Source of the DNA: Treponema sp.
GTDB lineage: Bacteria > Spirochaetota > Spirochaetia > Treponematales > Breznakiellaceae
DNA length: 64,000 bases
Reading direction: 5' to 3'
Assembly: GCA_009777995.1 (NCBI GenBank)
Contig: WRKT01000011.1
Coordinates: 1-64,000, forward strand
Made by a program: the position numbers and the translations under genes. Shown here in pieces: positions 1-64,000 of this stretch (its first letter is position 1; each line of letters opens with the position of its first letter). The notes beneath the pieces are model-generated. The model was not told the DNA's origin, did not search any database, and worked only from the letters and a program-made list of their open reading frames with translations.

Positions 1-81
1 AAAATTGATGAAATTGTTGATACTATGGAAAAATTTATTAATCAGACTAAAACTAAAGTAATTGAATCATGTAAGGGATAA
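1..81 (+). CDS. C-terminal end of a hypothetical gene
   Basis: The first 26 codons read open in frame 1 and stop at TAA 79-81; the peptide ends in ESCKG. It is lysine- and isoleucine-rich and AT-rich like the next gene, and it ends 19 bases before an attC-like site, which is how an integron cassette gene would sit. The function cannot be read from so short a tail, and the start lies outside the window. Confidence 0.5.
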   Translation, partial: KIDEIVDTMEKFINQTKTKVIESCKG

Positions 82-100
82 TAAAGCAATTGGGCACTTC

Positions 101-290
101 GTATAACAAACGGTTAACGTTACGCCGTCTCTTCGGCGGCTCAGTGTTCAGTCGGCTAGGTCAATCACCCTACGGGCTCGCTCACACGTTAAGCTTCCGT
201 AAAAAGCACTTCACACGCATTCCGGCTCACCGTAAACCTGCGTTTGCTTTATAAGATGGGCTGGAACGTCGTCAATCTAGAACGTTATGC
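101..290 (+). other. attC-like integron recombination site (candidate)
   Basis: The stretch between the two AT-rich genes is non-coding and visibly richer in GC. It begins with GTATAAC (101-107) and ends with GTTATGC (284-290), which are complementary at six of seven positions, as R'' and R' are in attC sites. Inside them GTTAACG (113-119) can pair with CGTCAAT (270-276) as L''/L', after a 5-base spacer on the left and a 7-base one on the right. A short GCCG/CGGC hairpin lies at 124-137. A shorter alternative end is GTTAAGC at 188-194, which fits the GTTRRRY consensus better. Length (about 190 bp) is at the long end for attC. The call rests on pattern only; no integrase is in the window. Confidence 0.45.
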
Positions 291-322
291 GTAATAGCGA
301 TTAAAATTGTAGGGAAAGTGTG

Positions 323-351
323 TTGACATAAAGGTTATACCTTGCAATAAT
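323..351 (+). promoter_or_regulatory. Strong sigma70-type promoter of the C39-like gene
   Basis: TTGACA (323-328) is followed after exactly 17 bases by AATAAT (346-351). Transcription would start near 358, giving a leader of about 19 nt that contains the GGGGG ribosome site at about 367-371. Confidence 0.65.
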
Positions 352-376
352 AAAATATTAATTTAAGGGGGTTTAT

Positions 377-1210
377 ATGAAATACATGACATTTAATCGC
401 TCCTGTTCTTATGCCGCATTAGCAAATCTACTAGAAAAATATGGACATAATTACGAAGATCATGAAATAGTTAAAGCTTTAAGTATTCCGTATCTATTAT
501 TATTTGATGAGCAAGAAAAATGTTATGTAGCAGGTGCAATGATACAATCACAAGTATGGTTTAATTATTTCTTGAATTCATTAGGTTTTGATTTTATCGA
601 AGAATGGTTTAATCCTGAATCAGCTATAGAATGTTTTGACAAAAATGTGAAAAACTATATGCTTGGGGTACAAATTAGTGAATATGGCAATTCAAAACAC
701 GCTGTTATATTTGAAAATAAAATGGACAAAAAATATTGTTTTCTAAACCCTAAAAGGAAAGACAGTACTGAACCAAATTACTATTACTTAGAAAAAAACG
801 AGCTTGATAAAAAATTACCTTTAAATTTCCCTATGGCTTATTTGGAAAATAATCAAAAAATATTGAAATTTGATGCATCAAAACAATTGGAATTATCACT
901 TAATAATTTAGATAAGTATAAAAATGAAATTATTCAATTTTGTTCAAAGGAACAAAATGTTAATACTATTTTAGAAGTAAGAGATGCCTTGTTCGCGCCT
1001 TTGTTACTAGATATTCTAACAATGATGGAATTAATAGGAGAAGATGCACTGGCAAAAGATATTAAGAATATACAAAGTAATTTTATGAAAGCAATAAAAG
1101 AAAATGATTCTGTCTTATTAACAAATTATATAACTATTGACCAAGTAGACGATATTATTTTCAGGTATAAGAAGGTGGTTAAAAATTATACAGCAAATTA
1201 TAAACCATAA
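377..1210 (+). CDS. Papain/C39-like cysteine-peptidase-fold protein, AT-rich
   Basis: A 277-residue protein with no signal peptide or membrane segment. The N-terminus (RSCSYAALANLL, Cys10) resembles the active-site helix of C39-like peptidases and BtrH-type acyltransferases. A His follows at residue 108 (KHAVIFENK) and an Asn at 124 (FLNP), giving the Cys-His-Asn/Asp order of a papain-like fold. The second half is helical and matches nothing I recognise. A good ribosome site (GGGGG) lies 5 bases before the ATG and a strong promoter lies just upstream, so it is a single-gene unit. It is clearly more AT-rich than the genes after 1.57 kb and follows an attC-like site, suggesting acquisition as a cassette. 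Such folds act as proteases, peptidase-like immunity factors or acyltransferases; which one is open. Confidence 0.6.
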   Translation: MKYMTFNRSCSYAALANLLEKYGHNYEDHEIVKALSIPYLLLFDEQEKCYVAGAMIQSQVWFNYFLNSLGFDFIEEWFNPESAIECFDKNVKNYMLGVQISEYGNSKHAVIFENKMDKKYCFLNPKRKDSTEPNYYYLEKNELDKKLPLNFPMAYLENNQKILKFDASKQLELSLNNLDKYKNEIIQFCSKEQNVNTILEVRDALFAPLLLDILTMMELIGEDALAKDIKNIQSNFMKAIKENDSVLLTNYITIDQVDDIIFRYKKVVKNYTANYKP

Positions 1211-1468
1211 AGATAAAAAGAGGTTAATTTTGCACATCCGGAGAAGGCAGGAAGGGCTTACTTGCCGGTTTATGTATCATTTCCCTATATGAAAGCCCCA
1301 ATAGATTAAGAATCCCAATCCTGCCTGCTAAAGTTTCTCGTATACCTTTCATTAAACTAAATTTCTGTGAACCTGTAAGCCAAAAAAGCCCATATACCTC
1401 GGATAATCATACATTGCATTGTCATTTTATCCGAATTATATTCCATGTAAAATTCATCATGGCGCCAT

Positions 1469-1512
1469 ATATTACGCAAATATGACACATATATGACGCA
1501 TATATGATGACA
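1469..1512. repeat. Four tandem 11-bp units in the 1211-1571 intergenic region
   Basis: The 361-bp gap between the AT-rich gene and the HAD gene has no ORF I can support. It contains four adjacent 11-base units at 1469, 1480, 1491 and 1502, with the pattern ATATGACRCAT; the first and last are degenerate. The 11-bp period is close to one helical turn, so a protein could bind the units on one DNA face. A terminator for the upstream gene is not obvious. Confidence 0.5.
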
Positions 1513-1534
1513 AATCTAAATCACCGATGTTCAA

Positions 1535-1563
1535 TTGCCTTTTTCCTGAAAAAACGTTATAAA
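1535..1563 (+). promoter_or_regulatory. Promoter of the HAD/coiled-coil operon, probably leaderless
   Basis: TTGCCT (1535-1540), a 17-base spacer and TATAAA (1558-1563). The predicted start of transcription (about 1570) nearly coincides with the ATG at 1572, and there is no Shine-Dalgarno sequence before that ATG. Confidence 0.5.
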
Positions 1564-1571
1564 TTAGTATC

Positions 1572-2255
1572 ATGGCTGTGAAGTTTAAGGCTGTCGCCTT
1601 TGACCTTGACGGAACCCTTTATCCGAACTCCCGCTTCTATATACGCCTTATTCCCTTTGTTCTTAAGGAACAACGGTTTCTCAGGGCCATGGGCAGGGCA
1701 AGGATACTTCTTAGGCAGGAAATTGGGGATGGAAAAATAGATTTTTATGATAGACAGGCAGGGGTAATAGGGGAGATGCTGGGAATCCCCTCGCCGGAAG
1801 CGGGAAAGAAGATCGATGCCCTCATTTATAGGGGTTGGGAGCCCTTATTTAATAATGTTCGCCTTTACTCCCGGATAAGAGAGACCCTGGATGCCTTTAA
1901 AAATGCAGGTATCAGACTTGGTCTTCTTTCAGACTTTCCCCCTGAGGCAAAGCTTAAAAATCTTGGATTAATCGATTATTGGCATGCATATCTTAGTTCA
2001 GAGGAAACAGGATTCCTGAAACCTCATCCTGCACCCTTTCTGGAACTTGCAAAAAGGATGGAAACAGAGCCTGCCGACATTCTTTATGTCGGGAACAGCA
2101 TTCCCTATGATGTGGAGGGAGCCAGAAATGCAGGAATGAAGGCAGCTCTTATCCGTCCTTGGTGGAAAAAGCAGAGTCTAAAGGGTTTAGGGAAGGATTT
2201 TTCTTGTTTTGTTTTCAATGACTATCGCCAATTATCGAAATATGTGATAAATTAA
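1572..2255 (+). CDS. HAD-superfamily hydrolase (phosphatase)
   Basis: This 227-residue protein has all four haloacid-dehalogenase motifs in order: DLDGT at 11-15 with the nucleophile Asp11, a serine in LLSD near 118, a lysine in FLKPHP, and the acidic motif in VGNSIPYDVEGARNAGM. The insert between motifs I and II is helical, as in subfamily I enzymes (phosphoglycolate phosphatase or beta-phosphoglucomutase type). The substrate cannot be told from sequence. It is the first gene of a run with 5-bp spacing to the coiled-coil gene, so co-transcription is likely. The start has no ribosome site but a promoter ends 8 bases upstream, so a leaderless message is probable. Confidence 0.85.
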   Translation: MAVKFKAVAFDLDGTLYPNSRFYIRLIPFVLKEQRFLRAMGRARILLRQEIGDGKIDFYDRQAGVIGEMLGIPSPEAGKKIDALIYRGWEPLFNNVRLYSRIRETLDAFKNAGIRLGLLSDFPPEAKLKNLGLIDYWHAYLSSEETGFLKPHPAPFLELAKRMETEPADILYVGNSIPYDVEGARNAGMKAALIRPWWKKQSLKGLGKDFSCFVFNDYRQLSKYVIN

Positions 2256-2260
2256 ATCAA

Positions 2261-5200
2261 ATGGGATTTTTCACAGAAGGTAATCTAATAACTCTGGGCA
2301 TTGTATTGCTCGTTCTGATTCTGTACAGGCAGATGGATCGTAAAAGCAGGTCACCTAAACTGCTGCGAGATTATTCGGAAAGACTAAAAACTGAACTCGG
2401 GGCCTTTGTTAAAGAACAGGAGAACGCTGTAAGGGATTATAGCGTATCCCTAAATGTTGAAAGAGACTCAGCCAAGGAGCTGATGAAGCGTCTTAACGAA
2501 AAGGAGCTTACCGAGAAGGCCCGGCTAATTGACCGCATGGACAGTCAGATCAAATCTTACGAGAGCTCTCTTTCGGAGCTTGATAAAATGACAGCAAGGG
2601 TGCAGGAAAACATGAACCGGGTCAGGGAAGAGTCGGATTTTGTGGAATCAACAGGGAAGCGCCTGATAGATGTCAAGACAAGGCTCGAAGAATACGAAAA
2701 GAGGCTTGGGGGCCTTGAAGATGAGTTTGAAAGAGAGAACTCAATAGCCCTTGAGAGAACGGCAGATGGTCTTGTTGACGGGGTCAAGTCCACGGTATCG
2801 GATTTAATTGCCGTAGCCGAAACCATAGAACGTAAGGTTGAAGACCATCGGGAAATTATCAGCGAAATAGAGAAAAATAGGGAGGCAAATCTATCCAGAG
2901 ATACAGAGGCTATAAATAAGCTCCTTGCCAAGGCAGTGGAGCAGGCGGGGAAAAGAGCCGAGAAAATGGAAGATTCTGCCCTTGCAATTCTAAAAGAACA
3001 GGCTGAAGACAGGATACGAAAATTAAAGGCAGGTGAAGAAGAAAAGCTTCAAGCATATCAGGAAAATGCGAAGGCAAGGGTTACCGAGGTTCAGAACTTG
3101 ATAAAAGGCATCAAGGAAGAATGGCGTGCAGACAGATCTGCCTGGGATGAAAAAGACAAGGCCTATATAACCGAAATGAAGTCGGTTGAAAGGAGAATGG
3201 AAGAACTCTTCAATAGGACGGGTGAAATGATCAGCGCCCAGGAGGAGTCCATACGCAAATCCGTTGAGAGTCTCAATATAGAGATTCAAAATGCATCGGA
3301 AGATATGAAGCAAAATGCGAACGAGATAGCTGTAAGGAAGTTTGAAGAGTACCGCTCTGCACAGGATGCAGAGTTTAAACGCCTTGAGAGTATTGCAGAT
3401 GCTTCAAGAAAGCTCGATGAGGAACTTCGCCGCAATATGCAGGAAGCGATGGACAGGGTTCAGGAAGACTTCCATGTCTTCAGGCAGGAATCGAAGAATG
3501 CTCAAAAACTTGAGTTTGATAAGTTCAACTCCACTGCCGCCTCATTAAGGAATGAAATAATTGATACAGAAAAGGAGCTGACAAATTTAAAGAATACGGC
3601 TCAAGAAAATATAACTGAAAAGCTAAAAACTTTTGAAGTAAGTTTTAACTCGGAGCTCCAAAGACAGGCAGAAGACATAGATAAGCGCCTTATGGACTGG
3701 CAGGAAAACCATGTCTTAAGGCTTTCAAAAATGACAGGTGAAGTAGAGGCTGCAAGGAATGAGCTTGAGCATAACCTCACTTCCGATCTTAGTAAGAGGA
3801 CTCATGACATAGATAAGCGCCTTATGGACTGGAAGGAAGGCCATGATTCAAGACTCTCTAAAATGACAGTGGATTCCGAAGCTGCATTGAACAGACTCGA
3901 GCAGAGTCTCGGAGAGGAGATACGTAAGGCCCTCCTTGCTCAGAATGAAAGAATTATTTCTGATATGGAGCAGTTAAAAACAGGAACCACGGCCTTTGAA
4001 GAGGGTATACGCGCTCAGATGAGTGCCGCAGGAGAATCCATCGCTTCGTTAAAAAATCATTTTGAGCAAAATATAAACGAAGCTAAAAAAGAAGCAGAGC
4101 TTACAATAGGACGCTATAGAAAAATAAAAGCTGCAGAAGACGAGAAACTTTCAAGTTATCATGAAAGTGCAAAGGCCCGTGTTGCCGAAGTCAAAAATCT
4201 CGTTAAAAGCATAAGAGAAGAATGGCGGGCAGAAAGGTCAGCCTGGGATGAAAAAGACAAGGCCCTGCTTGAAGAGCATAAAAAGGAAATAACGAGCCTT
4301 AATAGTCTGTTTGGTGATTCTGAAAAACGCCTAAGTACAGATATTTCTTCCATGGAGAACAGACTGCATCAGCTCCTTTCCCGTGCTGCAGAAATGATTA
4401 CGGGGCAGGAAGAATCTTTAAAGAAAGCTGTAGGTGATATAGGTCTTGAGATACAAAGGGCCGCAGAGGATATGAAGCAGAAGGCCCTTGAAATAACCGA
4501 ACAGAAGCTCGAGGAGTATCAGTCTGCACAGGCTGCTCAATTTATGCGCCTGGAAACCCTTTCAGATGATGCAGGTAAGCTTGATGAAGAGCTTAGGCGA
4601 AGCATGCAGGAAGCAGTAGAGAAGATACAGGCAGACTTTTCTTTATTTAGACAGAACTCTGAAAATGCACAAAAAACTGAGTTCGATAAATTTGTGTCTT
4701 CAATAGCCGGCATAAAGAAGGAAATCCAGGATACTGAAAACGATCTGAATGTTTTAAAGGGTCTTGCAAGGGAAAATATAAGCGATAAGTTAAAGCAATT
4801 TGAAGAAGGTTTTGGGGTTAATCTTGCGAGCGTTACGGGGGGCATAGACAAACGTCTTGCCGACTGGCAGGCGGCTGTGGATACAAGGCTTGCAGGAATG
4901 GCCACAGATGCTGAGGCTGCACTTGGCGAGCTTGAAAATAAACTTGGTCTGGAGATTCGCAAAACCTTATCATCCGGAAACGAAAAAATAATATCCGATA
5001 TGGAAGATATTAAAGCGGGGATAGTCGTTTTCGAAGAAGGCATCCGGAGTAAGATGAATGTCGCAGATCAGTCAATGGCCTCGTTAAAGGAGCAGTTTGA
5101 AAGAAGAATTGCCGAGGCAGGAAAGGAAGCCGAGCTAAGTATCGATCAATTTAAGAAAATCAAGGAAGCCGAGAAGGCTGAGCTTTATAAGTATCATGAA

Positions 5201-7243
5201 GATGCAAAGACAAGAGTTTCTGAAATTAAGAGCCTGATAAAAAGCATAAAGGATGAATGGAAGGAAGAAAGAGCAGTCTGGGATGAAAAAGACAGGGCCT
5301 TGATTGAACAGCATAAAAAGGAAGTACAGGCTCTTGATCTGCTCTATAGCGATTCTCAGAAACGCTTTGGCATGGAATTAACTGCCACCGAGAAAAAGTT
5401 AAACGAGCTTTTAATCAATGCAGGCGAAATGATTAAATTACAGGAAGAAAATTTCAAGGTTGATGCAGGGAAGATCGATGAAGAACTCCGCAGAAATATG
5501 CTTGAAGCTATGGAAAAGGTACAGGGAGACTTCTCTCTCTTCAAACAGGAATTTGAAAACGCGAAAAATACTGAAACCGAGAAGTTCAGTGATGCGTTAG
5601 GCGCAATCCGTAAGGATGTTGCCGAAACAGAGAATGAGTTGACAGTACTAAAGAAGCTTGCAGAGGATAATATAAACGAAAAGCTAAAAGTTTTTGAGGA
5701 TAATTTTGTTTCTGATCTTGCAGAAAGAGCCGAGAGCATTGACAAGCGTTTCCATGAATGGCAGCAGTCCCTTGACAGAAAATTAAACGGCATGGCCAGG
5801 GATGCAGAAACTGCAAGGAATGAACTGGACAAGAGCCTTGGGGAGGAGACACGAAAAATTCTATCTGCACAGAATGAAAAGATCTTATCGGATATGGAAG
5901 AGCTAAAAACCGAAACCATGACCTTTGAAGAGGGTATCCGGAATCAGATGAATATTGCAGATGAGTCCATGGCTGCATTAAGGGAGCAGCTTGAAAAAAA
6001 TATTTCGGAAATTAAAACGGAGGCAGAGCTTGCAATAAAGTCTGAACTTGGCAGACATTCTATTGCGGCTGCAGAAGATATAAAGCAGTACCAGCATGAG
6101 TTTGATGCCAGACTTCATGAGATTTCACAGTTCATAGATAAGCGTAATACCGAAATCAATAGTTTTCTTGATGCTTCAAAGGCCGAAGTTGACGGGGAGC
6201 GTAATGGTCTTGCAATAAAGATTAGGGAGCTTAGCAGTATTATTGATGATGCGCGCCGCCGCGTGAACGATTTCTCCGATGAAACTGATGACCGCATTAC
6301 AACAGTGCGTTCTTCCATTGATGAAGTTGAGAAACATATTGTAGAAGCAGTGGCTCAGGCAAATAAGGCTGAAGAAACAAGGCGTGACATAGATAGACGC
6401 ATAGAGGTCCTTAGAGGTGATATGGATCGTCTGGACCAGCGCAAGGCTGAAACTGCCCAACTGGAAAACGAGTTCCTGAAGATTAAGCGTCTTAATGATG
6501 AAGTGAACAATAAAATGACTCGTTTCTTCTCTGAAAAGCGCAGAATTGACAATATGGAAGGGGAGTTTAATAAGCTTATTAAGATATCAAGGAAGGTGGA
6601 AGATAAGCTCGTATCTGTAAGTTCCTCTGACGATGTAATTCAGGCAATTCAGCTTCAGATCCGTAAGCTCGAAGAGGCAATGGAGGATGCAGAGAATAGG
6701 TATCTGCAAATGGAGAGGAAGAGCCAGATCCTGGATAATACCAATGAAGGCATAGATAATAACTTTAAGGTATTGCAAGATTCCGAAAAACTGAGCGCAA
6801 AGATTAGTATGAACCTCGAGCGTTATGCGGAAGACATTGACACAATTAAGACATCAATAGAAGCTCTTTCCAAAGAAAGTGACAGGGCAAGGGAGGCAGT
6901 GGAAAGAATTGATATTCTTGACAATGCCCTTGATGAAGTTGAAGCGAGGATCAAATCTGTGGACAGGGCAAGGAGGTGGATAGCCGAAGCCGAGAGCCGC
7001 TTGGAAGATTTAAACAGGCAAGCCCAGACCCAGGCGAGGGCAATAGACTCCATGATCAGCGGCAGTACAAGGAACCCGGGCCAAAGGGTCGAACTCGGAG
7101 AGGGTGCACCATCAATGCAGAAAAAGGAAACAGTATTAACTCTATTACGCCAAGGCTGGACCAAGGAAGAAATTGCAAAGAACATGAAAATTTCTCTTGG
7201 GGAAGTGGAGTTAATTTCCGAATTACCGGGCGATCTTCCATAA
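2261..7243 (+). CDS. Giant SpiroCoCo-type membrane-anchored coiled-coil protein
   Basis: 1660 residues. An N-terminal hydrophobic segment (about 9-23) is followed by an almost uninterrupted charged coiled coil. At least three long internal repeats start near residues 260, 626 and 970. Each opens with a segment resembling KARVxEVKNLIKSIKEEWRxER and WDEKDKA and continues through EELRRNMQEA, DIDKRLxDW and FEEGIR blocks. The last ~50 residues are a compact domain (RQGWTKEEIAKNMKISLGEVELI) that looks like a helix-turn-helix. Coiled-coil proteins of this layout are typical of spirochaetes and may have a structural role in the cell cylinder; that role is inference. Its paralogue follows 52 bp downstream and shares both ends. 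No clear ribosome site is seen, but the preceding gene ends 5 bp before, so coupled translation is plausible. Confidence 0.85.
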   Translation: MGFFTEGNLITLGIVLLVLILYRQMDRKSRSPKLLRDYSERLKTELGAFVKEQENAVRDYSVSLNVERDSAKELMKRLNEKELTEKARLIDRMDSQIKSYESSLSELDKMTARVQENMNRVREESDFVESTGKRLIDVKTRLEEYEKRLGGLEDEFERENSIALERTADGLVDGVKSTVSDLIAVAETIERKVEDHREIISEIEKNREANLSRDTEAINKLLAKAVEQAGKRAEKMEDSALAILKEQAEDRIRKLKAGEEEKLQAYQENAKARVTEVQNLIKGIKEEWRADRSAWDEKDKAYITEMKSVERRMEELFNRTGEMISAQEESIRKSVESLNIEIQNASEDMKQNANEIAVRKFEEYRSAQDAEFKRLESIADASRKLDEELRRNMQEAMDRVQEDFHVFRQESKNAQKLEFDKFNSTAASLRNEIIDTEKELTNLKNTAQENITEKLKTFEVSFNSELQRQAEDIDKRLMDWQENHVLRLSKMTGEVEAARNELEHNLTSDLSKRTHDIDKRLMDWKEGHDSRLSKMTVDSEAALNRLEQSLGEEIRKALLAQNERIISDMEQLKTGTTAFEEGIRAQMSAAGESIASLKNHFEQNINEAKKEAELTIGRYRKIKAAEDEKLSSYHESAKARVAEVKNLVKSIREEWRAERSAWDEKDKALLEEHKKEITSLNSLFGDSEKRLSTDISSMENRLHQLLSRAAEMITGQEESLKKAVGDIGLEIQRAAEDMKQKALEITEQKLEEYQSAQAAQFMRLETLSDDAGKLDEELRRSMQEAVEKIQADFSLFRQNSENAQKTEFDKFVSSIAGIKKEIQDTENDLNVLKGLARENISDKLKQFEEGFGVNLASVTGGIDKRLADWQAAVDTRLAGMATDAEAALGELENKLGLEIRKTLSSGNEKIISDMEDIKAGIVVFEEGIRSKMNVADQSMASLKEQFERRIAEAGKEAELSIDQFKKIKEAEKAELYKYHEDAKTRVSEIKSLIKSIKDEWKEERAVWDEKDRALIEQHKKEVQALDLLYSDSQKRFGMELTATEKKLNELLINAGEMIKLQEENFKVDAGKIDEELRRNMLEAMEKVQGDFSLFKQEFENAKNTETEKFSDALGAIRKDVAETENELTVLKKLAEDNINEKLKVFEDNFVSDLAERAESIDKRFHEWQQSLDRKLNGMARDAETARNELDKSLGEETRKILSAQNEKILSDMEELKTETMTFEEGIRNQMNIADESMAALREQLEKNISEIKTEAELAIKSELGRHSIAAAEDIKQYQHEFDARLHEISQFIDKRNTEINSFLDASKAEVDGERNGLAIKIRELSSIIDDARRRVNDFSDETDDRITTVRSSIDEVEKHIVEAVAQANKAEETRRDIDRRIEVLRGDMDRLDQRKAETAQLENEFLKIKRLNDEVNNKMTRFFSEKRRIDNMEGEFNKLIKISRKVEDKLVSVSSSDDVIQAIQLQIRKLEEAMEDAENRYLQMERKSQILDNTNEGIDNNFKVLQDSEKLSAKISMNLERYAEDIDTIKTSIEALSKESDRAREAVERIDILDNALDEVEARIKSVDRARRWIAEAESRLEDLNRQAQTQARAIDSMISGSTRNPGQRVELGEGAPSMQKKETVLTLLRQGWTKEEIAKNMKISLGEVELISELPGDLP

Positions 7244-7295
7244 TCAAGACTATCGCAGTGCATGAAGATATGCTAAATTAAACCAATGGGGACTT

Positions 7296-9296
7296 ATGGA
7301 TATTGGTAATTTTATAAGTATTGGAGTCGTACTCCTTATTCTGATCATATACCGGCTTGCCGGAAAGGCTACAAGATCCAGGCTCGATAAAATGGAGAAG
7401 GATTTTGATACCATTGTAAGCAAGATTGAAAGAGAGAATGTCGAGGCTCTTGGAAGAAGTACTGAAAATGTAATCTCAGCTGCAAGGTCTTCTGTTTCTG
7501 AGCTTGGTTTTACTGCCGAGAATATCAAACGTCAGGTTGAAGGACATCGTCAGGAGATCAGCACCATAATTGAAAATGCAGGAAAGAAGGCAGGAAAGAT
7601 TGAAGAGGCTGCCTTGGAGCAATTAAGTAAGGCTGCCGAAGATCGCATAGTTAAGCTAAAAGCCTTAGAAGAAGAGAAACTGCAAAATTATCAGGAAACA
7701 GCAAAGGCAAGAGCCAAGGAAGTAGAGAGCTTAATAAAGAGCGTTAAGGAAGATTGGCGGAATGAAAGGGCAGCATGGGAGGAGAAGGACAGGGCCCTGC
7801 TTGACGAGCATAAAAAAGAAGTCTCGAGTCTTAATCAATTATACAGCGATTTGCAGAGACGCTTTGATATTGAGTATATGCGTCTTGAAGGTATTTCAGA
7901 TGCAACCAAGAAGCATGATTCTGAACTCCGTAAAAATATGCAGGAAGCAATCGATAAGATACAGGTTGATATAGACCGCAGCCTTCTTGACTGGAAGGAA
8001 GGCATTGATATAAGGCTTAGCAATATGGTAAGGGAGGCAGGTGCTGCAGGGAGTGAGCTTGAGCAGACTTTAAGGAGGGAAGCAGAGCTTACCATCAGAG
8101 CCGAAATAAGCAGACATTCAAATGCCGCAGCAGAGAATATCAAACAATACCAAAAAGACCTTGATGATAAGCTCCGAGAGCTATCTGAGTTTGTTGATAA
8201 GAGAAATACCGAGATTACAGAGCACATGGACACTTCAAGGACGGTATTTGAAGGAGAGCGGAACGGCCTCACTTTTAAGATGAGGGAACTTGACGGTACA
8301 ATTGAAGAGGCCCGCCGGCGCGTCACTGCCCTTGCCGATGAAAATGACAGCCGCATTATCTCTATTCGATCGTCTGTTGATGATGTAGAGAAGAATATAA
8401 GAGAAGCAGTTAAAGAGGCGGGAAAGGCTGAGGAAATCCGGCGCGATATGGAAAGGCGCATAGGAGATCTAAGGGGTGATATTGATCGCCTTGATAAACG
8501 TAAGATAGAAATAGTTCAGCTCGAAAATGAACTTACAAAAGTTAAACGCTTAGAAGATGAAATAAATTCCAAGATGACCCGACTTCTCTCAGATAAGCGC
8601 ACTATTGAATCTATCGAAGAGAAGTACAACCGCCTTTCATCGGTGTCCAAAGCTGTTGAAGAAAAACTCACTCAGGTTACTGCCTCCGATGATGCCCTGC
8701 AGTCCTTTCAGCTTCAGGTTCGTCAGATCGAGGAGGCTATCGGCCGTGTCGAAGAGAAGTATCAGCGGGTCGAGAGTAAGAGCAGGGTCCTTGATAATAC
8801 AAATGACGGCATAGACAGGAATTTCAAGACCCTGCAGGAGTCCGAAAAGCTCATCGATAAAATCAGCGTGAAGCTCGAGCGTTACGGAGAAGATGCAGAC
8901 ATGATTAAGGCTACTGTTGAGAAGCTTTCCGGTGAGAGCGAAAGGGCAAATGAGGCATTAGATCGCATTGAGGTTCTTAATAATGCAATTGAAGAAGTTG
9001 AAGAGCGGATCAAGTCAATAGAAAGGGCAAGGAAATGGATTATCGATGTTGAGGCGAGACTTGAAGAGCTGAATAAACAGGCACTGACCCAGGCAAGGGT
9101 AATTAATGGAATGTTAAAAGGCAAGAAGAGCGACAAAGAAGTTCCCCTTGGAGAAGGCGCTCCGCCCTTACAGAAAAAAGAAACTGTTATAATCCTGACC
9201 CGTCAGGGCTGGTCGAAGGAAGAAATTGCAAGAAACTTAAGAATTACCATAGGTGAAGTAGAACTAATTCAGGAAATGATCCCCAAAGATATATAA
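7296..9296 (+). CDS. Short SpiroCoCo-type coiled-coil paralogue
   Basis: 666 residues with the same plan as the preceding 1660-residue protein: N-terminal membrane segment (IGVVLLILIIYRLAG), coiled coil, and C-terminal helix-turn-helix-like domain (RQGWSKEEIARNLRITIGEVELI). It carries only one copy of the KARAKEVESLIKSVKEDW/WEEKDRA repeat found three times in the larger protein. From SRHSNAAAENIKQYQ onward the two align almost without gaps, so the pair arose by gene duplication followed by repeat gain or loss. GGGG just before the ATG can serve as ribosome site. The two probably form heteromeric filaments, which is inference. Confidence 0.85.
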   Translation: MDIGNFISIGVVLLILIIYRLAGKATRSRLDKMEKDFDTIVSKIERENVEALGRSTENVISAARSSVSELGFTAENIKRQVEGHRQEISTIIENAGKKAGKIEEAALEQLSKAAEDRIVKLKALEEEKLQNYQETAKARAKEVESLIKSVKEDWRNERAAWEEKDRALLDEHKKEVSSLNQLYSDLQRRFDIEYMRLEGISDATKKHDSELRKNMQEAIDKIQVDIDRSLLDWKEGIDIRLSNMVREAGAAGSELEQTLRREAELTIRAEISRHSNAAAENIKQYQKDLDDKLRELSEFVDKRNTEITEHMDTSRTVFEGERNGLTFKMRELDGTIEEARRRVTALADENDSRIISIRSSVDDVEKNIREAVKEAGKAEEIRRDMERRIGDLRGDIDRLDKRKIEIVQLENELTKVKRLEDEINSKMTRLLSDKRTIESIEEKYNRLSSVSKAVEEKLTQVTASDDALQSFQLQVRQIEEAIGRVEEKYQRVESKSRVLDNTNDGIDRNFKTLQESEKLIDKISVKLERYGEDADMIKATVEKLSGESERANEALDRIEVLNNAIEEVEERIKSIERARKWIIDVEARLEELNKQALTQARVINGMLKGKKSDKEVPLGEGAPPLQKKETVIILTRQGWSKEEIARNLRITIGEVELIQEMIPKDI

Positions 9297-9307
9297 AGGA
9301 AATGAAC

Positions 9308-10057
9308 ATGGAAAAACAGTATCATATCGGCTTTGATGGCAGTCACGGCGCTTCTTATGCCATTCTCCCCGGTGATCCGGGGCGTGTTGAAAAAATCGCA
9401 TCCTACCTTGATAACCCAAGGTTCCATTGCCAAAACAGGGAATATACAACCTGGCTTGGAGAGGTTTCAGGCAAGACTGTAATGGTAATGTCCACAGGCA
9501 TGGGCGGCCCTTCTACGGCAATCGCCCTTGAAGAGCTTTTTGTTACAGGGGTAAAGAACTTTATCCGTGTCGGAACCTGCGGAGGTATGGCCCTTCCTGT
9601 GATAGGGGGAGATTTAGTGATTGCCACTGCCGCAATTCGAATGGAAGGCACCACAAAGGAATATGTCCCTGTGGAATTCCCTGCCGTAGCTAATCTTGAC
9701 ATCACAAATGCCCTTGTAGAGGCGAGCAAGAACCTGAACGCCCGCTGGCATGCAGGTGTGGTTCAATGCAAGGATTCCTTCTACGGCCAGCATAGCCCGG
9801 ATCGTATGCCCTCAGGCAGGGAATTGACCGATAAGTGGCAGGCATGGATTAAGGCAGGCTGCCTTGCCTCGGAAATGGAGAGCGCCGCCCTTTATATAGT
9901 AAGTCAGATCCTTGGAGCAAGGGCAGGCTGCGTTCTGAACGTGGTGTGGAATCAGGAAAGGGGCCGTATCGGCCTTGATAACCCTGAAAGTCACGACACA
10001 AGCCTCGCTATTAAAGCCGCAATTGAAGCCGTGAGAATATTAATAGGCAGCAGTTGA
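9308..10057 (+). CDS. udp: Uridine phosphorylase (nucleoside phosphorylase family)
   Basis: A member of the PNP/UDP phosphorylase family I: ILPGDPGRV binds phosphate near the N-terminus, FIRVGTCGG is the second phosphate/ribose motif, and ASEMESAALYIV carries the nucleoside-binding Glu-Met-Glu. The enzyme splits uridine with phosphate into uracil and ribose-1-phosphate in the cytosol. An in-frame ATG lies at 9302, but AAGGA (9296-9300) is 7 bases from the ATG at 9308 and only 1 base from the first, so I prefer 9308 (MEKQYHIGFDG). It closes the HAD/coiled-coil run with 11-bp spacing. Specificity for uridine over other nucleosides is a family-level call. Confidence 0.8.
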   Translation: MEKQYHIGFDGSHGASYAILPGDPGRVEKIASYLDNPRFHCQNREYTTWLGEVSGKTVMVMSTGMGGPSTAIALEELFVTGVKNFIRVGTCGGMALPVIGGDLVIATAAIRMEGTTKEYVPVEFPAVANLDITNALVEASKNLNARWHAGVVQCKDSFYGQHSPDRMPSGRELTDKWQAWIKAGCLASEMESAALYIVSQILGARAGCVLNVVWNQERGRIGLDNPESHDTSLAIKAAIEAVRILIGSS

Positions 10058-10112
10058 TTTATATGTTGTTTGCTTATATACTCAAAAGACTATAGTGTTA
10101 GGAGAAGTTTCT

Positions 10113-10667
10113 ATGAAAAAAATGGTAATGGTTCTGCTTATCTTTGCGGTTGTTGGTGCATCCGCATTTTCCTTTGATATTTTGAGTTTTCCCCCGCCTG
10201 TAGATCCGGGGAATATACTCGTAAATGTGGGCGTCGGCTTTTCTACCTTGGCCAGATCAGGGAGTATGGTTATTCCGCCGATAAGCGCCGCTGTTGAGTA
10301 TGCTCTTGACGTTGAACTGCCAATAACAGTGGGCGGTATTTTATCTGTTTCACATAATGCTTGGGAAGAACCGCTTTGGTCAAATAACGAAACTCTCTTT
10401 GCACTTGCAGCAAGAGCAAATTGGCATTGGGGCTTTGATGTAAACTGGCTCGATTTCTATACAGGTCTTTCCATTGGATATATCTATTATAATATAAACA
10501 GTACATGGAGAGGCACATCTTCAATAGTTAGAAACCCCCATGCAAGCTACGGAACCATGTACTGGGCAGGCCAACTCGGAGCACGCTTCTACTTCACCGA
10601 CAGAGTTGGCGCTTTCCTTGAGTTAGGCTTTCCGTTATCGCAAGTTGGCGTAACGATTAAGTTTTAA
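10113..10667 (+). CDS. Secreted outer-membrane beta-barrel-like protein
   Basis: 184 residues with a clear signal peptide (MKKMVMVLLIFAVVGASAFS) and then alternating hydrophobic/polar strands with glycine and aromatic residues (VNVGVGFSTL, YTGLSIGYIYYNI, GQLGARFYFTDRVGAFLELGF), ending in a phenylalanine-containing strand (VTIKF), as barrel proteins do. A GTG in frame at 10095 lies before the AGGAG site (10100-10104), whereas the ATG at 10113 is 8 bases after it, so the latter is the start. The stop overlaps the stop of the convergent PUR gene by 4 bp. Function unknown; probably a small outer-membrane protein. Confidence 0.7.
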   Translation: MKKMVMVLLIFAVVGASAFSFDILSFPPPVDPGNILVNVGVGFSTLARSGSMVIPPISAAVEYALDVELPITVGGILSVSHNAWEEPLWSNNETLFALAARANWHWGFDVNWLDFYTGLSIGYIYYNINSTWRGTSSIVRNPHASYGTMYWAGQLGARFYFTDRVGAFLELGFPLSQVGVTIKF

Positions 10668-11368
10668 TTCTTTTTAACCGGCTTTATAGCCGGTTTTTTT
10701 ATGACCACTTTCTTTCTGCGGGTATCATCCCGCTTTCCCTGAGGCCCGTCCCTGAAACCCTGCTTCTGAGGTCCGCCTCGCGTTCCCGCAGGGCCGTCAG
10801 ACCTGCCCCTGCCGCCGTCCGATCGACCCCTCGCACCGCTCGCAGGGCCTCTGTCCGCTCGGTCTCTCGAGCCGCCGTCCGACCGGCCTCTCGCGCCCAC
10901 AGGGCCCCTCGTGCCGCCATCCGCGCGGCCTCTCGTGAAGCTCGCAGAGCCGCCATCTGCGCGGCCCCTCGCAGGGCCCCTGTCCACCCGGCCTCTCGCA
11001 CCGGGGCCTCCACTCCTTCCGCGATGCTCATCGCGCGAGCCTCGTTCCGTGCGCTCCCGTCCTTCGGACCTCGGCTGCCGCTCCTCAGAGCTCCTTTCAG
11101 TCCGCGGCCTCGCATCAGACTTACCTCTGCGCTTTTCACGCTCCGCCTTTTCCAAAATCCTTAATGCCTCGTCAAAGCCCTGAAGAAAGCTCTGCAGATC
11201 GTCTGCAAAGAGGATAACAGACTGCCTGTCAAAGCCGCCCTCGTCTCTATTTTTACTTTCAACGATATTCAGGTATAAGTCACCTAGCCGATTTTCCTTT
11301 ACATTGAAAAAGTATGTCCTATTTTGAAGGGATACCTTTGTTGAGAATAGTTCTCCACGAACGCCCAT
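10664..11368 (-). CDS. PUR-domain nucleic-acid-binding protein with Arg/Gly-rich tail (BpuR-like)
   Basis: 234 residues in two parts. Residues 1 to about 85 match the PUR-alpha-like fold known from Borrelia BpuR (FSTKVSLQNRTYFFNVKENRLGDLYLNIVESK, then FADDLQSFLQGFDEAL). From about 86 to 215 the chain is low-complexity and dominated by Arg, Gly, Asp and Ser (RGRSDGG-like units), resembling RGG-box RNA-binding tails; it ends in a basic KKVVIKKPAIKPVKKN. PUR proteins bind single-stranded DNA and RNA, so a post-transcriptional role is likely. Borrelia BpuR is only about as long as the PUR part as far as I recall, so the tail is unusual. AGGAG precedes the ATG. It follows the phosphohexomutase gene by 11 bp. 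Confidence 0.75.
   Translation of the reverse strand: MGVRGELFSTKVSLQNRTYFFNVKENRLGDLYLNIVESKNRDEGGFDRQSVILFADDLQSFLQGFDEALRILEKAEREKRRGKSDARPRTERSSEERQPRSEGRERTERGSRDEHRGRSGGPGARGRVDRGPARGRADGGSASFTRGRADGGTRGPVGARGRSDGGSRDRADRGPASGARGRSDGGRGRSDGPAGTRGGPQKQGFRDGPQGKRDDTRRKKVVIKKPAIKPVKKN
10676..10700 (+). terminator. Rho-independent terminator of the barrel gene
   Basis: AACCGGC (10676-10682), loop TTTATA, GCCGGTT (10689-10695), then a run of T. The hairpin sits inside the last codons of the convergent PUR gene. Confidence 0.85.
10750..11060. repeat. GC-rich degenerate repeats encoding the RGG-like tail
   Basis: The DNA encoding the tail of the PUR protein is a patchwork of near-copies of CGGCCTCTCG and GCCGCCGTCCGA spaced irregularly. 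It is much richer in GC than the rest of the window, so it is prone to length change by slippage. Confidence 0.7.
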
Positions 11369-11379
11369 AACAACTCCTA

Positions 11380-13182
11380 TTAATAATTATCTGCTTCTAT
11401 TACCATTTCATGCTGCCAATTCAGCAAAATATCTTCCAGATCGCCCGGGCCCTCTGCATCTGCCATTATGCGAAAAACCGGCTCTGTCCTTGAGCCGCGC
11501 ATCCAGATAAAGGCCTCCTTGCCGCCAAGAAATTCGATTTTTAACCCTCCGCTGCCCGACTCGCTGAAATTGGTTATAAACCGTCTTTCCTCACTTCCAT
11601 TATACACTTTTGCTTCCCATCCGGTAATGCCGTACTCCGCTAAAAGACTTCCCTTCTTCTCTTCCCAGTCCCGTAAAAAGATTTTTTCATACCTTTCTTT
11701 TAAGATACCATGATCGGCTGTCTTAATTTTCAAAACAGCCTTTTCTGCATAGCTCTCCGTGCTCGTAAAACCGGGAAGGGATGCAATAATATCTGCCAGG
11801 GTAAAATCAGCCCTATATGGGATCTTGCAGAGATCGCACCAAATTTCAAAAAGCCCCTTACCCCCCTCATAACTTCTAATCGTAAGAAGTTTGAGAATCG
11901 AGAATATTGTATTAATCGGATCCCTAACCATAGAGGGATGTATGATGATGCCGCCTGCCGAGCCCTCTCCAAGGAATCTAACGGTATAGTCCTTCTCCCT
12001 TAATTTCCTTGCAAGCTCTACGACATTTGCTTCCCCAACCTCCGCCCTGAAAACCCTGATTCCAAAATGGGTTGCTATGCGATCAATCCTGAGTGATGTC
12101 GGATCGTTAACTGCAATAGCCGTTTTTGAGGGAATTATCGGCCTTCCCCTATCATCAAATTCAATAATACCCTGCGCCGCTAAACCTGAAAGCTCGGCAA
12201 GACAGGCAAGGGCAAAAACTTCCTGTGCCCTTAGGATTTTAGCCCTTCCGTCATTCTCATCGATGTAAACCAGATTTCCCCGATCACCGTCACAATCGTT
12301 AACATAGCCAAGGATGAATGCCGGGTCTTTGGAGTATAGGTCTTGCAATAGATCCCTGCATGGCTCAAGGGATTTTCCCTCGGGAAGAATACAGTGCATT
12401 ATTTCACCCGGCTTTGAGTTTATTGCAGAAAACTTAATCCCTGCCTCGGATATAAAATCCCTGTCAATCGATACCGTTCTTGCAGAGCCGTTAAAATCTG
12501 CTGCAATACCGAGGGGCCTTTCCTTTATGCCCTTTTTTATCTCCTCGAAAGCCGAATTAATTATCACTTCCTTACTGAATCTATTATAAGCATCCAGGGC
12601 CTCTGCCTTATATTCCGGTTCCTTTGAATAGACATTCTCAAGTTTTCCGCTGACCCCTGCCCTTAATAAGGATAATGTCTCTTTTTCCAGTTCCGGGGTG
12701 GATTCATCGATGAATGCCTTAAATAGGCTGATTAATTCATTTGCCTGATCGGGTGAAAGCACCGAGCCGTCAGAAAGTCCAAACTTTAGGCCATTATGGC
12801 CAATGGGGTTGTGACTTGCAGAAATATAGATTATCCCTGCCGCCCTTATGCTCCGTACCCATGCCATTATTTCGGGTGCCGCCACAATCCCGGGGCATAT
12901 TGGGTCCTCCCCGCAGGCAATTAAAGAGCGAAGCACTGCATCCATAATCGTAAGACTTGTAGGTCTTGTATCTCTGCCGACAATAATCGGGCCCGTTTTT
13001 TTCAGTTTTTGCCTTAGAAAACCGGAAAAAACCTTTGCCGAATAGGCAATAATAATTTCATGCTCATTTGATATATTGGGAGATGAGCTTTCTTCGCCGG
13101 CTATATCATCAGCAAAAATTCCCCGCCATCCTGAAGGGGACAAGATCATCGACGAAAGGGCTTTATCAATATTTAATCCCAT
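11380..13182 (-). CDS. Alpha-D-phosphohexomutase (phosphoglucomutase/phosphomannomutase family)
   Basis: 600 residues. The catalytic phosphoserine loop is SASHNPIGHNG, the metal-binding loop is DCDGDRGN, the sugar-binding loop is GEGSAGG, and the C-terminal phosphate-binding loop is RGSRTEP. These are the four signature loops of the family, in order. It isomerises hexose-1- and hexose-6-phosphates in the cytosol and feeds sugar-nucleotide or glycogen metabolism; glucose versus mannose preference cannot be set. At 600 residues it is somewhat longer than bacterial PMM/PGM (about 460) and nearer the PGM2-like forms. The start codon is 2-3 bases after the predicted transcription start of a promoter that faces iscS. 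Confidence 0.85.
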   Translation of the reverse strand: MGLNIDKALSSMILSPSGWRGIFADDIAGEESSSPNISNEHEIIIAYSAKVFSGFLRQKLKKTGPIIVGRDTRPTSLTIMDAVLRSLIACGEDPICPGIVAAPEIMAWVRSIRAAGIIYISASHNPIGHNGLKFGLSDGSVLSPDQANELISLFKAFIDESTPELEKETLSLLRAGVSGKLENVYSKEPEYKAEALDAYNRFSKEVIINSAFEEIKKGIKERPLGIAADFNGSARTVSIDRDFISEAGIKFSAINSKPGEIMHCILPEGKSLEPCRDLLQDLYSKDPAFILGYVNDCDGDRGNLVYIDENDGRAKILRAQEVFALACLAELSGLAAQGIIEFDDRGRPIIPSKTAIAVNDPTSLRIDRIATHFGIRVFRAEVGEANVVELARKLREKDYTVRFLGEGSAGGIIIHPSMVRDPINTIFSILKLLTIRSYEGGKGLFEIWCDLCKIPYRADFTLADIIASLPGFTSTESYAEKAVLKIKTADHGILKERYEKIFLRDWEEKKGSLLAEYGITGWEAKVYNGSEERRFITNFSESGSGGLKIEFLGGKEAFIWMRGSRTEPVFRIMADAEGPGDLEDILLNWQHEMVIEADNY

Positions 13183-13190
13183 GAACCCAA

Positions 13191-13240
13191 AGTATGCCGT
13201 ATCCCATTGTATTGATCAATCATGATGCAAATACTACAAT
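13191..13240. promoter_or_regulatory. Divergent leaderless promoters sharing one palindromic -35
   Basis: The palindrome ATTGATCAAT (13211-13220) supplies TTGATC to both strands. On the plus strand it is 17 bases from TACAAT (13235-13240), which ends 7 bases before the iscS ATG. On the minus strand it is 17 bases from CATACT (13196-13191), which ends 8 bases before the phosphohexomutase ATG. Neither start has a ribosome site. Two polymerases could not occupy both promoters at once. Confidence 0.55.
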
Positions 13241-13247
13241 AATATCC

Positions 13248-14408
13248 ATGGCGAAAAGGCATGTATACGTGGATTATAATGCGACAACCCCTCTAAGAGA
13301 GGAGGTTAAGGCAGCAATAATCAACGATTTTGATATATTTGGTAATGCATCTTCTCTGCATAGCAGAGGTCGTAAGGCCCGTGCCAGGGTTGAAGATGCC
13401 CGCATTTCAGTTGCTAAACTGCTCGGCACAGAGGCAGGGAATATTATTTTTACTTCAGGCGGTTCAGAATCCAATAATGCAGTTTTTGAAACGATGAGAC
13501 TCCTTGCCAAGGAAGGCCCGAAGAACGAGATTATCACCACAAAAATAGAACATCCATGTGTGCTTACCTCCGGTGAATACTCTGCTAAAGCCGGCATTAA
13601 GGTGCATTTTATCTCTGTTGACGAGACAGGGAAACTGAATATGGATGCATATAGGGCAGCTCTAAGTGATAAGACCATTTTCGTATCGGTGATGATGGCA
13701 AATAATGAAGTCGGCACGATTCAGGATATTAAGGAAATTACACGCCTTGCAAAAGAGGCCGGAGCCTATGTCCATAGCGATGCAGTGCAGGCAGTCGGGA
13801 AAATCCCGGTTGATATAAAAGACCTTGGCCTTGATTACCTGACAATGTCTGCCCATAAGATCTATGGCCCAAAGGGTGTAGGTGCGCTTTTCATTAAGAC
13901 CGGTGCCCCGTTTTATCCTATGCTGCACGGAGGGCATCAGGAAGAGGGCCGAAGGGCAGGAACCTATAATAATTTGGGCATTCTCGGCCTTGGCATTGCC
14001 GCCTCCCTTGCATTGCACGATCTTGATGATTACCAAAGGCATACTTCTTTTTTAAGGGATCGCCTAAGAGAAGGCCTTTTAGAGAAGATCCCGAATATAA
14101 GGATAAATGGCCACCCGAAAGAGGTTCTGCCGAATACCTTGAGTGTCTCCTTCCCGGGGGCCGAGGGGGAGGCGATACTCCTTTCAATGGATATTGCAGG
14201 GATCGAGGCTTCAACGGGTTCAGCCTGTGCCTCGGGGAACTTAGAGCCCTCGCATGTCCTAATGGCAATCGGCCTTGGCCCTGAGCTTGCCCACGGTTCA
14301 ATACGTTTCAGCCTTGGCAGGGAGACTAATATAGAGGATGTGGATTATATTATAGAGACAATGCCGCCCATAATTGAAAAACTCAGGGCCATGTCAACCT
14401 TACATTAA
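13248..14408 (+). CDS. iscS: Cysteine desulfurase (IscS/NifS family)
   Basis: 386 residues from the ATG at 13248 (MAKRHVYVDYNATTPL), which fits the usual family N-terminus; an in-frame ATG 54 bases upstream would place the promoter inside the gene. The PLP lysine is in SAHKIYGPKGVG, and the persulfide-forming cysteine is in TGSACASG near the C-terminus. The enzyme takes sulfur from cysteine for Fe-S cluster assembly in the cytosol. The scaffold gene follows by 10 bp, so the two form an isc/nif-type module. The predicted promoter implies a leaderless transcript. Confidence 0.92.
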   Translation: MAKRHVYVDYNATTPLREEVKAAIINDFDIFGNASSLHSRGRKARARVEDARISVAKLLGTEAGNIIFTSGGSESNNAVFETMRLLAKEGPKNEIITTKIEHPCVLTSGEYSAKAGIKVHFISVDETGKLNMDAYRAALSDKTIFVSVMMANNEVGTIQDIKEITRLAKEAGAYVHSDAVQAVGKIPVDIKDLGLDYLTMSAHKIYGPKGVGALFIKTGAPFYPMLHGGHQEEGRRAGTYNNLGILGLGIAASLALHDLDDYQRHTSFLRDRLREGLLEKIPNIRINGHPKEVLPNTLSVSFPGAEGEAILLSMDIAGIEASTGSACASGNLEPSHVLMAIGLGPELAHGSIRFSLGRETNIEDVDYIIETMPPIIEKLRAMSTLH

Positions 14409-14418
14409 GGAGCAAAGA

Positions 14419-15009
14419 ATGTCCGATTGGCTTTATTCAGATACCGTAAAGGAACATTTTACTAATCCAAGGAATGTACTTCTTGAAGACGAGGCTGCCT
14501 TTTCTGCAGACGGAAGGGGAAAAACCGGGAACATCAAATGCGGAGATGAGATGCTCATGCTCCTTAAAATAAAGGATGATAAAATTGTTGATGTACGCTG
14601 GAAGACCTACGGCTGTGCAAGTGCAATAGCCTCTACGAGTATGCTCTCCGATTTGATTAAGGGCATGAGCATCAAGGATGCCTACGGCATTAAGCCCGAT
14701 GACATCGTACGGCAACTCGGCGGCTTACCGTCTTTTAAAATACATTGCTCGGTGCTTGGAGATAAGGCCCTCCGTTCAGCAATTGACGACTATCTTGCAA
14801 AGCAGGGCAGGGCAGGGGAGCTGAAAGAAGCCGCCACAGAGATCTGCCACTGTCTTGAGATTACGGATAAGGATATTGAGAAAGCCTTTCTGCAGGGGGC
14901 CCGAAGCTGGGAACAGCTCCAGGCTGCAACCAAGATTGGCAGCTCCTGCGGTGATTGCAAAGAGGCGGCCATGGATCTACTCCATGGCCTTGAACATATT
15001 CACGGCTAA
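14419..15009 (+). CDS. NifU/IscU-type Fe-S scaffold with [2Fe-2S]-binding C-domain
   Basis: 196 residues. The IscU-like N-domain has its three conserved cysteines (IKCGDE, YGCASA, KIHCSV). The C-terminal ~60 residues (ICHCLEITDKDIEKAF and GSSCGDCKE) match the BFD-like [2Fe-2S] domain in the middle of NifU; the third, thioredoxin-like NifU domain is absent. AAGGAG lies 6 bases before the ATG at 14419, so the longer frame starting inside iscS is rejected. It receives sulfur from the preceding desulfurase. Similar two-domain NifU proteins occur in anaerobes that lack a full Isc system. Confidence 0.9.
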   Translation: MSDWLYSDTVKEHFTNPRNVLLEDEAAFSADGRGKTGNIKCGDEMLMLLKIKDDKIVDVRWKTYGCASAIASTSMLSDLIKGMSIKDAYGIKPDDIVRQLGGLPSFKIHCSVLGDKALRSAIDDYLAKQGRAGELKEAATEICHCLEITDKDIEKAFLQGARSWEQLQAATKIGSSCGDCKEAAMDLLHGLEHIHG

Positions 15010-15027
15010 TTTTTTCTAAATAACCGA

Positions 15028-16644
15028 CTATCTTCTCTCTGCAAGACTCCTTGCATCAAGGATTATAGCAGAACCGTCAGCCCTCTGTGTTGCAATATGC
15101 CCCTCGGAGAAGTAAACCGAAGCCATCGGGTTCACGCCCAAGCTTGAGCGGGCCTGCAGGCTAAGGTCAAGGTTAAACCTTGCCATGTAAAATTGACCGT
15201 CTGTATCAATTATTGCATAAAGATCCTGCCCGTTCACCCAAAGAAGACTCTCAACTGCGATATTGTCATCTCCCTGTCTTTGCATTTCGAGGGTATCTGT
15301 ATTAATTTCCACAAGGCGAATTGCCGCATTTGCACCGCGATTCTCCCCTGCTATTGCTATCAACCTATTGTTAACCAAGTTCACAGTCCGCACATTCACG
15401 GTGCTTATTGCCGAACGCATAAGTTCCATGCCCGTATTCGGATCGATTCTGACAATGCGGCCAAGGGTGGAGTTTGGTGTTGCAATCGAGAGGGCGAGGA
15501 GCCCTGAAGCCCTCTGGGCCGGGACTTCCTGTCTTATTAAGACCTGCTGATCCTCTGCAATTTCTTGGCGGCCCTCCTGGGCATCTGCCATTCTCTGCTC
15601 TGCAAAGGCTGCCTGTCTTTCAGCCTCAAGCCTTAGGGCCTCCAGCTCTGCGGCTTCCCTGTCCAGGGCTTCCTGTCTTTCTCTTGCTTCCTGCTGCTCA
15701 CGCAGGGCCTCTTGGGCCCTCTCTTCGGCTTCCCTCATACGAGCTGCAAGTTCTGCCGCATCCAGCTCTTCCCTGCTTAACTGCTGCTGGTCAAGTCTTG
15801 CCTGCTGCTCCCTCTCCCTTGCCTCCTGCTCAGCGAGCTGTGCAAGCCGCCTTTCCTCGGCAATTCTCGCCTCTTCCTGCCTCAGGGCCTCCCTTGCCTG
15901 CTCTGCAAGCCGGGCGGCTTCGTCAGCCTCTCTTTCCTGTAAGTCAACCATATCCCTGCGAAGGTCAAGGGACATATCATCTTCGGTCCTCAACTGATCG
16001 AGGACGCGGCTGTCAGTCAAGGTCGAGGTATCAATAATGCTTAAAGGTCCACCGGGTCCCATTAAAAGGGGAATTACCGCAAGGGTCCTGCCCGGCCACT
16101 CATCATAACGAATGGCAAGCCCAACCCGCTCCCTTGTAAGACTCGATATTACATCATTCTTATATCTTGCCGAAAAATGATCCCAGTCACCGCGGTATAC
16201 TGCATCGTAAATCGTAATATAGTGTGATAATAGGGCGGCATCACTTGCCGAGTACTCATAGGCGCCTTCAAGATAACCCTGGATTATCAGCCTTAGGTTC
16301 CTTATATGGTCAACTGCAACATCAACACCAAGGCCGAAAATGTCCGCATCGAGACGGAATCCGTCAGCAGCACTCACCGAATGAATGACAAAGTACCGGT
16401 TTAATGCCCCGGGGCGAGCAATCCCCGATCTTACGGCAAGTCCAAGCTCGTAACCTATCAACCTAATCTGCTCGAGGCTTTCTATGCGCATAAAAGGACC
16501 TTCAAAGTTAATGAACTCTACGGGTCCAAGATTACCAATATTGAGCTCTTCGACATTCACTTGGGCCTCCGCCGGCGATGCGAATAAGAGCGTAACTATG
16601 GTAAAAAATAGCATATATCGAAAAAAGCAACCTGATTTCTTCAT
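15028..16644 (-). CDS. P83/100-family protein with signal peptide and Arg/Glu/Ala coiled coil
   Basis: 538 residues. A signal peptide ends near AEAQ at about residue 27. The next ~190 residues (FINFEGPFMRIESLEQIRLIGYELG, IYDAVYRGDWDHF) match the N-domain of Borrelia P83/100. A long Ala/Glu/Arg/Gln helix follows (about 235-375), then a C-terminal domain with strand repeats typical of a small beta-propeller. It is probably periplasmic or membrane-associated; its job is unknown in any spirochaete. It lies 66 bp after the PQQ-propeller gene and probably shares an operon with it, with AAGGAG as its own ribosome site. Confidence 0.75.
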   Translation of the reverse strand: MKKSGCFFRYMLFFTIVTLLFASPAEAQVNVEELNIGNLGPVEFINFEGPFMRIESLEQIRLIGYELGLAVRSGIARPGALNRYFVIHSVSAADGFRLDADIFGLGVDVAVDHIRNLRLIIQGYLEGAYEYSASDAALLSHYITIYDAVYRGDWDHFSARYKNDVISSLTRERVGLAIRYDEWPGRTLAVIPLLMGPGGPLSIIDTSTLTDSRVLDQLRTEDDMSLDLRRDMVDLQEREADEAARLAEQAREALRQEEARIAEERRLAQLAEQEAREREQQARLDQQQLSREELDAAELAARMREAEERAQEALREQQEARERQEALDREAAELEALRLEAERQAAFAEQRMADAQEGRQEIAEDQQVLIRQEVPAQRASGLLALSIATPNSTLGRIVRIDPNTGMELMRSAISTVNVRTVNLVNNRLIAIAGENRGANAAIRLVEINTDTLEMQRQGDDNIAVESLLWVNGQDLYAIIDTDGQFYMARFNLDLSLQARSSLGVNPMASVYFSEGHIATQRADGSAIILDARSLAERR

Positions 16645-16675
16645 GCCAAACTCCTTTTATTTATTTCTCTTCTAT

Positions 16676-16694
16676 TTTAACTCATTAAGTTAAA
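16676..16694. repeat. Inverted repeat between the PQQ-like and P83/100 genes
   Basis: TTTAACT (16676-16682) and AGTTAAA (16688-16694) are separated by 5 bases, upstream of the P83/100 start. It may be an operator or a weak RNA hairpin; there is no T-run to call it a terminator. Confidence 0.4.
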
Positions 16695-16710
16695 TAAAAA
16701 AAGGTATATA

Positions 16711-18405
16711 TTAAAGACTTCTTATTTCCCATTGAGCCTGTCTTCGGGTGGTGGGAGGTCTTTCGGGTGATGAAAGCATTGTCAAAAGGCGTATCCCTGC
16801 TTCGCTTAAGGGGGGCCCTGAAAAACGGCATAGGGCTCCGATTGCAGCCGCAATTGAAGTAAGCACCGCCTCATTTTGCATCGGAAATGGGGGAAGGATG
16901 GCACTCTGAAAGGCCCTCATTGCAATGCCTTCCGGGTCCACTCCAATCATGCCGATGGATTGAGCTGCTGCCGCCTTTACCGGCATGTCCGGATCGCGGA
17001 GGAAAAGGTTGGCAAGGAAGGGGATGGTCTCCCTTGAGCCCATATAGGATAAAAGCAGGGTTGCCTCCACCCTATGCTGTATTTGCACCTGCGGCACGGC
17101 ACCTGCGGGCAGGTTTGCCGCATAACTTCCTGCTGTTTCCTTAAGCCATGCAGTGTACTCTCTTTCCCTATCCCCGATATTTCCGTTAATACCTGCCTGC
17201 CGTATCTCTGCAAAACGGGTTAGAAGCTCCCTTTCCTCAAATCTATAGGGAGTCCCTGCCCAAGATGAGGGGCCCGGGCTGCTCATCCCGTAACTGCCCT
17301 CACTTACTTCTCCGTAGAGCAGGCGTTGAACTGCCCTTACCCTGTCTTCAAGATGATAGGCATAGAGGATCCAATCAGTGCCGCCTGAGTAAAGGATTCC
17401 GTCATCTCCGAATGCAGGCAGTGCAGAGGCACCTGTTATTCCGATTGACCATAACCTTCTGCCGTCAGAGGCAAAGGCAGCAGCTCCGTTCCTTGTAAGA
17501 ACATAGATCCCCCGCTCATCATAAAAAACATCCACTTCCTCCCCTGCACTTATACTCAAGGAGGTTTCTGCCATCCATATAATTTCCCTTGTCCAAAGGG
17601 AAAGAAGGGCAAGTCTGCCGTTTGCCATAAGCACTGCCGCCTCTTCTCCCCTTGCCGCTGCCTTTACCGGGGCAGAAGGCAGCTCAAGCCTCCCCCTAAA
17701 AGTTTCTCCGTAGCCCAAATCGGGGTAAATCAGCTCAATTTGGCCGTTATAGTGAAATAAGAGGATGCCCGCTCCCCACCCTTCTATGTATAAAGATGTG
17801 GAAGTAACTGAAATGGCCCCTGAAATCCCCCCAAGATATTGAAAGGATGCCATATTCCCAAAGGGATCGATGGTCAGGACTTCTCCGTCATCCATTACAA
17901 GAACCACACTGCCTCTTACATCGAGGAAGGGAGGATGTGCAATGCCCTTATCAAGGACCATCCTCCATAGGATATTCCCCGATGCAGTCATCGTTATAAT
18001 TTCGGTATTCGTAAAGATAAAGAGCCTTGAGTCCCAGCCTATTAAAACAGGAAAAATGATGGGGCTTGAAAGTTGGGTCTGCCAAAGTTCTCTTCCCACC
18101 CTGTTTACGGCTATAAGAATTGCATTTGTCCTACAGATATAGCTTGTACCCTCGCGTGATCTGCTTATATGCGGGGTCAGCCTTCCCCCTGCAAAATAAC
18201 TCCAAAGGGGGGTACCCCTTGATGAGAAGGACTCAACACGGCCCCCGTCTGTAATTGCCACCACCGATTCCACCTGGGCAACGGGGCGGCCGATGATAGT
18301 GCCCCCAAGGGCCTGCCGCCAGAGGTGCTCGCCTGTGATATTTTGGGCATTGCAATACATTGATGTGAGAATAAGGAGGGGTAGAAAGACCAATCTTCTT
18401 ATCAT
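16711..18405 (-). CDS. Exported PQQ-type beta-propeller protein with C-terminal HEAT-like region
   Basis: 564 residues with a signal peptide (MIRRLVFLPLLILTSMYCNAQ). Repeated blades of the PQQ/WD type follow (GEHLWRQALGG, GTPLWSYFAGG, GRELWQTQLSS, GNILWRMVLDK, REIIWMAETSL, GRRLWSIGITG), each with the W-containing strand that defines such propellers. After about residue 440 comes a helical part with HEAT-like units (TIPFLANLFLRDPDMPVKAAAAQSIGMIG). The arrangement recalls BamB-like or other periplasmic scaffolds, but BamB lacks the helical tail. A TATAAT lies 9 bases before the start codon. Confidence 0.7.
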   Translation of the reverse strand: MIRRLVFLPLLILTSMYCNAQNITGEHLWRQALGGTIIGRPVAQVESVVAITDGGRVESFSSRGTPLWSYFAGGRLTPHISRSREGTSYICRTNAILIAVNRVGRELWQTQLSSPIIFPVLIGWDSRLFIFTNTEIITMTASGNILWRMVLDKGIAHPPFLDVRGSVVLVMDDGEVLTIDPFGNMASFQYLGGISGAISVTSTSLYIEGWGAGILLFHYNGQIELIYPDLGYGETFRGRLELPSAPVKAAARGEEAAVLMANGRLALLSLWTREIIWMAETSLSISAGEEVDVFYDERGIYVLTRNGAAAFASDGRRLWSIGITGASALPAFGDDGILYSGGTDWILYAYHLEDRVRAVQRLLYGEVSEGSYGMSSPGPSSWAGTPYRFEERELLTRFAEIRQAGINGNIGDREREYTAWLKETAGSYAANLPAGAVPQVQIQHRVEATLLLSYMGSRETIPFLANLFLRDPDMPVKAAAAQSIGMIGVDPEGIAMRAFQSAILPPFPMQNEAVLTSIAAAIGALCRFSGPPLSEAGIRLLTMLSSPERPPTTRRQAQWEIRSL

Positions 18406-18461
18406 CTATATTCTATTATAGTATTATTGCCGGAAAGGTAGAATAGGGAGTAGAATAAATT

Positions 18462-19466
18462 ATGAGCGGAGAACAGACTGAGACCTTTCACCTTCCCATG
18501 GACGATGGGGCAAAAATATTTTTAAGGCGATGGAAAGTCGAATCGGGAGCAGGGCCTGACACAGGACCTAAGGCGATTCTTCATATAGTGCACGGGATGG
18601 CAGAGCATTCCCAAAGATATTCTAGGGCCGCAGAAGGGCTCGCCCGGAACGGCATAGAGGTCTGGGCGGCAGATCAAAGGGGTCATGGAAGGACTGTATC
18701 TGACGGACAAAACGACAGGAAGCGCGGCGGTCTGCTTGGCCACCCGGCTAACGGCGACGGCTTTGAGCGGGTAACTGCGGATATCGATATTATTAACCGT
18801 AAGATAAGGAGTGAATACCCGAATCTCCCGATTTTCCTTATGGGACATTCCTGGGGTTCCTTTATCGCCCAAAATTATATGGAAAATTACGAGGGCCGCA
18901 GTTCTCCCTACGGAAAGGAAGCCCTCTATCTTGCGGGATGCATTCTCTCGGGCACAAGGGGCCCCGATGGTATAAAAATTGCAATAGGAGCGCCCTTCAT
19001 GTCCCTCCTTGCCCTAATTTGCGGGGAGAGCAAGGGCTCAAGCCTTGCAAAAGCTCTTTCCGATGGCCCGTACAGTAAGGCCTTCAAGCCGAGCCGCACG
19101 GACTTCGATTGGCTTTCAAGGGATAAGGATGAGGTTGATAAGTATATTGCAGACCCCTATTGCGGTTTTCTATGCTCAACAGGCTTTTATAGAGATATGG
19201 CAAGAGCCTTAAAGCGAATACACCTTAGCGGAGAGATGGATAGAATAAGGAAGGAGCTGCCCGTGTATATATTTTCAGGGAGTGCAGACCCGGTGGGAGA
19301 TATGGGGGAAAGCCCTGCAGCCCTTATTGTCGCCTATAGAAGGCTGGAGATAAGGGATCTGGAAAGTGTCCTCTACCCGGATGCACGTCATGAGCCGTTA
19401 AATGAAACAAATAGAGAAGAGGTAGAGGCGAGTATGCTCTCCTGGCTCTTAAGACACTGTGAGTAG
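18462..19466 (+). CDS. Alpha/beta hydrolase, monoacylglycerol-lipase/serine-aminopeptidase type
   Basis: 334 residues. HGMAEHSQRY is the oxyanion-side motif, ADQRGHGRT follows, the nucleophile elbow is GHSWGS, the acid lies in SGSADPVG, and the catalytic His is in DARHEPLNE. This is the S33/Hydrolase_4 pattern of lysophospholipases and monoacylglycerol lipases. No signal peptide, so cytosolic. A possible TTGCCG-18-TAGAAT promoter (18427-18456) ends 5 bases before the ATG; GGGAG at 18446-18450 is an alternative ribosome site. Divergent from the PQQ-like gene. Confidence 0.8.
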   Translation: MSGEQTETFHLPMDDGAKIFLRRWKVESGAGPDTGPKAILHIVHGMAEHSQRYSRAAEGLARNGIEVWAADQRGHGRTVSDGQNDRKRGGLLGHPANGDGFERVTADIDIINRKIRSEYPNLPIFLMGHSWGSFIAQNYMENYEGRSSPYGKEALYLAGCILSGTRGPDGIKIAIGAPFMSLLALICGESKGSSLAKALSDGPYSKAFKPSRTDFDWLSRDKDEVDKYIADPYCGFLCSTGFYRDMARALKRIHLSGEMDRIRKELPVYIFSGSADPVGDMGESPAALIVAYRRLEIRDLESVLYPDARHEPLNETNREEVEASMLSWLLRHCE

Positions 19467-19478
19467 AACGGAGGTTAT

Positions 19479-20585
19479 TTGCGTTTTCGTTATGCAACAG
19501 AGGAAGGCGGTAAGCTTATTAAAAAAGCTATTGTCTATACCCTTGATGAACATAAGATAAATTTTTCTGATGTTGATAATCAGGCAGTTTATATAATTCA
19601 GCGCCTGCAAAGTGCCGGATTTGAAACGTATATAGTCGGCGGAGCTGTAAGGGATCTTATTTTAGGAAAGAAACCCAAGGACTTTGATATAGTCAGCTCT
19701 GCAAACCCTGCGAAGATAAAGAGGATTTTCAGGAACTCAAGAATAATAGGCCGCAGGTTTCGCCTTGTCCATGTTTACTTTGGCCCAAAGATTTTTGAGG
19801 TTTCCACTTTCCGCTCTTTAGGGGAAAGTTATACAGGCAATGCCTTCGGCACCATAGAAGAAGATGTCAGGCGCCGTGACTTCTCCCTAAATGCACTTTT
19901 TTATGACCCCCTAAAGCAGATTGTTATTGATTATGTGGGTGGAATGAAGGATATCCAAAACAGAATAATTAAACCGGTAATCCCGCTTTCCGACATATTC
20001 ACTGACGACCCCGTGCGGATGATAAGGGCGGCAAAATATGCAGCCGTAGCAAACTTCAAGATTCCCTTTCTCCTTAGCCGTAAGATACGAAAACATTCAA
20101 CCCTTCTTGCAGACATTTCTCCTTCAAGACTAACCGAAGAGCTTTTTAAGATAATCAACTCTCCGTATGCCTTTGAAATAATAAAGACCCTGGACATGCT
20201 CAAAATCTTTTCTTATATACAACCCCGTGCGGTAGAACTTTTTAAGTCTAAAGGCGGCTTTAAGGCAAGGTATTTTAAGACCATGCTTGCGCTTAACCGT
20301 GAGGACTCTTCCAGGCATCCGGGTGAGGCCTTTGCCTCCCTAATCCGCGATTATCTTGAAGATCTTGTTGATTGGGACGGGAAACGGACAGAAGAGCGCG
20401 GCATTCCCTTGAGCGAGCGCTTCAAGGCAGCCTTTATTCTTGCAAGAAAATTCGTGCTTCCGATAAATCCGCCCCGCAAGGAAATTTACAGCGCTTTAAG
20501 GTTATTATTTTCCGAGCATGGGGTGTCCGTAAAAGGAATGCGCTTAAGTGAGCGGCCAAGGCCCTTTGGAAGGAAACAGAAGTAA
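19479..20585 (+). CDS. tRNA nucleotidyltransferase / poly(A) polymerase family
   Basis: 368 residues from a TTG start with GGAGG 4 bases upstream. The class II nucleotidyltransferase core is clear: VGGAVRDLILGKKPKDFDIVSSA with the catalytic DFD, RRDFSLNALFYDP, and the DPVRMIRAAKYAA neck helix. The long basic C-terminus (RLSERPRPFGRKQK) is more like bacterial PcnB poly(A) polymerase than CCA-adding enzymes, but the two cannot be separated safely by eye. Starts 12 bp after the hydrolase gene. Confidence 0.85.
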   Translation: MRFRYATEEGGKLIKKAIVYTLDEHKINFSDVDNQAVYIIQRLQSAGFETYIVGGAVRDLILGKKPKDFDIVSSANPAKIKRIFRNSRIIGRRFRLVHVYFGPKIFEVSTFRSLGESYTGNAFGTIEEDVRRRDFSLNALFYDPLKQIVIDYVGGMKDIQNRIIKPVIPLSDIFTDDPVRMIRAAKYAAVANFKIPFLLSRKIRKHSTLLADISPSRLTEELFKIINSPYAFEIIKTLDMLKIFSYIQPRAVELFKSKGGFKARYFKTMLALNREDSSRHPGEAFASLIRDYLEDLVDWDGKRTEERGIPLSERFKAAFILARKFVLPINPPRKEIYSALRLLFSEHGVSVKGMRLSERPRPFGRKQK

Positions 20586-20590
20586 GACCC

Positions 20591-21448
20591 TTACTGGGTA
20601 ATTTTATCAATAATTATATTAACTTCTTCGATTAGGATGCCGGTATACCTCTCTATATTCTCGATCACATATTGCTGTAATTCATGGATGTTTCCGCTTA
20701 ATTGGGTTCCGTAAGGAACGTCAATTGTAATTACAAGCCTATAGCCCATTTCATCATCCCTTACTATTATTTTCTTTATTTTAATTTCCCTATTGTATTC
20801 ATCCACACAGTGGATAACCATCTGGCTTAATGCGCCTTCGGAGATGATCACCTTTCCCCTCTTCGAGTATTCGGGCCTTACAAGGGATTTTTCGTGAACG
20901 CTCGGGGCAGCACCTATATTGACCGGCCCTTTTTTCTGCCTGAAAATCCTGATTGCCTTATAGAAGATATTCGGATAGCTTCTTTTTACTTCGATTGACG
21001 GCACGGGAATTACATGCTTTCCCTCTATGCGCCTCGTCCTTATTGCCTTATCAATTTCCTCCCTTGAAGCGACATCTTCTATCTTGATTATCTTTATTGG
21101 ATTTGGGAGCTGGAGCCTTGCTGCAATTTTATTTACCATTTTCTCCGAAGTACCAAGTACCAGGATCTTTCTTGTTTTTTCACCCTGCAGTTTCTTTGCA
21201 ATCTCATCCCTATGCGATTTCTGGTCAAAGAGAGCAACCTTGACAGCGGCCATAAATGTCTTCTCTTTCTTTGCAGAATGGCCTGCAAGGATGCGGTTGT
21301 CCCTGATCAATAGACCGTCGTCTATTATATAGTCAATGCCATACTTCTGGGCCACAAGCTTTGCCCGGAAGCTCTTTCCGGTTCCGCTTTCTCCCACGAG
21401 GGCATAGACTTTTATCCTTTGAAAATAAAATAGGGACTTAAGAAACAT
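20591..21448 (-). CDS. P-loop ATPase fused to an Asp23/alkaline-shock domain
   Basis: 285 residues. The N-terminal half starts with a Walker A loop (GESGTGKS, 19-26) in a kinase-like setting (IDYIIDDGLLIRDNRILAG). The C-terminal ~110 residues (GKVIISEGALSQMVIHCVDEYNREIK, VDVPYGTQ-like, IQQYVIENIERYTGILIEEVNIIID pattern) match the Asp23/YloU family, which in Firmicutes is membrane-associated and stress-linked. I do not know a characterised example of this combination. The first residues (MFLKSLFYFQ) are hydrophobic but too short for a membrane segment. Convergent with the tRNA nucleotidyltransferase gene. Confidence 0.65.
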   Translation of the reverse strand: MFLKSLFYFQRIKVYALVGESGTGKSFRAKLVAQKYGIDYIIDDGLLIRDNRILAGHSAKKEKTFMAAVKVALFDQKSHRDEIAKKLQGEKTRKILVLGTSEKMVNKIAARLQLPNPIKIIKIEDVASREEIDKAIRTRRIEGKHVIPVPSIEVKRSYPNIFYKAIRIFRQKKGPVNIGAAPSVHEKSLVRPEYSKRGKVIISEGALSQMVIHCVDEYNREIKIKKIIVRDDEMGYRLVITIDVPYGTQLSGNIHELQQYVIENIERYTGILIEEVNIIIDKITQ

Positions 21449-21509
21449 GGCAGTATTATAACAAAAAGATGCCTGTTACATCACCGGTATTAAACGCCGA
21501 TAATAAAGC

Positions 21510-22040
21510 ATGAAGAAAATTATTATTTTACTGTTTCTGCTCCTGCCTGCATTTGCCTTTGCACAGAACAAGTTGACCTTGGCGCATTTTTGGAGCATCC
21601 CCTGGGGCCTGTCCATTGAAAGGGTGGAGGAAATCCTTTTGGAAAGGGGCCTTACCGGCATCCGCGATAATCATGCCCTTATTACTACTGCCGATTATGA
21701 AGGCGAAGAGGGGACTATGGTTTTTCTTTTCAGCAGGGCTAATAGGTTTCATTCAGGAATTGTAATTTATCCTGCCTCGGAGAACAATGTTTTAGACAGA
21801 TATGATCATTATAGGCTTGTTTTGGCAAGGCGCTATGGCATGCCCGACACGGCAGTTGAGTTTTTCGAACCTCCTTTTCAAAAGGGAGACGGCAAGGAAG
21901 TTGATGCAATTATGACAGATAATGCCTTCTACTTTACCGAATGGGAGTTTGGAAATGGCGGCCTTGCATCTGTTACAATTTTTAATTCCCTTGATGTGGG
22001 CCTTACCTTTAGAAATCCCGGCTATGCCGACAGGAATTAA
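21510..22040 (+). CDS. Secreted protein of unknown function
   Basis: 176 residues with a signal peptide (MKKIIILLFLLLPAFAFAQ) cut near residue 19 and no lipobox. The mature start, HFWSIPWGLSIERVEEILLERG, resembles the 'PWG-S-EEV' opening of small periplasmic domains. The rest is beta-rich (YEGEEGTMVFLFSRANRFHSGIVIYP). GATAAT ends 5 bases before the ATG and no ribosome site is visible, so it may be leaderless. Function unknown. Confidence 0.65.
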   Translation: MKKIIILLFLLLPAFAFAQNKLTLAHFWSIPWGLSIERVEEILLERGLTGIRDNHALITTADYEGEEGTMVFLFSRANRFHSGIVIYPASENNVLDRYDHYRLVLARRYGMPDTAVEFFEPPFQKGDGKEVDAIMTDNAFYFTEWEFGNGGLASVTIFNSLDVGLTFRNPGYADRN

Positions 22041-22041
22041 A

Positions 22042-22063
22042 ACTTGTATACTAGTATACAAGT
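22042..22063. promoter_or_regulatory. Perfect 22-bp palindrome, GntR-type operator candidate
   Basis: ACTTGTATAC (22042-22051), TA, GTATACAAGT (22054-22063). It lies 10 bases upstream of the tyrS -35 box. The same CTTGTATAC half-site recurs at 39.6 kb. GntR-family regulators bind such TTGTATAC-type palindromes; no gntR gene is in the window. Confidence 0.6.
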
Positions 22064-22073
22064 TCAGCCAGTC

Positions 22074-22102
22074 TTGACAATAAGCGGCTTTCTATATTAA
22101 AT
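22074..22102 (+). promoter_or_regulatory. Probable tyrS promoter
   Basis: TTGACA (22074-22079), 17 bases, then TTAAAT (22097-22102). The leader to tyrS is about 110 nt. Confidence 0.45.
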
Positions 22103-22151
22103 AATAGTATGACTTCGTTTATTTTTGACTGCTACCGATACTCCTATCTTA

Positions 22152-22170
22152 GCCCCTCTTATTGAGGGGC
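22152..22170 (+). other. Stem-loop in the tyrS leader
   Basis: GCCCCTC (22152-22158), loop TTATT, GAGGGGC (22164-22170). A perfect 7-bp GC-rich stem without a following T-run. I see no T-box signature. It may stabilise or attenuate the leader. Confidence 0.55.
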
Positions 22171-22219
22171 CATACTCTGACGTAATTATTTTCTCAGATT
22201 AACAAGAACAGGAGGACTT

Positions 22220-23452
22220 ATGAATAGTGTATTACAAACATTAAAAACAAGGGGCTTTTTCGCCCAATGCAGCAGTCCGGAAGGGCTTTCCCGCTTAATG
22301 GACGAGGGGCCTGTAACATTTTACATAGGCATAGACCCAACAGGAGCAAGCGCCCATATAGGCCACATGGTGCCTTTTTTTGCATTTACCCATTTAATTA
22401 ATGAAGGCCATAAGGGGATTGCTCTAATGGGCGGAGGGACTGCAAGGATCGGTGATCCATCGGGAAAAACTGAAGTGCGAAAGATGCTGAGTTACGAGCA
22501 ATTGGACGAGAACGTAAAATCAATTGCCTCCCAGCTTAGCGGTTTCATTTCTTTTGACGGAGATGCGGCAAGGATCGAAAATAATAAGGATTGGCTTGCA
22601 GACCTGAACTATATAGACTTCTTGCGCGAAATAGGCAGGCATTTTTCGGTTAATAGAATGCTTAGCATGGAAGCATATAAAACACGCTTGGAAACAGGTC
22701 TTTCATTTATTGAGTTTAATTATCAGCTTTTACAGAGCTATGATTTTCTGGAATTATACCGCCGTACCGGCTGCCGTCTTCAAATAGGCGGGGACGATCA
22801 GTGGGGCAATATACTTGCAGGCGTGGACCTGATTCGCAGGATTGAAGGAATCGAAGCCTTTGCCCTGACCTTCCCGTTAATTACAACAACAAGCGGGGAG
22901 AAAATGGGCAAGACTGAAAAGGGGGCTCTCTTTTTAGATCCAAAAATAACAAGCCCCTACGATTTTTTCCAGTACTGGAGGAATGTCAACGATGCCGACA
23001 TTCGTAATTTCCTTCTTACCTTTACCTTTTTGCCTGTCGAGGAAATTGATGAGCTAACTGCAAAGGGAAAGAATCCGAATGAGGCAAAGGAAAGGATGGC
23101 CTTTGAAATTACTTCAATCATTCACGGAAAGGATGAGGCAGAAAGGGCAATGTCCGGGGCAAGGGCTGCCTTTGGAGGCGGCGGAGAAAAGTCCGCAATG
23201 CCAAGGGCAGAGTTAGCCCGGGGAAAATTTGAAGCAGGTTATGGTGTAATCGAGCTTTTCTGTGACGCAGGCCTTGCAGGAAGCAAGAGCGAGGCCCGCC
23301 GCCTAATCGAACAGGGCGGAGCCTTTGTCTCGGTGGCCGGTACAGAAAGGGCTGTGAGTGATGTAGCGGCTCTTATTGGCCCCGAAGTCCTTAATACAGA
23401 GCTAATCTTACGAGCAGGGAAGAAAAGATATTGTTTGGTAAATTTTACATAG
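22220..23452 (+). CDS. tyrS: Tyrosyl-tRNA synthetase
   Basis: 410 residues. Class I signature HIGH-like motif in AHIGHMVPFF, tyrosine pocket in YDFLELYRRTGCRLQIGGDDQWGN, and the KMSKS equivalent as KMGKTEKG. The C-terminus carries an S4-like tRNA-binding domain (VIELFCDAGLAGSKSEARRLIEQGGAFV). It charges tRNA-Tyr in the cytosol. GGAGG precedes the ATG by 6 bases. The leader carries a hairpin and a GntR-like palindrome upstream of the promoter, so expression may respond to a regulator not seen here. Confidence 0.95.
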   Translation: MNSVLQTLKTRGFFAQCSSPEGLSRLMDEGPVTFYIGIDPTGASAHIGHMVPFFAFTHLINEGHKGIALMGGGTARIGDPSGKTEVRKMLSYEQLDENVKSIASQLSGFISFDGDAARIENNKDWLADLNYIDFLREIGRHFSVNRMLSMEAYKTRLETGLSFIEFNYQLLQSYDFLELYRRTGCRLQIGGDDQWGNILAGVDLIRRIEGIEAFALTFPLITTTSGEKMGKTEKGALFLDPKITSPYDFFQYWRNVNDADIRNFLLTFTFLPVEEIDELTAKGKNPNEAKERMAFEITSIIHGKDEAERAMSGARAAFGGGGEKSAMPRAELARGKFEAGYGVIELFCDAGLAGSKSEARRLIEQGGAFVSVAGTERAVSDVAALIGPEVLNTELILRAGKKRYCLVNFT

Positions 23453-23465
23453 TTTAAGAAGAGTT

Positions 23466-23523
23466 CACACGGAGCTCACAAAGGTCACGGAGAACTCTCT
23501 GTGCCTCTGTGATCTCTGTGTGA
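23466..23523. repeat. Palindromic interspersed repeat, copy 1
   Basis: CACACGGAG / CTCACAAAG / TCACGGAG on the left mirror CTCTGTG units on the right to form a long imperfect hairpin, between tyrS and azlC. A related, longer copy lies at 63808-63920. It could also act as a transcript end for tyrS. Confidence 0.75.
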
Positions 23524-23560
23524 TTAAAATTAAAGAAAGTGAAAAGGTAACAAGGAAAGT

Positions 23561-24256
23561 ATGAGCTATTCGAAACGAAAAGTATTTTTATCGGCATTCA
23601 AGTATTCAATCCCGGTTTTACTTGGCTATATAGCAATCGGCATTGCCTTTGGCCTTGTAATTTCGGGGATTGGGTATCCCTGGTATCTTGCTTCAATTAT
23701 GAGCATCTGGATGTTTGCAGGGGCAGGGCAATTCATTGCAGCAGGCTTGTTTGTATCCGGTGCAGGCATTCTGCAGGCCTGTTTAATTCAGCTTGTCGTA
23801 AATGCAAGGCATATTGCCTACGGCCTTTCCATGCTGAAACGCTTTGACAGGCAGGGGCCGTATAAGCCATATATGGTTTTCTCTCTTACCGATGAAAACT
23901 TCGCCCTCCTATCTTCCATGCAGGAAAACCCCGGCCGGAGTGATGAGGAGAGGCGGCTTTTCATGTTCTATGTTGCCGGTCTGGATCATTCTTATTGGAT
24001 AATTGGATCCACCCTTGGAGCAGTTGCAGGCACTCTGATTCCCTTCGATTTTGGGGGGGTGAGCTTTGCGCTTACTGCGATGTTTGTAGTTTTAATGATC
24101 GAACAGATAAAGAAGGTAAAGAAACTGCCCCTATTCATTGTTTCAGGGGCCGCAGGACTCCTTGGCGTATTTTTGCTCCCCGGTAATATTTCCCTTCTGG
24201 CAGCTCTTATCCTTGCACTTATAATCTCGATATTCATTAGGGGGGAAAAAGTATGA
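23561..24256 (+). CDS. azlC: AzlC-family branched-chain amino acid exporter, large subunit
   Basis: 231 residues with several membrane helices. The N-terminal FSIPVLLGYIAIGIAFGLVI-type helix, the MSIWMFAGAGQFIAAGLF segment and LVVNARHIAYGLSM are hallmarks of AzlC. With AzlD it exports branched-chain amino acids or analogues across the inner membrane. The stop overlaps the azlD start by 4 bp (ATGA), so translation is coupled. Confidence 0.88.
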   Translation: MSYSKRKVFLSAFKYSIPVLLGYIAIGIAFGLVISGIGYPWYLASIMSIWMFAGAGQFIAAGLFVSGAGILQACLIQLVVNARHIAYGLSMLKRFDRQGPYKPYMVFSLTDENFALLSSMQENPGRSDEERRLFMFYVAGLDHSYWIIGSTLGAVAGTLIPFDFGGVSFALTAMFVVLMIEQIKKVKKLPLFIVSGAAGLLGVFLLPGNISLLAALILALIISIFIRGEKV

Positions 24257-24591
24257 GTACCCTTCAAGGAGCATTACTTTTAACATTCGCTATGGGCCTT
24301 GTCATACTTTTCTGCAGAGCCTTCCCATTCCTTTTCTTTTCAAGGAAGGATAACATCCAAAGCCCCTTTTTCACCTTCGTTGAAAAAACAGTCCCCCCTG
24401 TGGCAATGACTGTCCTCGCACTTAATGCAATAGGCGGCAGTCTTCGCGAAAGCCTTCAAGGCGGCTCTCTTACGCTTATCGCTGCAATCTTTACTGCAGC
24501 AATACATTTATGGAAGAGGAATGCTCTTTTGAGTATAATCGGGGGAACTATACTTTATATGATTTTAATTAGAGTTATTTCGGTTTCGTAG
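24253..24591 (+). CDS. azlD: AzlD-family branched-chain amino acid transport subunit
   Basis: 112 residues, four hydrophobic segments, with the FCRAFPFLFF and VPPVAMTVLALNAIGG-type motifs of the AzlD family. It is the small partner of the preceding AzlC; start and stop overlap by 4 bp. Confidence 0.85.
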   Translation: MSTLQGALLLTFAMGLVILFCRAFPFLFFSRKDNIQSPFFTFVEKTVPPVAMTVLALNAIGGSLRESLQGGSLTLIAAIFTAAIHLWKRNALLSIIGGTILYMILIRVISVS

Positions 24592-24603
24592 AACGAGATA
24601 TCA

Positions 24604-25437
24604 CTATAAATATCTTTTTGGCTCTCCGCCCTCAACTTGGGTATGAAGCTCTATATAGCTCTTTGCAGTGCTTGCTGCAATCTTTGCCATAAGAACTTCC
24701 TCAACCTGGAAGAGACCTACTTCACTTGTCATTTGAACTTCAATACGGATTGGTTTATCTCCGCCCTTTGTTATATTAACTTCCTTAATTGAGTTTGCAG
24801 AATACTGATGAATATTGCCCGCCCTGGGTGCCTGACCAAGGGCAAGAGAAACCCTTGCGCGGCCCTTTGTCATGTCACAACCGTCTGCGATAAGTATAAG
24901 TCCCGCTTCAAGAGAGTGAATGGTACGGTTACCCATATGCCCTGCAATACCTTCAAGGGCAAGGGAGCGTATCATCACCTTCTTCTGCATATTATCCTTA
25001 TAGAAGTCGCTTAAGATCCGGTTCAGAATTGGTACGGCCATGAAGGAGGAGTATAGCTCATGATCCTGCCTTCCTATGCACATTCCTAAATCGTGGAGCA
25101 TTGCTGCAAGCAGGGCTCCTATAAGACTGTCTTCAAAGTTTCCGACCCCTTCCTTTTCAAGGCTTGTTTGTATGCCTGCCTTTCTTAAGATATCAAGCAT
25201 AATGATGACGTTTAAGACAACTGTACGCATGTGAACAGGGCCGTGATCGTTATACCCGAGGCGAACTATAGAAACATTATTTGCATAATCCTGTGATGCA
25301 TTTATTTCTTCATCGTTGATTAAAATATTGGCAACTTCCAGTATTTTATCCGATACGCCAAGAGCTTTAAGAGCTCCTATGATCTTTTGATCCAGCGATA
25401 GAGCTTTATGCGACTTCATATCCATAATTTTAATCAA
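24604..25437 (-). CDS. HD-domain phosphohydrolase
   Basis: 277 residues. The metal-binding signature is H (NDHGPVHMRTVV), HD (AAMLHDLGMCIGRQDHELYS) and a later D (LILIADGCDMTKGRARVSL), the usual order of HD superfamily phosphohydrolases. The C-terminal ~80 residues form a separate strand-rich part (IRIEVQMTSEVGLFQVEEVLMAKI). The substrate is unknown; nucleotide or signalling nucleotide hydrolysis is typical. It is divergent from the von Willebrand gene across 20 bp. Confidence 0.8.
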   Translation of the reverse strand: MIKIMDMKSHKALSLDQKIIGALKALGVSDKILEVANILINDEEINASQDYANNVSIVRLGYNDHGPVHMRTVVLNVIIMLDILRKAGIQTSLEKEGVGNFEDSLIGALLAAMLHDLGMCIGRQDHELYSSFMAVPILNRILSDFYKDNMQKKVMIRSLALEGIAGHMGNRTIHSLEAGLILIADGCDMTKGRARVSLALGQAPRAGNIHQYSANSIKEVNITKGGDKPIRIEVQMTSEVGLFQVEEVLMAKIAASTAKSYIELHTQVEGGEPKRYL

Positions 25438-25457
25438 TAATACCGATAATATAAAGT

Positions 25458-26558
25458 ATGATTAAGCTTTTTTTTCTTTTTTTTCTGTGTTTAATACCCT
25501 GTTTTGGACAGGATTTGACAATCGATCAAAATGATTTCGCCCTTGAACAAAGAGAAGAAGAAGGCTTTCATCTATTTATCCGAAAAAAAACTGATATCAG
25601 CTCTGTATTGCTCACCGAATCGACAAGGGACCCGAGCATGTCAGAGGCAAATTATGCCTATAGGGCCCTTGAATGGAACCCGATAAACGGCGACGAGATA
25701 AGGCTCTTAGACGGTTTTGCTATACCAAGTGAATCCGGGATTTTCTCCCTTGTCTCATCCACACCTGTTCCCCACCCCGAATTAGGGGAGGCCTTTCACA
25801 TATTTGTCCCTTGGGTTGTAAACTATGGCTATGAGGGCATGAGGCAAAATGAAGTCCGTATGACTGACGGGACTTATATAAATATCAGGACTTTTAGCCT
25901 GCCCTATGCAGATTATAGGGGCAGTTTCTTTGATAATCCCTTCGAGCTAAGGGGTATACAGAGAGCTGTAGAAGCGCCTGACGATACCTACTCCAGGGAA
26001 GCTGTTGTGAGCTTTTCAGAAATTACAAGGAGGGGAGGAGGGGAATTTGTCTTTGCATCGAATCCGACAGAGATGATGGAGCATATTGAAGCCCTGCTTT
26101 TGCAGGAGGCAGGGAATTCCCTTGATATTGTAATTTGTTTTGATACTACGGGCAGCATGGGCAGGTATATTGATGCAGTACGCAGAATGTTAATTCCTAT
26201 GCTGAGAAGACATCTCTCCCGCTTCCCCGACTTCCGTATAGGCCTTGTTTTATACAGGGATTATCCGCCGGATATATATATTACTAGAATTATGCCCTTT
26301 ACAAGGGATTTCTTTTATTTTCAGAGATACTTAAGTGCGGCAGTCGCCTGGGGCGGGGGTGATATTCCTGAAGCTGTTTATGAGGCCCTTTATGACGGTG
26401 CAGACAAGTTCCCCTGGGCCCTGGATTCAAGGTTGATGATCCTAATCGGTGATGCCCCCCCTCATCCTGAGCCGAGGGGAGAAATTACTGCTGAAATGGC
26501 ATATCGCAGAATCGAGGAGCAGGGAATTACTGTGAGTGCAATACTCCTTCCGCAATAG
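25458..26558 (+). CDS. Exported von Willebrand factor A-domain protein
   Basis: 366 residues with a signal peptide (MIKLFFLFFLCLIPCFGQ). The vWA domain begins near residue 218 with a complete MIDAS motif (DTTGSMGRY) and continues to the end (RLMILIGDAPPHPE). The preceding ~200 residues are strand-rich and unrecognised. vWA proteins bind partners through a metal ion; here it would act in the periplasm or on the surface. GATAAT/TAATAT lies 5-7 bases before the ATG with no ribosome site, so a leaderless message is likely. Confidence 0.75.
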   Translation: MIKLFFLFFLCLIPCFGQDLTIDQNDFALEQREEEGFHLFIRKKTDISSVLLTESTRDPSMSEANYAYRALEWNPINGDEIRLLDGFAIPSESGIFSLVSSTPVPHPELGEAFHIFVPWVVNYGYEGMRQNEVRMTDGTYINIRTFSLPYADYRGSFFDNPFELRGIQRAVEAPDDTYSREAVVSFSEITRRGGGEFVFASNPTEMMEHIEALLLQEAGNSLDIVICFDTTGSMGRYIDAVRRMLIPMLRRHLSRFPDFRIGLVLYRDYPPDIYITRIMPFTRDFFYFQRYLSAAVAWGGGDIPEAVYEALYDGADKFPWALDSRLMILIGDAPPHPEPRGEITAEMAYRRIEEQGITVSAILLPQ

Positions 26559-26564
26559 TTTTTT

Positions 26565-26981
26565 CTATCTTCTTCGGAAGAAGGGGATATTACGGCGGGC
26601 CTCTTCCTCATCTATCCTTTCAAGCACTATATGTGAAAGAATCTCAAATTGAGGGGGGAGCATTTGCCCCCCGGGGCCGTTATATCTTTCCAAAAGATTA
26701 TTAAACATGGACCTTGAAAGGTCAAAATTACGTTGTTTATAGTGGATAAAGGCTATTTCATACTCGGCAGCACAGATATAGTCTATATTAAGCGGATAAC
26801 GTTCGATTAGGACCTCGTAATACTGCAATGCATGAGCGAACCTATTCCTGTCGGAGGCTTCCTGCCCCCTCTGGATAAGCTCCATCGGGCTGAGGTCATT
26901 CGGTACAGTTATCGGGGTAGTCGCACAGGAGAGTATTAAGACCGTAAGGGCAAGCACTATTGCCGATTTTGCAAATCTCAT
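26565..26981 (-). CDS. TPR-type lipoprotein
   Basis: 138 residues with a lipobox (LILSC, Cys19). The mature part has two or three tetratricopeptide-like helix pairs (ELIQRGQEASDRNRFAHALQYYEVLIERYP, CAAEYEIAFIHYKQRNFDLSRSMFNNLL), resembling BamD-like lipoproteins in miniature. Probably in the inner leaflet of the outer membrane; role unknown. It follows the 165-residue gene by 39 bp and is convergent with the vWA gene. Confidence 0.7.
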   Translation of the reverse strand: MRFAKSAIVLALTVLILSCATTPITVPNDLSPMELIQRGQEASDRNRFAHALQYYEVLIERYPLNIDYICAAEYEIAFIHYKQRNFDLSRSMFNNLLERYNGPGGQMLPPQFEILSHIVLERIDEEEARRNIPFFRRR

Positions 26982-27020
26982 AGGTTTTCTATACCATTTT
27001 AGCGGTAAAAATACAAGGGA

Positions 27021-27518
27021 TTAAGAGCGAAGCTTGAAATTTTTCTTTAGGAGATTTAATAGATTTTTTAACCGTTCGTCAAATTTATCTGCAATGGGAA
27101 TAACGGCAAAAATATCCCTTCTCTCCCTTTCAAACCAATTATAGAGCCGCTCCCGGATTTCAAGATCAGAATCCTTCGCCCCTGTCATTTTTACGAGGGT
27201 GATCATTTCGTCCTTTGAAAACATTATACTTTTATTCCTAAAATACAGATAATAACTGCTCCCGCTTTGTGTTGCCTCGATTCGCATTTTATTATCCGCT
27301 TTTTGCTCCGCTTTCTTTACAATAGTATTTTTACGGGAAGATGCGCTTTTTATCGAAAGTGCAGTCTTGTTTAGCTCAGTCACCTGCATATTGTAGAGAT
27401 GGATTCGGGCTTGCTCCACAAGAAAGGCCAGGCCCTCCTCATCGAGCTTAGGGATTAGACTCCGAAGTTCCTTTGCCAAAGGTTCATTTTTGCTTGCCGT
27501 CTTTTTTCCTTTTGCCAT
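27021..27518 (-). CDS. Conserved-looking hypothetical protein
   Basis: 165 residues, lysine-rich and helical, with no signal peptide. A central strand pair (SSYYLYFRNKSIMFSKDEMITLVKM) is followed by RERLYNWFERERRDIFAVI. I do not recognise the family. GGGGGA precedes the ATG and an extended -10 promoter lies about 45 bp upstream. Confidence 0.55.
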   Translation of the reverse strand: MAKGKKTASKNEPLAKELRSLIPKLDEEGLAFLVEQARIHLYNMQVTELNKTALSIKSASSRKNTIVKKAEQKADNKMRIEATQSGSSYYLYFRNKSIMFSKDEMITLVKMTGAKDSDLEIRERLYNWFERERRDIFAVIPIADKFDERLKNLLNLLKKNFKLRS

Positions 27519-27559
27519 TAATCCCCCTGAGACCTTTAAATGATCTCCTCTTTTCTGTT

Positions 27560-27568
27560 ATTATAGCA
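27560..27568 (-). promoter_or_regulatory. Extended -10 promoter for the minus-strand pair
   Basis: On the minus strand the sequence reads TGCTATAAT, an extended -10 without a good -35. Transcription would start about 35 bases before the 165-residue gene. Confidence 0.5.
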
Positions 27569-27769
27569 TAGAAGAAGAAAACAAGAAGTATGATAGGATT
27601 ATTTATGATAATTAGTATATCATATAGATGATGGCTTCATTTTCCTGCTGCTAACCATACTCGATTTTCGCTAAATGTTTTAAAAATTTGTAAAAAAAGT
27701 GTAAAAAACTGTTGAAAAGTAAAGCAAAACACATTTCCGCGCAGTATATAGGGTATGGAGGAAAGTGTA

Positions 27770-28285
27770 ATGAATGATGTATCAATAAAAATTAGGGACA
27801 TGATCTATGAAATTCGTGGACAAAGGGTCATGTTCGACAGGGATTTGGCTGTTTTATATCAGGTAGAGACTAAGAATCTGAATAGGATAGTTAAAAGGAA
27901 TATTGCGCGATTTCCTGAAGATTTTATGTTTAAATTAACAAGAAGTGAAATCTATAACTTGAGGTGCCAATTTGGCACCTCAAGTTGGGGTGGTTCTAGG
28001 TACAGCCCCTATGTCTTCACAGAACAGGGCATCGCCATGCTTTCAGGCTTGCTAAACAGCGATATTGCCATATCTGTTAATATTGAAATCATGCGAACAT
28101 TCATAAAATTAAGGCAATATGTTCTATCGCAACCGGGTATAAATGAGCAAATCGCTGATTTACGCAATCTTCTAATGCTATATATCGAAAAAAATGATAA
28201 ACGTGTGAATGACATCATCATTGCCCTGGATAGCCTGATCTGTAAACCTGAGCCGGCAAAACGTATTGGTTTTAATGTCGACTAG
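27770..28285 (+). CDS. ORF6N-domain protein (phage antirepressor-like)
   Basis: 171 residues from the ATG at 27770; GGAGG of the ribosome site overlaps an earlier ATG at 27755, so the later start is right. The ORF6N/KilA-N-type DNA-binding domain is clear (EIRGQRVMFDRDLAVLYQVETKNLNRIVKRNIARFPEDFMFKLT, then YVFTEQGIAMLSGLLNSDIAISVNIEIMRTF). The C-terminus is helical. Such genes move with phages and mobile islands, and stand alone here between core genes. The coding sequence contains a perfect 31-bp palindrome at the variable spot of the domain. Confidence 0.85.
   Translation: MNDVSIKIRDMIYEIRGQRVMFDRDLAVLYQVETKNLNRIVKRNIARFPEDFMFKLTRSEIYNLRCQFGTSSWGGSRYSPYVFTEQGIAMLSGLLNSDIAISVNIEIMRTFIKLRQYVLSQPGINEQIADLRNLLMLYIEKNDKRVNDIIIALDSLICKPEPAKRIGFNVD
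27956..27986. repeat. Perfect 31-bp palindrome inside the ORF6N gene
   Basis: A 15-base arm (27956-27970, AACTTGAGGTGCCAA), a single T, and the exact complementary arm (27972-27986). It encodes the residues NLRCQFGTSS between the DNA-binding region and the YVFTEQG motif. The RNA would form an extremely stable hairpin within the message. Confidence 0.9.
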
Positions 28286-28320
28286 AAATCAAAATAGGGT
28301 CTAGGCTACACTGCAAGTAC

Positions 28321-30207
28321 ATGCGCACCTATAGCGGCCCTTTTAAGATAATCCTGACCTGCCTTGCAATCTTCTGGGTAGTATTCCAGCTTTACTTCAA
28401 TACAATTGGCTCAATGGAAGCCATCAGCTTTCGGGCATATCATTCTCTATTCCTATTAATCTTCTGCTTCTGCTATTTTCCTTTGTATAGAAAAGAAGCC
28501 CTAAACCGAAAACTGCCGGGCATATTCGACTTTGTCTTGATTGCCCTGTCCCTCTTTGTCTTTATGTACTTCATTTTAAACTATCCTCGAATTGCAATGG
28601 CGGGGGGCTTTGTCACGCAGGCAGAGAACATCCTTGGCATACTTGCTCTTATTCTGGTCTTTCTTGCTGCCCGCCGGGCTGCAGGTGCCCTTGTATGGCT
28701 TGCCCTTATCTTCCTTGCCTATAATGTCCTCGGGCGCTTTCTTCCCGACGGGCCCTTTCGCCTTGCAAGCCTTTCGGTTAATCGAATTGTCGGGCATCTA
28801 TTCTGGAGCAGCCAGGGAATCTTCGGGACGGGCATTGGCGTTTCTGCCACTTACATCTTTGTCTTCATCCTCTTCGGCTCATTTCTAAACAAGTCAGGTT
28901 TTACAAATCTTATCAACGATCTTTCTCTAACCCTTGTCGGTAAAACTGCAGGAGGGCCCGCGAAGGTTGCAGTCCTTGCCAACGGTCTAATGGGCATGAT
29001 CAATGGGGCAGCGACTGCCATTGTTGCTACAACCGGAAGTATCACCATCCCGATGATGAGAAAGGCCGGCTATAGCAAGGAGTACTCTGCCGGTGTTGTT
29101 GCCGCCGCTGCATCGGGAGGGCAGTTTTGTCCGCCAATCATGGGGGCCGTCGCCTTTTTAATGGCGGAGTTTCTTGGGGTTTCTTATACTGTTGTTGCAA
29201 TGGCAGCAATAGTTCCTGCCTTTCTTTATTACTTCGGCATCCTTGCAGCTGTTCACTTCAAGGCAAAGAGCGAGGGTCTTTCGGGGCTTTCTATGGAGAA
29301 TCTGCCCAATGCCATACAGGTCCTAAAAAAAGAAGGGCACCTTCTTGCACCGCTTATTTCGCTCCTTATAATCATGTTCTTAGGGTTTACTCCCCTCTTC
29401 GCCTGTGTCATTTCCATCTTTGTGACAATTGCCTGTTCATGGTTGCGAAAAGAAACCCGCATGGACTTGAGTAAAATAATCAATGCCTGCGAAGAGGGGG
29501 TTCGCGGTGCGATAAGTGTTGGCGTATGCTGTATCATCATCGGGGTTATTATCGGGACAGTGTCCTTAACCGGGCTTGGTCTTCGTTTCGGTTTCCAGAT
29601 GCTTCGTGTGGTGGGCGAGGGGGAGCTGCTCAAGGCAGGGGTGATGGTAGCGATAATGAGCACAATTTTGGGAATGGGAGTTCCCGGGATTGCCTCCTAT
29701 GTAATAGTCACCGCAGTGGCAGTCCCTGTAATGATAAACGCAGGAGCCGTCCCCATTGTTGCCCATCTCTTCTGCCTCTTTTACGCCTCCCTTTCAAATA
29801 TTACTCCCCCCGTGGCAATCTCTTCCTTCGTTGCATCGGGGATTGCAGGCTCGAATCACACCAAGACGGCTTTCCTTGCAATGCGTGTAGCCCTTGCCGG
29901 TTTCATTCTTCCGTTTTTCTTCCTGTTTAACCCCATCCTTCTTCTTGGTACAGCTCCCGAAGGAAGTACAGTTATTCAGGTGATAATTTCCATTGTAACT
30001 GCAAGTGCAGGAATCTTGCTTCTGTCCTCTGCAACGGAAGGCCGGTTTATCAGAAAAAGTTATTGGCTCGAACGTATTGTTTGCATTGTGGCAGCAGGGC
30101 TCTTGATTGATTCTTCAATTTTTACCGATAATATCGGAATTATCCTTTTGGTATTACTTATTTTATTTCAGATTTATTTTAAAGTTGATAAAAAGAAGAA
30201 AGCATGA
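28321..30207 (+). CDS. TRAP transporter fused permease (TAXI type)
   Basis: 628 residues with many membrane helices. The N-terminal ~160 residues correspond to the small DctQ-like subunit and the rest to the large DctM-like subunit (VAVLANGLMGMINGAATAIVATTGSITIPMM; AAAASGGQFCPPIMGAVAFLMAEFLGV; MGVPGIASYVIVTAVAVPVM). Fused permeases of this length go with TAXI-type binding proteins, and one follows with a 4-bp ATGA overlap. The pair imports an organic acid with an ion gradient; the substrate is unknown. No ribosome site is clear, and the gene starts 36 bp after the ORF6N gene. Confidence 0.9.
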   Translation: MRTYSGPFKIILTCLAIFWVVFQLYFNTIGSMEAISFRAYHSLFLLIFCFCYFPLYRKEALNRKLPGIFDFVLIALSLFVFMYFILNYPRIAMAGGFVTQAENILGILALILVFLAARRAAGALVWLALIFLAYNVLGRFLPDGPFRLASLSVNRIVGHLFWSSQGIFGTGIGVSATYIFVFILFGSFLNKSGFTNLINDLSLTLVGKTAGGPAKVAVLANGLMGMINGAATAIVATTGSITIPMMRKAGYSKEYSAGVVAAAASGGQFCPPIMGAVAFLMAEFLGVSYTVVAMAAIVPAFLYYFGILAAVHFKAKSEGLSGLSMENLPNAIQVLKKEGHLLAPLISLLIIMFLGFTPLFACVISIFVTIACSWLRKETRMDLSKIINACEEGVRGAISVGVCCIIIGVIIGTVSLTGLGLRFGFQMLRVVGEGELLKAGVMVAIMSTILGMGVPGIASYVIVTAVAVPVMINAGAVPIVAHLFCLFYASLSNITPPVAISSFVASGIAGSNHTKTAFLAMRVALAGFILPFFFLFNPILLLGTAPEGSTVIQVIISIVTASAGILLLSSATEGRFIRKSYWLERIVCIVAAGLLIDSSIFTDNIGIILLVLLILFQIYFKVDKKKKA

Positions 30208-31223
30208 TGCAAAGAATATTTTTTAAGTTATTTTTTATTTTAGTGATGATTTTACCTATGGCTTTCCTCCCCGGCTGCTCGCGCGGAAGCCGCGCCGAAA
30301 ACCGCACCGAGAGGACACAGACAGTATTCCTAAACTTTCCGACAGCGAATATGGGAGGGGCGGTGTTCACGATAGGTGCTGCCCTTGCAAATATCTGGAA
30401 CGAGAACATCGACGGGCTTCTCGTCTCAGCAGAAGCCTCCAACGGAGGAATCCAGAATCTCGGCTTAATGGCAAGCGGCGATGCTCATGTGTCGGTGGCT
30501 GTAACAAGTATAATCACCGAGCAGAAACAGGGCATTGGTGTTTTTTCAGGAAGGCAGTACGAGGGGGTGAGGATTTTAAGTGCCCTTTATTCCAATTATA
30601 ATCAGATAGTCGTGGATGCAAGTACAGGGATTAGGACCCTTAACGATGTGGCAGGCAGGCGCTTTGCCCCCGGTGCGCCGGGAAGCACCACCGAGGTTGA
30701 GACCCGTCTCCACATGACAGCCGCAGGCATGAGTTACCCCGACGACATAAGGGCCCAATTTGTAGGATTTTCCGAGGCAGTCGATTTAATGCGAAACAGG
30801 CAGTTGGACGGGGTCTGGGTGCAGGCAGGCATCCCCACAGCGGCGGTCAGCGAGATGTACCTGACGGCAGGGGGCACCTTAATATCCATGGACGCAGAGC
30901 TGGTAAGGAAAATGACCACCGACTATTCCTGGTATAACCACGCCTATATCCCTGCGGGGACCTACGAGGGCCAGAACGAAGACATCCGTACAACCAGCAT
31001 AACTATCACCCTTATAATCGATGAAAAACTAAGTGACGATCTTGTCTACGAAATGACCAGGGTACTCTGGGAAAATATCGAAAGGTTAAAAACAAGTCAT
31101 AGTGCCTTAAGGGATGTGACCTTAGAGCATAGCGTCCAAAATCTTGCAGGCCTGCCCCTGCATCCCGGCTCTGAAAGATACTATAGAGAAATGGGGCTGG
31201 TAATTATGAATGGTATAAGGTAA
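30204..31223 (+). CDS. TAXI-family TRAP transporter solute-binding lipoprotein
   Basis: 339 residues. A hydrophobic leader ends in a lipobox (FLPGCSRG), so the protein is a lipoprotein on the periplasmic side. The TAXI-type features are GGAVFTIGAALANIWNENI near the N-terminus, GRRFAPGAPGSTTEVETRLHM and GVWVQAGIPTAAVSEM. It delivers solute to the fused permease encoded immediately upstream. Confidence 0.88.
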   Translation: MMQRIFFKLFFILVMILPMAFLPGCSRGSRAENRTERTQTVFLNFPTANMGGAVFTIGAALANIWNENIDGLLVSAEASNGGIQNLGLMASGDAHVSVAVTSIITEQKQGIGVFSGRQYEGVRILSALYSNYNQIVVDASTGIRTLNDVAGRRFAPGAPGSTTEVETRLHMTAAGMSYPDDIRAQFVGFSEAVDLMRNRQLDGVWVQAGIPTAAVSEMYLTAGGTLISMDAELVRKMTTDYSWYNHAYIPAGTYEGQNEDIRTTSITITLIIDEKLSDDLVYEMTRVLWENIERLKTSHSALRDVTLEHSVQNLAGLPLHPGSERYYREMGLVIMNGIR

Positions 31224-31236
31224 GCTTAACGTCACT

Positions 31237-31596
31237 ATGAAGAAGATAATTCATGTAGAGAACAGCGAGTTTTTCAGGAAACTGATGAGAACCTTCCTTG
31301 AAAAAGAGGGCTTTGAAGTTGAGAGTTTTGACAGCGCACAAGAGGCTAACTTTTCCATAGGAGCCGGCTCGGGCGATATGGTAATAACGGCCATGACCTT
31401 TCATGATATTGACGGGTTTGATTTCGTACATAAGATTCTGGAATCCTTCTCGGGGCCGGTAATCGTTGTAAGCTCCAGCGTGGATAAAGACCTTGAGGAA
31501 AAGCTCCTTGATCTTGGAATCCGAGCTGCCCTAAGTAAGTCAGGGCAGTGGCAGGAGAGTCTTAAACCGCATCTTGCTTCTCTTAAGAACTCGTAA
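31237..31596 (+). CDS. Pseudo-receiver domain protein (phospho-Asp missing)
   Basis: 119 residues forming one CheY-like domain. The phosphorylated aspartate position (DLVISD in CheY) reads DMVITA here, so Ala52 replaces it; the acidic pair is E8-N9; the conserved lysine (K101 in LSKSG) and the Ser/Thr (VVSSS) remain. It therefore cannot be phosphorylated in the usual way. It starts 13 bp after the TAXI gene and ends in a 14-bp overlap with the convergent MFS gene. It may act by protein contact; partner unknown. Confidence 0.75.
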   Translation: MKKIIHVENSEFFRKLMRTFLEKEGFEVESFDSAQEANFSIGAGSGDMVITAMTFHDIDGFDFVHKILESFSGPVIVVSSSVDKDLEEKLLDLGIRAALSKSGQWQESLKPHLASLKNS

Positions 31597-32800
31597 TAAT
31601 ATCGCTTCTGCGTCCGAGAATGATATAAGCAACTACACCTGCACCAAGAACAATCATCAAAGCGCCTGACATGCCCCGGAAGCTGAAGTTCTGGTAAAGA
31701 TAGCCCCCGCCTGCTGCACCTGCAGCATGACCGAGTGACATGAATATCTCATGAAAAGCAAAGTTCCTCTTTGGGTTCTTTCCTGTAGAACTTGAATAAT
31801 AAACACTTGTAGTATTTGCGCCTGAGTTTATGACTCCAAAAAGCATCGCTGCAAAAATGATAAAACCAAGGGTATTGCCTGCAAGCAGGAAAAGAAAGGC
31901 GCAAAATGTAAGTCCTCCCTGCATCAATAAAAACCACCAGTTCCTGAAATGCCATGCTGTATACTTTGCAAGAACAGCAAAGGCTGCAAACCCTGCTGCA
32001 CAACGGAAAAAGTGTACCATTCCGGCCGTACCTTCAGAAAAACCAAGACCTTCCCTAATATGCAGGGGAAGTATGCTTCCGATTAAACCCATGCAAATAG
32101 CTGCGCTGAAGTTGCAGGCCCAACTGCGATAACGGCAATAGTTTGAGTGTTTATCCTGCTTTAAAACTTGAGTTTCATTTTGCTTTTCAACGGTTTCAGA
32201 CTTTACAGGGCCCCTATCATCCTTACGAAAGTGAAATACCATTAGGAAGTACATTATGAATGCCGAGAGAAAACTTATGTTTACCATTATAAAATTTGCT
32301 GTGCTGTTCCAGCTATAGATAAAACCTGCAATCGGCGGACCTATCATTATAGAAGCCATCCAGCTTCTCTGATAATAACTTATATTTACGCTAAGTTCCT
32401 TGCCGCTGTATCCCGCAGTTACATTTGATATCATCGTGGGCCAGAAAAAACTCATCCCAAGACGCAGAACCAAAAAAGAGACGTAAAGAAGGGTAGGGAC
32501 TCTTGCATAGCCAAGGGGGAAGGAAGTTAACAGCACCACTCCGACAGCAATCGGGAGTACTATTGCGGGATTGAACTTGCTTCCCAGCACGAGGTATAGG
32601 TTTGAGCCCAGAAAATAAGTCAGGGAACCGAGGGCCATGAAAGTGCCCACCTGACCCGGACTGAAAGACAACCAGTCTGTAAGGCGGTAAACCAATGAGA
32701 AGCCCATGGTAACTTCGCCCAAACAAAACAAAAATGTACAGGCATAAAGAAAATGATGTTTTCGTAAAAATCGCACGTCCGTACACTGTACAGCAGACAT
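31583..32800 (-). CDS. Major facilitator superfamily transporter
   Basis: 405 residues with about twelve predicted membrane segments in two halves joined by a charged loop near residue 200 (FRKDDRGPVKSETVEKQNETQVLKQ). The N-half has RLGMSFFWPTMISNVTAGYSG and the C-half GFIIFAAMLFGVINSGANTTSVYYSS. Substrate unknown; overall resemblance is to drug or sugar exporters. It overlaps the convergent pseudo-receiver gene by 14 bp. Confidence 0.75.
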   Translation of the reverse strand: MSAVQCTDVRFLRKHHFLYACTFLFCLGEVTMGFSLVYRLTDWLSFSPGQVGTFMALGSLTYFLGSNLYLVLGSKFNPAIVLPIAVGVVLLTSFPLGYARVPTLLYVSFLVLRLGMSFFWPTMISNVTAGYSGKELSVNISYYQRSWMASIMIGPPIAGFIYSWNSTANFIMVNISFLSAFIMYFLMVFHFRKDDRGPVKSETVEKQNETQVLKQDKHSNYCRYRSWACNFSAAICMGLIGSILPLHIREGLGFSEGTAGMVHFFRCAAGFAAFAVLAKYTAWHFRNWWFLLMQGGLTFCAFLFLLAGNTLGFIIFAAMLFGVINSGANTTSVYYSSSTGKNPKRNFAFHEIFMSLGHAAGAAGGGYLYQNFSFRGMSGALMIVLGAGVVAYIILGRRSDIITSS

Positions 32801-32821
32801 GGATTTTAGTCAATTTCCTTC

Positions 32822-32850
32822 TTTACTTCCAGCCGGTTTTATGGTAAAAT
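32822..32850 (+). promoter_or_regulatory. gapA promoter
   Basis: TTTACT (32822-32827), 17 bases, then TAAAAT (32845-32850). The leader of about 32 nt carries TTGGAGG before the gapA ATG. Confidence 0.6.
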
Positions 32851-32885
32851 TTAAACAGTGTAATTTTATCCAAATTGGAGGTTAG

Positions 32886-33971
<1,086 letters not shown>

Positions 33972-33974
33972 GGC

Positions 33975-35987
33975 ATGATAAAGACTGTCAAAACCGTTGA
34001 CCTCAAAGGTAAACGGATAATAATGCGGGTGGACTTTAATGTACCCATGAAAGACGGTGTGGTTCAGGATGGCACCAGAATTACTGCTGCCATTCCTACC
34101 ATTAAGTACATACTTGCAAAAGGCGCCAAAAGCCTTACCCTTATGAGCCATCTTGGGGATCCTTCCAAGGATGCCGAGAAGGCAAAGGAGAAGGCTGCAA
34201 AGGACGGGAAGAGCTTTGACTTAAATAAGTATCTAAAGGCAAAGCACAGAATGGCTCCCGTAGCTGCCTACTTACAGAAGAAGCTGGGAAAGGCAGGGAC
34301 TGTAGTCTTTGCAGGGGAAGACGGCTGTTATAATAAAAAGAAGTTCATCGAAGCTCAAAAAAGCGGCACTGTGATCATGCTTGAAAATACCCGCTTCCAT
34401 AAGGAAGAAACAGCCAAGGATCCCAAAGACCTTGATAAGCTTGCTAAGGCCCTTGCAGAATATGGTGATATTTTTGTGAACGATGCCTTTGGCACTGCCC
34501 ACCGGGATCATGCTTCAACTGCCTCTATTGCAAAGTTCGTACCTGTTTCGGTTGCAGGCTTCCTAATGGAAAAGGAAGTTGACTACCTTGAGCCAATTGT
34601 TACAAATCCTGTGAAGCCCCTTATTGCAATTATTGGCGGAGCAAAAGTTTCGTCAAAGATTGCAGTCCTTGAAAGCCTGTTGAAAAATTCCTCGGCCCTG
34701 ATTATCGGCGGAGGAATGTCTTATACCTTCCTCAAGGCTCAAGGGAAAAAGATTGGAAAGTCCTTGGTAGAAAATGATCAGATAAATACAGCACTTAAAA
34801 TTCTCGATGCGGCAAAGAAAGCAGGTGTTGAGATAGTTCTGCCGTTGGATCATGTCGGAGCCGAGAAGTTCGATCCTGCTTCAAAGCCTGTGATTGTATC
34901 TGCGGGGAGCATCCCGGATAAGCTCATGGGTATGGATGTGGGGCCAAAAACCCTCGCACTCTATAAAAAGGTTCTGGCAAAGGCAAAGACCATAGTGTGG
35001 AACGGCCCTGTTGGGGTTTTTGAATTTGATGCCTTTGCGAAGGGAACCGAGGAAGTGGCAAAGATGGTCGCAGCTGCTACCGCCAAGGGTGTAATCACCG
35101 TGGTTGGCGGAGGCGATTCAGTGGCCGCCGTGAACAAGTTTAACCTTGCCAAAAAGATGAGCCATGTAAGCACAGGGGGCGGCGCCTCCCTTGAACTCCT
35201 TGAAGGCAAAAAGCTCCCCGGCATTGAAGTTACCCGCAGCAGGGAATACTTTATTGCAGGCAACTGGAAAATGCACATGACTCGGGGCGAGGCTTCTGCC
35301 CTTGCAACCGCTATGGTAAAAGCTTTAAAACCGGGGAAACACAGGTATCTTGTGGCTCCTTCCTTTACGAGCCTTCAAACCGTCGGCGAAGTAATAAAGG
35401 GAAGCAATATTCTTCTTGGAGCCCAAAACTGTGCCGCAGAGGCGCAGGGTGCTCATACAGGAGAAGTTTCTGTTTTACAGTTGAAGGACCTGGGTGTTGA
35501 TGCCATTATCCTCGGGCACAGTGAAAGACGGCATAGCTATAAGGAAGATGATGAACTCATCAATAAGAAGGTAAAGCTGGCCCTTGCTCACGGTTTTGAA
35601 GTAATCCTCTGTATAGGAGAAACCCTGGAAGAGCGTGAAAAGGGCAAGGTCGAAGCTGTTTGCAAACGTCAGACAGAAAAAGGTCTTGAAGGCGTCTCAT
35701 CGAGCCAACTTTCCAAGGTTACCATCGCTTATGAGCCTGTTTGGGCCATTGGCACGGGGAAAACTGCAACACCGAAGGATGCCCAGGACGTTCATAAGTT
35801 TGTGCGCGGCCTAATCGCGAAGCTCTATGGTGAGTCCGAAGCGAAACAAATTGTCATCCAGTACGGAGGCTCGGTCAAGCCTGAAAATGCCGCCGAATTG
35901 ATGGCCATGGAAGACATTGACGGTGCACTTGTCGGGGGAGCATCCTTAAAAACCGAAACCTTCGGCCCGATTGCCAAGTTTAAGTAG
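33975..35987 (+). CDS. Fused phosphoglycerate kinase - triosephosphate isomerase
   Basis: 670 residues in one frame. Residues 1 to about 415 are phosphoglycerate kinase (RVDFNVP, LMSHLG, LLENTRFH-like MLENTRFH, GGAKVSSKI, and the nucleotide loop VVGGGDSVAAV). A short linker leads to triosephosphate isomerase from about 425 (FIAGNWKMHM with the catalytic Lys, LGHSERRH with the catalytic His, AYEPVWAIGTG with the catalytic Glu, QYGGSVKPENA). Both active sites are complete. A similar fusion is known from Thermotoga maritima, where a separate kinase is also made. There is no stop or frameshift between the parts here. Between gapA and a strong terminator. Confidence 0.95.
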   Translation: MIKTVKTVDLKGKRIIMRVDFNVPMKDGVVQDGTRITAAIPTIKYILAKGAKSLTLMSHLGDPSKDAEKAKEKAAKDGKSFDLNKYLKAKHRMAPVAAYLQKKLGKAGTVVFAGEDGCYNKKKFIEAQKSGTVIMLENTRFHKEETAKDPKDLDKLAKALAEYGDIFVNDAFGTAHRDHASTASIAKFVPVSVAGFLMEKEVDYLEPIVTNPVKPLIAIIGGAKVSSKIAVLESLLKNSSALIIGGGMSYTFLKAQGKKIGKSLVENDQINTALKILDAAKKAGVEIVLPLDHVGAEKFDPASKPVIVSAGSIPDKLMGMDVGPKTLALYKKVLAKAKTIVWNGPVGVFEFDAFAKGTEEVAKMVAAATAKGVITVVGGGDSVAAVNKFNLAKKMSHVSTGGGASLELLEGKKLPGIEVTRSREYFIAGNWKMHMTRGEASALATAMVKALKPGKHRYLVAPSFTSLQTVGEVIKGSNILLGAQNCAAEAQGAHTGEVSVLQLKDLGVDAIILGHSERRHSYKEDDELINKKVKLALAHGFEVILCIGETLEEREKGKVEAVCKRQTEKGLEGVSSSQLSKVTIAYEPVWAIGTGKTATPKDAQDVHKFVRGLIAKLYGESEAKQIVIQYGGSVKPENAAELMAMEDIDGALVGGASLKTETFGPIAKFK

Positions 35988-36006
35988 TTTTTGATTCTAT
36001 TTTTAT

Positions 36007-36036
36007 AAGGCGGAGGGCCTTTCCTCCGCCTTTTTT
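36007..36036 (+). terminator. Rho-independent terminator of the gapA operon
   Basis: A 10-bp stem starting AAGGCGGAGG (36007-36016), a 6-base loop, the complementary arm (36023-36032) and a T-run to 36036. Confidence 0.92.
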
Positions 36037-36080
36037 CGTTATAGGCTTGAATAAGTTCTATTGATTTGTTAGGATTAGGT

Positions 36081-36428
36081 ATGGGTATTCTTAGTATTGT
36101 ATTGTTGGTTTTTTTGATAATTATCGCCGTTATTCTTATCCTTTTAGTCCTTGTACAGAATGAGGAGGGAGACGGTTTAGGGGGATTGTTCGCAGGCGGC
36201 AGTAATTCTGCTTTTGGCTCGAGATCGGGAAATTTCTTAACGAGGGCCACAACTATATTGGGCTCCCTGTTTTTGATCATTAGCCTTGGTCTTGCGCTAA
36301 TGAACCGCGGCCCTGCTATAACGGGTGTTGAAAGAGCAGGTAGGACCATGCTGCCGGAGGCAGGTACCGAGTGGTTTTTACAGGATGATGATACGTCCCC
36401 CGCACTCGATGATGATGACCTAGACTAA
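36081..36428 (+). CDS. secG: Preprotein translocase subunit SecG
   Basis: 115 residues. Two membrane helices (ILSIVLLVFLIIIAVILILLVLVQ and ILGSLFLIISLGLALM) flank a glycine-rich loop (GDGLGGLFAGGSNSAFGSRSGNFLTRAT), the SecG signature. TTAGGA lies 6 bases before the ATG at 36081, so the TTG at 36066 is not used. It joins SecYE in the inner membrane. The acidic C-terminal tail ends in DDDDLD-type residues. Placement after tpi is the same as in Borrelia. The next gene begins 1 base after the stop. Confidence 0.92.
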   Translation: MGILSIVLLVFLIIIAVILILLVLVQNEEGDGLGGLFAGGSNSAFGSRSGNFLTRATTILGSLFLIISLGLALMNRGPAITGVERAGRTMLPEAGTEWFLQDDDTSPALDDDDLD

Positions 36429-36429
36429 G

Positions 36430-37278
36430 TTGAAAATTATTGATTCTCATATTCATTTTTCAAATATAGCCTCTTTAAAAGAGTTCGCTGAAGCCGAATC
36501 GGATGTGGATTATTCTAAAGCAGGATATGAAAAGGAAGCTCTAGACAACAATGTAGTCCATTCTATATGCATGGGGATCTCCGAGCCCTCTCCTCATGCA
36601 TTCCCGGATACAATAACCGAAACGCCGATGCACGCAACTCTTGATGAAAGAATGCCGCCGGATGTCTCCCTCTGCCTTGGGATTAACCCCCATACCCTGG
36701 ATGATGATAGTATTAAAAGAATGGAAGGCCTTATTATGGCGGGGGGAAACATAGTAGGAATAAAGATTTTTGCAGGGTATTATCATTTTGATGTATGCGA
36801 TGCAATCTATACGCCTGCATACCGACTTGCAGAAAAGTACGACTTAACTGTCGCAATTCACTCAGGTGACACTTTTTCCGACAGGGGGCTCCTGATTTAT
36901 TCCCAGCCCCTTTCTATCGATAGGCTTGCGCTTACCTACCGCGATACCAGAATCGTAATCTGCCACCTTGGCTCTCCGTGGATCCTCGATGCCTGCGAAG
37001 TGACATTTAAGAATAAGAATGTATACCTTGACCTGTCGGGTCTCCTTGGAGGGAATACAGCGTATCTGGATTATATGACAAGCAAGCAGCTCTTTATCGA
37101 TAGAATCAAAGGCGCATTAATTTTTCTTGATAATTATAAAAAGGTGATGTACGGAACAGACTGGCCTCTCGCACCAATGGCAGCATATATCGACTTCTGC
37201 AAACTCCTTGTCCCGGCTGAGACCTATGAGAAGGTTTTTTATTCTAATGCAATCGATGCTTATAAACTAAAACTTTAA
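36430..37278 (+). CDS. Amidohydrolase family 2-type metal-dependent hydrolase
   Basis: 282 residues from a TTG start (LKIIDSHIHF). The metal pattern of the amidohydrolase barrel is visible: HIH near the N-terminus, the lysine of VGIKIFAGY, HSG in VAIHSGDTF, H in VICHLGSPW, and D in VMYGTDWPL. Such enzymes hydrolyse or decarboxylate small rings and esters; the substrate is unknown. It overlaps the convergent serine hydrolase gene by 4 bp. Confidence 0.8.
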   Translation: MKIIDSHIHFSNIASLKEFAEAESDVDYSKAGYEKEALDNNVVHSICMGISEPSPHAFPDTITETPMHATLDERMPPDVSLCLGINPHTLDDDSIKRMEGLIMAGGNIVGIKIFAGYYHFDVCDAIYTPAYRLAEKYDLTVAIHSGDTFSDRGLLIYSQPLSIDRLALTYRDTRIVICHLGSPWILDACEVTFKNKNVYLDLSGLLGGNTAYLDYMTSKQLFIDRIKGALIFLDNYKKVMYGTDWPLAPMAAYIDFCKLLVPAETYEKVFYSNAIDAYKLKL

Positions 37279-38885
37279 GTAAGGTTCACCTTTTTATATC
37301 CTATGCCCGTGATCCTGCCTCCGATTATTTTTATTCCTGTAATGCCTCCGCCCTCGCTCCTTTCAATGCTGAATTTAATCGGATAATCAAGCCGGCAAAG
37401 ATAAACATTTTCTTCAATAGGCAGTATTTCCGATTGCCCTAGGCGTTTTTGGCGCATTTGGAGCTTGCCGTTTTCGATGAGTATTTCAAAGTAGGATTCG
37501 GTTTCTCTGCTGAAATAAATACCGGGCAGAGCTTTTAGATCCTCTGCTGATATGCCGGCACCGGGAAAGTTCTGCTCCGGCAGTGAGCCAAGTTTAAAAA
37601 TCATGTTCATGCCGGGTGTTATAACAGGGCCTTCTTCTGTTATATAAAGCTTAAAAGGAGAATTAACGACATCGTAACAGTTCCCGCTTTGATGCTTTAT
37701 CAATGATGTTTTTTCTCCCATTACAAAGTAAACCTTCTCATCGTTAGGTTTAATAAGATCAACAGTTCTGCTCATTTCGTTAAAAAAGTATGCCCCTAAA
37801 TATTCGATTATATCGCTTGAGTTTTCCTTGTAAAGTTTTTCATCAAATTCATCTCTCTTTTCTTCAATGCCGAGAATAATACGGGCAATGCGAAAACCGG
37901 CATTGCCGACTAAAATATTTTCAACATTGCTTAAGATCATTATGTCCAGCTCATCGTCAGGGAAGGTTAACATGGAAGCTCTATAGCCTTCATCTGCACC
38001 ATCGTGGTTAATCAGGCGTTTGCCTTCGATTTTATTAGGTCCCACTTCATTTATTGTAACACCACAGGCGTATGCAGTTTTGCCTTCTCCTGTCAGTTTA
38101 GGAACTGTAAGCATAAGATCCATGGTTTCTTTCTTACAAATTACCGGCTTCCTATAATGTCTGACCCATTTAATAAAGTCTTTTGCAGTAGTGTGAAGAG
38201 ATGTGGCACCTTCGTTGGAATAGTTTAACGGCTTCCATAGATAAGAGCCGTCCCAGCAGTCTGCATAGGACATTGCCCTATTTGGAATTATCTTGTCATA
38301 CTTATCTCTATAGAATGTACTCTTCATTCCCAAGGGTTCAAAAACGTTTTTCTTTGCAAAGTCATTCAATGACATGCCTGACACTTTTTTTACGATCTCG
38401 GCAAGAAGTGTAAAATTGGAGTTTGAGTACATATACTGTGAGCGTGGCGGAAAATTGAGTGAGCCCTGCCTCTTAATAAGCGTTAACAGGTCCCTTTGCG
38501 AAATATTATCGCAGAGCCTTATGCCCGATAGAATCTGCAGCTCCCACTGGTCTCTTATTCCGCTAATATTGTTCATCATATCTCTTACGGTTACGGGCTC
38601 GGCAAAGGCAACGAGCTCGCTGATATAGTCCCTTATGTCATTTTCTACGTTAATTTGCCCGCGTTCGTGAAGGAGTAATGCACAGATGCTTGTAATCTGC
38701 TTTGAAACAGAGGCTGAGTGAAAGACAGTATCATCATTAATTTTTACATTATGCTCAATGTCTGCATAACCGAAACACTCATCGTATACAGTCTTACCCT
38801 TATACACCGCAAGAACCTGTCCCCCGGGGCAAAGTCCCCTTTGCCATGGTTCAAAAAGTTTGTCAATTTTTTGTTTTATTGTCAT
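37275..38885 (-). CDS. Beta-lactamase-family serine hydrolase
   Basis: 536 residues without a clear signal peptide. The class C/AmpH-type catalytic motifs are SVSK (SxxK, in HSASVSKQITSI), YSN (YMYSNSNFTLLAEIV) and HDG (INHDGADEGYRASM) in place of KTG. After about residue 350 comes a C-terminal strand-rich domain often present in esterase-like members. It is probably an esterase or peptidase rather than a beta-lactamase. It faces the sirtuin gene divergently across 32 bp. Confidence 0.82.
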   Translation of the reverse strand: MTIKQKIDKLFEPWQRGLCPGGQVLAVYKGKTVYDECFGYADIEHNVKINDDTVFHSASVSKQITSICALLLHERGQINVENDIRDYISELVAFAEPVTVRDMMNNISGIRDQWELQILSGIRLCDNISQRDLLTLIKRQGSLNFPPRSQYMYSNSNFTLLAEIVKKVSGMSLNDFAKKNVFEPLGMKSTFYRDKYDKIIPNRAMSYADCWDGSYLWKPLNYSNEGATSLHTTAKDFIKWVRHYRKPVICKKETMDLMLTVPKLTGEGKTAYACGVTINEVGPNKIEGKRLINHDGADEGYRASMLTFPDDELDIMILSNVENILVGNAGFRIARIILGIEEKRDEFDEKLYKENSSDIIEYLGAYFFNEMSRTVDLIKPNDEKVYFVMGEKTSLIKHQSGNCYDVVNSPFKLYITEEGPVITPGMNMIFKLGSLPEQNFPGAGISAEDLKALPGIYFSRETESYFEILIENGKLQMRQKRLGQSEILPIEENVYLCRLDYPIKFSIERSEGGGITGIKIIGGRITGIGYKKVNLT

Positions 38886-38905
38886 TGCGCAGCCTCCTAT
38901 TATGT

Positions 38906-38911
38906 TATAAT
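38906..38911 (+). promoter_or_regulatory. -10 box of a leaderless sirtuin transcript
   Basis: TATAAT lies exactly 6 bases before the ATG at 38918 and no ribosome site exists; the -35 (around 38882-38890) is weak. Confidence 0.5.
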
Positions 38912-38917
38912 CAATTT

Positions 38918-39592
38918 ATGAAAAAACTCATAGTCTTGTCCGGGGCAGGCATCAGCGCAGAGAGCGGTATCAGCACTTTCCGTGACAGTAACGGTCTCTG
39001 GCAGAATTACCGAATTGAAGAAGTTGCAAGCCCTGAGGGGTTTGCAAGGCATCCTCAGCTTGTGCTCGATTTCTATAATCTTAGAAGGAGGCAGTTAAAG
39101 GAAGTCTCTCCAAATCGTGCCCATGAAATCCTGTTCGAGCTTGAAGAACATTATGATATTCATATAATAACGCAGAATGTTGATGACCTCCACGAAAGGG
39201 CAGGTTCTACTAAGGTTCTGCACCTGCACGGAGAGCTGAGGAAGGCTCGGCCTGTGAACAATGAAAATAGAGTAATACCTTGGGAAGAGGACCTTAATCT
39301 TGGAGACCTTGATGAAAAGGGGGTTCAACTTCGGCCCCATATCGTGTGGTTCGGGGAAGCGGTACCTGAAATGGGAAGGGCCGTTAAGATTGCAGGTACA
39401 GCCGACATTTTTCTAATAATTGGCACTTCAATGCAGGTCTATCCCGCAGCCGCCCTTGTCAATTATGTTCCGAGTCATTGTGAGATTTATGTTATCGACC
39501 CAAACCTACAGGGGCCCTTTACGGAATCGGAAAAGCATTTTAAGATGTCTGCAACAGAGGGAATGAAAAAACTAAAAGAGGTGCTTGTATAG
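38918..39592 (+). CDS. Sir2-family NAD-dependent protein deacylase
   Basis: 224 residues from the ATG at 38918 (MKKLIVLSGAGISAESGI), preferred over the longer frame from 38846 because the promoter -10 lies in that extension. GAGISAESGISTFR binds NAD, TQNVDDLHERAG carries the catalytic-core residues, HLHGEL holds the catalytic His, and IIGTSMQVYPAAAL closes the NAD site. The zinc cysteines of the usual four-Cys module are absent from the small domain (RKARPVNNENRVIPW), as in some class III/U bacterial sirtuins. It removes acyl groups from lysines in the cytosol. Confidence 0.88.
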   Translation: MKKLIVLSGAGISAESGISTFRDSNGLWQNYRIEEVASPEGFARHPQLVLDFYNLRRRQLKEVSPNRAHEILFELEEHYDIHIITQNVDDLHERAGSTKVLHLHGELRKARPVNNENRVIPWEEDLNLGDLDEKGVQLRPHIVWFGEAVPEMGRAVKIAGTADIFLIIGTSMQVYPAAALVNYVPSHCEIYVIDPNLQGPFTESEKHFKMSATEGMKKLKEVLV

Positions 39593-39627
39593 AGCTTAGC
39601 TTGTATACAAGCAAGCAAGTATACAAG
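39584..39627. promoter_or_regulatory. Cluster of CTTGTATAC half-sites (GntR-type operator)
   Basis: CTTGTATAG (39584-39592), CTTGTATAC (39600-39608, itself part of the palindrome CTTGTATACAAG) and GTATACAAG (39619-39627) lie between the sirtuin stop and the ribosome site of the amidohydrolase pair. The half-site is identical to that of the 22-bp palindrome at 22042. Confidence 0.6.
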
Positions 39628-39638
39628 GAGGAGGAACA

Positions 39639-40802
39639 GTGTTGCTTATAAAGAATGGAAATGTTTATCTTGGAAACGGCGATTTAAAGCCAAACCGGGA
39701 TATTCTTATTGAAGACGGCTGCATAAAGGCTGTTGAAGAAGGTATTGATAGCTCGAAGGCTAAAACTGTAATAGATGCCGCAGGAAAATATGTATATCCC
39801 GGCTTTGTGCTTGCACTGTCGGCGGTTGGAGCGGTTAATTTTGCGGACGGCTTTAGAAATTGGGATAATAACGAGACTTCCAATCCGATAACACCGCAGA
39901 TGGATGTCAGGCATGCATTTGACTTAAAGGAGCTGAACCTCCAGCGTTTTACAAGGGCGGGAATAACATCATACGGACTCTCCCCGGGTACGAATAATCT
40001 TCTTGCAGGGCAGATGTCTTTTATCAGCTCTGCCGGTTGTAAAAGAGGTGACGTTTTTCTTTCAGAGAAGATGGCTCTTAAAGGAAATTTTACCAAAACA
40101 GTAAAGACAGTGTACGGTGAAGGTAAAAGCGTAAGTCCGAAAACACGCATGGCCATGTTCCAAATGATGGACGAAGCCTTTCGCTCCGCATCCGAGTATA
40201 TCGAAAAGCAAAATAGTGATAAAGCGCCTGACTATGATGAAGGAAAGGAGGTATTGGCAAGGGTCTTAAAAAGAGAAATACCTTTTATAGTGAATGCCAA
40301 TACACGCAGCGAAATTGAAAGTATGATAGCCCTTGGCGACAAGCATAAGCTGGAAATGGTTATATGCGGTGCTTTCGCTGTAGAAAACTGTTGGGAAGAG
40401 ATTGTTAAACGCAACTGGCATGTAATTCTTGGAGACCTTACATTTGATACCATTGGCATTGATAATAAGACTAATTTGAGTAATCTTACAGCCCTATACC
40501 GCAAAGGCTTAAAGCTGTCAATTTCCTGCTCAGGTGATATGGGATATCCTCCTGCTTATGAGCAGCTTTTATGGATAGCAGCGCTTATGCATCAGGCAGG
40601 TGCTACAGGGGACGAGATAATCGACATGATGAGCATAAACCCGGCTAGGGCACTGCGTATGGAAAAATTAGTAGGTTCGATAACAGCGGGTAAACGTGCT
40701 GACATAATTTTATGTAACGGTAACCCTGCTACTCGCTTTGATAATATTGTCGAGCGTACTTTTATCGGCGGGATAGAGCGTTATAAAAGGGAGGGTGTAT
40801 AA
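39639..40802 (+). CDS. Amidohydrolase-fold paralogue without metal ligands (pseudoenzyme)
   Basis: 387 residues from a GTG start with GGAGGAGG just upstream. Overall it aligns with the following gene and with imidazolonepropionase-like amidohydrolases (composite N/C beta-sandwich, SITAGKRADIILCNG). The metal-binding HxH after the first barrel strand is replaced: PGFVLALSA stands where PGLIDAHSH is in the partner. The later His positions read IVNANT and VICGAF. It is therefore unlikely to be an active metal hydrolase. The reading frame is intact and the gene is coupled to its active partner by a 1-base gap, so a regulatory or heteromeric role is likely (inference). Confidence 0.8.
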   Translation: MLLIKNGNVYLGNGDLKPNRDILIEDGCIKAVEEGIDSSKAKTVIDAAGKYVYPGFVLALSAVGAVNFADGFRNWDNNETSNPITPQMDVRHAFDLKELNLQRFTRAGITSYGLSPGTNNLLAGQMSFISSAGCKRGDVFLSEKMALKGNFTKTVKTVYGEGKSVSPKTRMAMFQMMDEAFRSASEYIEKQNSDKAPDYDEGKEVLARVLKREIPFIVNANTRSEIESMIALGDKHKLEMVICGAFAVENCWEEIVKRNWHVILGDLTFDTIGIDNKTNLSNLTALYRKGLKLSISCSGDMGYPPAYEQLLWIAALMHQAGATGDEIIDMMSINPARALRMEKLVGSITAGKRADIILCNGNPATRFDNIVERTFIGGIERYKREGV

Positions 40803-40803
40803 A

Positions 40804-41949
40804 ATGCTGTTAATAAAAGATGCAACAATATTTACCATGGAAGATGATAAAGTAATTGAAAGGGGAGACATCTTAATTAAGGATGGTAAAATTGCAGAGA
40901 TAGGCTCCGGCCTTAAAGCAGACAATGCAGAAATAATCGATGCAAAGGGACTTTATGTTGTGCCCGGCCTTATTGACGCACACTCCCATGCAGGAGGGTT
41001 CAGAAGGGATGGAGGGCCGCCTGATCTAAATGAATCATCCGATCCCATTACGCCGCAAGTTGACGCAATTTATGCTATTGATATTGATGATCCTGCATTT
41101 AAAGAACTGCACGAAAAGGGAGTAACGACTGTCTGTTTAATCCCGGGCAGTGCAAACGTTATATGCGGTACCGGCTTTGTAACAAAAACAAAGGGCAAGA
41201 ACATAAGAGAAATGTCAATCCTAAATCCTGCTGTAATGAAATGCGCTCTTGGAGGAAACCCAAAAGGTTACGGTAAGAGGGATAAGGAACCCGTTACGCG
41301 CATGGGTGTAGCAGCACTTTTCCGCAAGGCATTAAAAAATGCTCAAATTTACATGGAGAAAAAGGAGAAGGCCGAAGGGGAGCCGCCTGCATACGACCAT
41401 AAACACGAGGCATTAATTCCGGTATTGAAAAAGGAGATTCCCCTTAAAATCCACTGTGAGCAATTTGATATGGTAACTGCAATTGAAATTGCAAAAGAAT
41501 TTGGATGCGATTATACAATTGAACACGGATGGGCCTGTGATCGTTTTTCCGATGAGCTTGTGGAGGGCGGAGGCGCCGTCATGTTCGGGCCTATCGGAAT
41601 CCCCGAAGGCAGCGGAGAGCTCACAGGAGGAGATGTCGGCTTTGTGCGGGAGCTCGATGAGCGGGGGCTGAATGTATGCCTTATTACGGACGGGCCTATT
41701 TTCGGCGCAGATGTGCTTTTAATTTCTGCAGGGGAAGCTGTACGATACGGCATCCCCCATATGCGTGCCCTAAGGATGATAACAATTAACGCAGCAACGG
41801 GCCTTAGAGTAGGGCATAGGGTGGGCTCTCTGGCTCCGGGGAAAGATGCAGATATTGCAATTTTCAACGGCATTCCGGCTCTCGAGACGGCGGCCAAAGT
41901 CATTTATACAATTATTGACGGGAAGATAGTGTATAAAAATAGTGTTTAA
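40804..41949 (+). CDS. Active amidohydrolase (imidazolonepropionase-like)
   Basis: 381 residues. The metal ligands are intact: HSH (60 and 62, in GLIDAHSHAGG), H in KIHCEQFD, H in TIEHGWA and D in LITDGPIF; SLAPGKDADIAIFNG is the C-terminal sandwich motif. An in-frame GTG at 40795 lies directly on the GGAGG site, so ATG 40804 is chosen. Such enzymes cleave cyclic amides or dipeptides; the substrate is unknown. It forms an operon with the ligand-less paralogue and lies under the same CTTGTATAC operator cluster. Confidence 0.85.
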   Translation: MLLIKDATIFTMEDDKVIERGDILIKDGKIAEIGSGLKADNAEIIDAKGLYVVPGLIDAHSHAGGFRRDGGPPDLNESSDPITPQVDAIYAIDIDDPAFKELHEKGVTTVCLIPGSANVICGTGFVTKTKGKNIREMSILNPAVMKCALGGNPKGYGKRDKEPVTRMGVAALFRKALKNAQIYMEKKEKAEGEPPAYDHKHEALIPVLKKEIPLKIHCEQFDMVTAIEIAKEFGCDYTIEHGWACDRFSDELVEGGGAVMFGPIGIPEGSGELTGGDVGFVRELDERGLNVCLITDGPIFGADVLLISAGEAVRYGIPHMRALRMITINAATGLRVGHRVGSLAPGKDADIAIFNGIPALETAAKVIYTIIDGKIVYKNSV

Positions 41950-41959
41950 TTCAACACTA

Positions 41960-41968
41960 TGCTATACT
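41960..41968 (+). promoter_or_regulatory. Extended -10 promoter, leaderless
   Basis: TGCTATACT (41960-41968) ends 7 bases before the ATG at 41976; no ribosome site and no clear -35. Confidence 0.5.
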
Positions 41969-41975
41969 CCTTATT

Positions 41976-42788
41976 ATGGACAAGAAAACTTTTGAAAGTA
42001 CTTTAAAGGAATTTATTGAGAGCTCTTCCGGAAATTTTGTGGGGAAAGATATTCCATTCAGGGATGAGCTCATAGGCATGCGTATTTTTGCCGAGCCTGT
42101 GTTTGGTTATGCCTCTGCCGCAGATCCCTTTTTTGATGAGCTAAAAAACCCCGGTATTATAGGCCCCGGTTATATGGCCCCGATAGAATGGTTAACTGAA
42201 GCTAAAACAGTAATATCCCTATTTCTTCCATTTACCGAGCAAGTTCGGAGGGCAAATGGTCTTAACATGTCATGGCCTAGTGACGAATGGCTGTTAGCTC
42301 GAATTCAGGGGCAGGCATTTCAGAATGATATCTGTCGGTTTGGCGTAGAACTTTTTACAAAGGAAGGCTTTTCAGCCCTTTCTCCTGCAATGGATCCAAG
42401 ATTTAAGCGGCTCACATCAACAGATGACTATGCTGTTAACTGGTCAGAACGTCATACAGCCTATGCTGCAGGCCTTGGAACGTTTGGACTTTCCAAGGGG
42501 CTTATTACCCGAAAAGGTATGGCTGGGCGTTTTTTGAGCTTTATTAGTTCTATCAACCTTGAACCGGATGAGCGGCCTTATAAGGGCATCTACGACTATT
42601 GCAGCTTCTGCGGTGCCTGTGCCCGTAATTGCCCTGCAGGGGCTATTTCCATCGATGAAAAGACAAAGTATCATCAGCCCTGTTCTTCATTCCTGGATTC
42701 TACAAGGGAGAAACACGCACCGTATTACGGCTGCGGCAAGTGCCAAGTTAAGGTTCCCTGCGAGAGTAAAGCGGCGAGGTTGGTTTAA
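41976..42788 (+). CDS. 4Fe-4S protein, epoxyqueuosine reductase-like
   Basis: 270 residues. The C-terminal part has two cluster motifs, CSFCGACARNCP (CxxCxxCxxxCP) and CGKCQVKVPCE. The upstream part has YAAGLGTFGLSKGLITRKG, equivalent to the GLGxxGxxxxLI motif shared by QueG and reductive dehalogenases. It is shorter than QueG (about 350) and lacks a Tat signal, so it is a cytosolic relative whose reaction is not known. It is of interest because a reductive-dehalogenase locus lies 6 kb downstream. Ends 3 bases from the convergent MATE gene. Confidence 0.78.
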   Translation: MDKKTFESTLKEFIESSSGNFVGKDIPFRDELIGMRIFAEPVFGYASAADPFFDELKNPGIIGPGYMAPIEWLTEAKTVISLFLPFTEQVRRANGLNMSWPSDEWLLARIQGQAFQNDICRFGVELFTKEGFSALSPAMDPRFKRLTSTDDYAVNWSERHTAYAAGLGTFGLSKGLITRKGMAGRFLSFISSINLEPDERPYKGIYDYCSFCGACARNCPAGAISIDEKTKYHQPCSSFLDSTREKHAPYYGCGKCQVKVPCESKAARLV

Positions 42789-42791
42789 CGA

Positions 42792-44141
42792 CTATCCCTT
42801 CTCTCGTCTTGATGCAATTAAAAACCAAATAAAAATCCATGCGCCCCGCAGAAATGAGCTGATCGTAATTGTTACCCAGACTCCAAGTATGCCAAGGCTT
42901 GTCCGCGATAAAATAAGGGCAAGGGGAGGTCGGATCACATTGCAGGTAATGCTTACCATTGACGGGGGCATTGTGCGGCCTATACCTCTGAACCAAGCTG
43001 CAGCTACTGCTTCAAGGTTCATGCTGAGCTGGGAGAAGGCCAGGATTAATAGGTACTGTCTTCCAAGGGCAATCAGATCAGTACCGCCGGGGAAGAAAAT
43101 CGAAAAGATTGGAGCGCCGAGCAATATGAAAAGCGCCGTAATAAGGGAGCCCCAGATGAGCATTACTCCGCTGCCTATCTTTGTTCCCTTTCCTATCCTC
43201 TCCCACTTCCTTGCCCCGTAATTCTGTCCGACAAAGGCGACCATTGCAGAGCCGAAGCCTCCTCCTATTAACCAGGACAGTGACTCAATTTGAACCCCGA
43301 GACGGCTTACTGCAATTGCATTTGCTCCGAAGGAGGCTTCTATTCTTGCAGTAATCATTGTGAGAAAGCAAAAAAGGAGGCTCTCAAGGCTAATTGGAAT
43401 GGACCACTTGAAGAGTTGCCTGATTTTTACGATTTCCGGCTTAAAAACAAAGGAATACTTTTCGAAGGGCCTGCTCTTATGAAAGAAAAGAGCAAGGATT
43501 ATTGCCACCCCTGATACAATTTGGGCAATTATAGTAGCTATGGCTGCGCCTCTTGCTCCCATTCCCATTATCAAAATAAAAACAGGGTCAAGAACCATGT
43601 TAATTACAAGGCCAAGGGCGGTAAAAATGAAGGGGATGCGGGAATTCCCTGAAGCATAGTAAGTGCCCGCAACTACATTGACTATGAAGTTAATGGGCAT
43701 GCCGAACCCGACTATCATTAAATATTCTGCTGCCGTATCTGCTACTGACTGCTCCCTGAAATTAAAGAAACTTATCAACTGCTTGTTAAAAAAGATCATG
43801 ACAAGCCCAATAATCAGGCCTAGAGTGGCTGAAATTACCATTGCATTCTGTGAAAATGCAAGAGCAGTAGTTTTATCTTCCCTGCCAAGTGACTGGGATA
43901 CCCCGATTTCTGCTCCCATTCTCCCAAGCAAGATAAAACCAAAGGAAAGCCACATGAACATCCCCGCACTGCCAACGGCAGCAACCGCATTGCTTCCCAC
44001 ACGGCCAAGCCAAAACATATCTGTCAGGTTATAGGCCATCTGGGTCAACTGGGTGCCCATTATGGGTACGGCTACAAGGAGTAATTTTTTTAGGATTCCG
44101 CCTTCGGTAAGGTTATACTTGGCTTTTTGTGCAGGTTTCAT
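42792..44141 (-). CDS. MATE-family multidrug/sodium antiporter
   Basis: 449 residues with twelve membrane segments. The N-terminus (GGILKKLLLVAVPIMGTQLTQMAYNLTDMFWLGRVG) and the middle (WSIPISLESLLFCFLTMITARIEASFGANAIA) are typical of the NorM/DinF group. It exports organic cations or drugs with Na+ or H+. Its start overlaps the stop of dacB by 4 bp, so the two are translated together. Confidence 0.9.
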   Translation of the reverse strand: MKPAQKAKYNLTEGGILKKLLLVAVPIMGTQLTQMAYNLTDMFWLGRVGSNAVAAVGSAGMFMWLSFGFILLGRMGAEIGVSQSLGREDKTTALAFSQNAMVISATLGLIIGLVMIFFNKQLISFFNFREQSVADTAAEYLMIVGFGMPINFIVNVVAGTYYASGNSRIPFIFTALGLVINMVLDPVFILIMGMGARGAAIATIIAQIVSGVAIILALFFHKSRPFEKYSFVFKPEIVKIRQLFKWSIPISLESLLFCFLTMITARIEASFGANAIAVSRLGVQIESLSWLIGGGFGSAMVAFVGQNYGARKWERIGKGTKIGSGVMLIWGSLITALFILLGAPIFSIFFPGGTDLIALGRQYLLILAFSQLSMNLEAVAAAWFRGIGRTMPPSMVSITCNVIRPPLALILSRTSLGILGVWVTITISSFLRGAWIFIWFLIASRREKG

Positions 44142-45799
44142 GGATTGTGTGAAAAAGCGTCGTAAATTACATTTACAATTTCGCCCATTACTTCACGAGC
44201 TCCTGTTATGTCTTGCGTCTGTGGTGAATAATCAAGAAAGGCAGAAAAAACAATTATTTCATTATCGGGAAGCTCCATAAAGCCTGCAAGGGCCGATCTA
44301 AAAATAGTGCTCCGTACTCCGTCACGCATTGTCATTCCCATTGATGACCCGGTTTTTGCATAAACATTTCCTGCGGCCCTTGAATCTGAAGTAATACCTG
44401 CAAGTGTTCCGTCTATACCAAGTATTGGGAGGGTATTCTTAAAGCGTTCAAAATACGGCTGATTGTATAGAAAGGTAAGGAACCTTGTAAATGTTGCAGG
44501 TTTATATTCGCGATTAAAGGTAAGGCTTGATATTGTACTTTGAGCTGTTGTACCCATACTGCCGGTACGCCACATTGAAGGGTCTATGCCTGCTTTAATA
44601 AATAAATTATTTTGCAGATCCATTCCTGCAAGAAAGGCATTATCATATTCGTTGCCTATTATAGAACCTAATAAATAGTACCAGGCTACAGTATGCGGAT
44701 TAGCACTGAGTTTTAGCATTGGCAGTACTTGAAAATCAAGCGTCTCTGATACTATTTCTGTAAGTAAGTTTTCGCTAAGATAGAAACGGGACAACGCTTG
44801 AAAATCAAGCCGGGCTCCCGGGTTTCCTCTTACCGTAATGTCCCTTTCATTTAAAAGATCAACTATCACCATCTCTGCGAAAATCGAAGGTTCGGGAATC
44901 CTATAGGCGCGGAAAGTTTGACCACTGTCTATGGGTATTTCCCCTGTGATTGTTACCGTGTTTCTTCCATCTGCGTGGGTAATATTATTTGTAAAACTAA
45001 TAGGATTTTGCCTAATCATACCGGGTGTTGCCGGTACTCCTGTTGCTGTTATTGTTATGGTATTATTTATGATTGTAAGATAGGAGGATGCCGGCGTTAT
45101 TCTGAGTTCGCCGGGAGCCCCTATAGTTGCGCCCGGAAGTACAGTTACATCAATTAAGTTATCGTTAATTACCATTGAGGAGACAGTAAAAACACCTGTT
45201 CCCCCTGCTTCTCCGTCTTCTTCACGGAATAAAGAGTTATCGACAAATATATTTCCGGTTATCTGTCTAATGCCTAGGGCGGCTATTTCGTCTGCCAGAT
45301 TGCGCAGAGAAAGCAGGGGGTCATCCGAAACCGGCCCTGCTCCGGCTGATATATCGTAACTATGGTCGGGAGCAGGCAGGTTTATCGTGCCATCATTGTT
45401 CATGCGTCCTCCAAGAAGAAGGTCGCCGCTTGCTATAACTACTATGTCACCATGGAGGATGCCGTTTTCTATAACTCCTGTCCTATATACAGGGGTGCGA
45501 AACCTATAATCCGGGCCAAGATACTCATAGGCAGTTCCTGCCGTAAAAATCTTCATGGAAGATGCCGGCTGAAAAAAATCATCATTATTATATGTAAAAA
45601 TAAGCTCACCGGTCCTTGGCAGGTAAAATTCCATGCCCCACCTTGCATCTTCAAACTCAGGCCGGGAAATAATTTCGTTAATTCTTTCATTGATTTTCAT
45701 ATCGATATCTTCCGTGAGCAGAGGTGTATTCTGAGAGCTAAGGCATGAAATAACGCTGAAAAGCATGGAAAAAAGAGCAATCCGAATAATTAATCTCAT
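44138..45799 (-). CDS. dacB: PBP4-type D-alanyl-D-alanine carboxypeptidase/endopeptidase lipoprotein
   Basis: 553 residues. The leader ends in a lipobox-like VISC (Cys19). The S13 family motifs are SSMK (SxxK in QPASSMKIFTAG), SMVINDN (SxN) and YAKTGSSMG (KTG). A large strand-rich insert between SxxK and SxN is normal for PBP4. It trims or cuts peptidoglycan cross-links in the periplasm. It has a promoter with TTGCTT-17-TAGAAT, and GGGGGA before the ATG. The MATE gene follows with a 4-bp overlap. Confidence 0.88.
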   Translation of the reverse strand: MRLIIRIALFSMLFSVISCLSSQNTPLLTEDIDMKINERINEIISRPEFEDARWGMEFYLPRTGELIFTYNNDDFFQPASSMKIFTAGTAYEYLGPDYRFRTPVYRTGVIENGILHGDIVVIASGDLLLGGRMNNDGTINLPAPDHSYDISAGAGPVSDDPLLSLRNLADEIAALGIRQITGNIFVDNSLFREEDGEAGGTGVFTVSSMVINDNLIDVTVLPGATIGAPGELRITPASSYLTIINNTITITATGVPATPGMIRQNPISFTNNITHADGRNTVTITGEIPIDSGQTFRAYRIPEPSIFAEMVIVDLLNERDITVRGNPGARLDFQALSRFYLSENLLTEIVSETLDFQVLPMLKLSANPHTVAWYYLLGSIIGNEYDNAFLAGMDLQNNLFIKAGIDPSMWRTGSMGTTAQSTISSLTFNREYKPATFTRFLTFLYNQPYFERFKNTLPILGIDGTLAGITSDSRAAGNVYAKTGSSMGMTMRDGVRSTIFRSALAGFMELPDNEIIVFSAFLDYSPQTQDITGAREVMGEIVNVIYDAFSHNP

Positions 45800-45847
45800 T
45801 AAAAATCCCCCTTAATTAAAGGGAATTCTAGAAAATTTAGCGATATT
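45788..45847. repeat. dacB 5' segment, copy 1 of a dispersed repeat
   Basis: The segment around AAAGGGAATTCTAGA (45818-45832) with TTAATCTC on its left recurs at 53939-53986. This copy covers the dacB start and -10 box. Confidence 0.6.
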
Positions 45848-45853
45848 AAGCAA
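45825..45853 (-). promoter_or_regulatory. dacB promoter
   Basis: On the minus strand TTGCTT (45853-45848) is 17 bases from TAGAAT (45830-45825). Transcription would start about 19 bases before the dacB ATG. Confidence 0.6.
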
Positions 45854-45892
45854 CCATCTTCGATATTACCTCGATATTGACCACTACTCTGC

Positions 45893-46162
45893 TTAACCTA
45901 CGGAGTTTAACATGGCTTCTCTAAGAATATTATTCATGCGGGTCTGGTATCCTTTTCCTGCACTCTGCAGCCATTCGATTACATCAGCGTCAAGACGGAC
46001 ATTGACTGTCTTCTTGATAGGTTTATAATTGGCCATGTTAATGTAATGAGAAGGCTTCAGCCGGGAAATTTGCTCATCGGTCAATTCCGGAGCATCTGAA
46101 AAGTCTGTATTTTTGAAAGCTTTAATTTTTTTAGCAATCTGTGCTTTTTCTGTAATGGTCAT
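45893..46162 (-). CDS. brnA: BrnA-family antitoxin, orphan
   Basis: 89 residues with the BrnA pattern: a charged N-part (DFSDAPELTDEQISRLKPSHYIN) and a C-terminal ribbon-helix-helix-like domain (KKTVNVRLDADVIEWLQSAGKGYQTRMNNILREAM). BrnA represses its own operon and neutralises the RNase BrnT. No BrnT reading frame lies upstream, where it would be expected, so this copy is alone. An 18-bp palindrome upstream overlaps its probable promoter. Confidence 0.85.
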   Translation of the reverse strand: MTITEKAQIAKKIKAFKNTDFSDAPELTDEQISRLKPSHYINMANYKPIKKTVNVRLDADVIEWLQSAGKGYQTRMNNILREAMLNSVG

Positions 46163-46221
46163 AATATGCCTCGCGTTCTTGATTTTTCTCTTCTATGCCA
46201 TGTGAAAGTTGTTTACTTTGT

Positions 46222-46239
46222 CTATACATTATTGTATAG
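46222..46239. promoter_or_regulatory. Operator-like palindrome upstream of the orphan brnA
   Basis: CTATACA (46222-46228), TTAT, TGTATAG (46233-46239). It lies about 60 bp before the brnA start and contains TATACAAT on the minus strand, so a repressor bound there would block transcription. Confidence 0.5.
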
Positions 46240-46311
46240 TAAATTTGTATTTTTATCTACTAGTAAGCAGGTGGCATGAATATAAACAAAAGAAGCCGGA
46301 TTGAAGGTACT

Positions 46312-46335
46312 ATTGACAGATGGTATTGTGTCAAT
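46312..46335 (+). promoter_or_regulatory. Promoter/operator of the DUF5678-retropepsin pair
   Basis: ATTGACA (46312-46318) and TGTCAAT (46329-46335) form an inverted repeat with a 10-base centre. The left arm contains TTGACA, which could act as -35 with CAATAT 17 bases on. Confidence 0.45.
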
Positions 46336-46361
46336 CAATATTGTAGTTTTAGGAGGTTTTT

Positions 46362-46595
46362 ATGATACATGATGAGTTTATTTATTATAAAACCAATCAA
46401 GATGAAATAGTGCAGGGCCATCTTGATGAATTTGTAGTCATAAAAGGCCGGAAAGTACGCGGATACTATAAATCTGAAGAAGAAGCATTCGATTCTATGC
46501 TTGATGAAGAACTGGGGACATTCATGGTCAAACGATGCCAAAAGACCGGGACAGACATACTTGAATACTTTAATAATGCAGTAAGCTTTGCATGA
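46362..46595 (+). CDS. DUF5678-like small protein
   Basis: 77 residues. The segment HLDEFVVIKGRKVRGYYKSEEEAFDSML has the 'hydrophobic-VVIKDGKVVG-F-S-EEA' shape of DUF5678 proteins. AGGAGG lies 6 bases before the ATG. It overlaps the retropepsin-like gene by 4 bp (ATGA). Such pairs occur in mobile small-gene clusters; function unknown, and a toxin-antitoxin-like role is possible but not shown. Confidence 0.65.
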   Translation: MIHDEFIYYKTNQDEIVQGHLDEFVVIKGRKVRGYYKSEEEAFDSMLDEELGTFMVKRCQKTGTDILEYFNNAVSFA

Positions 46596-47071
46596 AATAT
46601 CAAGCATTGACATTAAAAGCCCCCGGGATAGCTCGCAGCATACTCATACCTTTAGTTGCCAGTCAGTCTAAGATACTCTGCGAAAAATTTAGCATTGAAA
46701 AGATTGAAGCCGATGTATTAGCACTAATAGATACAGGGGCTACAAACACATCAATAAGTAAAAGATTGGCTGAAAGCCTTGCATTGAAGGTAATTGAGCA
46801 ATGTGAAGTGGGAGCTGCAGGAGGAGTTCATATCGCAAATGTTTATTTGATAGATGTCCTCCTTAGGAACATGGTCGAATTTACGAATATTAGATCGGCT
46901 GAATTTATGACAAATGAGAAATTTGATATTATTATTGGCATGGATATTCTAACAAAAGGTGACCTTGCTATAACAAATCATGATAATCGGACTGTTTTAT
47001 CTTTTAGAGTACCACCGGATACATCACATATAGATTTTGTTGAAGCAGGAAAGAGGGAGAGTAATTTATAA
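46592..47071 (+). CDS. Retropepsin-like aspartyl protease-fold protein
   Basis: 159 residues with a single aspartic-protease half: ALIDTGATNTSIS carries the DTG motif and FDIIIGMDILTKGDL the matching hydrophobic-GMD flap-side motif. A dimer would form one active site. No signal peptide. Translationally coupled to the preceding DUF5678-like gene. The start of this gene is echoed by fragments at 53.93 kb and 54.67 kb, so the family has been copied within the island. Confidence 0.75.
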   Translation: MKYQALTLKAPGIARSILIPLVASQSKILCEKFSIEKIEADVLALIDTGATNTSISKRLAESLALKVIEQCEVGAAGGVHIANVYLIDVLLRNMVEFTNIRSAEFMTNEKFDIIIGMDILTKGDLAITNHDNRTVLSFRVPPDTSHIDFVEAGKRESNL

Positions 47072-47072
47072 T

Positions 47073-47153
47073 AGACTTAACTGATGAAGAATACGATGAA
47101 CTAGATGAAGATGCCATAAAGAGTATTGGAGATATTGGAGTAATTTGCAAATA
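47073..47153 (+). pseudogene. Fragment of the small antitoxin-like (DEEYDELDE) family
   Basis: The frame reads DLTDEEYDELDEDAIKSIG and stops at TAG 47151-47153; there is no start codon. The DNA matches the 5' part of the minus-strand gene at 54688-54930 almost base for base over about 28 bases, so this is the remnant of a paralogue in the other orientation. Confidence 0.5.
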
Positions 47154-47162
47154 GGTGTGATT

Positions 47163-47399
47163 TCAATCTGAGGTTAATATCATTATTTTTTCTCGTACCA
47201 TGTCGCTTACTACTTGGGAGGGGGTTTTATTTTCTTGCTCGGATATTGTTAGTATGTAACCGGCACTTACATTATCAAGAAAGCTTAACAGTTCACGATT
47301 TCGGGTCAAAGGTCCTGTGCCTTCCAAGAGTTCCGGTGGATTTTCTGTCCATTTTTTTTGGAGTGCCCATGCCTCTTCGTCAGTCAGTCTTTTTGCCAT
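47163..47399 (-). CDS. Small antitoxin-like protein, full-length copy
   Basis: 78 residues from the ATG at 47399, with AAGGAG 5 bases upstream. The N-part is LTDEEAWALQKKWTENPPEL and the C-part LLSFLDNVSAGYILTISEQENKTPSQVVSDMVREKI, where the last helix pair resembles a short DNA-binding antitoxin. I do not recognise the family by name. A shortened copy in the same orientation lies at 53692-53862 on the far side of the reductive-dehalogenase genes, and a third, more distant member at 54688-54930. Confidence 0.65.
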   Translation of the reverse strand: MAKRLTDEEAWALQKKWTENPPELLEGTGPLTRNRELLSFLDNVSAGYILTISEQENKTPSQVVSDMVREKIMILTSD

Positions 47400-47767
47400 T
47401 TTTCTCCTTAAATATCTACGCAAATGCTGCCTCATGATATTAGATAACCATACCTAATAATAATTTATAGTTAAAAGCATATATATGCAATAATCCGGGA
47501 AGACTCATATTGAAAAAATGCCGAGCAGCGGCTTCTATAACTTAATGCTATGACACCATTTTTCCAAGCATTTTTTCCAAGTACTTGGAAAAAATTTATA
47601 CTTGTGAAAAAATGTTGAATTGGTATATATAAAATGAGACGTAATTCTAAGCTTACACTTTATAATTGCGCTTTTTCTAGACGAACCGGTTAAAATTGGG
47701 GAAAATATCAGAAAGATAGACCATAATCTGGAGAAATCGATTGAAAAGAAAGAATATAAAGTTAAAA
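47400..47767. other. Intergenic stretch with operator-like palindrome and an ORF remnant
   Basis: This AT-rich gap has no gene I can support. It contains the 24-bp palindrome listed separately and, at about 47680-47860, an open plus-strand frame (DEPVKIGENIRKIDHNLEKSIEKKEYKVKTK) without a start, which may be the tail of a lost gene. The homology between the flanking antitoxin-like copies stops just inside this stretch. Confidence 0.4.
47571..47594. promoter_or_regulatory. Perfect 24-bp palindrome (operator-like)
   Basis: TTTTTTCCAAG (47571-47581), TA, CTTGGAAAAAA (47584-47594), with an extra half-site TTTTTCCAAG just upstream at about 47559-47568. The T-run is on the 5' side of the stem, so it is not a terminator. 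Confidence 0.6.
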
Positions 47768-48220
47768 CTAAGTTTTACTGCTTAAATCTTCCAAATTCTC
47801 AATTATTTTTTTACTGCAGAGATAAAATACAGAAAGATCATCATTCTCAATACCTTTAAATATATGTGGCAGAAAATTTACACCCGCAGCTAAATACTCT
47901 TCAAATGACTTTCTGCCTTTTTGGGTTACCGATATATGGTAGCGACGACGATCTTCCTCATCTTTACCTCTTTCGAGTATTCCGGCTTTAACCATTTTAT
48001 CTACAGCATGGGCTACTGCAGGCTGTGTAATTCCGGCTTTCTCAGCGATTTCTTTTTGTGTTATAAACCTGCCATTAGCACGTATAAATGCTGCCAGCAC
48101 AAATGGATTACATATTGCACTTAAATTATGTTCAAGTAAATTTTTTCCAATAAATTTCAAATATTTATTTGACAATGTTTTTATATTATTGTGTATAATT
48201 TTATACTTTTCAGGGTCCAT
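47768..48220 (-). CDS. MarR-family transcriptional regulator
   Basis: 150 residues from the ATG at 48220 (MDPEKYKII), which follows GGGGGA by 9-10 bases; an upstream in-frame ATG at 48298 overlaps the divergent promoter and is unlikely. The winged helix is clear: FITQKEIAEKAGITQPAVAHAVDKMVKAGILERGKDEEDRRRYHISVTQKG, with the DxRxxxxxLT-like wing. MarR regulators usually repress the divergent gene and respond to small aromatic ligands. Regulators of this family control reductive-dehalogenase operons in Dehalococcoides, so a halogenated aromatic as inducer is a reasonable guess. Confidence 0.85.
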   Translation of the reverse strand: MDPEKYKIIHNNIKTLSNKYLKFIGKNLLEHNLSAICNPFVLAAFIRANGRFITQKEIAEKAGITQPAVAHAVDKMVKAGILERGKDEEDRRRYHISVTQKGRKSFEEYLAAGVNFLPHIFKGIENDDLSVFYLCSKKIIENLEDLSSKT

Positions 48221-48291
48221 GTATAAATCTTCCCCCTTTCGGTTCTCTTTCTTTCTTCTGTAATAGTGTATCAAAATATAGAAAAAAATGC

Positions 48292-48328
48292 TTGACAAAT
48301 ATAAACATTTATATTATAAACATTTATA
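48292..48328 (+). promoter_or_regulatory. rdh operon promoter overlaid by two tandem palindromes
   Basis: TTGACA (48292-48297), 17 bases, TATAAA (48315-48320). The palindrome TATAAACATTTATA occurs at 48300-48313 and again at 48315-48328, a 15-bp period, filling the spacer and covering the -10 box and start site. A bound MarR dimer on each would block polymerase. Confidence 0.75.
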
Positions 48329-48350
48329 TAATATTTTTTGGGGATTATCA

Positions 48351-49979
48351 ATGGGTTTTACTCGTTATTTTATTAGTTTTGTCGCTGCTCTTATCGTGTA
48401 CTGGATGCTCATTAAAAAGGAAAGAGTTAAAAAATGGTATACCTGTTTTCTTGCTGTCATTTTTATCATCTTTACTGTGTTTCTGCTTGATTTCTCTGCT
48501 ACAACCTTTTATGAAGGAGAACATCAAGGGGCAATGGTAGCCTTGCTACTCTTTGGACTTGCCGATTTAGTAATTTTTGCTCTATGGAAGTTTTCTCCAA
48601 ATTTTGCAGAGAAAGTCAGGAAAGATGTTGGGGTCAATAAAAATCAGAATGATAAGATACCCGAAATGAGCCGTAGAGACTTCCTGAAAAACACAGGTGC
48701 TGTAGCCGCGGGTGTCGGGCTTGCAGCTTTACCAATAGCACTAATAAATTCTGATTACCTGACAGTTAACAGTATTGATGATTTATATGATATTCCTGCT
48801 GATTTACAACGCTATGACCAGAAAATGGATGCCCGTACAGCAAGGCGATGGAACAATGAACTATCTAGTGAGTTTAATGGTGCAATAACAGAAGCCTTTC
48901 GAAGTATGCCTCCTGTGGCTCAGCCCGATATTGCTACATTAGCGTCAGGTATAGTAAGTTTTGCTTTTGGCTCGGACCTCGGATACCGTGCGGGTAATGA
49001 TGGTTTATACAGTTGGTTCCCTCTTGGCTCACGCATACCGCCATTTCCGGCTCATGTCCTCCCAAACAGCCCATGGCAAGCTTCTCCTGAAGAAGCTACC
49101 CGGAGAATTAAGCGATATGCCAGAGATGTAGGAGCCTTAGATGTCGGTGTTTCCATGCTCGATAAACGTTGGGTTTATTCACGCTGGTCTCATCGTAGCG
49201 GAGTTCTCTCTAATGTACAGGAAGGAGATATTCTATTTGAAGATGTCCCTAGGCCTGAAATCTGGCCGGATGGAACCAGGGTTATCCCTGAGTCAATGAA
49301 GTATTGTGTGGTATTACTGCACGAAATGCCTTATGACATGATTGCAACATCACCTGATGTAATAGGGATGGGAGGAACGTTTTACGGGTACTCTGATATG
49401 GCGTTTAGAGTAGCTATGGTTGCTGAATATATCAGAATTCTGGGATGGCAGGCAATTCCCAGTGGGAATGGAGATTCTCTTTCTATCCCTGAGGCAATAA
49501 ATGCAGGACTGGGACAATTAGGACGCAGTAATTTGCTTATACATCCGAAATATGGACCAAGGGTAAGGATTACGAATATTTATACTGATCTCCCATTATC
49601 TCCCGATAAACCGATTGACTTTGGGGTTACAAAGTTTTGTGAATCATGTATGAAATGCGCTGATGAATGCCCGGGAGAAGCAATTCCGCATGGGCCTATG
49701 ACTACAATAGGGCATGGGTTTATTAGTTTTGAAGGTGTAAAAAAATGGTATTCAGATGGGCGAAAATGTAGTCATTTCTGGGCGCGGCAAGGTGGATTAG
49801 CCTGCTCAAACTGCATCAGAACCTGTGCGTATAATAAACCACCGGGTTATTGGACACACGATCCATTCGGTGTGAAATTAGCTCCAATCCTCGGAGGAAG
49901 ATTGTTATCAACAATTGATAATTGGATGGGTTATGGAGAAAAACTAGGACAGTCTGAATTTTGGAATAGAAAAATATAA
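48351..49979 (+). CDS. Fused RdhB-RdhA: membrane anchor plus reductive dehalogenase
   Basis: 542 residues from the ATG at 48351 (GGGGA upstream). Residues 1-85 have three membrane helices and match the separate RdhB-like protein encoded at 50713. A Tat motif follows at 107-113 (SRRDFLK) with a hydrophobic stretch, then the RdhA domain. AGLGQLGRSNLLIHPKYGPRVR and YTDLPL are the corrinoid-domain signatures. Fe-S cluster ligands are C430, C433, C436, C440 and C473, C485, C488, C492. The usual CPWNKP reads CAYNKP. RdhA enzymes remove halogens from organohalides using cobamide and two 4Fe-4S clusters on the outer face of the inner membrane. An internal Tat motif after a membrane domain is odd. First gene of a five-gene run. 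Confidence 0.87.
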   Translation: MGFTRYFISFVAALIVYWMLIKKERVKKWYTCFLAVIFIIFTVFLLDFSATTFYEGEHQGAMVALLLFGLADLVIFALWKFSPNFAEKVRKDVGVNKNQNDKIPEMSRRDFLKNTGAVAAGVGLAALPIALINSDYLTVNSIDDLYDIPADLQRYDQKMDARTARRWNNELSSEFNGAITEAFRSMPPVAQPDIATLASGIVSFAFGSDLGYRAGNDGLYSWFPLGSRIPPFPAHVLPNSPWQASPEEATRRIKRYARDVGALDVGVSMLDKRWVYSRWSHRSGVLSNVQEGDILFEDVPRPEIWPDGTRVIPESMKYCVVLLHEMPYDMIATSPDVIGMGGTFYGYSDMAFRVAMVAEYIRILGWQAIPSGNGDSLSIPEAINAGLGQLGRSNLLIHPKYGPRVRITNIYTDLPLSPDKPIDFGVTKFCESCMKCADECPGEAIPHGPMTTIGHGFISFEGVKKWYSDGRKCSHFWARQGGLACSNCIRTCAYNKPPGYWTHDPFGVKLAPILGGRLLSTIDNWMGYGEKLGQSEFWNRKI

Positions 49980-50000
49980 ACTTTAAGGAGAAGTAGACCT

Positions 50001-50681
50001 ATGAAGAGTACGATACTGATAATTATCTTGAGCATTACTTTGCTTTCGGCATGCTCTAGACCTGCACCACCACCGCCACCGCCTGCACTACCTAATACCG
50101 CAGTCCAGCCTCCGCAGAGAACTGTCCAGTCTTCACCTGACCCCGTTGTTACAAATTTTGACATTCCGGCGGGTATGATTGGGCAAATCGTAGAAATTGA
50201 CATGAGGGGCACCCTAGTTCAAGTTCAGGTGATTGCAAACCCGGAACTAACCCGTTGGCAGGCATCGTTCAGTTTCATGGGGGATCATAATGCCGCAGGC
50301 TCATTTGATCCAAATATGACAATGACAGTACTCCAGGCAAGCAGCGATATCGGCGAGCGTGTCATGACTTTAGTTCAACCGGAACTTAGTAATAATTGGG
50401 TCACTTCACAAAGCAGTGTTGCAGGTGCCTCTGCTTTAGCAGGAATGTTATCACAAACAGTAACGATAGATTTACGCGGCAGTGCAATTCCTGTTCAAGT
50501 GTCTGCCAATGCAGAACTCACTGAGTGGAATGTTCGGGCGAATCTAATGGGCAATGATTTTACAGCTTCCGGAACTTTTGGTGCGGGCAAGGTAATGAAT
50601 ATAACCCAGACAAACGATTCAGGGCGTGCCGGTATGATAATAGGTTTGGTAGCAGATGGGCTTATCGATGATTGGGATTAG
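50001..50681 (+). CDS. Lipoprotein with duplicated domain, within the rdh operon
   Basis: 226 residues. A lipobox (LLSAC, Cys18) is followed by a proline run (PAPPPPPPALP) and two copies of a ~57-residue unit at about 57-113 and 147-203. Both read as G-M-(I/L)-x-Q-x-V-x-I-D-(M/L)-R-G, then VQV-(I/S)-AN-x-ELT-x-W and a strand ending AAGSF or ASGTF. I do not recognise the family and know no such protein in described rdh operons. It would sit in the periplasm beside the dehalogenases. Starts 21 bp after the fused gene, 31 bp before the rdhB-like gene. Confidence 0.7.
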   Translation: MKSTILIIILSITLLSACSRPAPPPPPPALPNTAVQPPQRTVQSSPDPVVTNFDIPAGMIGQIVEIDMRGTLVQVQVIANPELTRWQASFSFMGDHNAAGSFDPNMTMTVLQASSDIGERVMTLVQPELSNNWVTSQSSVAGASALAGMLSQTVTIDLRGSAIPVQVSANAELTEWNVRANLMGNDFTASGTFGAGKVMNITQTNDSGRAGMIIGLVADGLIDDWD

Positions 50682-50712
50682 TTGCTAACAAATTTACGAG
50701 GAGGATTGATTT

Positions 50713-51027
50713 ATGGGATTAGTTCGATATGGCATCAGTTTTATTGCGGTATTAATTTATCATTACATGTTTAATAAAAAGGCAAGTCATAAAAAGTGGT
50801 ATACATGTACTTTAGCTGTCATCTTTATATTATTCACCATATTTACTCTTGATTTCACATTTACAACTGTGTTTGAACGAGAGCCGCAGGCTGCTTTTGT
50901 TTCTTTCTTGCTTTTCGGAATAGCGGACTTAATGATTTTCGCAGCATGGCGCTTTTCACCTTTAATTGCAGAAAAACTCAGCAAACAAAGCTCTATCAAA
51001 GGGGAGGATCTTCATGAAGCAAAATGA
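50713..51027 (+). CDS. RdhB-like membrane anchor
   Basis: 104 residues with three membrane helices (YGISFIAVLIYHYMF; WYTCTLAVIFILFTIFTLDF; AAFVSFLLFGIADLMIFAAW). It aligns along its length with the N-terminal domain of the fused protein at 48351 (KKWYTC-LAVIFI-FT-F-LDF and LLFGIADL-IFA-W-FSP). In organohalide-respiring bacteria a small RdhB anchors RdhA to the membrane. GAGGAGG precedes the ATG. It overlaps the next rdhA by 14 bp. Confidence 0.8.
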   Translation: MGLVRYGISFIAVLIYHYMFNKKASHKKWYTCTLAVIFILFTIFTLDFTFTTVFEREPQAAFVSFLLFGIADLMIFAAWRFSPLIAEKLSKQSSIKGEDLHEAK

Positions 51028-52339
51028 ATCTAACGAAAAACTAAAAATAAGCCGCAGGAATTTTTTAAGAACTGTAGGTGTCGCAGGAGCTACTGCTGCA
51101 AGTGCAGGTCTATTCCTGTCAATGGCTTCTACAAGAACTGATACAGGCCCCAATTCAAAACTTGATGACACTCACCCTTTTGCTCCTTGGTATAAAAAAT
51201 TCGACCAGCACTATGATGGTCGAAAAATGAGAAGGTGGAATGAAGAAAACAGGAATTTAATGATGCCACTTGCATTGCAAGCAGGTGAAATTCATGATAA
51301 TCGTCCGGCTTTAGAAAAATCAATCCGTGATGCAATGGGGACTGTTACGCGGTCTTTTGGTTCTAACGCAGGTCTTTCAACTGGAAACGGAGGTCTTTAC
51401 AGTTGGGAACCTTTGGGAATTACATCTCCACCTAAACAAAGATGGGAAGGTAGCTCTGAAGAAGCGGCTATGATCTTGAAACGTTTCAGCCATGACTGCG
51501 GTGCAGTCGATACCGGAATAACATTATTGGATGAGCGTCTGGTTCATTCACATTGGTATGAGAATGACTCTGAATCAGGTGAGATTATAATAAGCGATAC
51601 AGCCGAAAAGCCGCAACAGTTGCCCGATGGGACAAGACTCATACCATCAAGTATGAAATATGTTATCGTACAGCTTTGTTCAATGCCATATGATATGATA
51701 CAGACTTCTACATCCACCATAGCCACAGGCGCTGCAAATCTGGGTTATTCCATGATGGCTTTTGTAACACCACCGCTTGCAGAATTTATCCGCGGTCTTG
51801 GTTGGCAAGCAATACCGGCAGGAGCTAGCACAGTAAGCGTAATTCCGCTTGCTATTGCAGCAGGACTTGGTGAATATGGGCGCAATGGCCTATTAATCAA
51901 TCCGGAATATGGTCCAAGAGTACGAATTACAACAGTAATCACTGATTTACCTCTGGCAACAGATAATATTATGAAATTCGGTGTCCAAAATTTCTGTGAA
52001 AGCTGTATGGCTTGTGCAGAGAATTGCCCCGCCCAGGCAATTCCATATGGTTCAATGACATGGGAAGGGAACAGTGTTTCTAACAATCATGGTGCTTATA
52101 AATGGTATATAGATGCAACGAGATGTCATATGTTTGAGGCTTCAAACGGCGGACCTTGTAGTAACTGTATTAGAACTTGTGCTTATAACAAACCACCCGG
52201 TTTCTGGACTCATGATCCTTTCGGATTAAGAGTTGCTTCAATATTGGGTGGGAATATCATGGCTAAAATGGATGAGTTGATGGGCTATGGAAGAGTGTTA
52301 AGCCAAGAAGATTTCTGGAGAAAAAAATCAAGAGGATAG
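51014..52339 (+). CDS. Reductive dehalogenase homologue RdhA (second copy)
   Basis: 441 residues from the ATG at 51014, preferred because GGGGAGG lies just upstream and the Tat motif then falls at 13-19 (SRRNFLR). The corrinoid-domain motifs are AAGLGEYGRNGLLINPEYGPRVR and ITDLPL; the Fe-S motifs are CESCMACAENCP and C-x11-CSNCIRTC, again with CAYNKP. The leader makes the folded enzyme a Tat export substrate, held at the membrane by the rdhB-like product whose gene overlaps this one. Close paralogue of the flanking RdhA domains. Confidence 0.87.
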   Translation: MKQNESNEKLKISRRNFLRTVGVAGATAASAGLFLSMASTRTDTGPNSKLDDTHPFAPWYKKFDQHYDGRKMRRWNEENRNLMMPLALQAGEIHDNRPALEKSIRDAMGTVTRSFGSNAGLSTGNGGLYSWEPLGITSPPKQRWEGSSEEAAMILKRFSHDCGAVDTGITLLDERLVHSHWYENDSESGEIIISDTAEKPQQLPDGTRLIPSSMKYVIVQLCSMPYDMIQTSTSTIATGAANLGYSMMAFVTPPLAEFIRGLGWQAIPAGASTVSVIPLAIAAGLGEYGRNGLLINPEYGPRVRITTVITDLPLATDNIMKFGVQNFCESCMACAENCPAQAIPYGSMTWEGNSVSNNHGAYKWYIDATRCHMFEASNGGPCSNCIRTCAYNKPPGFWTHDPFGLRVASILGGNIMAKMDELMGYGRVLSQEDFWRKKSRG

Positions 52340-52342
52340 ATA

Positions 52343-53689
52343 ATGAAATCTAAAGACAATAATAAAAAACCTGCGGCTGACATAAAAATTAGTCGAAGGA
52401 ATTTTCTAAAAGGTGTAGGTGTTGCTGCTCTGGGAGCAGGTTTAGCCGCTTCTGTTCCACTGACAATTTCAGAACTCAGGCCCAAAAGAGGGAACTCTAT
52501 TGATGATTTTTACGAGATAAGTCCGGATATCCGACGCTTTGATCTTAGGAACAATGTCCGTAGCCGTGCAAGTTGGGATCAGGAGTATGCAGCAAGGGTT
52601 AGGGAAGCTCAAGCGCTTAGTGCAGAGGTGGTTGCTGCTCGTACTAGACTTGAACTGGCATTTATGACTGCAACAGGAGTAGTAATGGGAGCTTATGGTA
52701 ATCCATTACAAAACTGGCCACAAGATCACAATGGTGGAATCTTGAGTTGGAGACCGTACAGAATGCGCTTTTTCCCGCCGGACGATATGCCTATTTGGGA
52801 AGGCTCTCCGGAAGAAGCATCTAAGCTTGTTAAGCGGTTTGCTATTGATATTGGTGCGTCAGATGTTGGGATTGGTCCGGTTGACCCTCGTTTTGTCTAC
52901 ACACACGAGAGAAATGGAATGCCGATTGAATTTAGTGATTCAGCTAAGATACCTGAAGTTGTAAGAAGGGCGAATGGAGAGAGCGCCGAAGTCATCCCTA
53001 CAAACATGAAGTATGCTATTAGTGTATTAAGTTTGATGCCTTATGAAATGGTAATGTGCTCGCCTGATCCCGTTGGTGCATCAGTTAGCCAGCTTGGTTA
53101 TTCTCGGGGAAACTATAGTGTTGCAATGATTGCGGAATTCATTCGTGCTCTTGGTTATAACGCCATACCAATGGGACCTGAATCTACTGCAATGCGCGTC
53201 CCGCTTGCAATAGCAGCAGGACTTGGAGAAGGTGGTCGTAATGGGCTTCTTATAAGTCATAAGCTAGGGCCTGGTGTGCGGATTGCATGTGTTTTCACAG
53301 ATTTACCATTGCAATTGGATCATGTTGTTGACTTCGGAGTGCGCAAATTTTGTGACACATGCGGGCTATGTGCCGAGCATTGCCCTGTAGGAGCAGTTTC
53401 ACATGAGCCAATGACTTGGGAAGGTCCCAACATTTCTGCTCAAAGTGGTATAAAAAGATGGTATATTAATGCAGAAAAATGTCATCTGTTTAACTCTTCG
53501 CAAAGCTCAACATGCTTGAATTGTATTAGATCCTGTTCGTATTTTAAGCCTCAGGGATTCTGGACTCATGATCCATTCGGCATAACAGTGGCACCTGTGT
53601 TTGGAGGGAGATTGATGTCAACACTCGATGAGTGGATGGGTTACGGGAAAAAACTTTCCCAAGAGGATTATTGGAATAAGCCAGTGTAA
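52343..53689 (+). CDS. Reductive dehalogenase homologue RdhA (third copy)
   Basis: 448 residues, starting 3 bases after the previous stop. Tat motif at 17-23 (SRRNFLK). AAGLGEGGRNGLLISHKLGPGVR and FTDLPL mark the corrinoid domain. The first cluster is CDTCGLCAEHCP; the second, CHLFNSSQSSTCLNCIRSC, is followed by SYFKP, one step further from the canonical PWNKP. It is the most divergent of the three and may differ in substrate. No rdhB-like gene follows; the antitoxin-like repeat begins 2 bases after the stop. Confidence 0.85.
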   Translation: MKSKDNNKKPAADIKISRRNFLKGVGVAALGAGLAASVPLTISELRPKRGNSIDDFYEISPDIRRFDLRNNVRSRASWDQEYAARVREAQALSAEVVAARTRLELAFMTATGVVMGAYGNPLQNWPQDHNGGILSWRPYRMRFFPPDDMPIWEGSPEEASKLVKRFAIDIGASDVGIGPVDPRFVYTHERNGMPIEFSDSAKIPEVVRRANGESAEVIPTNMKYAISVLSLMPYEMVMCSPDPVGASVSQLGYSRGNYSVAMIAEFIRALGYNAIPMGPESTAMRVPLAIAAGLGEGGRNGLLISHKLGPGVRIACVFTDLPLQLDHVVDFGVRKFCDTCGLCAEHCPVGAVSHEPMTWEGPNISAQSGIKRWYINAEKCHLFNSSQSSTCLNCIRSCSYFKPQGFWTHDPFGITVAPVFGGRLMSTLDEWMGYGKKLSQEDYWNKPV

Positions 53690-53691
53690 TT

Positions 53692-53862
53692 TCAATCGGT
53701 TGTCAGTATCATCATTTTTTCCCGTACCATGTCACTTACGTTATCAAGAAGGCTTAACGGTTCACGATTTCGGGTTAAGGGTCCTGTGCCTTCCAAGAGT
53801 TCCGGTGGATTTTCTGCCCATTTTTTTATCCATGCTTCTTCGTCAGTTGGTCTTTTTGCCAT
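53692..53862 (-). CDS. Small antitoxin-like protein, internally deleted copy
   Basis: 56 residues, too short for most gene finders. It matches the 78-residue protein at 47163 (AKRPTDEEAW, KKWAENPPELLEGTGPLTRNREPLSLLDNVSDMVREK) but lacks a 60-bp in-frame block between two CTTAC/ACTTAC repeats, which removes the 20 residues of the central helix, plus two more residues near the N-terminus. A ribosome site (GGGGA) is kept. The lost block carries most of the C-terminal domain, so it is probably non-functional or altered. Together with the 47163 copy it forms direct repeats around the rdh locus. Confidence 0.65.
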   Translation of the reverse strand: MAKRPTDEEAWIKKWAENPPELLEGTGPLTRNREPLSLLDNVSDMVREKMMILTTD

Positions 53863-53938
53863 CTTTCCCCTTTATTTTGCTTCAGTAAGCAATTTGCACC
53901 TGCACGGCATTGCATGAAATACAAAGCTAAGTCTTATT

Positions 53939-53986
53939 ATTAATCTCCCTAAATCAAAGGGAATTCTAGATAATTTTTGCAATATT
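53939..53986. repeat. dacB 5' segment, copy 2
   Basis: TTATTAATCTC followed by AAAGGGAATTCTAGATAATTT repeats the dacB start/promoter segment of 45788-45847, with a deletion of several bases between the two blocks. Here it precedes no dacB gene. Just upstream (53927) ATGAAATACAAAGC echoes the retropepsin gene start. Confidence 0.55.
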
Positions 53987-54025
53987 CACATTCAGCATCG
54001 GTCATCCCGGTTCTTTTTTAAAGTG

Positions 54026-54054
54026 TTGACTTTAGATACAAAACGTATTACAGT
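54026..54054 (+). promoter_or_regulatory. Promoter of the brnT(pseudo)-brnA operon
   Basis: TTGACT (54026-54031), 17 bases, TACAGT (54049-54054), ending 6 bases before the brnT ATG at 54061. Confidence 0.5.
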
Positions 54055-54060
54055 TTTACC

Positions 54061-54381
54061 ATGCTCATGACAAATGTCGAGTGGGATGATGATAAAAATG
54101 AAGTCAATAAACGGGAGCATGAAGGCTTGGGCTTTGAACTGGCTCAACTTGTTTTTTCAGACCCGAATCGTCTTGAGCGCATAGATCGGAGCGATAATAA
54201 TGTTTTCAGAGAAGAGTGATGGCAAACTCTGGGTATGGTAGGGAAGGTTCTTTTCGTTGTTTATACAGAACGAGGAGAGAGGAAACGGCTCATATCAGCG
54301 CGCCTGGCTAACAAGGCAGAACGGAGAAGCTATAATGGGAATTACCAGATCGACGGTAAAGGTTGGTCAAAAGCCAACTAA
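54061..54381 (+). pseudogene. brnT: brnT toxin gene interrupted by one nonsense codon
   Basis: The frame from ATG 54061 reads as BrnT: NVEWDDDKNEVNKREHEGLGFELAQLVFSDP, then after the stop WQTLGMVGKVLFVVYTERGERKRLISARLANKAERRSY. TGA at 54217-54219 splits it after REE. BrnT proteins usually have Glu-x-Arg-Trp here, so the stop fits a CGA-to-TGA change. The frame then stays open to TAA 54379-54381. BrnT is an RNase toxin of RelE-like fold. The brnA gene overlaps its end. Loss of the toxin would leave a harmless antitoxin. Confidence 0.8.
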
Positions 54382-54652
54382 AGAACAGCTAAAACAGATT
54401 CGAGAAATTGCGAAAAGACCTATTCATTATACTGAGGACTGTCCTGAATCTACTCAAGAAGCTCTTGCAGAATTTGCAGCAATGGCACGAGCTCGGTGGA
54501 CAAGAAAAATAAAGCCTACAGTATCCCTGCGTTTGGAACCGGAGGCTTTGGAAAAATACAAGGCTTTAGGCAGCGGATATACCGGTATCATGGCTGATGT
54601 GCTGAATTACGTTGCGGATAACCCGGAGATACTCTCAAAAGTTCGTACTTGA
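54335..54652 (+). CDS. brnA: BrnA-family antitoxin
   Basis: 105 residues from the ATG at 54335, preceded by GGAG. The N-part (PTKEQLKQIREIAKRPIHYTEDCPESTQEALAEFAAMAR) is the BrnT-binding segment and RKIKPTVSLRLEPEALEKYKALGSGYTGIMADVLNYV is the DNA-binding segment. It starts inside the 3' end of the broken brnT frame, the normal layout of the pair. It likely still represses the shared promoter. Confidence 0.85.
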   Translation: MGITRSTVKVGQKPTKEQLKQIREIAKRPIHYTEDCPESTQEALAEFAAMARARWTRKIKPTVSLRLEPEALEKYKALGSGYTGIMADVLNYVADNPEILSKVRT

Positions 54653-54654
54653 TA

Positions 54655-54706
54655 AGTAAGCTTTGCATGAAAAATCAGATATTAATATTAAGAGCTCCGG
54701 GATACA
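54655..54706 (+). pseudogene. Fragment of the DUF5678/retropepsin gene junction
   Basis: GTAAGCTTTGCATGAAA (54655-54671) equals the junction of the 46362 and 46592 genes, and the frame goes on MKNQILILRAPGY, compared with MKYQALTLKAPGI. Similarity ends as the antisense gene at 54688 begins. Confidence 0.5.
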
Positions 54707-54930
54707 GACACTTCTATTTCCTGATGCACTATTTCTTCGATAACCTGTGCCGGAGTTTGACCGGAAGCTTCCGCACGTGCCAAAATATAGCCCACTGTAA
54801 CTTTGTCAAGTACATCAAGTAACGCTCGCTGTTGGGCAAAAACCCCGGGGCGGTTAAAATTTACCCTTGGTGTTGTTTTTGTCCAGCGTTCATCAAGTTC
54901 ATCATATTCTTCATCAGCCATGTCTGTCAT
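54688..54930 (-). CDS. Small antitoxin-like protein, third family member
   Basis: 80 residues. MADEEYDELDERWTKTTPRVNFNRPGVFAQQRALLDVLDKVTVGYILARAEASGQTPAQVIEEIVHQEI follows the same plan as the 78-residue protein at 47163 (DEE-rich start, KWTxNPP-like spacer, LLDxLDxVxxGYIL and TPxQVI helices). The start at 54930 or 54921 (second Met) cannot be decided; only a weak AGAG site is present. No toxin partner is adjacent. Function unknown; antitoxin-like by size, composition and neighbourhood. Confidence 0.6.
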   Translation of the reverse strand: MTDMADEEYDELDERWTKTTPRVNFNRPGVFAQQRALLDVLDKVTVGYILARAEASGQTPAQVIEEIVHQEIEVSVSRSS

Positions 54931-54993
54931 AGATTTCTCTTTACATAAAGTTTTTCATAGAACTGTTTTCGGCAGTTCACTTGGCAAGGTGAT

Positions 54994-55152
54994 TCAGTAA
55001 AACCCGGCGAATGCTTTCCTCAGATACGGCATGTTTGAACGCTGATGGAAGTATGCTTCCATTGCATCACGCCCTTTGTCTATACCAAAAAAAGAGGTAA
55101 TACGCAAAGGCAGCCGCGTATCATTGCCAAATTCATCGATTTTTGCTAAACT
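54994..55152 (-). pseudogene. C-terminal remnant of an unknown gene
   Basis: A minus-strand frame without a start reads IDEFGNDTRLPLRITSFFGIDKGRDAMEAYFHQRSNMPYLRKAFAGFY and stops at 54994. The composition looks like real protein and it is cut off just where the dnaJ promoter begins, so it is probably the tail of a gene removed when the island formed. I cannot name the family. Confidence 0.35.
55124..55152 (+). promoter_or_regulatory. Promoter of the dnaJ-like/map operon, leaderless
   Basis: TTGCCA (55124-55129), 17 bases, TAAACT (55147-55152), ending 7 bases before the ATG at 55160; no ribosome site. Confidence 0.5.
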
Positions 55153-55159
55153 TTAGAAA

Positions 55160-55975
55160 ATGAATAGTCATTATGATCTCCTCCAAATCAGGCAGGATGC
55201 ATCAACTCAGGAAATAAAGAGGGCCTTTCGCGAGAGGGCCAAGCAGCTCCACCCCGATATCGCAGGTGAAGACGGGGCCGAGCAGATGCGAAAGCTCCTT
55301 GCGGCCTATGAAACCCTTTCCGATAAGAATCGCCGCTTTGAATATGACAAGGTTTATAGGCGTTTTGCGGGGAAATACGGGGGAAAGCCGGGCTTTAACT
55401 ATCGTATATACCTTAGAGAGAGGCAGGATGAGCCTGAAAGCCAGGCAAAACTCATATTTTTTGAACTTCTCCACCTTGAAGAGGAGACTGCACTTGCCTT
55501 ATGGGAGAAAAGGGGCGGCCTTAACTTCCCTATGGAGAAGTATATGGACAGGGAAGACTGGATGGACTGCACTTTCATCATCGCAGAGGAACTTAATAAG
55601 CGAAATAAGTATTATGAGGCATTCATACTATTGGTTAAGTTAGTCAAGGAAGAAAGGCGGCTTCCCTATTTCAAGCACTTCATGGAAGATGTGGAGACCT
55701 TCCTTAAAGAACTCATTCGGCTCCATCTTAGGAAGGCAGTTGACCCTGAGACCTATGTGGAATGTATGGAGACCCTGCTTGAGCTAAAGTTTCCCGCAAA
55801 GGATGAGGCCCGCTGGCTGCGTTCCCTTGCAGAGGCGCTTATTAGCCTTGGCGAAATGAGCAGCGCTGCAGGAATCTTAAGGGAGGCTTTAAAACGCGAC
55901 CCCAAGCTTCCAAATACTGTGCGGCTAAGGAAGGCTCTTCAAGGGGTATCATCCGGAGGGATCTCGGCACCATGA
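55160..55975 (+). CDS. DnaJ-domain protein
   Basis: 271 residues. The J domain (about 1-70) has the HPD tripeptide at 31-33 (AKQLHPDIAGEDG). It lacks the Gly/Phe and zinc regions of DnaJ; the remainder is helical with tetratricopeptide-like features (YYEAFILLVKLVKEERRLPYFKHFMEDVETFLKEL; EALISLGEMSSAAGILREALKRDP). It is a specialised DnaK co-chaperone whose client is unknown. Stop and map start overlap by 4 bp. Confidence 0.85.
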   Translation: MNSHYDLLQIRQDASTQEIKRAFRERAKQLHPDIAGEDGAEQMRKLLAAYETLSDKNRRFEYDKVYRRFAGKYGGKPGFNYRIYLRERQDEPESQAKLIFFELLHLEEETALALWEKRGGLNFPMEKYMDREDWMDCTFIIAEELNKRNKYYEAFILLVKLVKEERRLPYFKHFMEDVETFLKELIRLHLRKAVDPETYVECMETLLELKFPAKDEARWLRSLAEALISLGEMSSAAGILREALKRDPKLPNTVRLRKALQGVSSGGISAP

Positions 55976-56733
55976 TTCGCCTTAAAAATGAGAAGCAAAT
56001 TGAAGGGATTCGTAAGTCATGCCGAATGCTTTCTGTAATGCTAAAAGAACTTATCCCGCTTGTCAGGCCCGGTATAGAAACCATTGATATTGACGTATGG
56101 GTTCAGAATTGGATAAAAAAGGCAGGAGGAAGGCCTGTTTTCCTCGGGGTTGGGTCAAAGAAGAATCCCTATCCTGCGGCAATTTGTATATCAATAAATA
56201 ATGAAGTGATACATGGTATTCCGAAAAAACGTAAAATAATTGACGGAGACCTTGTATCCCTTGATTGCGGAATAAATCTTGACGGATTTATCAGCGATCA
56301 GGCTATCACCCTTGAAATTGGAGAAACGAGCCCCATCGCGCAAAAGTTAAATACCGTAACAAGGGAATGTCTTTATGCAGGGATAAAAGCGGCGAAGGCA
56401 GGGGACAGGCTTCTTAATATCGCAAGGGCTGTCCAGGGTCATGCCCAGAGATCGGGCTTTGGTGTTGTGCATCAGTTTTGCGGACATGGGGTGGGGCTTG
56501 AACTCCATGAGGAACCAAGGGTTGCCAATGTTCCGCAGGGGCCGAATCCGAAGCTAAGGGGCGGCATGGTGCTTGCAATAGAGCCAATGATCAATATTGG
56601 AACAGGTGATGTTGAAATTATGGATGATGGTTGGACGGTGGTCACTGCAGACAGCAAATTGTCGGCCCATTGGGAGCATACCATAGTGATTTATGCGGAT
56701 CGAACCGAGATACTGACAGAGTCACTCTACTGA
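55972..56733 (+). CDS. map: Methionine aminopeptidase type I
   Basis: 253 residues. The five metal ligands are seen in GDLVSLDCGINLDGFISDQA (two Asp), HQFCGHGVGLELHEEP (His), MVLAIEPMI (Glu) and HWEHTIVI region (Glu in the following TEIL). It removes the first Met from new proteins in the cytosol. Translation is coupled to the DnaJ-like gene (ATGA). Confidence 0.94.
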   Translation: MIRLKNEKQIEGIRKSCRMLSVMLKELIPLVRPGIETIDIDVWVQNWIKKAGGRPVFLGVGSKKNPYPAAICISINNEVIHGIPKKRKIIDGDLVSLDCGINLDGFISDQAITLEIGETSPIAQKLNTVTRECLYAGIKAAKAGDRLLNIARAVQGHAQRSGFGVVHQFCGHGVGLELHEEPRVANVPQGPNPKLRGGMVLAIEPMINIGTGDVEIMDDGWTVVTADSKLSAHWEHTIVIYADRTEILTESLY

Positions 56734-56746
56734 CAAAGTCAGTTTT
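56729..56746 (+). terminator. Weak terminator after map
   Basis: ACTGAC, loop AAA, GTCAGT, then TTT. The stem overlaps the map stop codon; the T-run is short. Confidence 0.45.
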
Positions 56747-56810
56747 GTAAATTTGTAACTATTTTGATAGAATCCGCTTTATAATAAATATATCAGGCAA
56801 GGAGATTTTG

Positions 56811-58322
56811 ATGAAACTTGTACGGACCTTATCTTCCCGGAATTTCTTTATTTTTAATTTGGTGCTTATTGGAATTATATTCGGCTTTTTTATGGCATTT
56901 ATTTCCTTCTCATGCAGTGCCATCGGGGGTATTGCCAGGGCACAGGATATGCCTCCGGTGGAAATTCCCCAAGATGCTTTGATTGTGGCCGAGAGTATGC
57001 AAAGGGTTTTAAATGCAGTTTCCGACAGGGTACTACCCTCTGTGGTGGAGGTTAATACCGTCTCGGTACAGCGTCAGCGCCAGGCACCCGGGTTTGACGG
57101 CATACCCTGGGACTTCTTCTTCGGCCCCCCGGGAGAGAGAGGCGGTGAGGATAATAGAGACAGGGAATTCCGCTCGCGCGCAATGGGTTCAGGGATCATT
57201 ATCAGGCAGGACAGGAATCTTTATTATGTGGTTACGAATAACCATGTTATTGAAGGTGCAACAGAGATTCTGATAGGCACAAGGGACGGAAGGGAATACC
57301 CTGCAGATATAGTAGGCAGGGATGCCCGCAGAGACCTTGCAGTGCTTTCTTTTACAAGCAATGAGCGTTTTCCCCTTGCCGAACTGGGTGATTCGGATTC
57401 TGTGAAGGTTGGAGACTGGGCAATTGCTATGGGTAATCCGCTTGGCAGGCAGTTCTCCTTCTCGGTTACCATGGGCATTATCAGTGCAGTAGGCCGAACC
57501 GGAGGGCCGGGCGGTAATATTAACGACTTTATACAGACCGATGCATCGATAAATCAGGGAAATTCCGGAGGCCCGCTGGTAAATATTCGAGGTGAAGTAA
57601 TCGGAATTAATACCTGGATAGCAAGTAATGTCGGAGGCGGCTCTGTCGGCCTTGGTTTTGCCATTCCAATAAATAATGCAAAAAGAGTGATAGAAGATAT
57701 TATTACGACCGGGGATGTCAGGGACGGATGGCTTGGCGTATTGCTCTCTGACCCTGACCGCGCGACCATACAGGACATGCGGTATACTGACCTTAGGGGT
57801 TCCATGGTTGTCCAGGTTTCACTTGGCTCTCCTGCAGACAGGGGCGGAATGCGCGCAGGCGATTTTGTTACCCATGTAAATGACAGGGAGGTTAGGGGTA
57901 CAAACCAGCTCATCCAAATGGTCGGAGACATGAGGCCGGGCGAGCAGTCGGTATTCAGGGTATTCCGAAGCGGTTCTACTATCAATTTAAATGTGACGAT
58001 AGAAGCAAGGGTCGATGCAGCCGCAGCAGATAATCGGAGATTATGGCCCGGCCTTTCGGTGGTTCCGATAACAAGTGAATTAAGGTCAAACCTCAGGCTT
58101 GGAGATGATGCAGAAGGTCTTTATGTAACCCAGGTCATTGAAGGCTCACCTGCATATATTACCAATATTCGAAGGGGTGATAGGATTCTTACGGTGAACG
58201 GCATCGCGGTGCCTGATCTTAATACCTTCTATAGGGTTTTACGAGAAGGAACAGGCACTGAGCTCCAATTCGGCTTTATGAGGGGAGAAAGTACCCTGGA
58301 ATCCATTAAGTTTATACGTTAA
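56811..58322 (+). CDS. HtrA/DegP-type serine protease
   Basis: 503 residues. An N-terminal membrane or signal segment (FNLVLIGIIFGFFMAFISFSC) is followed by the trypsin-like domain with His in VTNNHVIEGAT, Asp in ARRDLAVLSF and Ser in QGNSGGPLVN. Two PDZ domains follow (about 300-385 and 405-500, with GSPADRGGMRAGDFVTHVN and GSPAYITNIRRGDRILTVN). It degrades misfolded proteins in the periplasm. AAGGAG is 6 bases before the ATG at 56811, so the TTG just before is not the start. TATAAT at 56780-56785 may be its -10. Confidence 0.93.
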   Translation: MKLVRTLSSRNFFIFNLVLIGIIFGFFMAFISFSCSAIGGIARAQDMPPVEIPQDALIVAESMQRVLNAVSDRVLPSVVEVNTVSVQRQRQAPGFDGIPWDFFFGPPGERGGEDNRDREFRSRAMGSGIIIRQDRNLYYVVTNNHVIEGATEILIGTRDGREYPADIVGRDARRDLAVLSFTSNERFPLAELGDSDSVKVGDWAIAMGNPLGRQFSFSVTMGIISAVGRTGGPGGNINDFIQTDASINQGNSGGPLVNIRGEVIGINTWIASNVGGGSVGLGFAIPINNAKRVIEDIITTGDVRDGWLGVLLSDPDRATIQDMRYTDLRGSMVVQVSLGSPADRGGMRAGDFVTHVNDREVRGTNQLIQMVGDMRPGEQSVFRVFRSGSTINLNVTIEARVDAAAADNRRLWPGLSVVPITSELRSNLRLGDDAEGLYVTQVIEGSPAYITNIRRGDRILTVNGIAVPDLNTFYRVLREGTGTELQFGFMRGESTLESIKFIR

Positions 58323-58329
58323 ATCGGGC

Positions 58330-59454
58330 ATGAAGCTGCTCCTCCTGCTCCTACTACTCTGCTCGGGCCTTTGGGCGCAGGACAGCGCATCTCTGCGTGC
58401 GGCGCAGATAGCGACGTCTCTCGATGATAATGCCCTTGCAGCTCAAGTGCTGATGACAGCAGTTGACGGCAGGGGCAGCCTTGGTCCCGGAATGAGACCC
58501 CTCCTCGAGAGAATCCCTGCAGGCGCAGTGATGCTCTTTGGCTTCAACCTAAACTCAACAGTTGAAGAAACCAAGAATCTCATTTCCGAAGCGAGAGACT
58601 ATATTGAGCGCTCAAGCGGGGTTCCGCCCTTTATTGCAGTGGATCATGAGGGCGGACTTGTCCACCGTTTCGGGGCGGGGGTGGAAAGGCTTCCTTCTGC
58701 ATACTCCTTTTGGCAAATGACCCAAAGAGAAGGAAGGAGTGCGGCTCTGACGCATGCCGAAACCCTATACTTTCGTTCTGCAAGGGAAATTAGGGATCTT
58801 GGGATTACCATGGTCCTTGCCCCTATTGTCGAAATACTTGATGAAGATAATACTGCTTTTCTAAGCACACGCTCATACGGCCCTGACCCGGACTTCGTTA
58901 TAGATGCGGCTTCGGTTTTTATTAAGGGCATGCAATCAGCCGGAATTGCAAGTGTTCTAAAGCATTTCCCGGGGAATAGCTCTGCAGATCCTCATTACGC
59001 ATTTTCCGCCCTGTCTGCTCCAAGAGAAACCCTGGACCTGATGGTAAGGCCCTTTGCCGAAATAATAAACAACCTTGATCCCCCTGTGGTGATGATGTCC
59101 CATGTAATGGTCCCTGCCCTGGATCCGAATCGTAATGCAAGCCTTTCCCCGATTGTAATTCAAGATTGGCTGAGGGGGGAGTTAAATTTCAAGGGTATAG
59201 TTTTGGCTGATGATTATATTATGGATGCAATTGCGGGAACCGGCCTTACTCCTGCAACAGCAGCAATAGAAGCCCTTAATTCAGGGGTGGACATGATCAT
59301 GGTATGGCCAAGGGATATCGCCGGCGTTCATGCCTCAATTTTGGCGGCACTCGGAGACGGCAGGCTTTCAAGGGAGCGTTTATTAGAGGCGAATGAGCGT
59401 ATTATTGCAGAGAAGCTTAGATTCAACCTTATTTCACCACGGGAAGGGTTTTAA
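58330..59454 (+). CDS. Glycoside hydrolase family 3 protein (NagZ-like), exported
   Basis: 374 residues with a signal peptide (MKLLLLLLLLCSGLWAQ). GH3 markers are PFIAVDHEGGLVHRFG, the KHFPGNSSADPH loop with the general acid-base His/Asp dyad, and VLADDYIMDAI with the nucleophile Asp. Only the TIM-barrel domain is present, as in beta-N-acetylhexosaminidases of the NagZ type; NagZ is normally cytosolic, so export suggests periplasmic glycan or external sugar breakdown. The gene begins 7 bp after htrA and overlaps the convergent gene by 26 bp. Confidence 0.85.
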   Translation: MKLLLLLLLLCSGLWAQDSASLRAAQIATSLDDNALAAQVLMTAVDGRGSLGPGMRPLLERIPAGAVMLFGFNLNSTVEETKNLISEARDYIERSSGVPPFIAVDHEGGLVHRFGAGVERLPSAYSFWQMTQREGRSAALTHAETLYFRSAREIRDLGITMVLAPIVEILDEDNTAFLSTRSYGPDPDFVIDAASVFIKGMQSAGIASVLKHFPGNSSADPHYAFSALSAPRETLDLMVRPFAEIINNLDPPVVMMSHVMVPALDPNRNASLSPIVIQDWLRGELNFKGIVLADDYIMDAIAGTGLTPATAAIEALNSGVDMIMVWPRDIAGVHASILAALGDGRLSRERLLEANERIIAEKLRFNLISPREGF

Positions 59455-60316
59455 GGAATTCGAGGAGGGGGATCTTCCAGTCTGATCCGGGGCCCTGTTC
59501 TTCCCCTCTAAATAAAAATTGTTTATAAAGGGTAATTATGAAATCTCTTATTTCCTTGCTTTCAGCAGAGCTTAAGTTTTTTCCCCGGGTAAAAAGGCCT
59601 TGAGCAAAGCGCTCTGCTTCTTCGGGCGGGAAAAGCTCCCCATTATACCTTGTCATTGCGTACATGGCTGCAGGAATACAATTAACACTGTGTTGTTTTA
59701 TATAAAGAACTGCCTCCGTAATATCTATAGCTCCTCTTCGCAGTTCCTCAATCCGGGAAGCGAAGCGACTATCATCATTAAAACTTCTTATAATCTTTTC
59801 AAACCATGTATAGGTACGGATTACTACCATTACATGGAGGGAGGGTATGCACATAAGATGGGGGTCGAGGGTGTGGATACTGATAAACTTTAACCTTCCA
59901 AGATAGAAAGGTCTATATGTGGTTGACAGGTGCCTTGAATAAACTTCAGCCGCATATGCATAAAGCTCTCCCATTGTCTTTAGGAAATCCCTGACCTGTA
60001 CCCGAACATGTTGATCATAATGCCTTAGAAGGAAGCTCAGAGTCCTAATCCAGAAGGCGACAAAATCTATATATGTATTAATTTTATGAGGGAAAAATGG
60101 AATACTCTCGTCAAGGGGATGATCCGCCCTTGATACCGGGATTTTCCATGGGAAAAGGGCAGAACGCCATTGCAGGAAGAAAAAATTCCTGAATATTGAC
60201 GCAAGGCAGCGGAGAGCGGTGGTTCTAAAAAAACTTTTCCCAAGAACCCTTACAAAAGTCATGGGGACTGACTCATCGGCAATAGCTCGGGCAACTGCCT
60301 TTCCATTTTTTTTCAA
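59429..60316 (-). CDS. Conserved-looking protein of unknown function
   Basis: 295 residues, helical, no signal peptide. The segment LKFISIHTLDPHLMCIPSLHVMVVIRTYTWFEKII holds a PSLHV core that recalls the PSxH motif of PAP2-type phosphatases and inositol-phosphoceramide synthases, but the second half of that signature is not clear (YIKQHSVNCIPAAMYAMTRY). I can only note the resemblance. Overlaps the end of the GH3 gene by 26 bp on the opposite strand. Confidence 0.55.
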   Translation of the reverse strand: MKKNGKAVARAIADESVPMTFVRVLGKSFFRTTALRCLASIFRNFFFLQWRSALFPWKIPVSRADHPLDESIPFFPHKINTYIDFVAFWIRTLSFLLRHYDQHVRVQVRDFLKTMGELYAYAAEVYSRHLSTTYRPFYLGRLKFISIHTLDPHLMCIPSLHVMVVIRTYTWFEKIIRSFNDDSRFASRIEELRRGAIDITEAVLYIKQHSVNCIPAAMYAMTRYNGELFPPEEAERFAQGLFTRGKNLSSAESKEIRDFIITLYKQFLFRGEEQGPGSDWKIPLLEFLKTLPVVK

Positions 60317-60348
60317 GCTGATTATAGCCTAACATTTGTGATTGTATA

Positions 60349-60378
60349 TTGCCTACTGTCCGCTGTAGGGGGTAGAAT
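60349..60378 (+). promoter_or_regulatory. hutH promoter
   Basis: TTGCCT (60349-60354), 18 bases, TAGAAT (60373-60378), 9 bases before the hutH ATG. No ribosome site, so the leader would be only 2-3 nt. Confidence 0.5.
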
Positions 60379-60387
60379 TAATGTCTA

Positions 60388-61923
60388 ATGGAAACAATTT
60401 ATATCGATGGAAAGAGCTTGAGCCTTGATCATATCGAAAAGGTTGCAAGGCAGGATTATAAGGTTTCGCTGACCGAAGAGGCGATTCGGAATATCAGAAA
60501 GTCAAGAGAATATGTTGATGAGCTGGTGAAAAATGACAGGGTCGTTTACGGTATTACAACGGGGTTTGGAAACTTTGCCGATGTGATTATTTCACGGGAT
60601 CAAACCGAAGAATTACAGAAGAATCTGATTGTAAGCCATGCCTGCGGTGTCGGTGAGCATCTGCCAAAGGAAAGCGTTCGTGCTGCAATGCTGTTAAGGG
60701 CGAATGCGCTTTCCAGGGGCTTTTCCGGTATTCGCATTCAAACCCTTCAAACCCTAATCGACATGCTAAACTCCTCTGTTCTCCCTGCAATCCCTGAAAA
60801 GGGCTCCCTTGGTGCATCAGGCGATCTTGCCCCGCTGGCCCATATGGTGCTTCCCCTGATTAGCCTGGGGGAAGCCTATTTTAAAGGTGAACTGCTTCCG
60901 GGTGCCCTTGCAATGGAAAGGGCAGGGATTGCTCCTATTGTATTGACTTCCAAGGAAGGTCTTGCCCTTATTAACGGGACTCAAGTTATGACAGGCATTG
61001 GAGCCCTAACCCTCTGCGATGCTCTAAACTTGTTAAAACTCTGTGATATTTCTGCAGCCCTTACAATAGAAGCTTTAAACGGTATTACCGATGCCTTTAT
61101 CCCTGACCTGCATGCCCTAAGGCCCCATCCCGGTCAAAGGGATGCGGCAGCTAATTTGCTTAAGATATTACAGGGAAGTTCAAGAACTTCAAGGCAGGGA
61201 GAAGTCCGAGTTCAGGATGCTTATAGCCTTCGATGTATTCCACAGGTGCACGGGGCAAGCAGGGATGCGATTTTTCATGTAAGGGATAAGGTTGCTGTTG
61301 AAGTTAACTCGGTAACAGATAATCCGATTATTTTTGCCGATATGGATATGGCGGTTTCAGGCGGCAACTTTCACGGACAGCCGATGGCTCTTTCCTTTGA
61401 CTATCTCGGTATTGCACTCTCTGAGCTTGGAAATATTTGCGAAAGAAGGATTGAAAGACTTGTTAATAGCCAGCTCTCGGGGCTTCCGGCATTTCTTACG
61501 GAGCAGGGCGGCCTTCATTCCGGTTTTATGATAGCTCAGTATACTGCTGCCGCCCTGGTTTCCGAAAATAAGGTGCTTTCCCATCCCGCGAGTGTGGATT
61601 CAATCCCGTCTTCGGGGAATCAGGAAGATCATGTAAGTATGGGCACCATTGCAGCGAGAAAGGCGAGGGAGATTTATTTCAATGTAAGAAATACAATTGG
61701 AATAGAGCTTTTTGCCGGTGCACAGGCGATTGATCTGAATATAAAGGATAGGGGGAAAAAACTTGGAAAAGGCTCAGAGGCTGCCTATGAGGAAATTCGC
61801 AAAATTGTCCCCAAGGTTGAGAAAGACAGGGAGCTTTATTTAGACTTTAAGAAAATTGCCTCCCTAATGGAAGCAAACGATATAATAAGAGCAGTTGAAA
61901 ACGCCGTAGGCCCCTTAAACTAA
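60388..61923 (+). CDS. hutH: Histidine ammonia-lyase
   Basis: 511 residues. The Ala-Ser-Gly triad that cyclises to the MIO cofactor is at 143-145 in KGSLGASGDLAPL. RxQDAYSLRCIPQVHG and NSVTDNPIIF are active-site stretches of the family. It converts histidine to urocanate in the cytosol, the first step of histidine use. None of the other hut genes is adjacent; the imidazolonepropionase-like proteins at 39.6-41.9 kb are too divergent to claim as HutI. Stop overlaps the convergent M20 gene by 4 bp. Confidence 0.93.
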   Translation: METIYIDGKSLSLDHIEKVARQDYKVSLTEEAIRNIRKSREYVDELVKNDRVVYGITTGFGNFADVIISRDQTEELQKNLIVSHACGVGEHLPKESVRAAMLLRANALSRGFSGIRIQTLQTLIDMLNSSVLPAIPEKGSLGASGDLAPLAHMVLPLISLGEAYFKGELLPGALAMERAGIAPIVLTSKEGLALINGTQVMTGIGALTLCDALNLLKLCDISAALTIEALNGITDAFIPDLHALRPHPGQRDAAANLLKILQGSSRTSRQGEVRVQDAYSLRCIPQVHGASRDAIFHVRDKVAVEVNSVTDNPIIFADMDMAVSGGNFHGQPMALSFDYLGIALSELGNICERRIERLVNSQLSGLPAFLTEQGGLHSGFMIAQYTAAALVSENKVLSHPASVDSIPSSGNQEDHVSMGTIAARKAREIYFNVRNTIGIELFAGAQAIDLNIKDRGKKLGKGSEAAYEEIRKIVPKVEKDRELYLDFKKIASLMEANDIIRAVENAVGPLN

Positions 61924-63023
61924 AGCCTTTCAATTATATTGAGTAATATTTTTACTCCGTCGATCAATGCTTCTTTGTTTATTGTCATTTCAGGGTGATG
62001 AAGCCCGGGGCTCAGATCTGCGCCGAGTCCGATATAAAGCGCCTTTAAAGAGGGCTTATGCTTTACAAAAAAGTGAAAATCTTCCCCTCCAGGGGTTATC
62101 GTAGGTTCAAGTAAGCCTTCCTTTCCAAGAACAGAAATTATCGCCTCCCTTGCAACATCAATTAAATCATCACTTAGCTCGGCGGCAGGAACACCCTTAT
62201 TTGACTTGACTGTCGCCTTTGCACCGATAGAGGCGGCGGCTGTTTCGATTGCCCTTGCTGTCTTTTCTATAAGCTCTTCCATGCCTGTATTTTTTTGCGA
62301 GCGAAGGTCAAAGACGAGCTCTGCCCTGTCGGGGATTATATTAGTGGCTCCTCCTCCGCCTGTAAATCTCGTTACCTTTACTGTGGTCGGCACTATGGGG
62401 TCTAGATGAATCGCGTTGACTGCCTGAACGGCAAGGCAGCCTGCGTCAATCGCATTAATCCCGAGGTGTGGCCTCGCCCCGTGAGCCGATAACCCTTCGA
62501 TTGCTGCTGTCATCTTCACGGAAGCGCCATGGTAGAGGGCGGGTGTGGCCTCTCCCTTCTTTGCTTCACTGCTGCTCCTTAAGTGAATGCCGATTGCAAT
62601 ATCTGCATCGTCAATTATTCCTGCATCAATCATTGCAAGGGCCCCTGCAAGAATTTCTTCGGCAGGCTGGAACATGATTTTTATTTTGCCTTTCTTTAGG
62701 CCCTTGTCAGCAATTTCCTTGGCGACTGCAAGAACCATTGCGCAGTGGGCATCGTGCCCGCAGGAATGGATTGCAATTTCCTCACCGTTAATTAAGTGAA
62801 GCAGGGCATCCATGTCTGCGCGCAACACTATTACAGGTCCTGCTTCCTTTCCTGTCAGAATGCCGACAACTCCTGTTTCACCGATGCCTGTACGCACATC
62901 ATAACCGAAGGTCTTTAACTGTTCTGCCAAATATGCAGAAGTCTTTACTTCTTTTAAGCCTACTTCAGGTATTTTATGTAAAAAATCGTAATTTTCCTTT
63001 ACAAACAGATTTAAATCGCCCAT
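61920..63023 (-). CDS. M20-family amidohydrolase (aminoacyl/indole-acetyl hydrolase type)
   Basis: 367 residues from the ATG at 63023, which has GGAGGAG upstream; the longer frame from 63041 begins on that site. HKIPEVG, VVLRADMDAL-like VIVLRADMDALL, SCGHDAHCAMVL and FQPAEEILAGALAMI are the family motifs with Asp, His and Glu metal ligands, and GGEDFHFF closes the set. Members hydrolyse N-acyl amino acids (hippurate, N-acetyl-diaminopimelate, IAA conjugates). Cytosolic. Confidence 0.88.
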   Translation of the reverse strand: MGDLNLFVKENYDFLHKIPEVGLKEVKTSAYLAEQLKTFGYDVRTGIGETGVVGILTGKEAGPVIVLRADMDALLHLINGEEIAIHSCGHDAHCAMVLAVAKEIADKGLKKGKIKIMFQPAEEILAGALAMIDAGIIDDADIAIGIHLRSSSEAKKGEATPALYHGASVKMTAAIEGLSAHGARPHLGINAIDAGCLAVQAVNAIHLDPIVPTTVKVTRFTGGGGATNIIPDRAELVFDLRSQKNTGMEELIEKTARAIETAAASIGAKATVKSNKGVPAAELSDDLIDVAREAIISVLGKEGLLEPTITPGGEDFHFFVKHKPSLKALYIGLGADLSPGLHHPEMTINKEALIDGVKILLNIIERL

Positions 63024-63069
63024 AAATACTCCTCCGGGCAAAGTTTAGCATTTTTGTTATTATTTGAAT

Positions 63070-63783
63070 ATGCTGCTCCATTGGACTATTTTTACCGGCT
63101 CAGCAGTAAATGCCGCAGCCATTGCAGGACTTGCCCTTATCGGGTTTTTCCTTATAAGGGGCATCCCGAAGGCATTCTCGCAAAGATTCGACGATATAAT
63201 GAGAAAGGCAATAGGTATTTCGATTGTCTATCTTGGAATTAGCGGTGTTCTTGATAATCAAAACTTTCTGCTCCTTCTATTGAGTATGGTAATAGGAGGG
63301 ATAATTGGGGAGCTTATCAATATTGATGGCTTTATGAATCGCATAGGCCTTCTTGCAGAGAAAAAGCTTAAAATTGGCTCAGGGGATCAAACCTTTTCAA
63401 AAGCCTTTGTGAGTACGAGCATACTCTTCTGTTCGGGTTCAATGGCAATACTCGGCTCTCTCCAGAGCGGCCTTACCGGAACCCACGAGATACTGTTTGC
63501 AAAGGCGGCTCTTGACGGTACCATTTCCTTGATTTTTGGGGCCTCAATGGGAATAGGGGTTGCATTCTCTGCAATCCCTGTTTTTATTTACCAATCGTTA
63601 ATTGCACTTGCTTCGATGGCGGCAAGCAGTCTTTTAACTGCGGACATTATACGCGAAATGGCAGCAGTGGGAAGTTTGATAATCGCAGCCACAGGGCTTA
63701 ATTTTCTAGGACTAACCGAGTTTAAAATAGCGAATTATATCCCTGCTATCTTTATCCCCATTGCGTATTTAACCTTTTTTTAG
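63070..63783 (+). CDS. DUF554-family membrane protein
   Basis: 237 residues with six or seven membrane helices. The N-terminal GSAVNAAAIAGLALIGFFLIRGIP, the central STSILFCSGSMAILGSLQSGLTG and the LDGTISLIFGASMGIGVAFSAIPVFIYQ segments are typical of DUF554/YdfK proteins of unknown transport-like role. An extended -10 (TGTTATTAT, 63055-63063) ends 6 bases before the ATG at 63070, so the transcript is probably leaderless; the TTG at 63064 would fall before the start of transcription. Confidence 0.82.
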   Translation: MLLHWTIFTGSAVNAAAIAGLALIGFFLIRGIPKAFSQRFDDIMRKAIGISIVYLGISGVLDNQNFLLLLLSMVIGGIIGELINIDGFMNRIGLLAEKKLKIGSGDQTFSKAFVSTSILFCSGSMAILGSLQSGLTGTHEILFAKAALDGTISLIFGASMGIGVAFSAIPVFIYQSLIALASMAASSLLTADIIREMAAVGSLIIAATGLNFLGLTEFKIANYIPAIFIPIAYLTFF

Positions 63784-63807
63784 TATTTTTACTCTTCTTG
63801 AATTTAT

Positions 63808-63920
63808 AAACACAGAGCTCACAAAGAGCACAGAGTACACAGAGAGTTTCTAGAGTAAACCAACTCTAATATTCCTCTGTGAGCTTTGTGGCCTCTGTGA
63901 GCTCTGTGCTATAAAAAACA
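63808..63920. repeat. Palindromic interspersed repeat, copy 2
   Basis: Left arm units CACAGAGCTCACAAAGAGCACAGAG mirror right arm units CTCTGTGAGCTTTGTGGCCTCTGTGAGCTCTGTG around an unrelated centre (about 63848-63872), giving a ~35-bp imperfect stem. It lies between the convergent DUF554 and groEL genes and could end both transcripts. Same family as 23466-23523. Confidence 0.75.
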
Positions 63921-63942
63921 CGGAGTAGAAAGCTTTTTCGGA

Positions 63943-64000
63943 CTAATAATCCATGCCGCTCATGCCGCCCATGCCGCCGCCGGGCATCGGCATCGGGTCT
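63943..64000 (-). CDS. groL: 60-kDa chaperonin GroEL, C-terminal end
   Basis: The last 18 codons read DPMPMPGGGMGGMSGMDY and stop at TAG (63945-63943). The Gly-Met repeat tail is the signature C-terminus of GroEL. The rest lies beyond the window. Confidence 0.85.
   Translation of the reverse strand, partial: DPMPMPGGGMGGMSGMDY

Follow-up and report, generated by a model that had tools for sequence, protein, structure and literature searches.

Here, we describe an operon encoding three predicted respiratory-type reductive dehalogenases (RdhA1, RdhA2, and RdhA3) in a Treponema MAG; in our assessment, the operon was probably acquired horizontally and is probably repressed by a MarR-family regulator. 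The operon was found in a stretch of 64,000 nucleotides (the window) on contig C11, and the case for it combines curated models, a predicted fold, conserved residues, phylogeny, and the repeats and promoter-overlapping palindromes that surround the genes.

Genome context and operon structure

The MAG comprises 2.63 Mb in 59 contigs at 86.6% completeness and is a spirochaete, in agreement with its three genes for FlaA, a spirochaete flagellar sheath protein, compared to none in 14 control genomes. Between positions 48351 and 53689, an rdhB-rdhA fusion, a lipoprotein gene, a free rdhB, and two further rdhA genes lie on one strand with a divergent marR gene alongside (Table 1). A first-pass annotation, made from the letters of the window, had already proposed a spirochaete-like genome with these five codirectional genes and the divergent regulator, and its intergenic spacings of 21, 31, -14, and 3 bp proved exact on rereading; the gene set stands, whereas its start sites for rdhA1 (48288), rdhA2 (50966), and marR were corrected. 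It had not picked up the direct-repeat bracket, the operator pair, the fourth RdhA locus, or the missing Tat genes, all described below. Judged from the upstream bases and alignments, the most likely starts are ATG 48351 for rdhA1 (GGGG upstream, aligning with the start of the free RdhB), ATG 51014 for rdhA2 (favored over TTG 50966 by Shine-Dalgarno-like bases and alignment), and ATG 48220 for marR (GGGGGA upstream). All five operon frames are intact, and the RdhA paralogues are 42 to 48% identical, without decay. The lipoprotein matched no known family and had no relative among the loci fetched, and its structure model (pLDDT 41) was unusable. A search for RNA elements in the operon returned none, and genes for RdhC, PceT, and CRP/FNR are absent from it. 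Elsewhere in the window, a gene between amidohydrolases and a MATE transporter (41976-42788) encodes a 270-aa 4Fe-4S protein with a weak RDH/QueG-like C-terminal part.

Table 1. Features of the operon and its surroundings, in window coordinates
Feature	Position	Strand	Remarks
MarR-family regulator, 150 aa from ATG 48220	47768..48220	-	PF12802 2.8e-12, PF01047
rdhA1, 542 aa	48351..49979	+	RdhB-like 3-TM anchor (EXE), Tat signal, RdhA catalytic domain
Lipoprotein	50001..50681	+	Two similar ~75-aa repeats
rdhB2, free RdhB-type anchor, 104 aa	50713..51027	+	EXE motif
rdhA2, 441 aa	51014..52339	+	
rdhA3, 448 aa	52343..53689	+	Without its own RdhB
Promoter-like TTGACA-N17-TATAAA for rdhA1	48292..48320	+	Read directly
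Palindrome TATAAACATTTATA, two perfect copies	48300-48313, 48315-48328		Overlap the promoter, beside marR
Imperfect direct repeat (~146 bp), left copy	47264..47409		Inside ORF 47163-47435 (-)
Direct repeat, right copy	53733..53872		Brackets the operon with the left copy

Identity of the three RdhA proteins

RdhA1, RdhA2, and RdhA3 score 240, 213, and 208 bits against TIGR02486, the curated reductive-dehalogenase model (cut-off, 160.35 bits), and two of the three also pass PF13486. TIGR01409 detects the Tat signal above cut-off in all three and PF10518 in two, and each protein carries the GLGxxGR motif and the eight cluster cysteines; the initial reading of the trio as reductive dehalogenases with a Tat motif, GLGxxGR, and both Fe-S cysteine sets is thus borne out. 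The nearest solved structures by sequence are the PceA proteins of Desulfitobacterium hafniense (2.6e-54) and Sulfurospirillum multivorans. An AlphaFold2 model of RdhA1, built on 45 sequences, reached a pLDDT mostly >90 in the catalytic part and 42 to 68 in the anchor and linker; Foldseek placed PceA at the top (E 1e-26 to 1e-28), with QueG at about 1e-6, and the S. multivorans PceA match had a TM score of 0.70 to 0.77 by target. With this fold match as their basis, cobamide binding and dehalogenation are predicted.

In the 45-sequence alignment, which includes the window trio, every one of the 45 sequences has the catalytic Tyr and Arg, numbered Y246 and R305 in S. multivorans PceA, and all eight cysteines of the clusters. 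A near-invariant Asn beside the active site, corresponding to Asn272 of S. multivorans PceA, is kept in 42 of the 45 rows and replaced by Ala in RdhA2, Glu in RdhA3, and Gly in one Firmicutes relative; its loss from RdhA2 and RdhA3 may shift their substrate range. The menaquinone pocket described for D. hafniense PceA with K489, H495, D515, and Y520 (PMC10624902) has its equivalents in all three RdhA.

The trio might instead be QueG or another non-dehalogenase relative, given the shared superfamily and weak scores of 36 to 44 bits with the QueG model TIGR00276. We regard this as practically negligible and reject it, because those scores fall far under the cut-off of 200, the tree places QueG outside with support of 100, and the fold is far closer to PceA; phylogeny against QueG and structure prediction were among the checks that the first-pass annotation had itself proposed. 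It had also read AYNKP or SYFKP after the second cluster as a possible mark of a distinct clade with other substrates. The distinct clade is upheld by the tree (below), but the motif, which resembles that of the Firmicutes relatives (PYNKP), was rejected as a substrate marker because it varies freely among RDases.

Membrane anchors and a fusion that keeps its Tat signal

The earlier reading of one RdhB fused to RdhA and one free RdhB-like anchor agrees with the alignments, in which both anchors match RdhB of Peptococcaceae, Gracilibacter, Dehalococcoides, and Sulfurospirillum and carry the EXE motif (EGE in RdhA1, ERE in RdhB2). RdhB2 is 54% identical to the first ~105 residues of RdhA1 and 41% identical to Peptococcaceae RdhB, and it shares a Glu with Dehalococcoides and Sulfurospirillum RdhB. 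Positive charges follow helices 1 and 3 and acidic residues lie between helices 2 and 3, a pattern which suggests that the C-terminal end of the anchor is inside the cell, where the Tat signal must be; the Tat motif of RdhA1 stands at residue 107, in frame after the anchor. A genuine fusion seems more likely to us than a reading error, since the position of the RdhA2 ATG is occupied by GTC (48633) in RdhA1 and the first in-frame ATG after it (48666) has no clear Shine-Dalgarno-like bases ahead of it. Fused ("hybrid") membrane RDases also carry RdhB-like helices on the N-terminal side of their catalytic domain, but the published examples are without a Tat signal (PMC10624902), as are all six other frames with several N-terminal helices among the about 96 RDase frames examined here. 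An RdhB-RdhA fusion that keeps its Tat motif is a new detail, unseen among the about 90 relatives compared.

Promoter and candidate operators

The promoter-like sequence ahead of rdhA1 was missed by the promoter scan, as its -10 element ends in A. The 14-bp palindrome TATAAACATTTATA overlaps it in two copies placed 15 bp apart, the two matches in the window comparing to 0.03 expected, and we consider the copies probable MarR operators. Dehalococcoides rdh genes have been described as under MarR control with the MarR protein as a repressor, in work cited in PMC4635342. The candidate operator pair beside the marR gene is a new detail.

Phylogeny and probable horizontal acquisition

RdhA1 to RdhA3 form one clade (98/94) that is sister to RdhA of Peptococcaceae and Gracilibacter (100/99), and in a wider tree the other spirochaete RdhA fall on other branches. 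A scan of the genome contigs with the trio alone found no relative, whereas a wider alignment did. The MAG is the only RdhA carrier among 200 genomes of its family, with none at E <=1e-25 in the other members, congeners included; across the phylum, 6/393 Spirochaetota genomes passed the TIGR02486 cut-off.

Insertion of the operon by horizontal gain is likely, because three observations converge: the rdhA genes have a third-position GC of 0.31 to 0.34, versus about 0.44 in most long window genes; the direct repeat (Table 1) occurs at two places in the whole MAG, either side of the operon; and secG-like and dnaJ-like genes that are adjacent in two congeners (G421 and G441) are here separated by 18.7 kb of DNA that includes the operon. 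No tRNA was found at the insertion, and no integrase was seen. The Firmicutes affinity, the low third-position GC, and the draft state of the MAG could also be explained by a Firmicutes operon wrongly assembled or binned with a spirochaete, but the operon is internal to a 69.8-kb contig, where spirochaete-syntenic genes border it to the left and right (secG-like; dnaJ/map/degQ-like), and the flanking repeat copies are unique to its site, so we judge such an artefact very improbable. BrnA-type antitoxins and small repeated ORFs also flank the operon (45893-46162, 54257-54652, 47163-47435, and 54688-54930), and repeated DNA pieces lie around it in scrambled order, suggesting a rearrangement hot spot.

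Relation to known systems

The sister-clade cassettes of Gracilibacter sp. BRH_c7a (L058) and Peptococcaceae AS04akNAM_59 (L057) have the same rdhB-rdhA order and share the YNKPxGYWTH signature with the window RdhA, and the former also has tandem copies. They have RdhC-like and CRP/FNR-like neighbors and no fusion, whereas the window has MarR and a fusion, at about 42 to 51% identity. PceAB, the menaquinol:organohalide oxidoreductase of D. hafniense (8q4h; PMC10624902), has the same RdhA fold, Tyr/Arg pair, and two 4Fe-4S clusters, and has the menaquinone-pocket K/H/D/Y and an EXE RdhB in common with the window operon. In contrast to PceAB, the operon described here places RdhB before RdhA, fuses one anchor to RdhA with the Tat motif kept, and is without PceC and PceT, and full-length identity is low (25%, fold alignment).

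RDase genes in 15 Spirochaetota genomes and an Oceanispirochaeta bin were reported from genome surveys in 2025 (PMC12090745), and together with the six genomes counted here they show that the phylum-level novelty first suggested was overstated. The published RDases of this phylum (PMC12090745; Aarhus Bay bin.30 among them) and those of G198, G082, G189, etc. in our sample come from the same phylum as the window, but the RdhA of G198, G082, G189, etc. belong to different families of Spirochaetota and to different branches of the tree than the trio. L034, L036, L037, and L038 (G198, G082, G189) encode RdhA relatives of 640 to 680 aa that have N-terminal helices, lack a Tat motif, and form a separate branch, while L035:3981-8558 (G198) holds an RdhA near S. 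multivorans PceA together with an RdhB-like protein and apparent NapG/NapH-type ferredoxin genes. Nothing specific linking RDases to termites or guts was found in the literature. The window enzymes are ordinary in kind; the new details are the clade that they form, a fusion retaining its Tat motif, the paired operator-like palindromes, the insertion, and a second RdhA module.

Proposed respiratory context and mechanism

This second module, on contig C49 (L033:848-12545, minus strand), contains a fourth RdhA (167 bits) on another branch, near a Chloroflexi RdhA, with RdhB-like, FMN-binding/NosR-type RdhC-like, HdrCBA, MvhD/FlpD, and Flx-like subunits and two quinone-type genes, for a polyprenyl synthase and a MenA-like prenyltransferase, as neighbors. 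The pairing of Hdr-Flx with a dehalogenase on C49 is unusual. A single further family member, G435 (L145, G435:C7:62001-82000), also has the Hdr-Flx-prenyl part, mostly at 50 to 81% identity (but 29% for the prenyltransferase); its neighbors there are not rdh genes but those for a cytochrome c552-type protein, ResB, and, judging by sequence, cytochrome bd. This recurrence supports a spirochaetal origin of C49 and suggests an electron-input module that may be used with different terminal reductases. Corrinoid uptake is likely, because the one cobalamin riboswitch lies upstream of a TonB receptor gene and a small putative lipoprotein gene.

Neither TatA nor TatC was found in the MAG at its 86.6% completeness, while four RdhA carry Tat motifs; of the objections to a functional, exported enzyme, this absence is the strongest. 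The Tat genes may have been lost to assembly, given that completeness and the presence of TatC in the congener G421; TatC was found in 13/60 family members sampled. The same absence, with the repeat bracket and the sole occurrence of RdhA in the family, could mean that the operon is a remnant or silent island of acquired genes unable to work without export in this host. That is improbable in light of the five intact frames, the conserved residues, the paralogues free of decay, and the intact promoter and operator pair. The missing Tat genes, the loss of the Asn272 equivalent from RdhA2 and RdhA3, and an operon without RdhC or an electron-transfer gene would also fit cobamide enzymes of the RdhA fold without a respiratory role, which would dehalogenate for detoxification or carbon or would reduce a nonhalogenated substrate, in the cytoplasm or uncoupled from quinol. 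We consider this rather unlikely, as the EXE RdhB anchors and menaquinone-pocket residues are kept, all three RdhA have Tat motifs, and the sister group combines rdhB-rdhA with RdhC-like and CRP/FNR-like genes.

A respiratory RdhAB complex, represented here by one MAG, is the prediction favored by the EXE anchors and pocket residues. In the working that we infer, MarR would leave the two promoter palindromes in response to an organohalide (or related ligand), allowing transcription of the operon. Each RdhA subunit would take up salvaged cobamide and a pair of 4Fe-4S clusters and be exported by Tat to the outer face of the membrane, where a covalent anchor of its own would hold RdhA1 and RdhB2 would hold RdhA2 and RdhA3. 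Electrons from menaquinol would enter at the RdhA/RdhB interface and reach the cobamide by way of the two clusters; the cobamide would remove the halogen with the conserved Tyr and Arg. A bolder proposal, which we hold only tentatively and with some doubt, is that RdhA1 unites a menaquinol:organohalide oxidoreductase in one chain (RdhB-Tat-RdhA), its anchor ending inside the cell to present an internal Tat signal, and that RdhA1 and the separate RdhA/RdhC/Hdr-Flx/quinone module would together let this spirochaete respire organohalides by two dehalogenase routes.

Implications

The MarR/operator pair would offer a simple route to the natural inducer, and the bracketed insertion shows how rdh operons may move between phyla. 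If the proposed working is true, a one-chain RdhAB would be useful for testing quinol feed into RDases, and quinol-linked organohalide respiration would be extended to a spirochaete family without an earlier known case.
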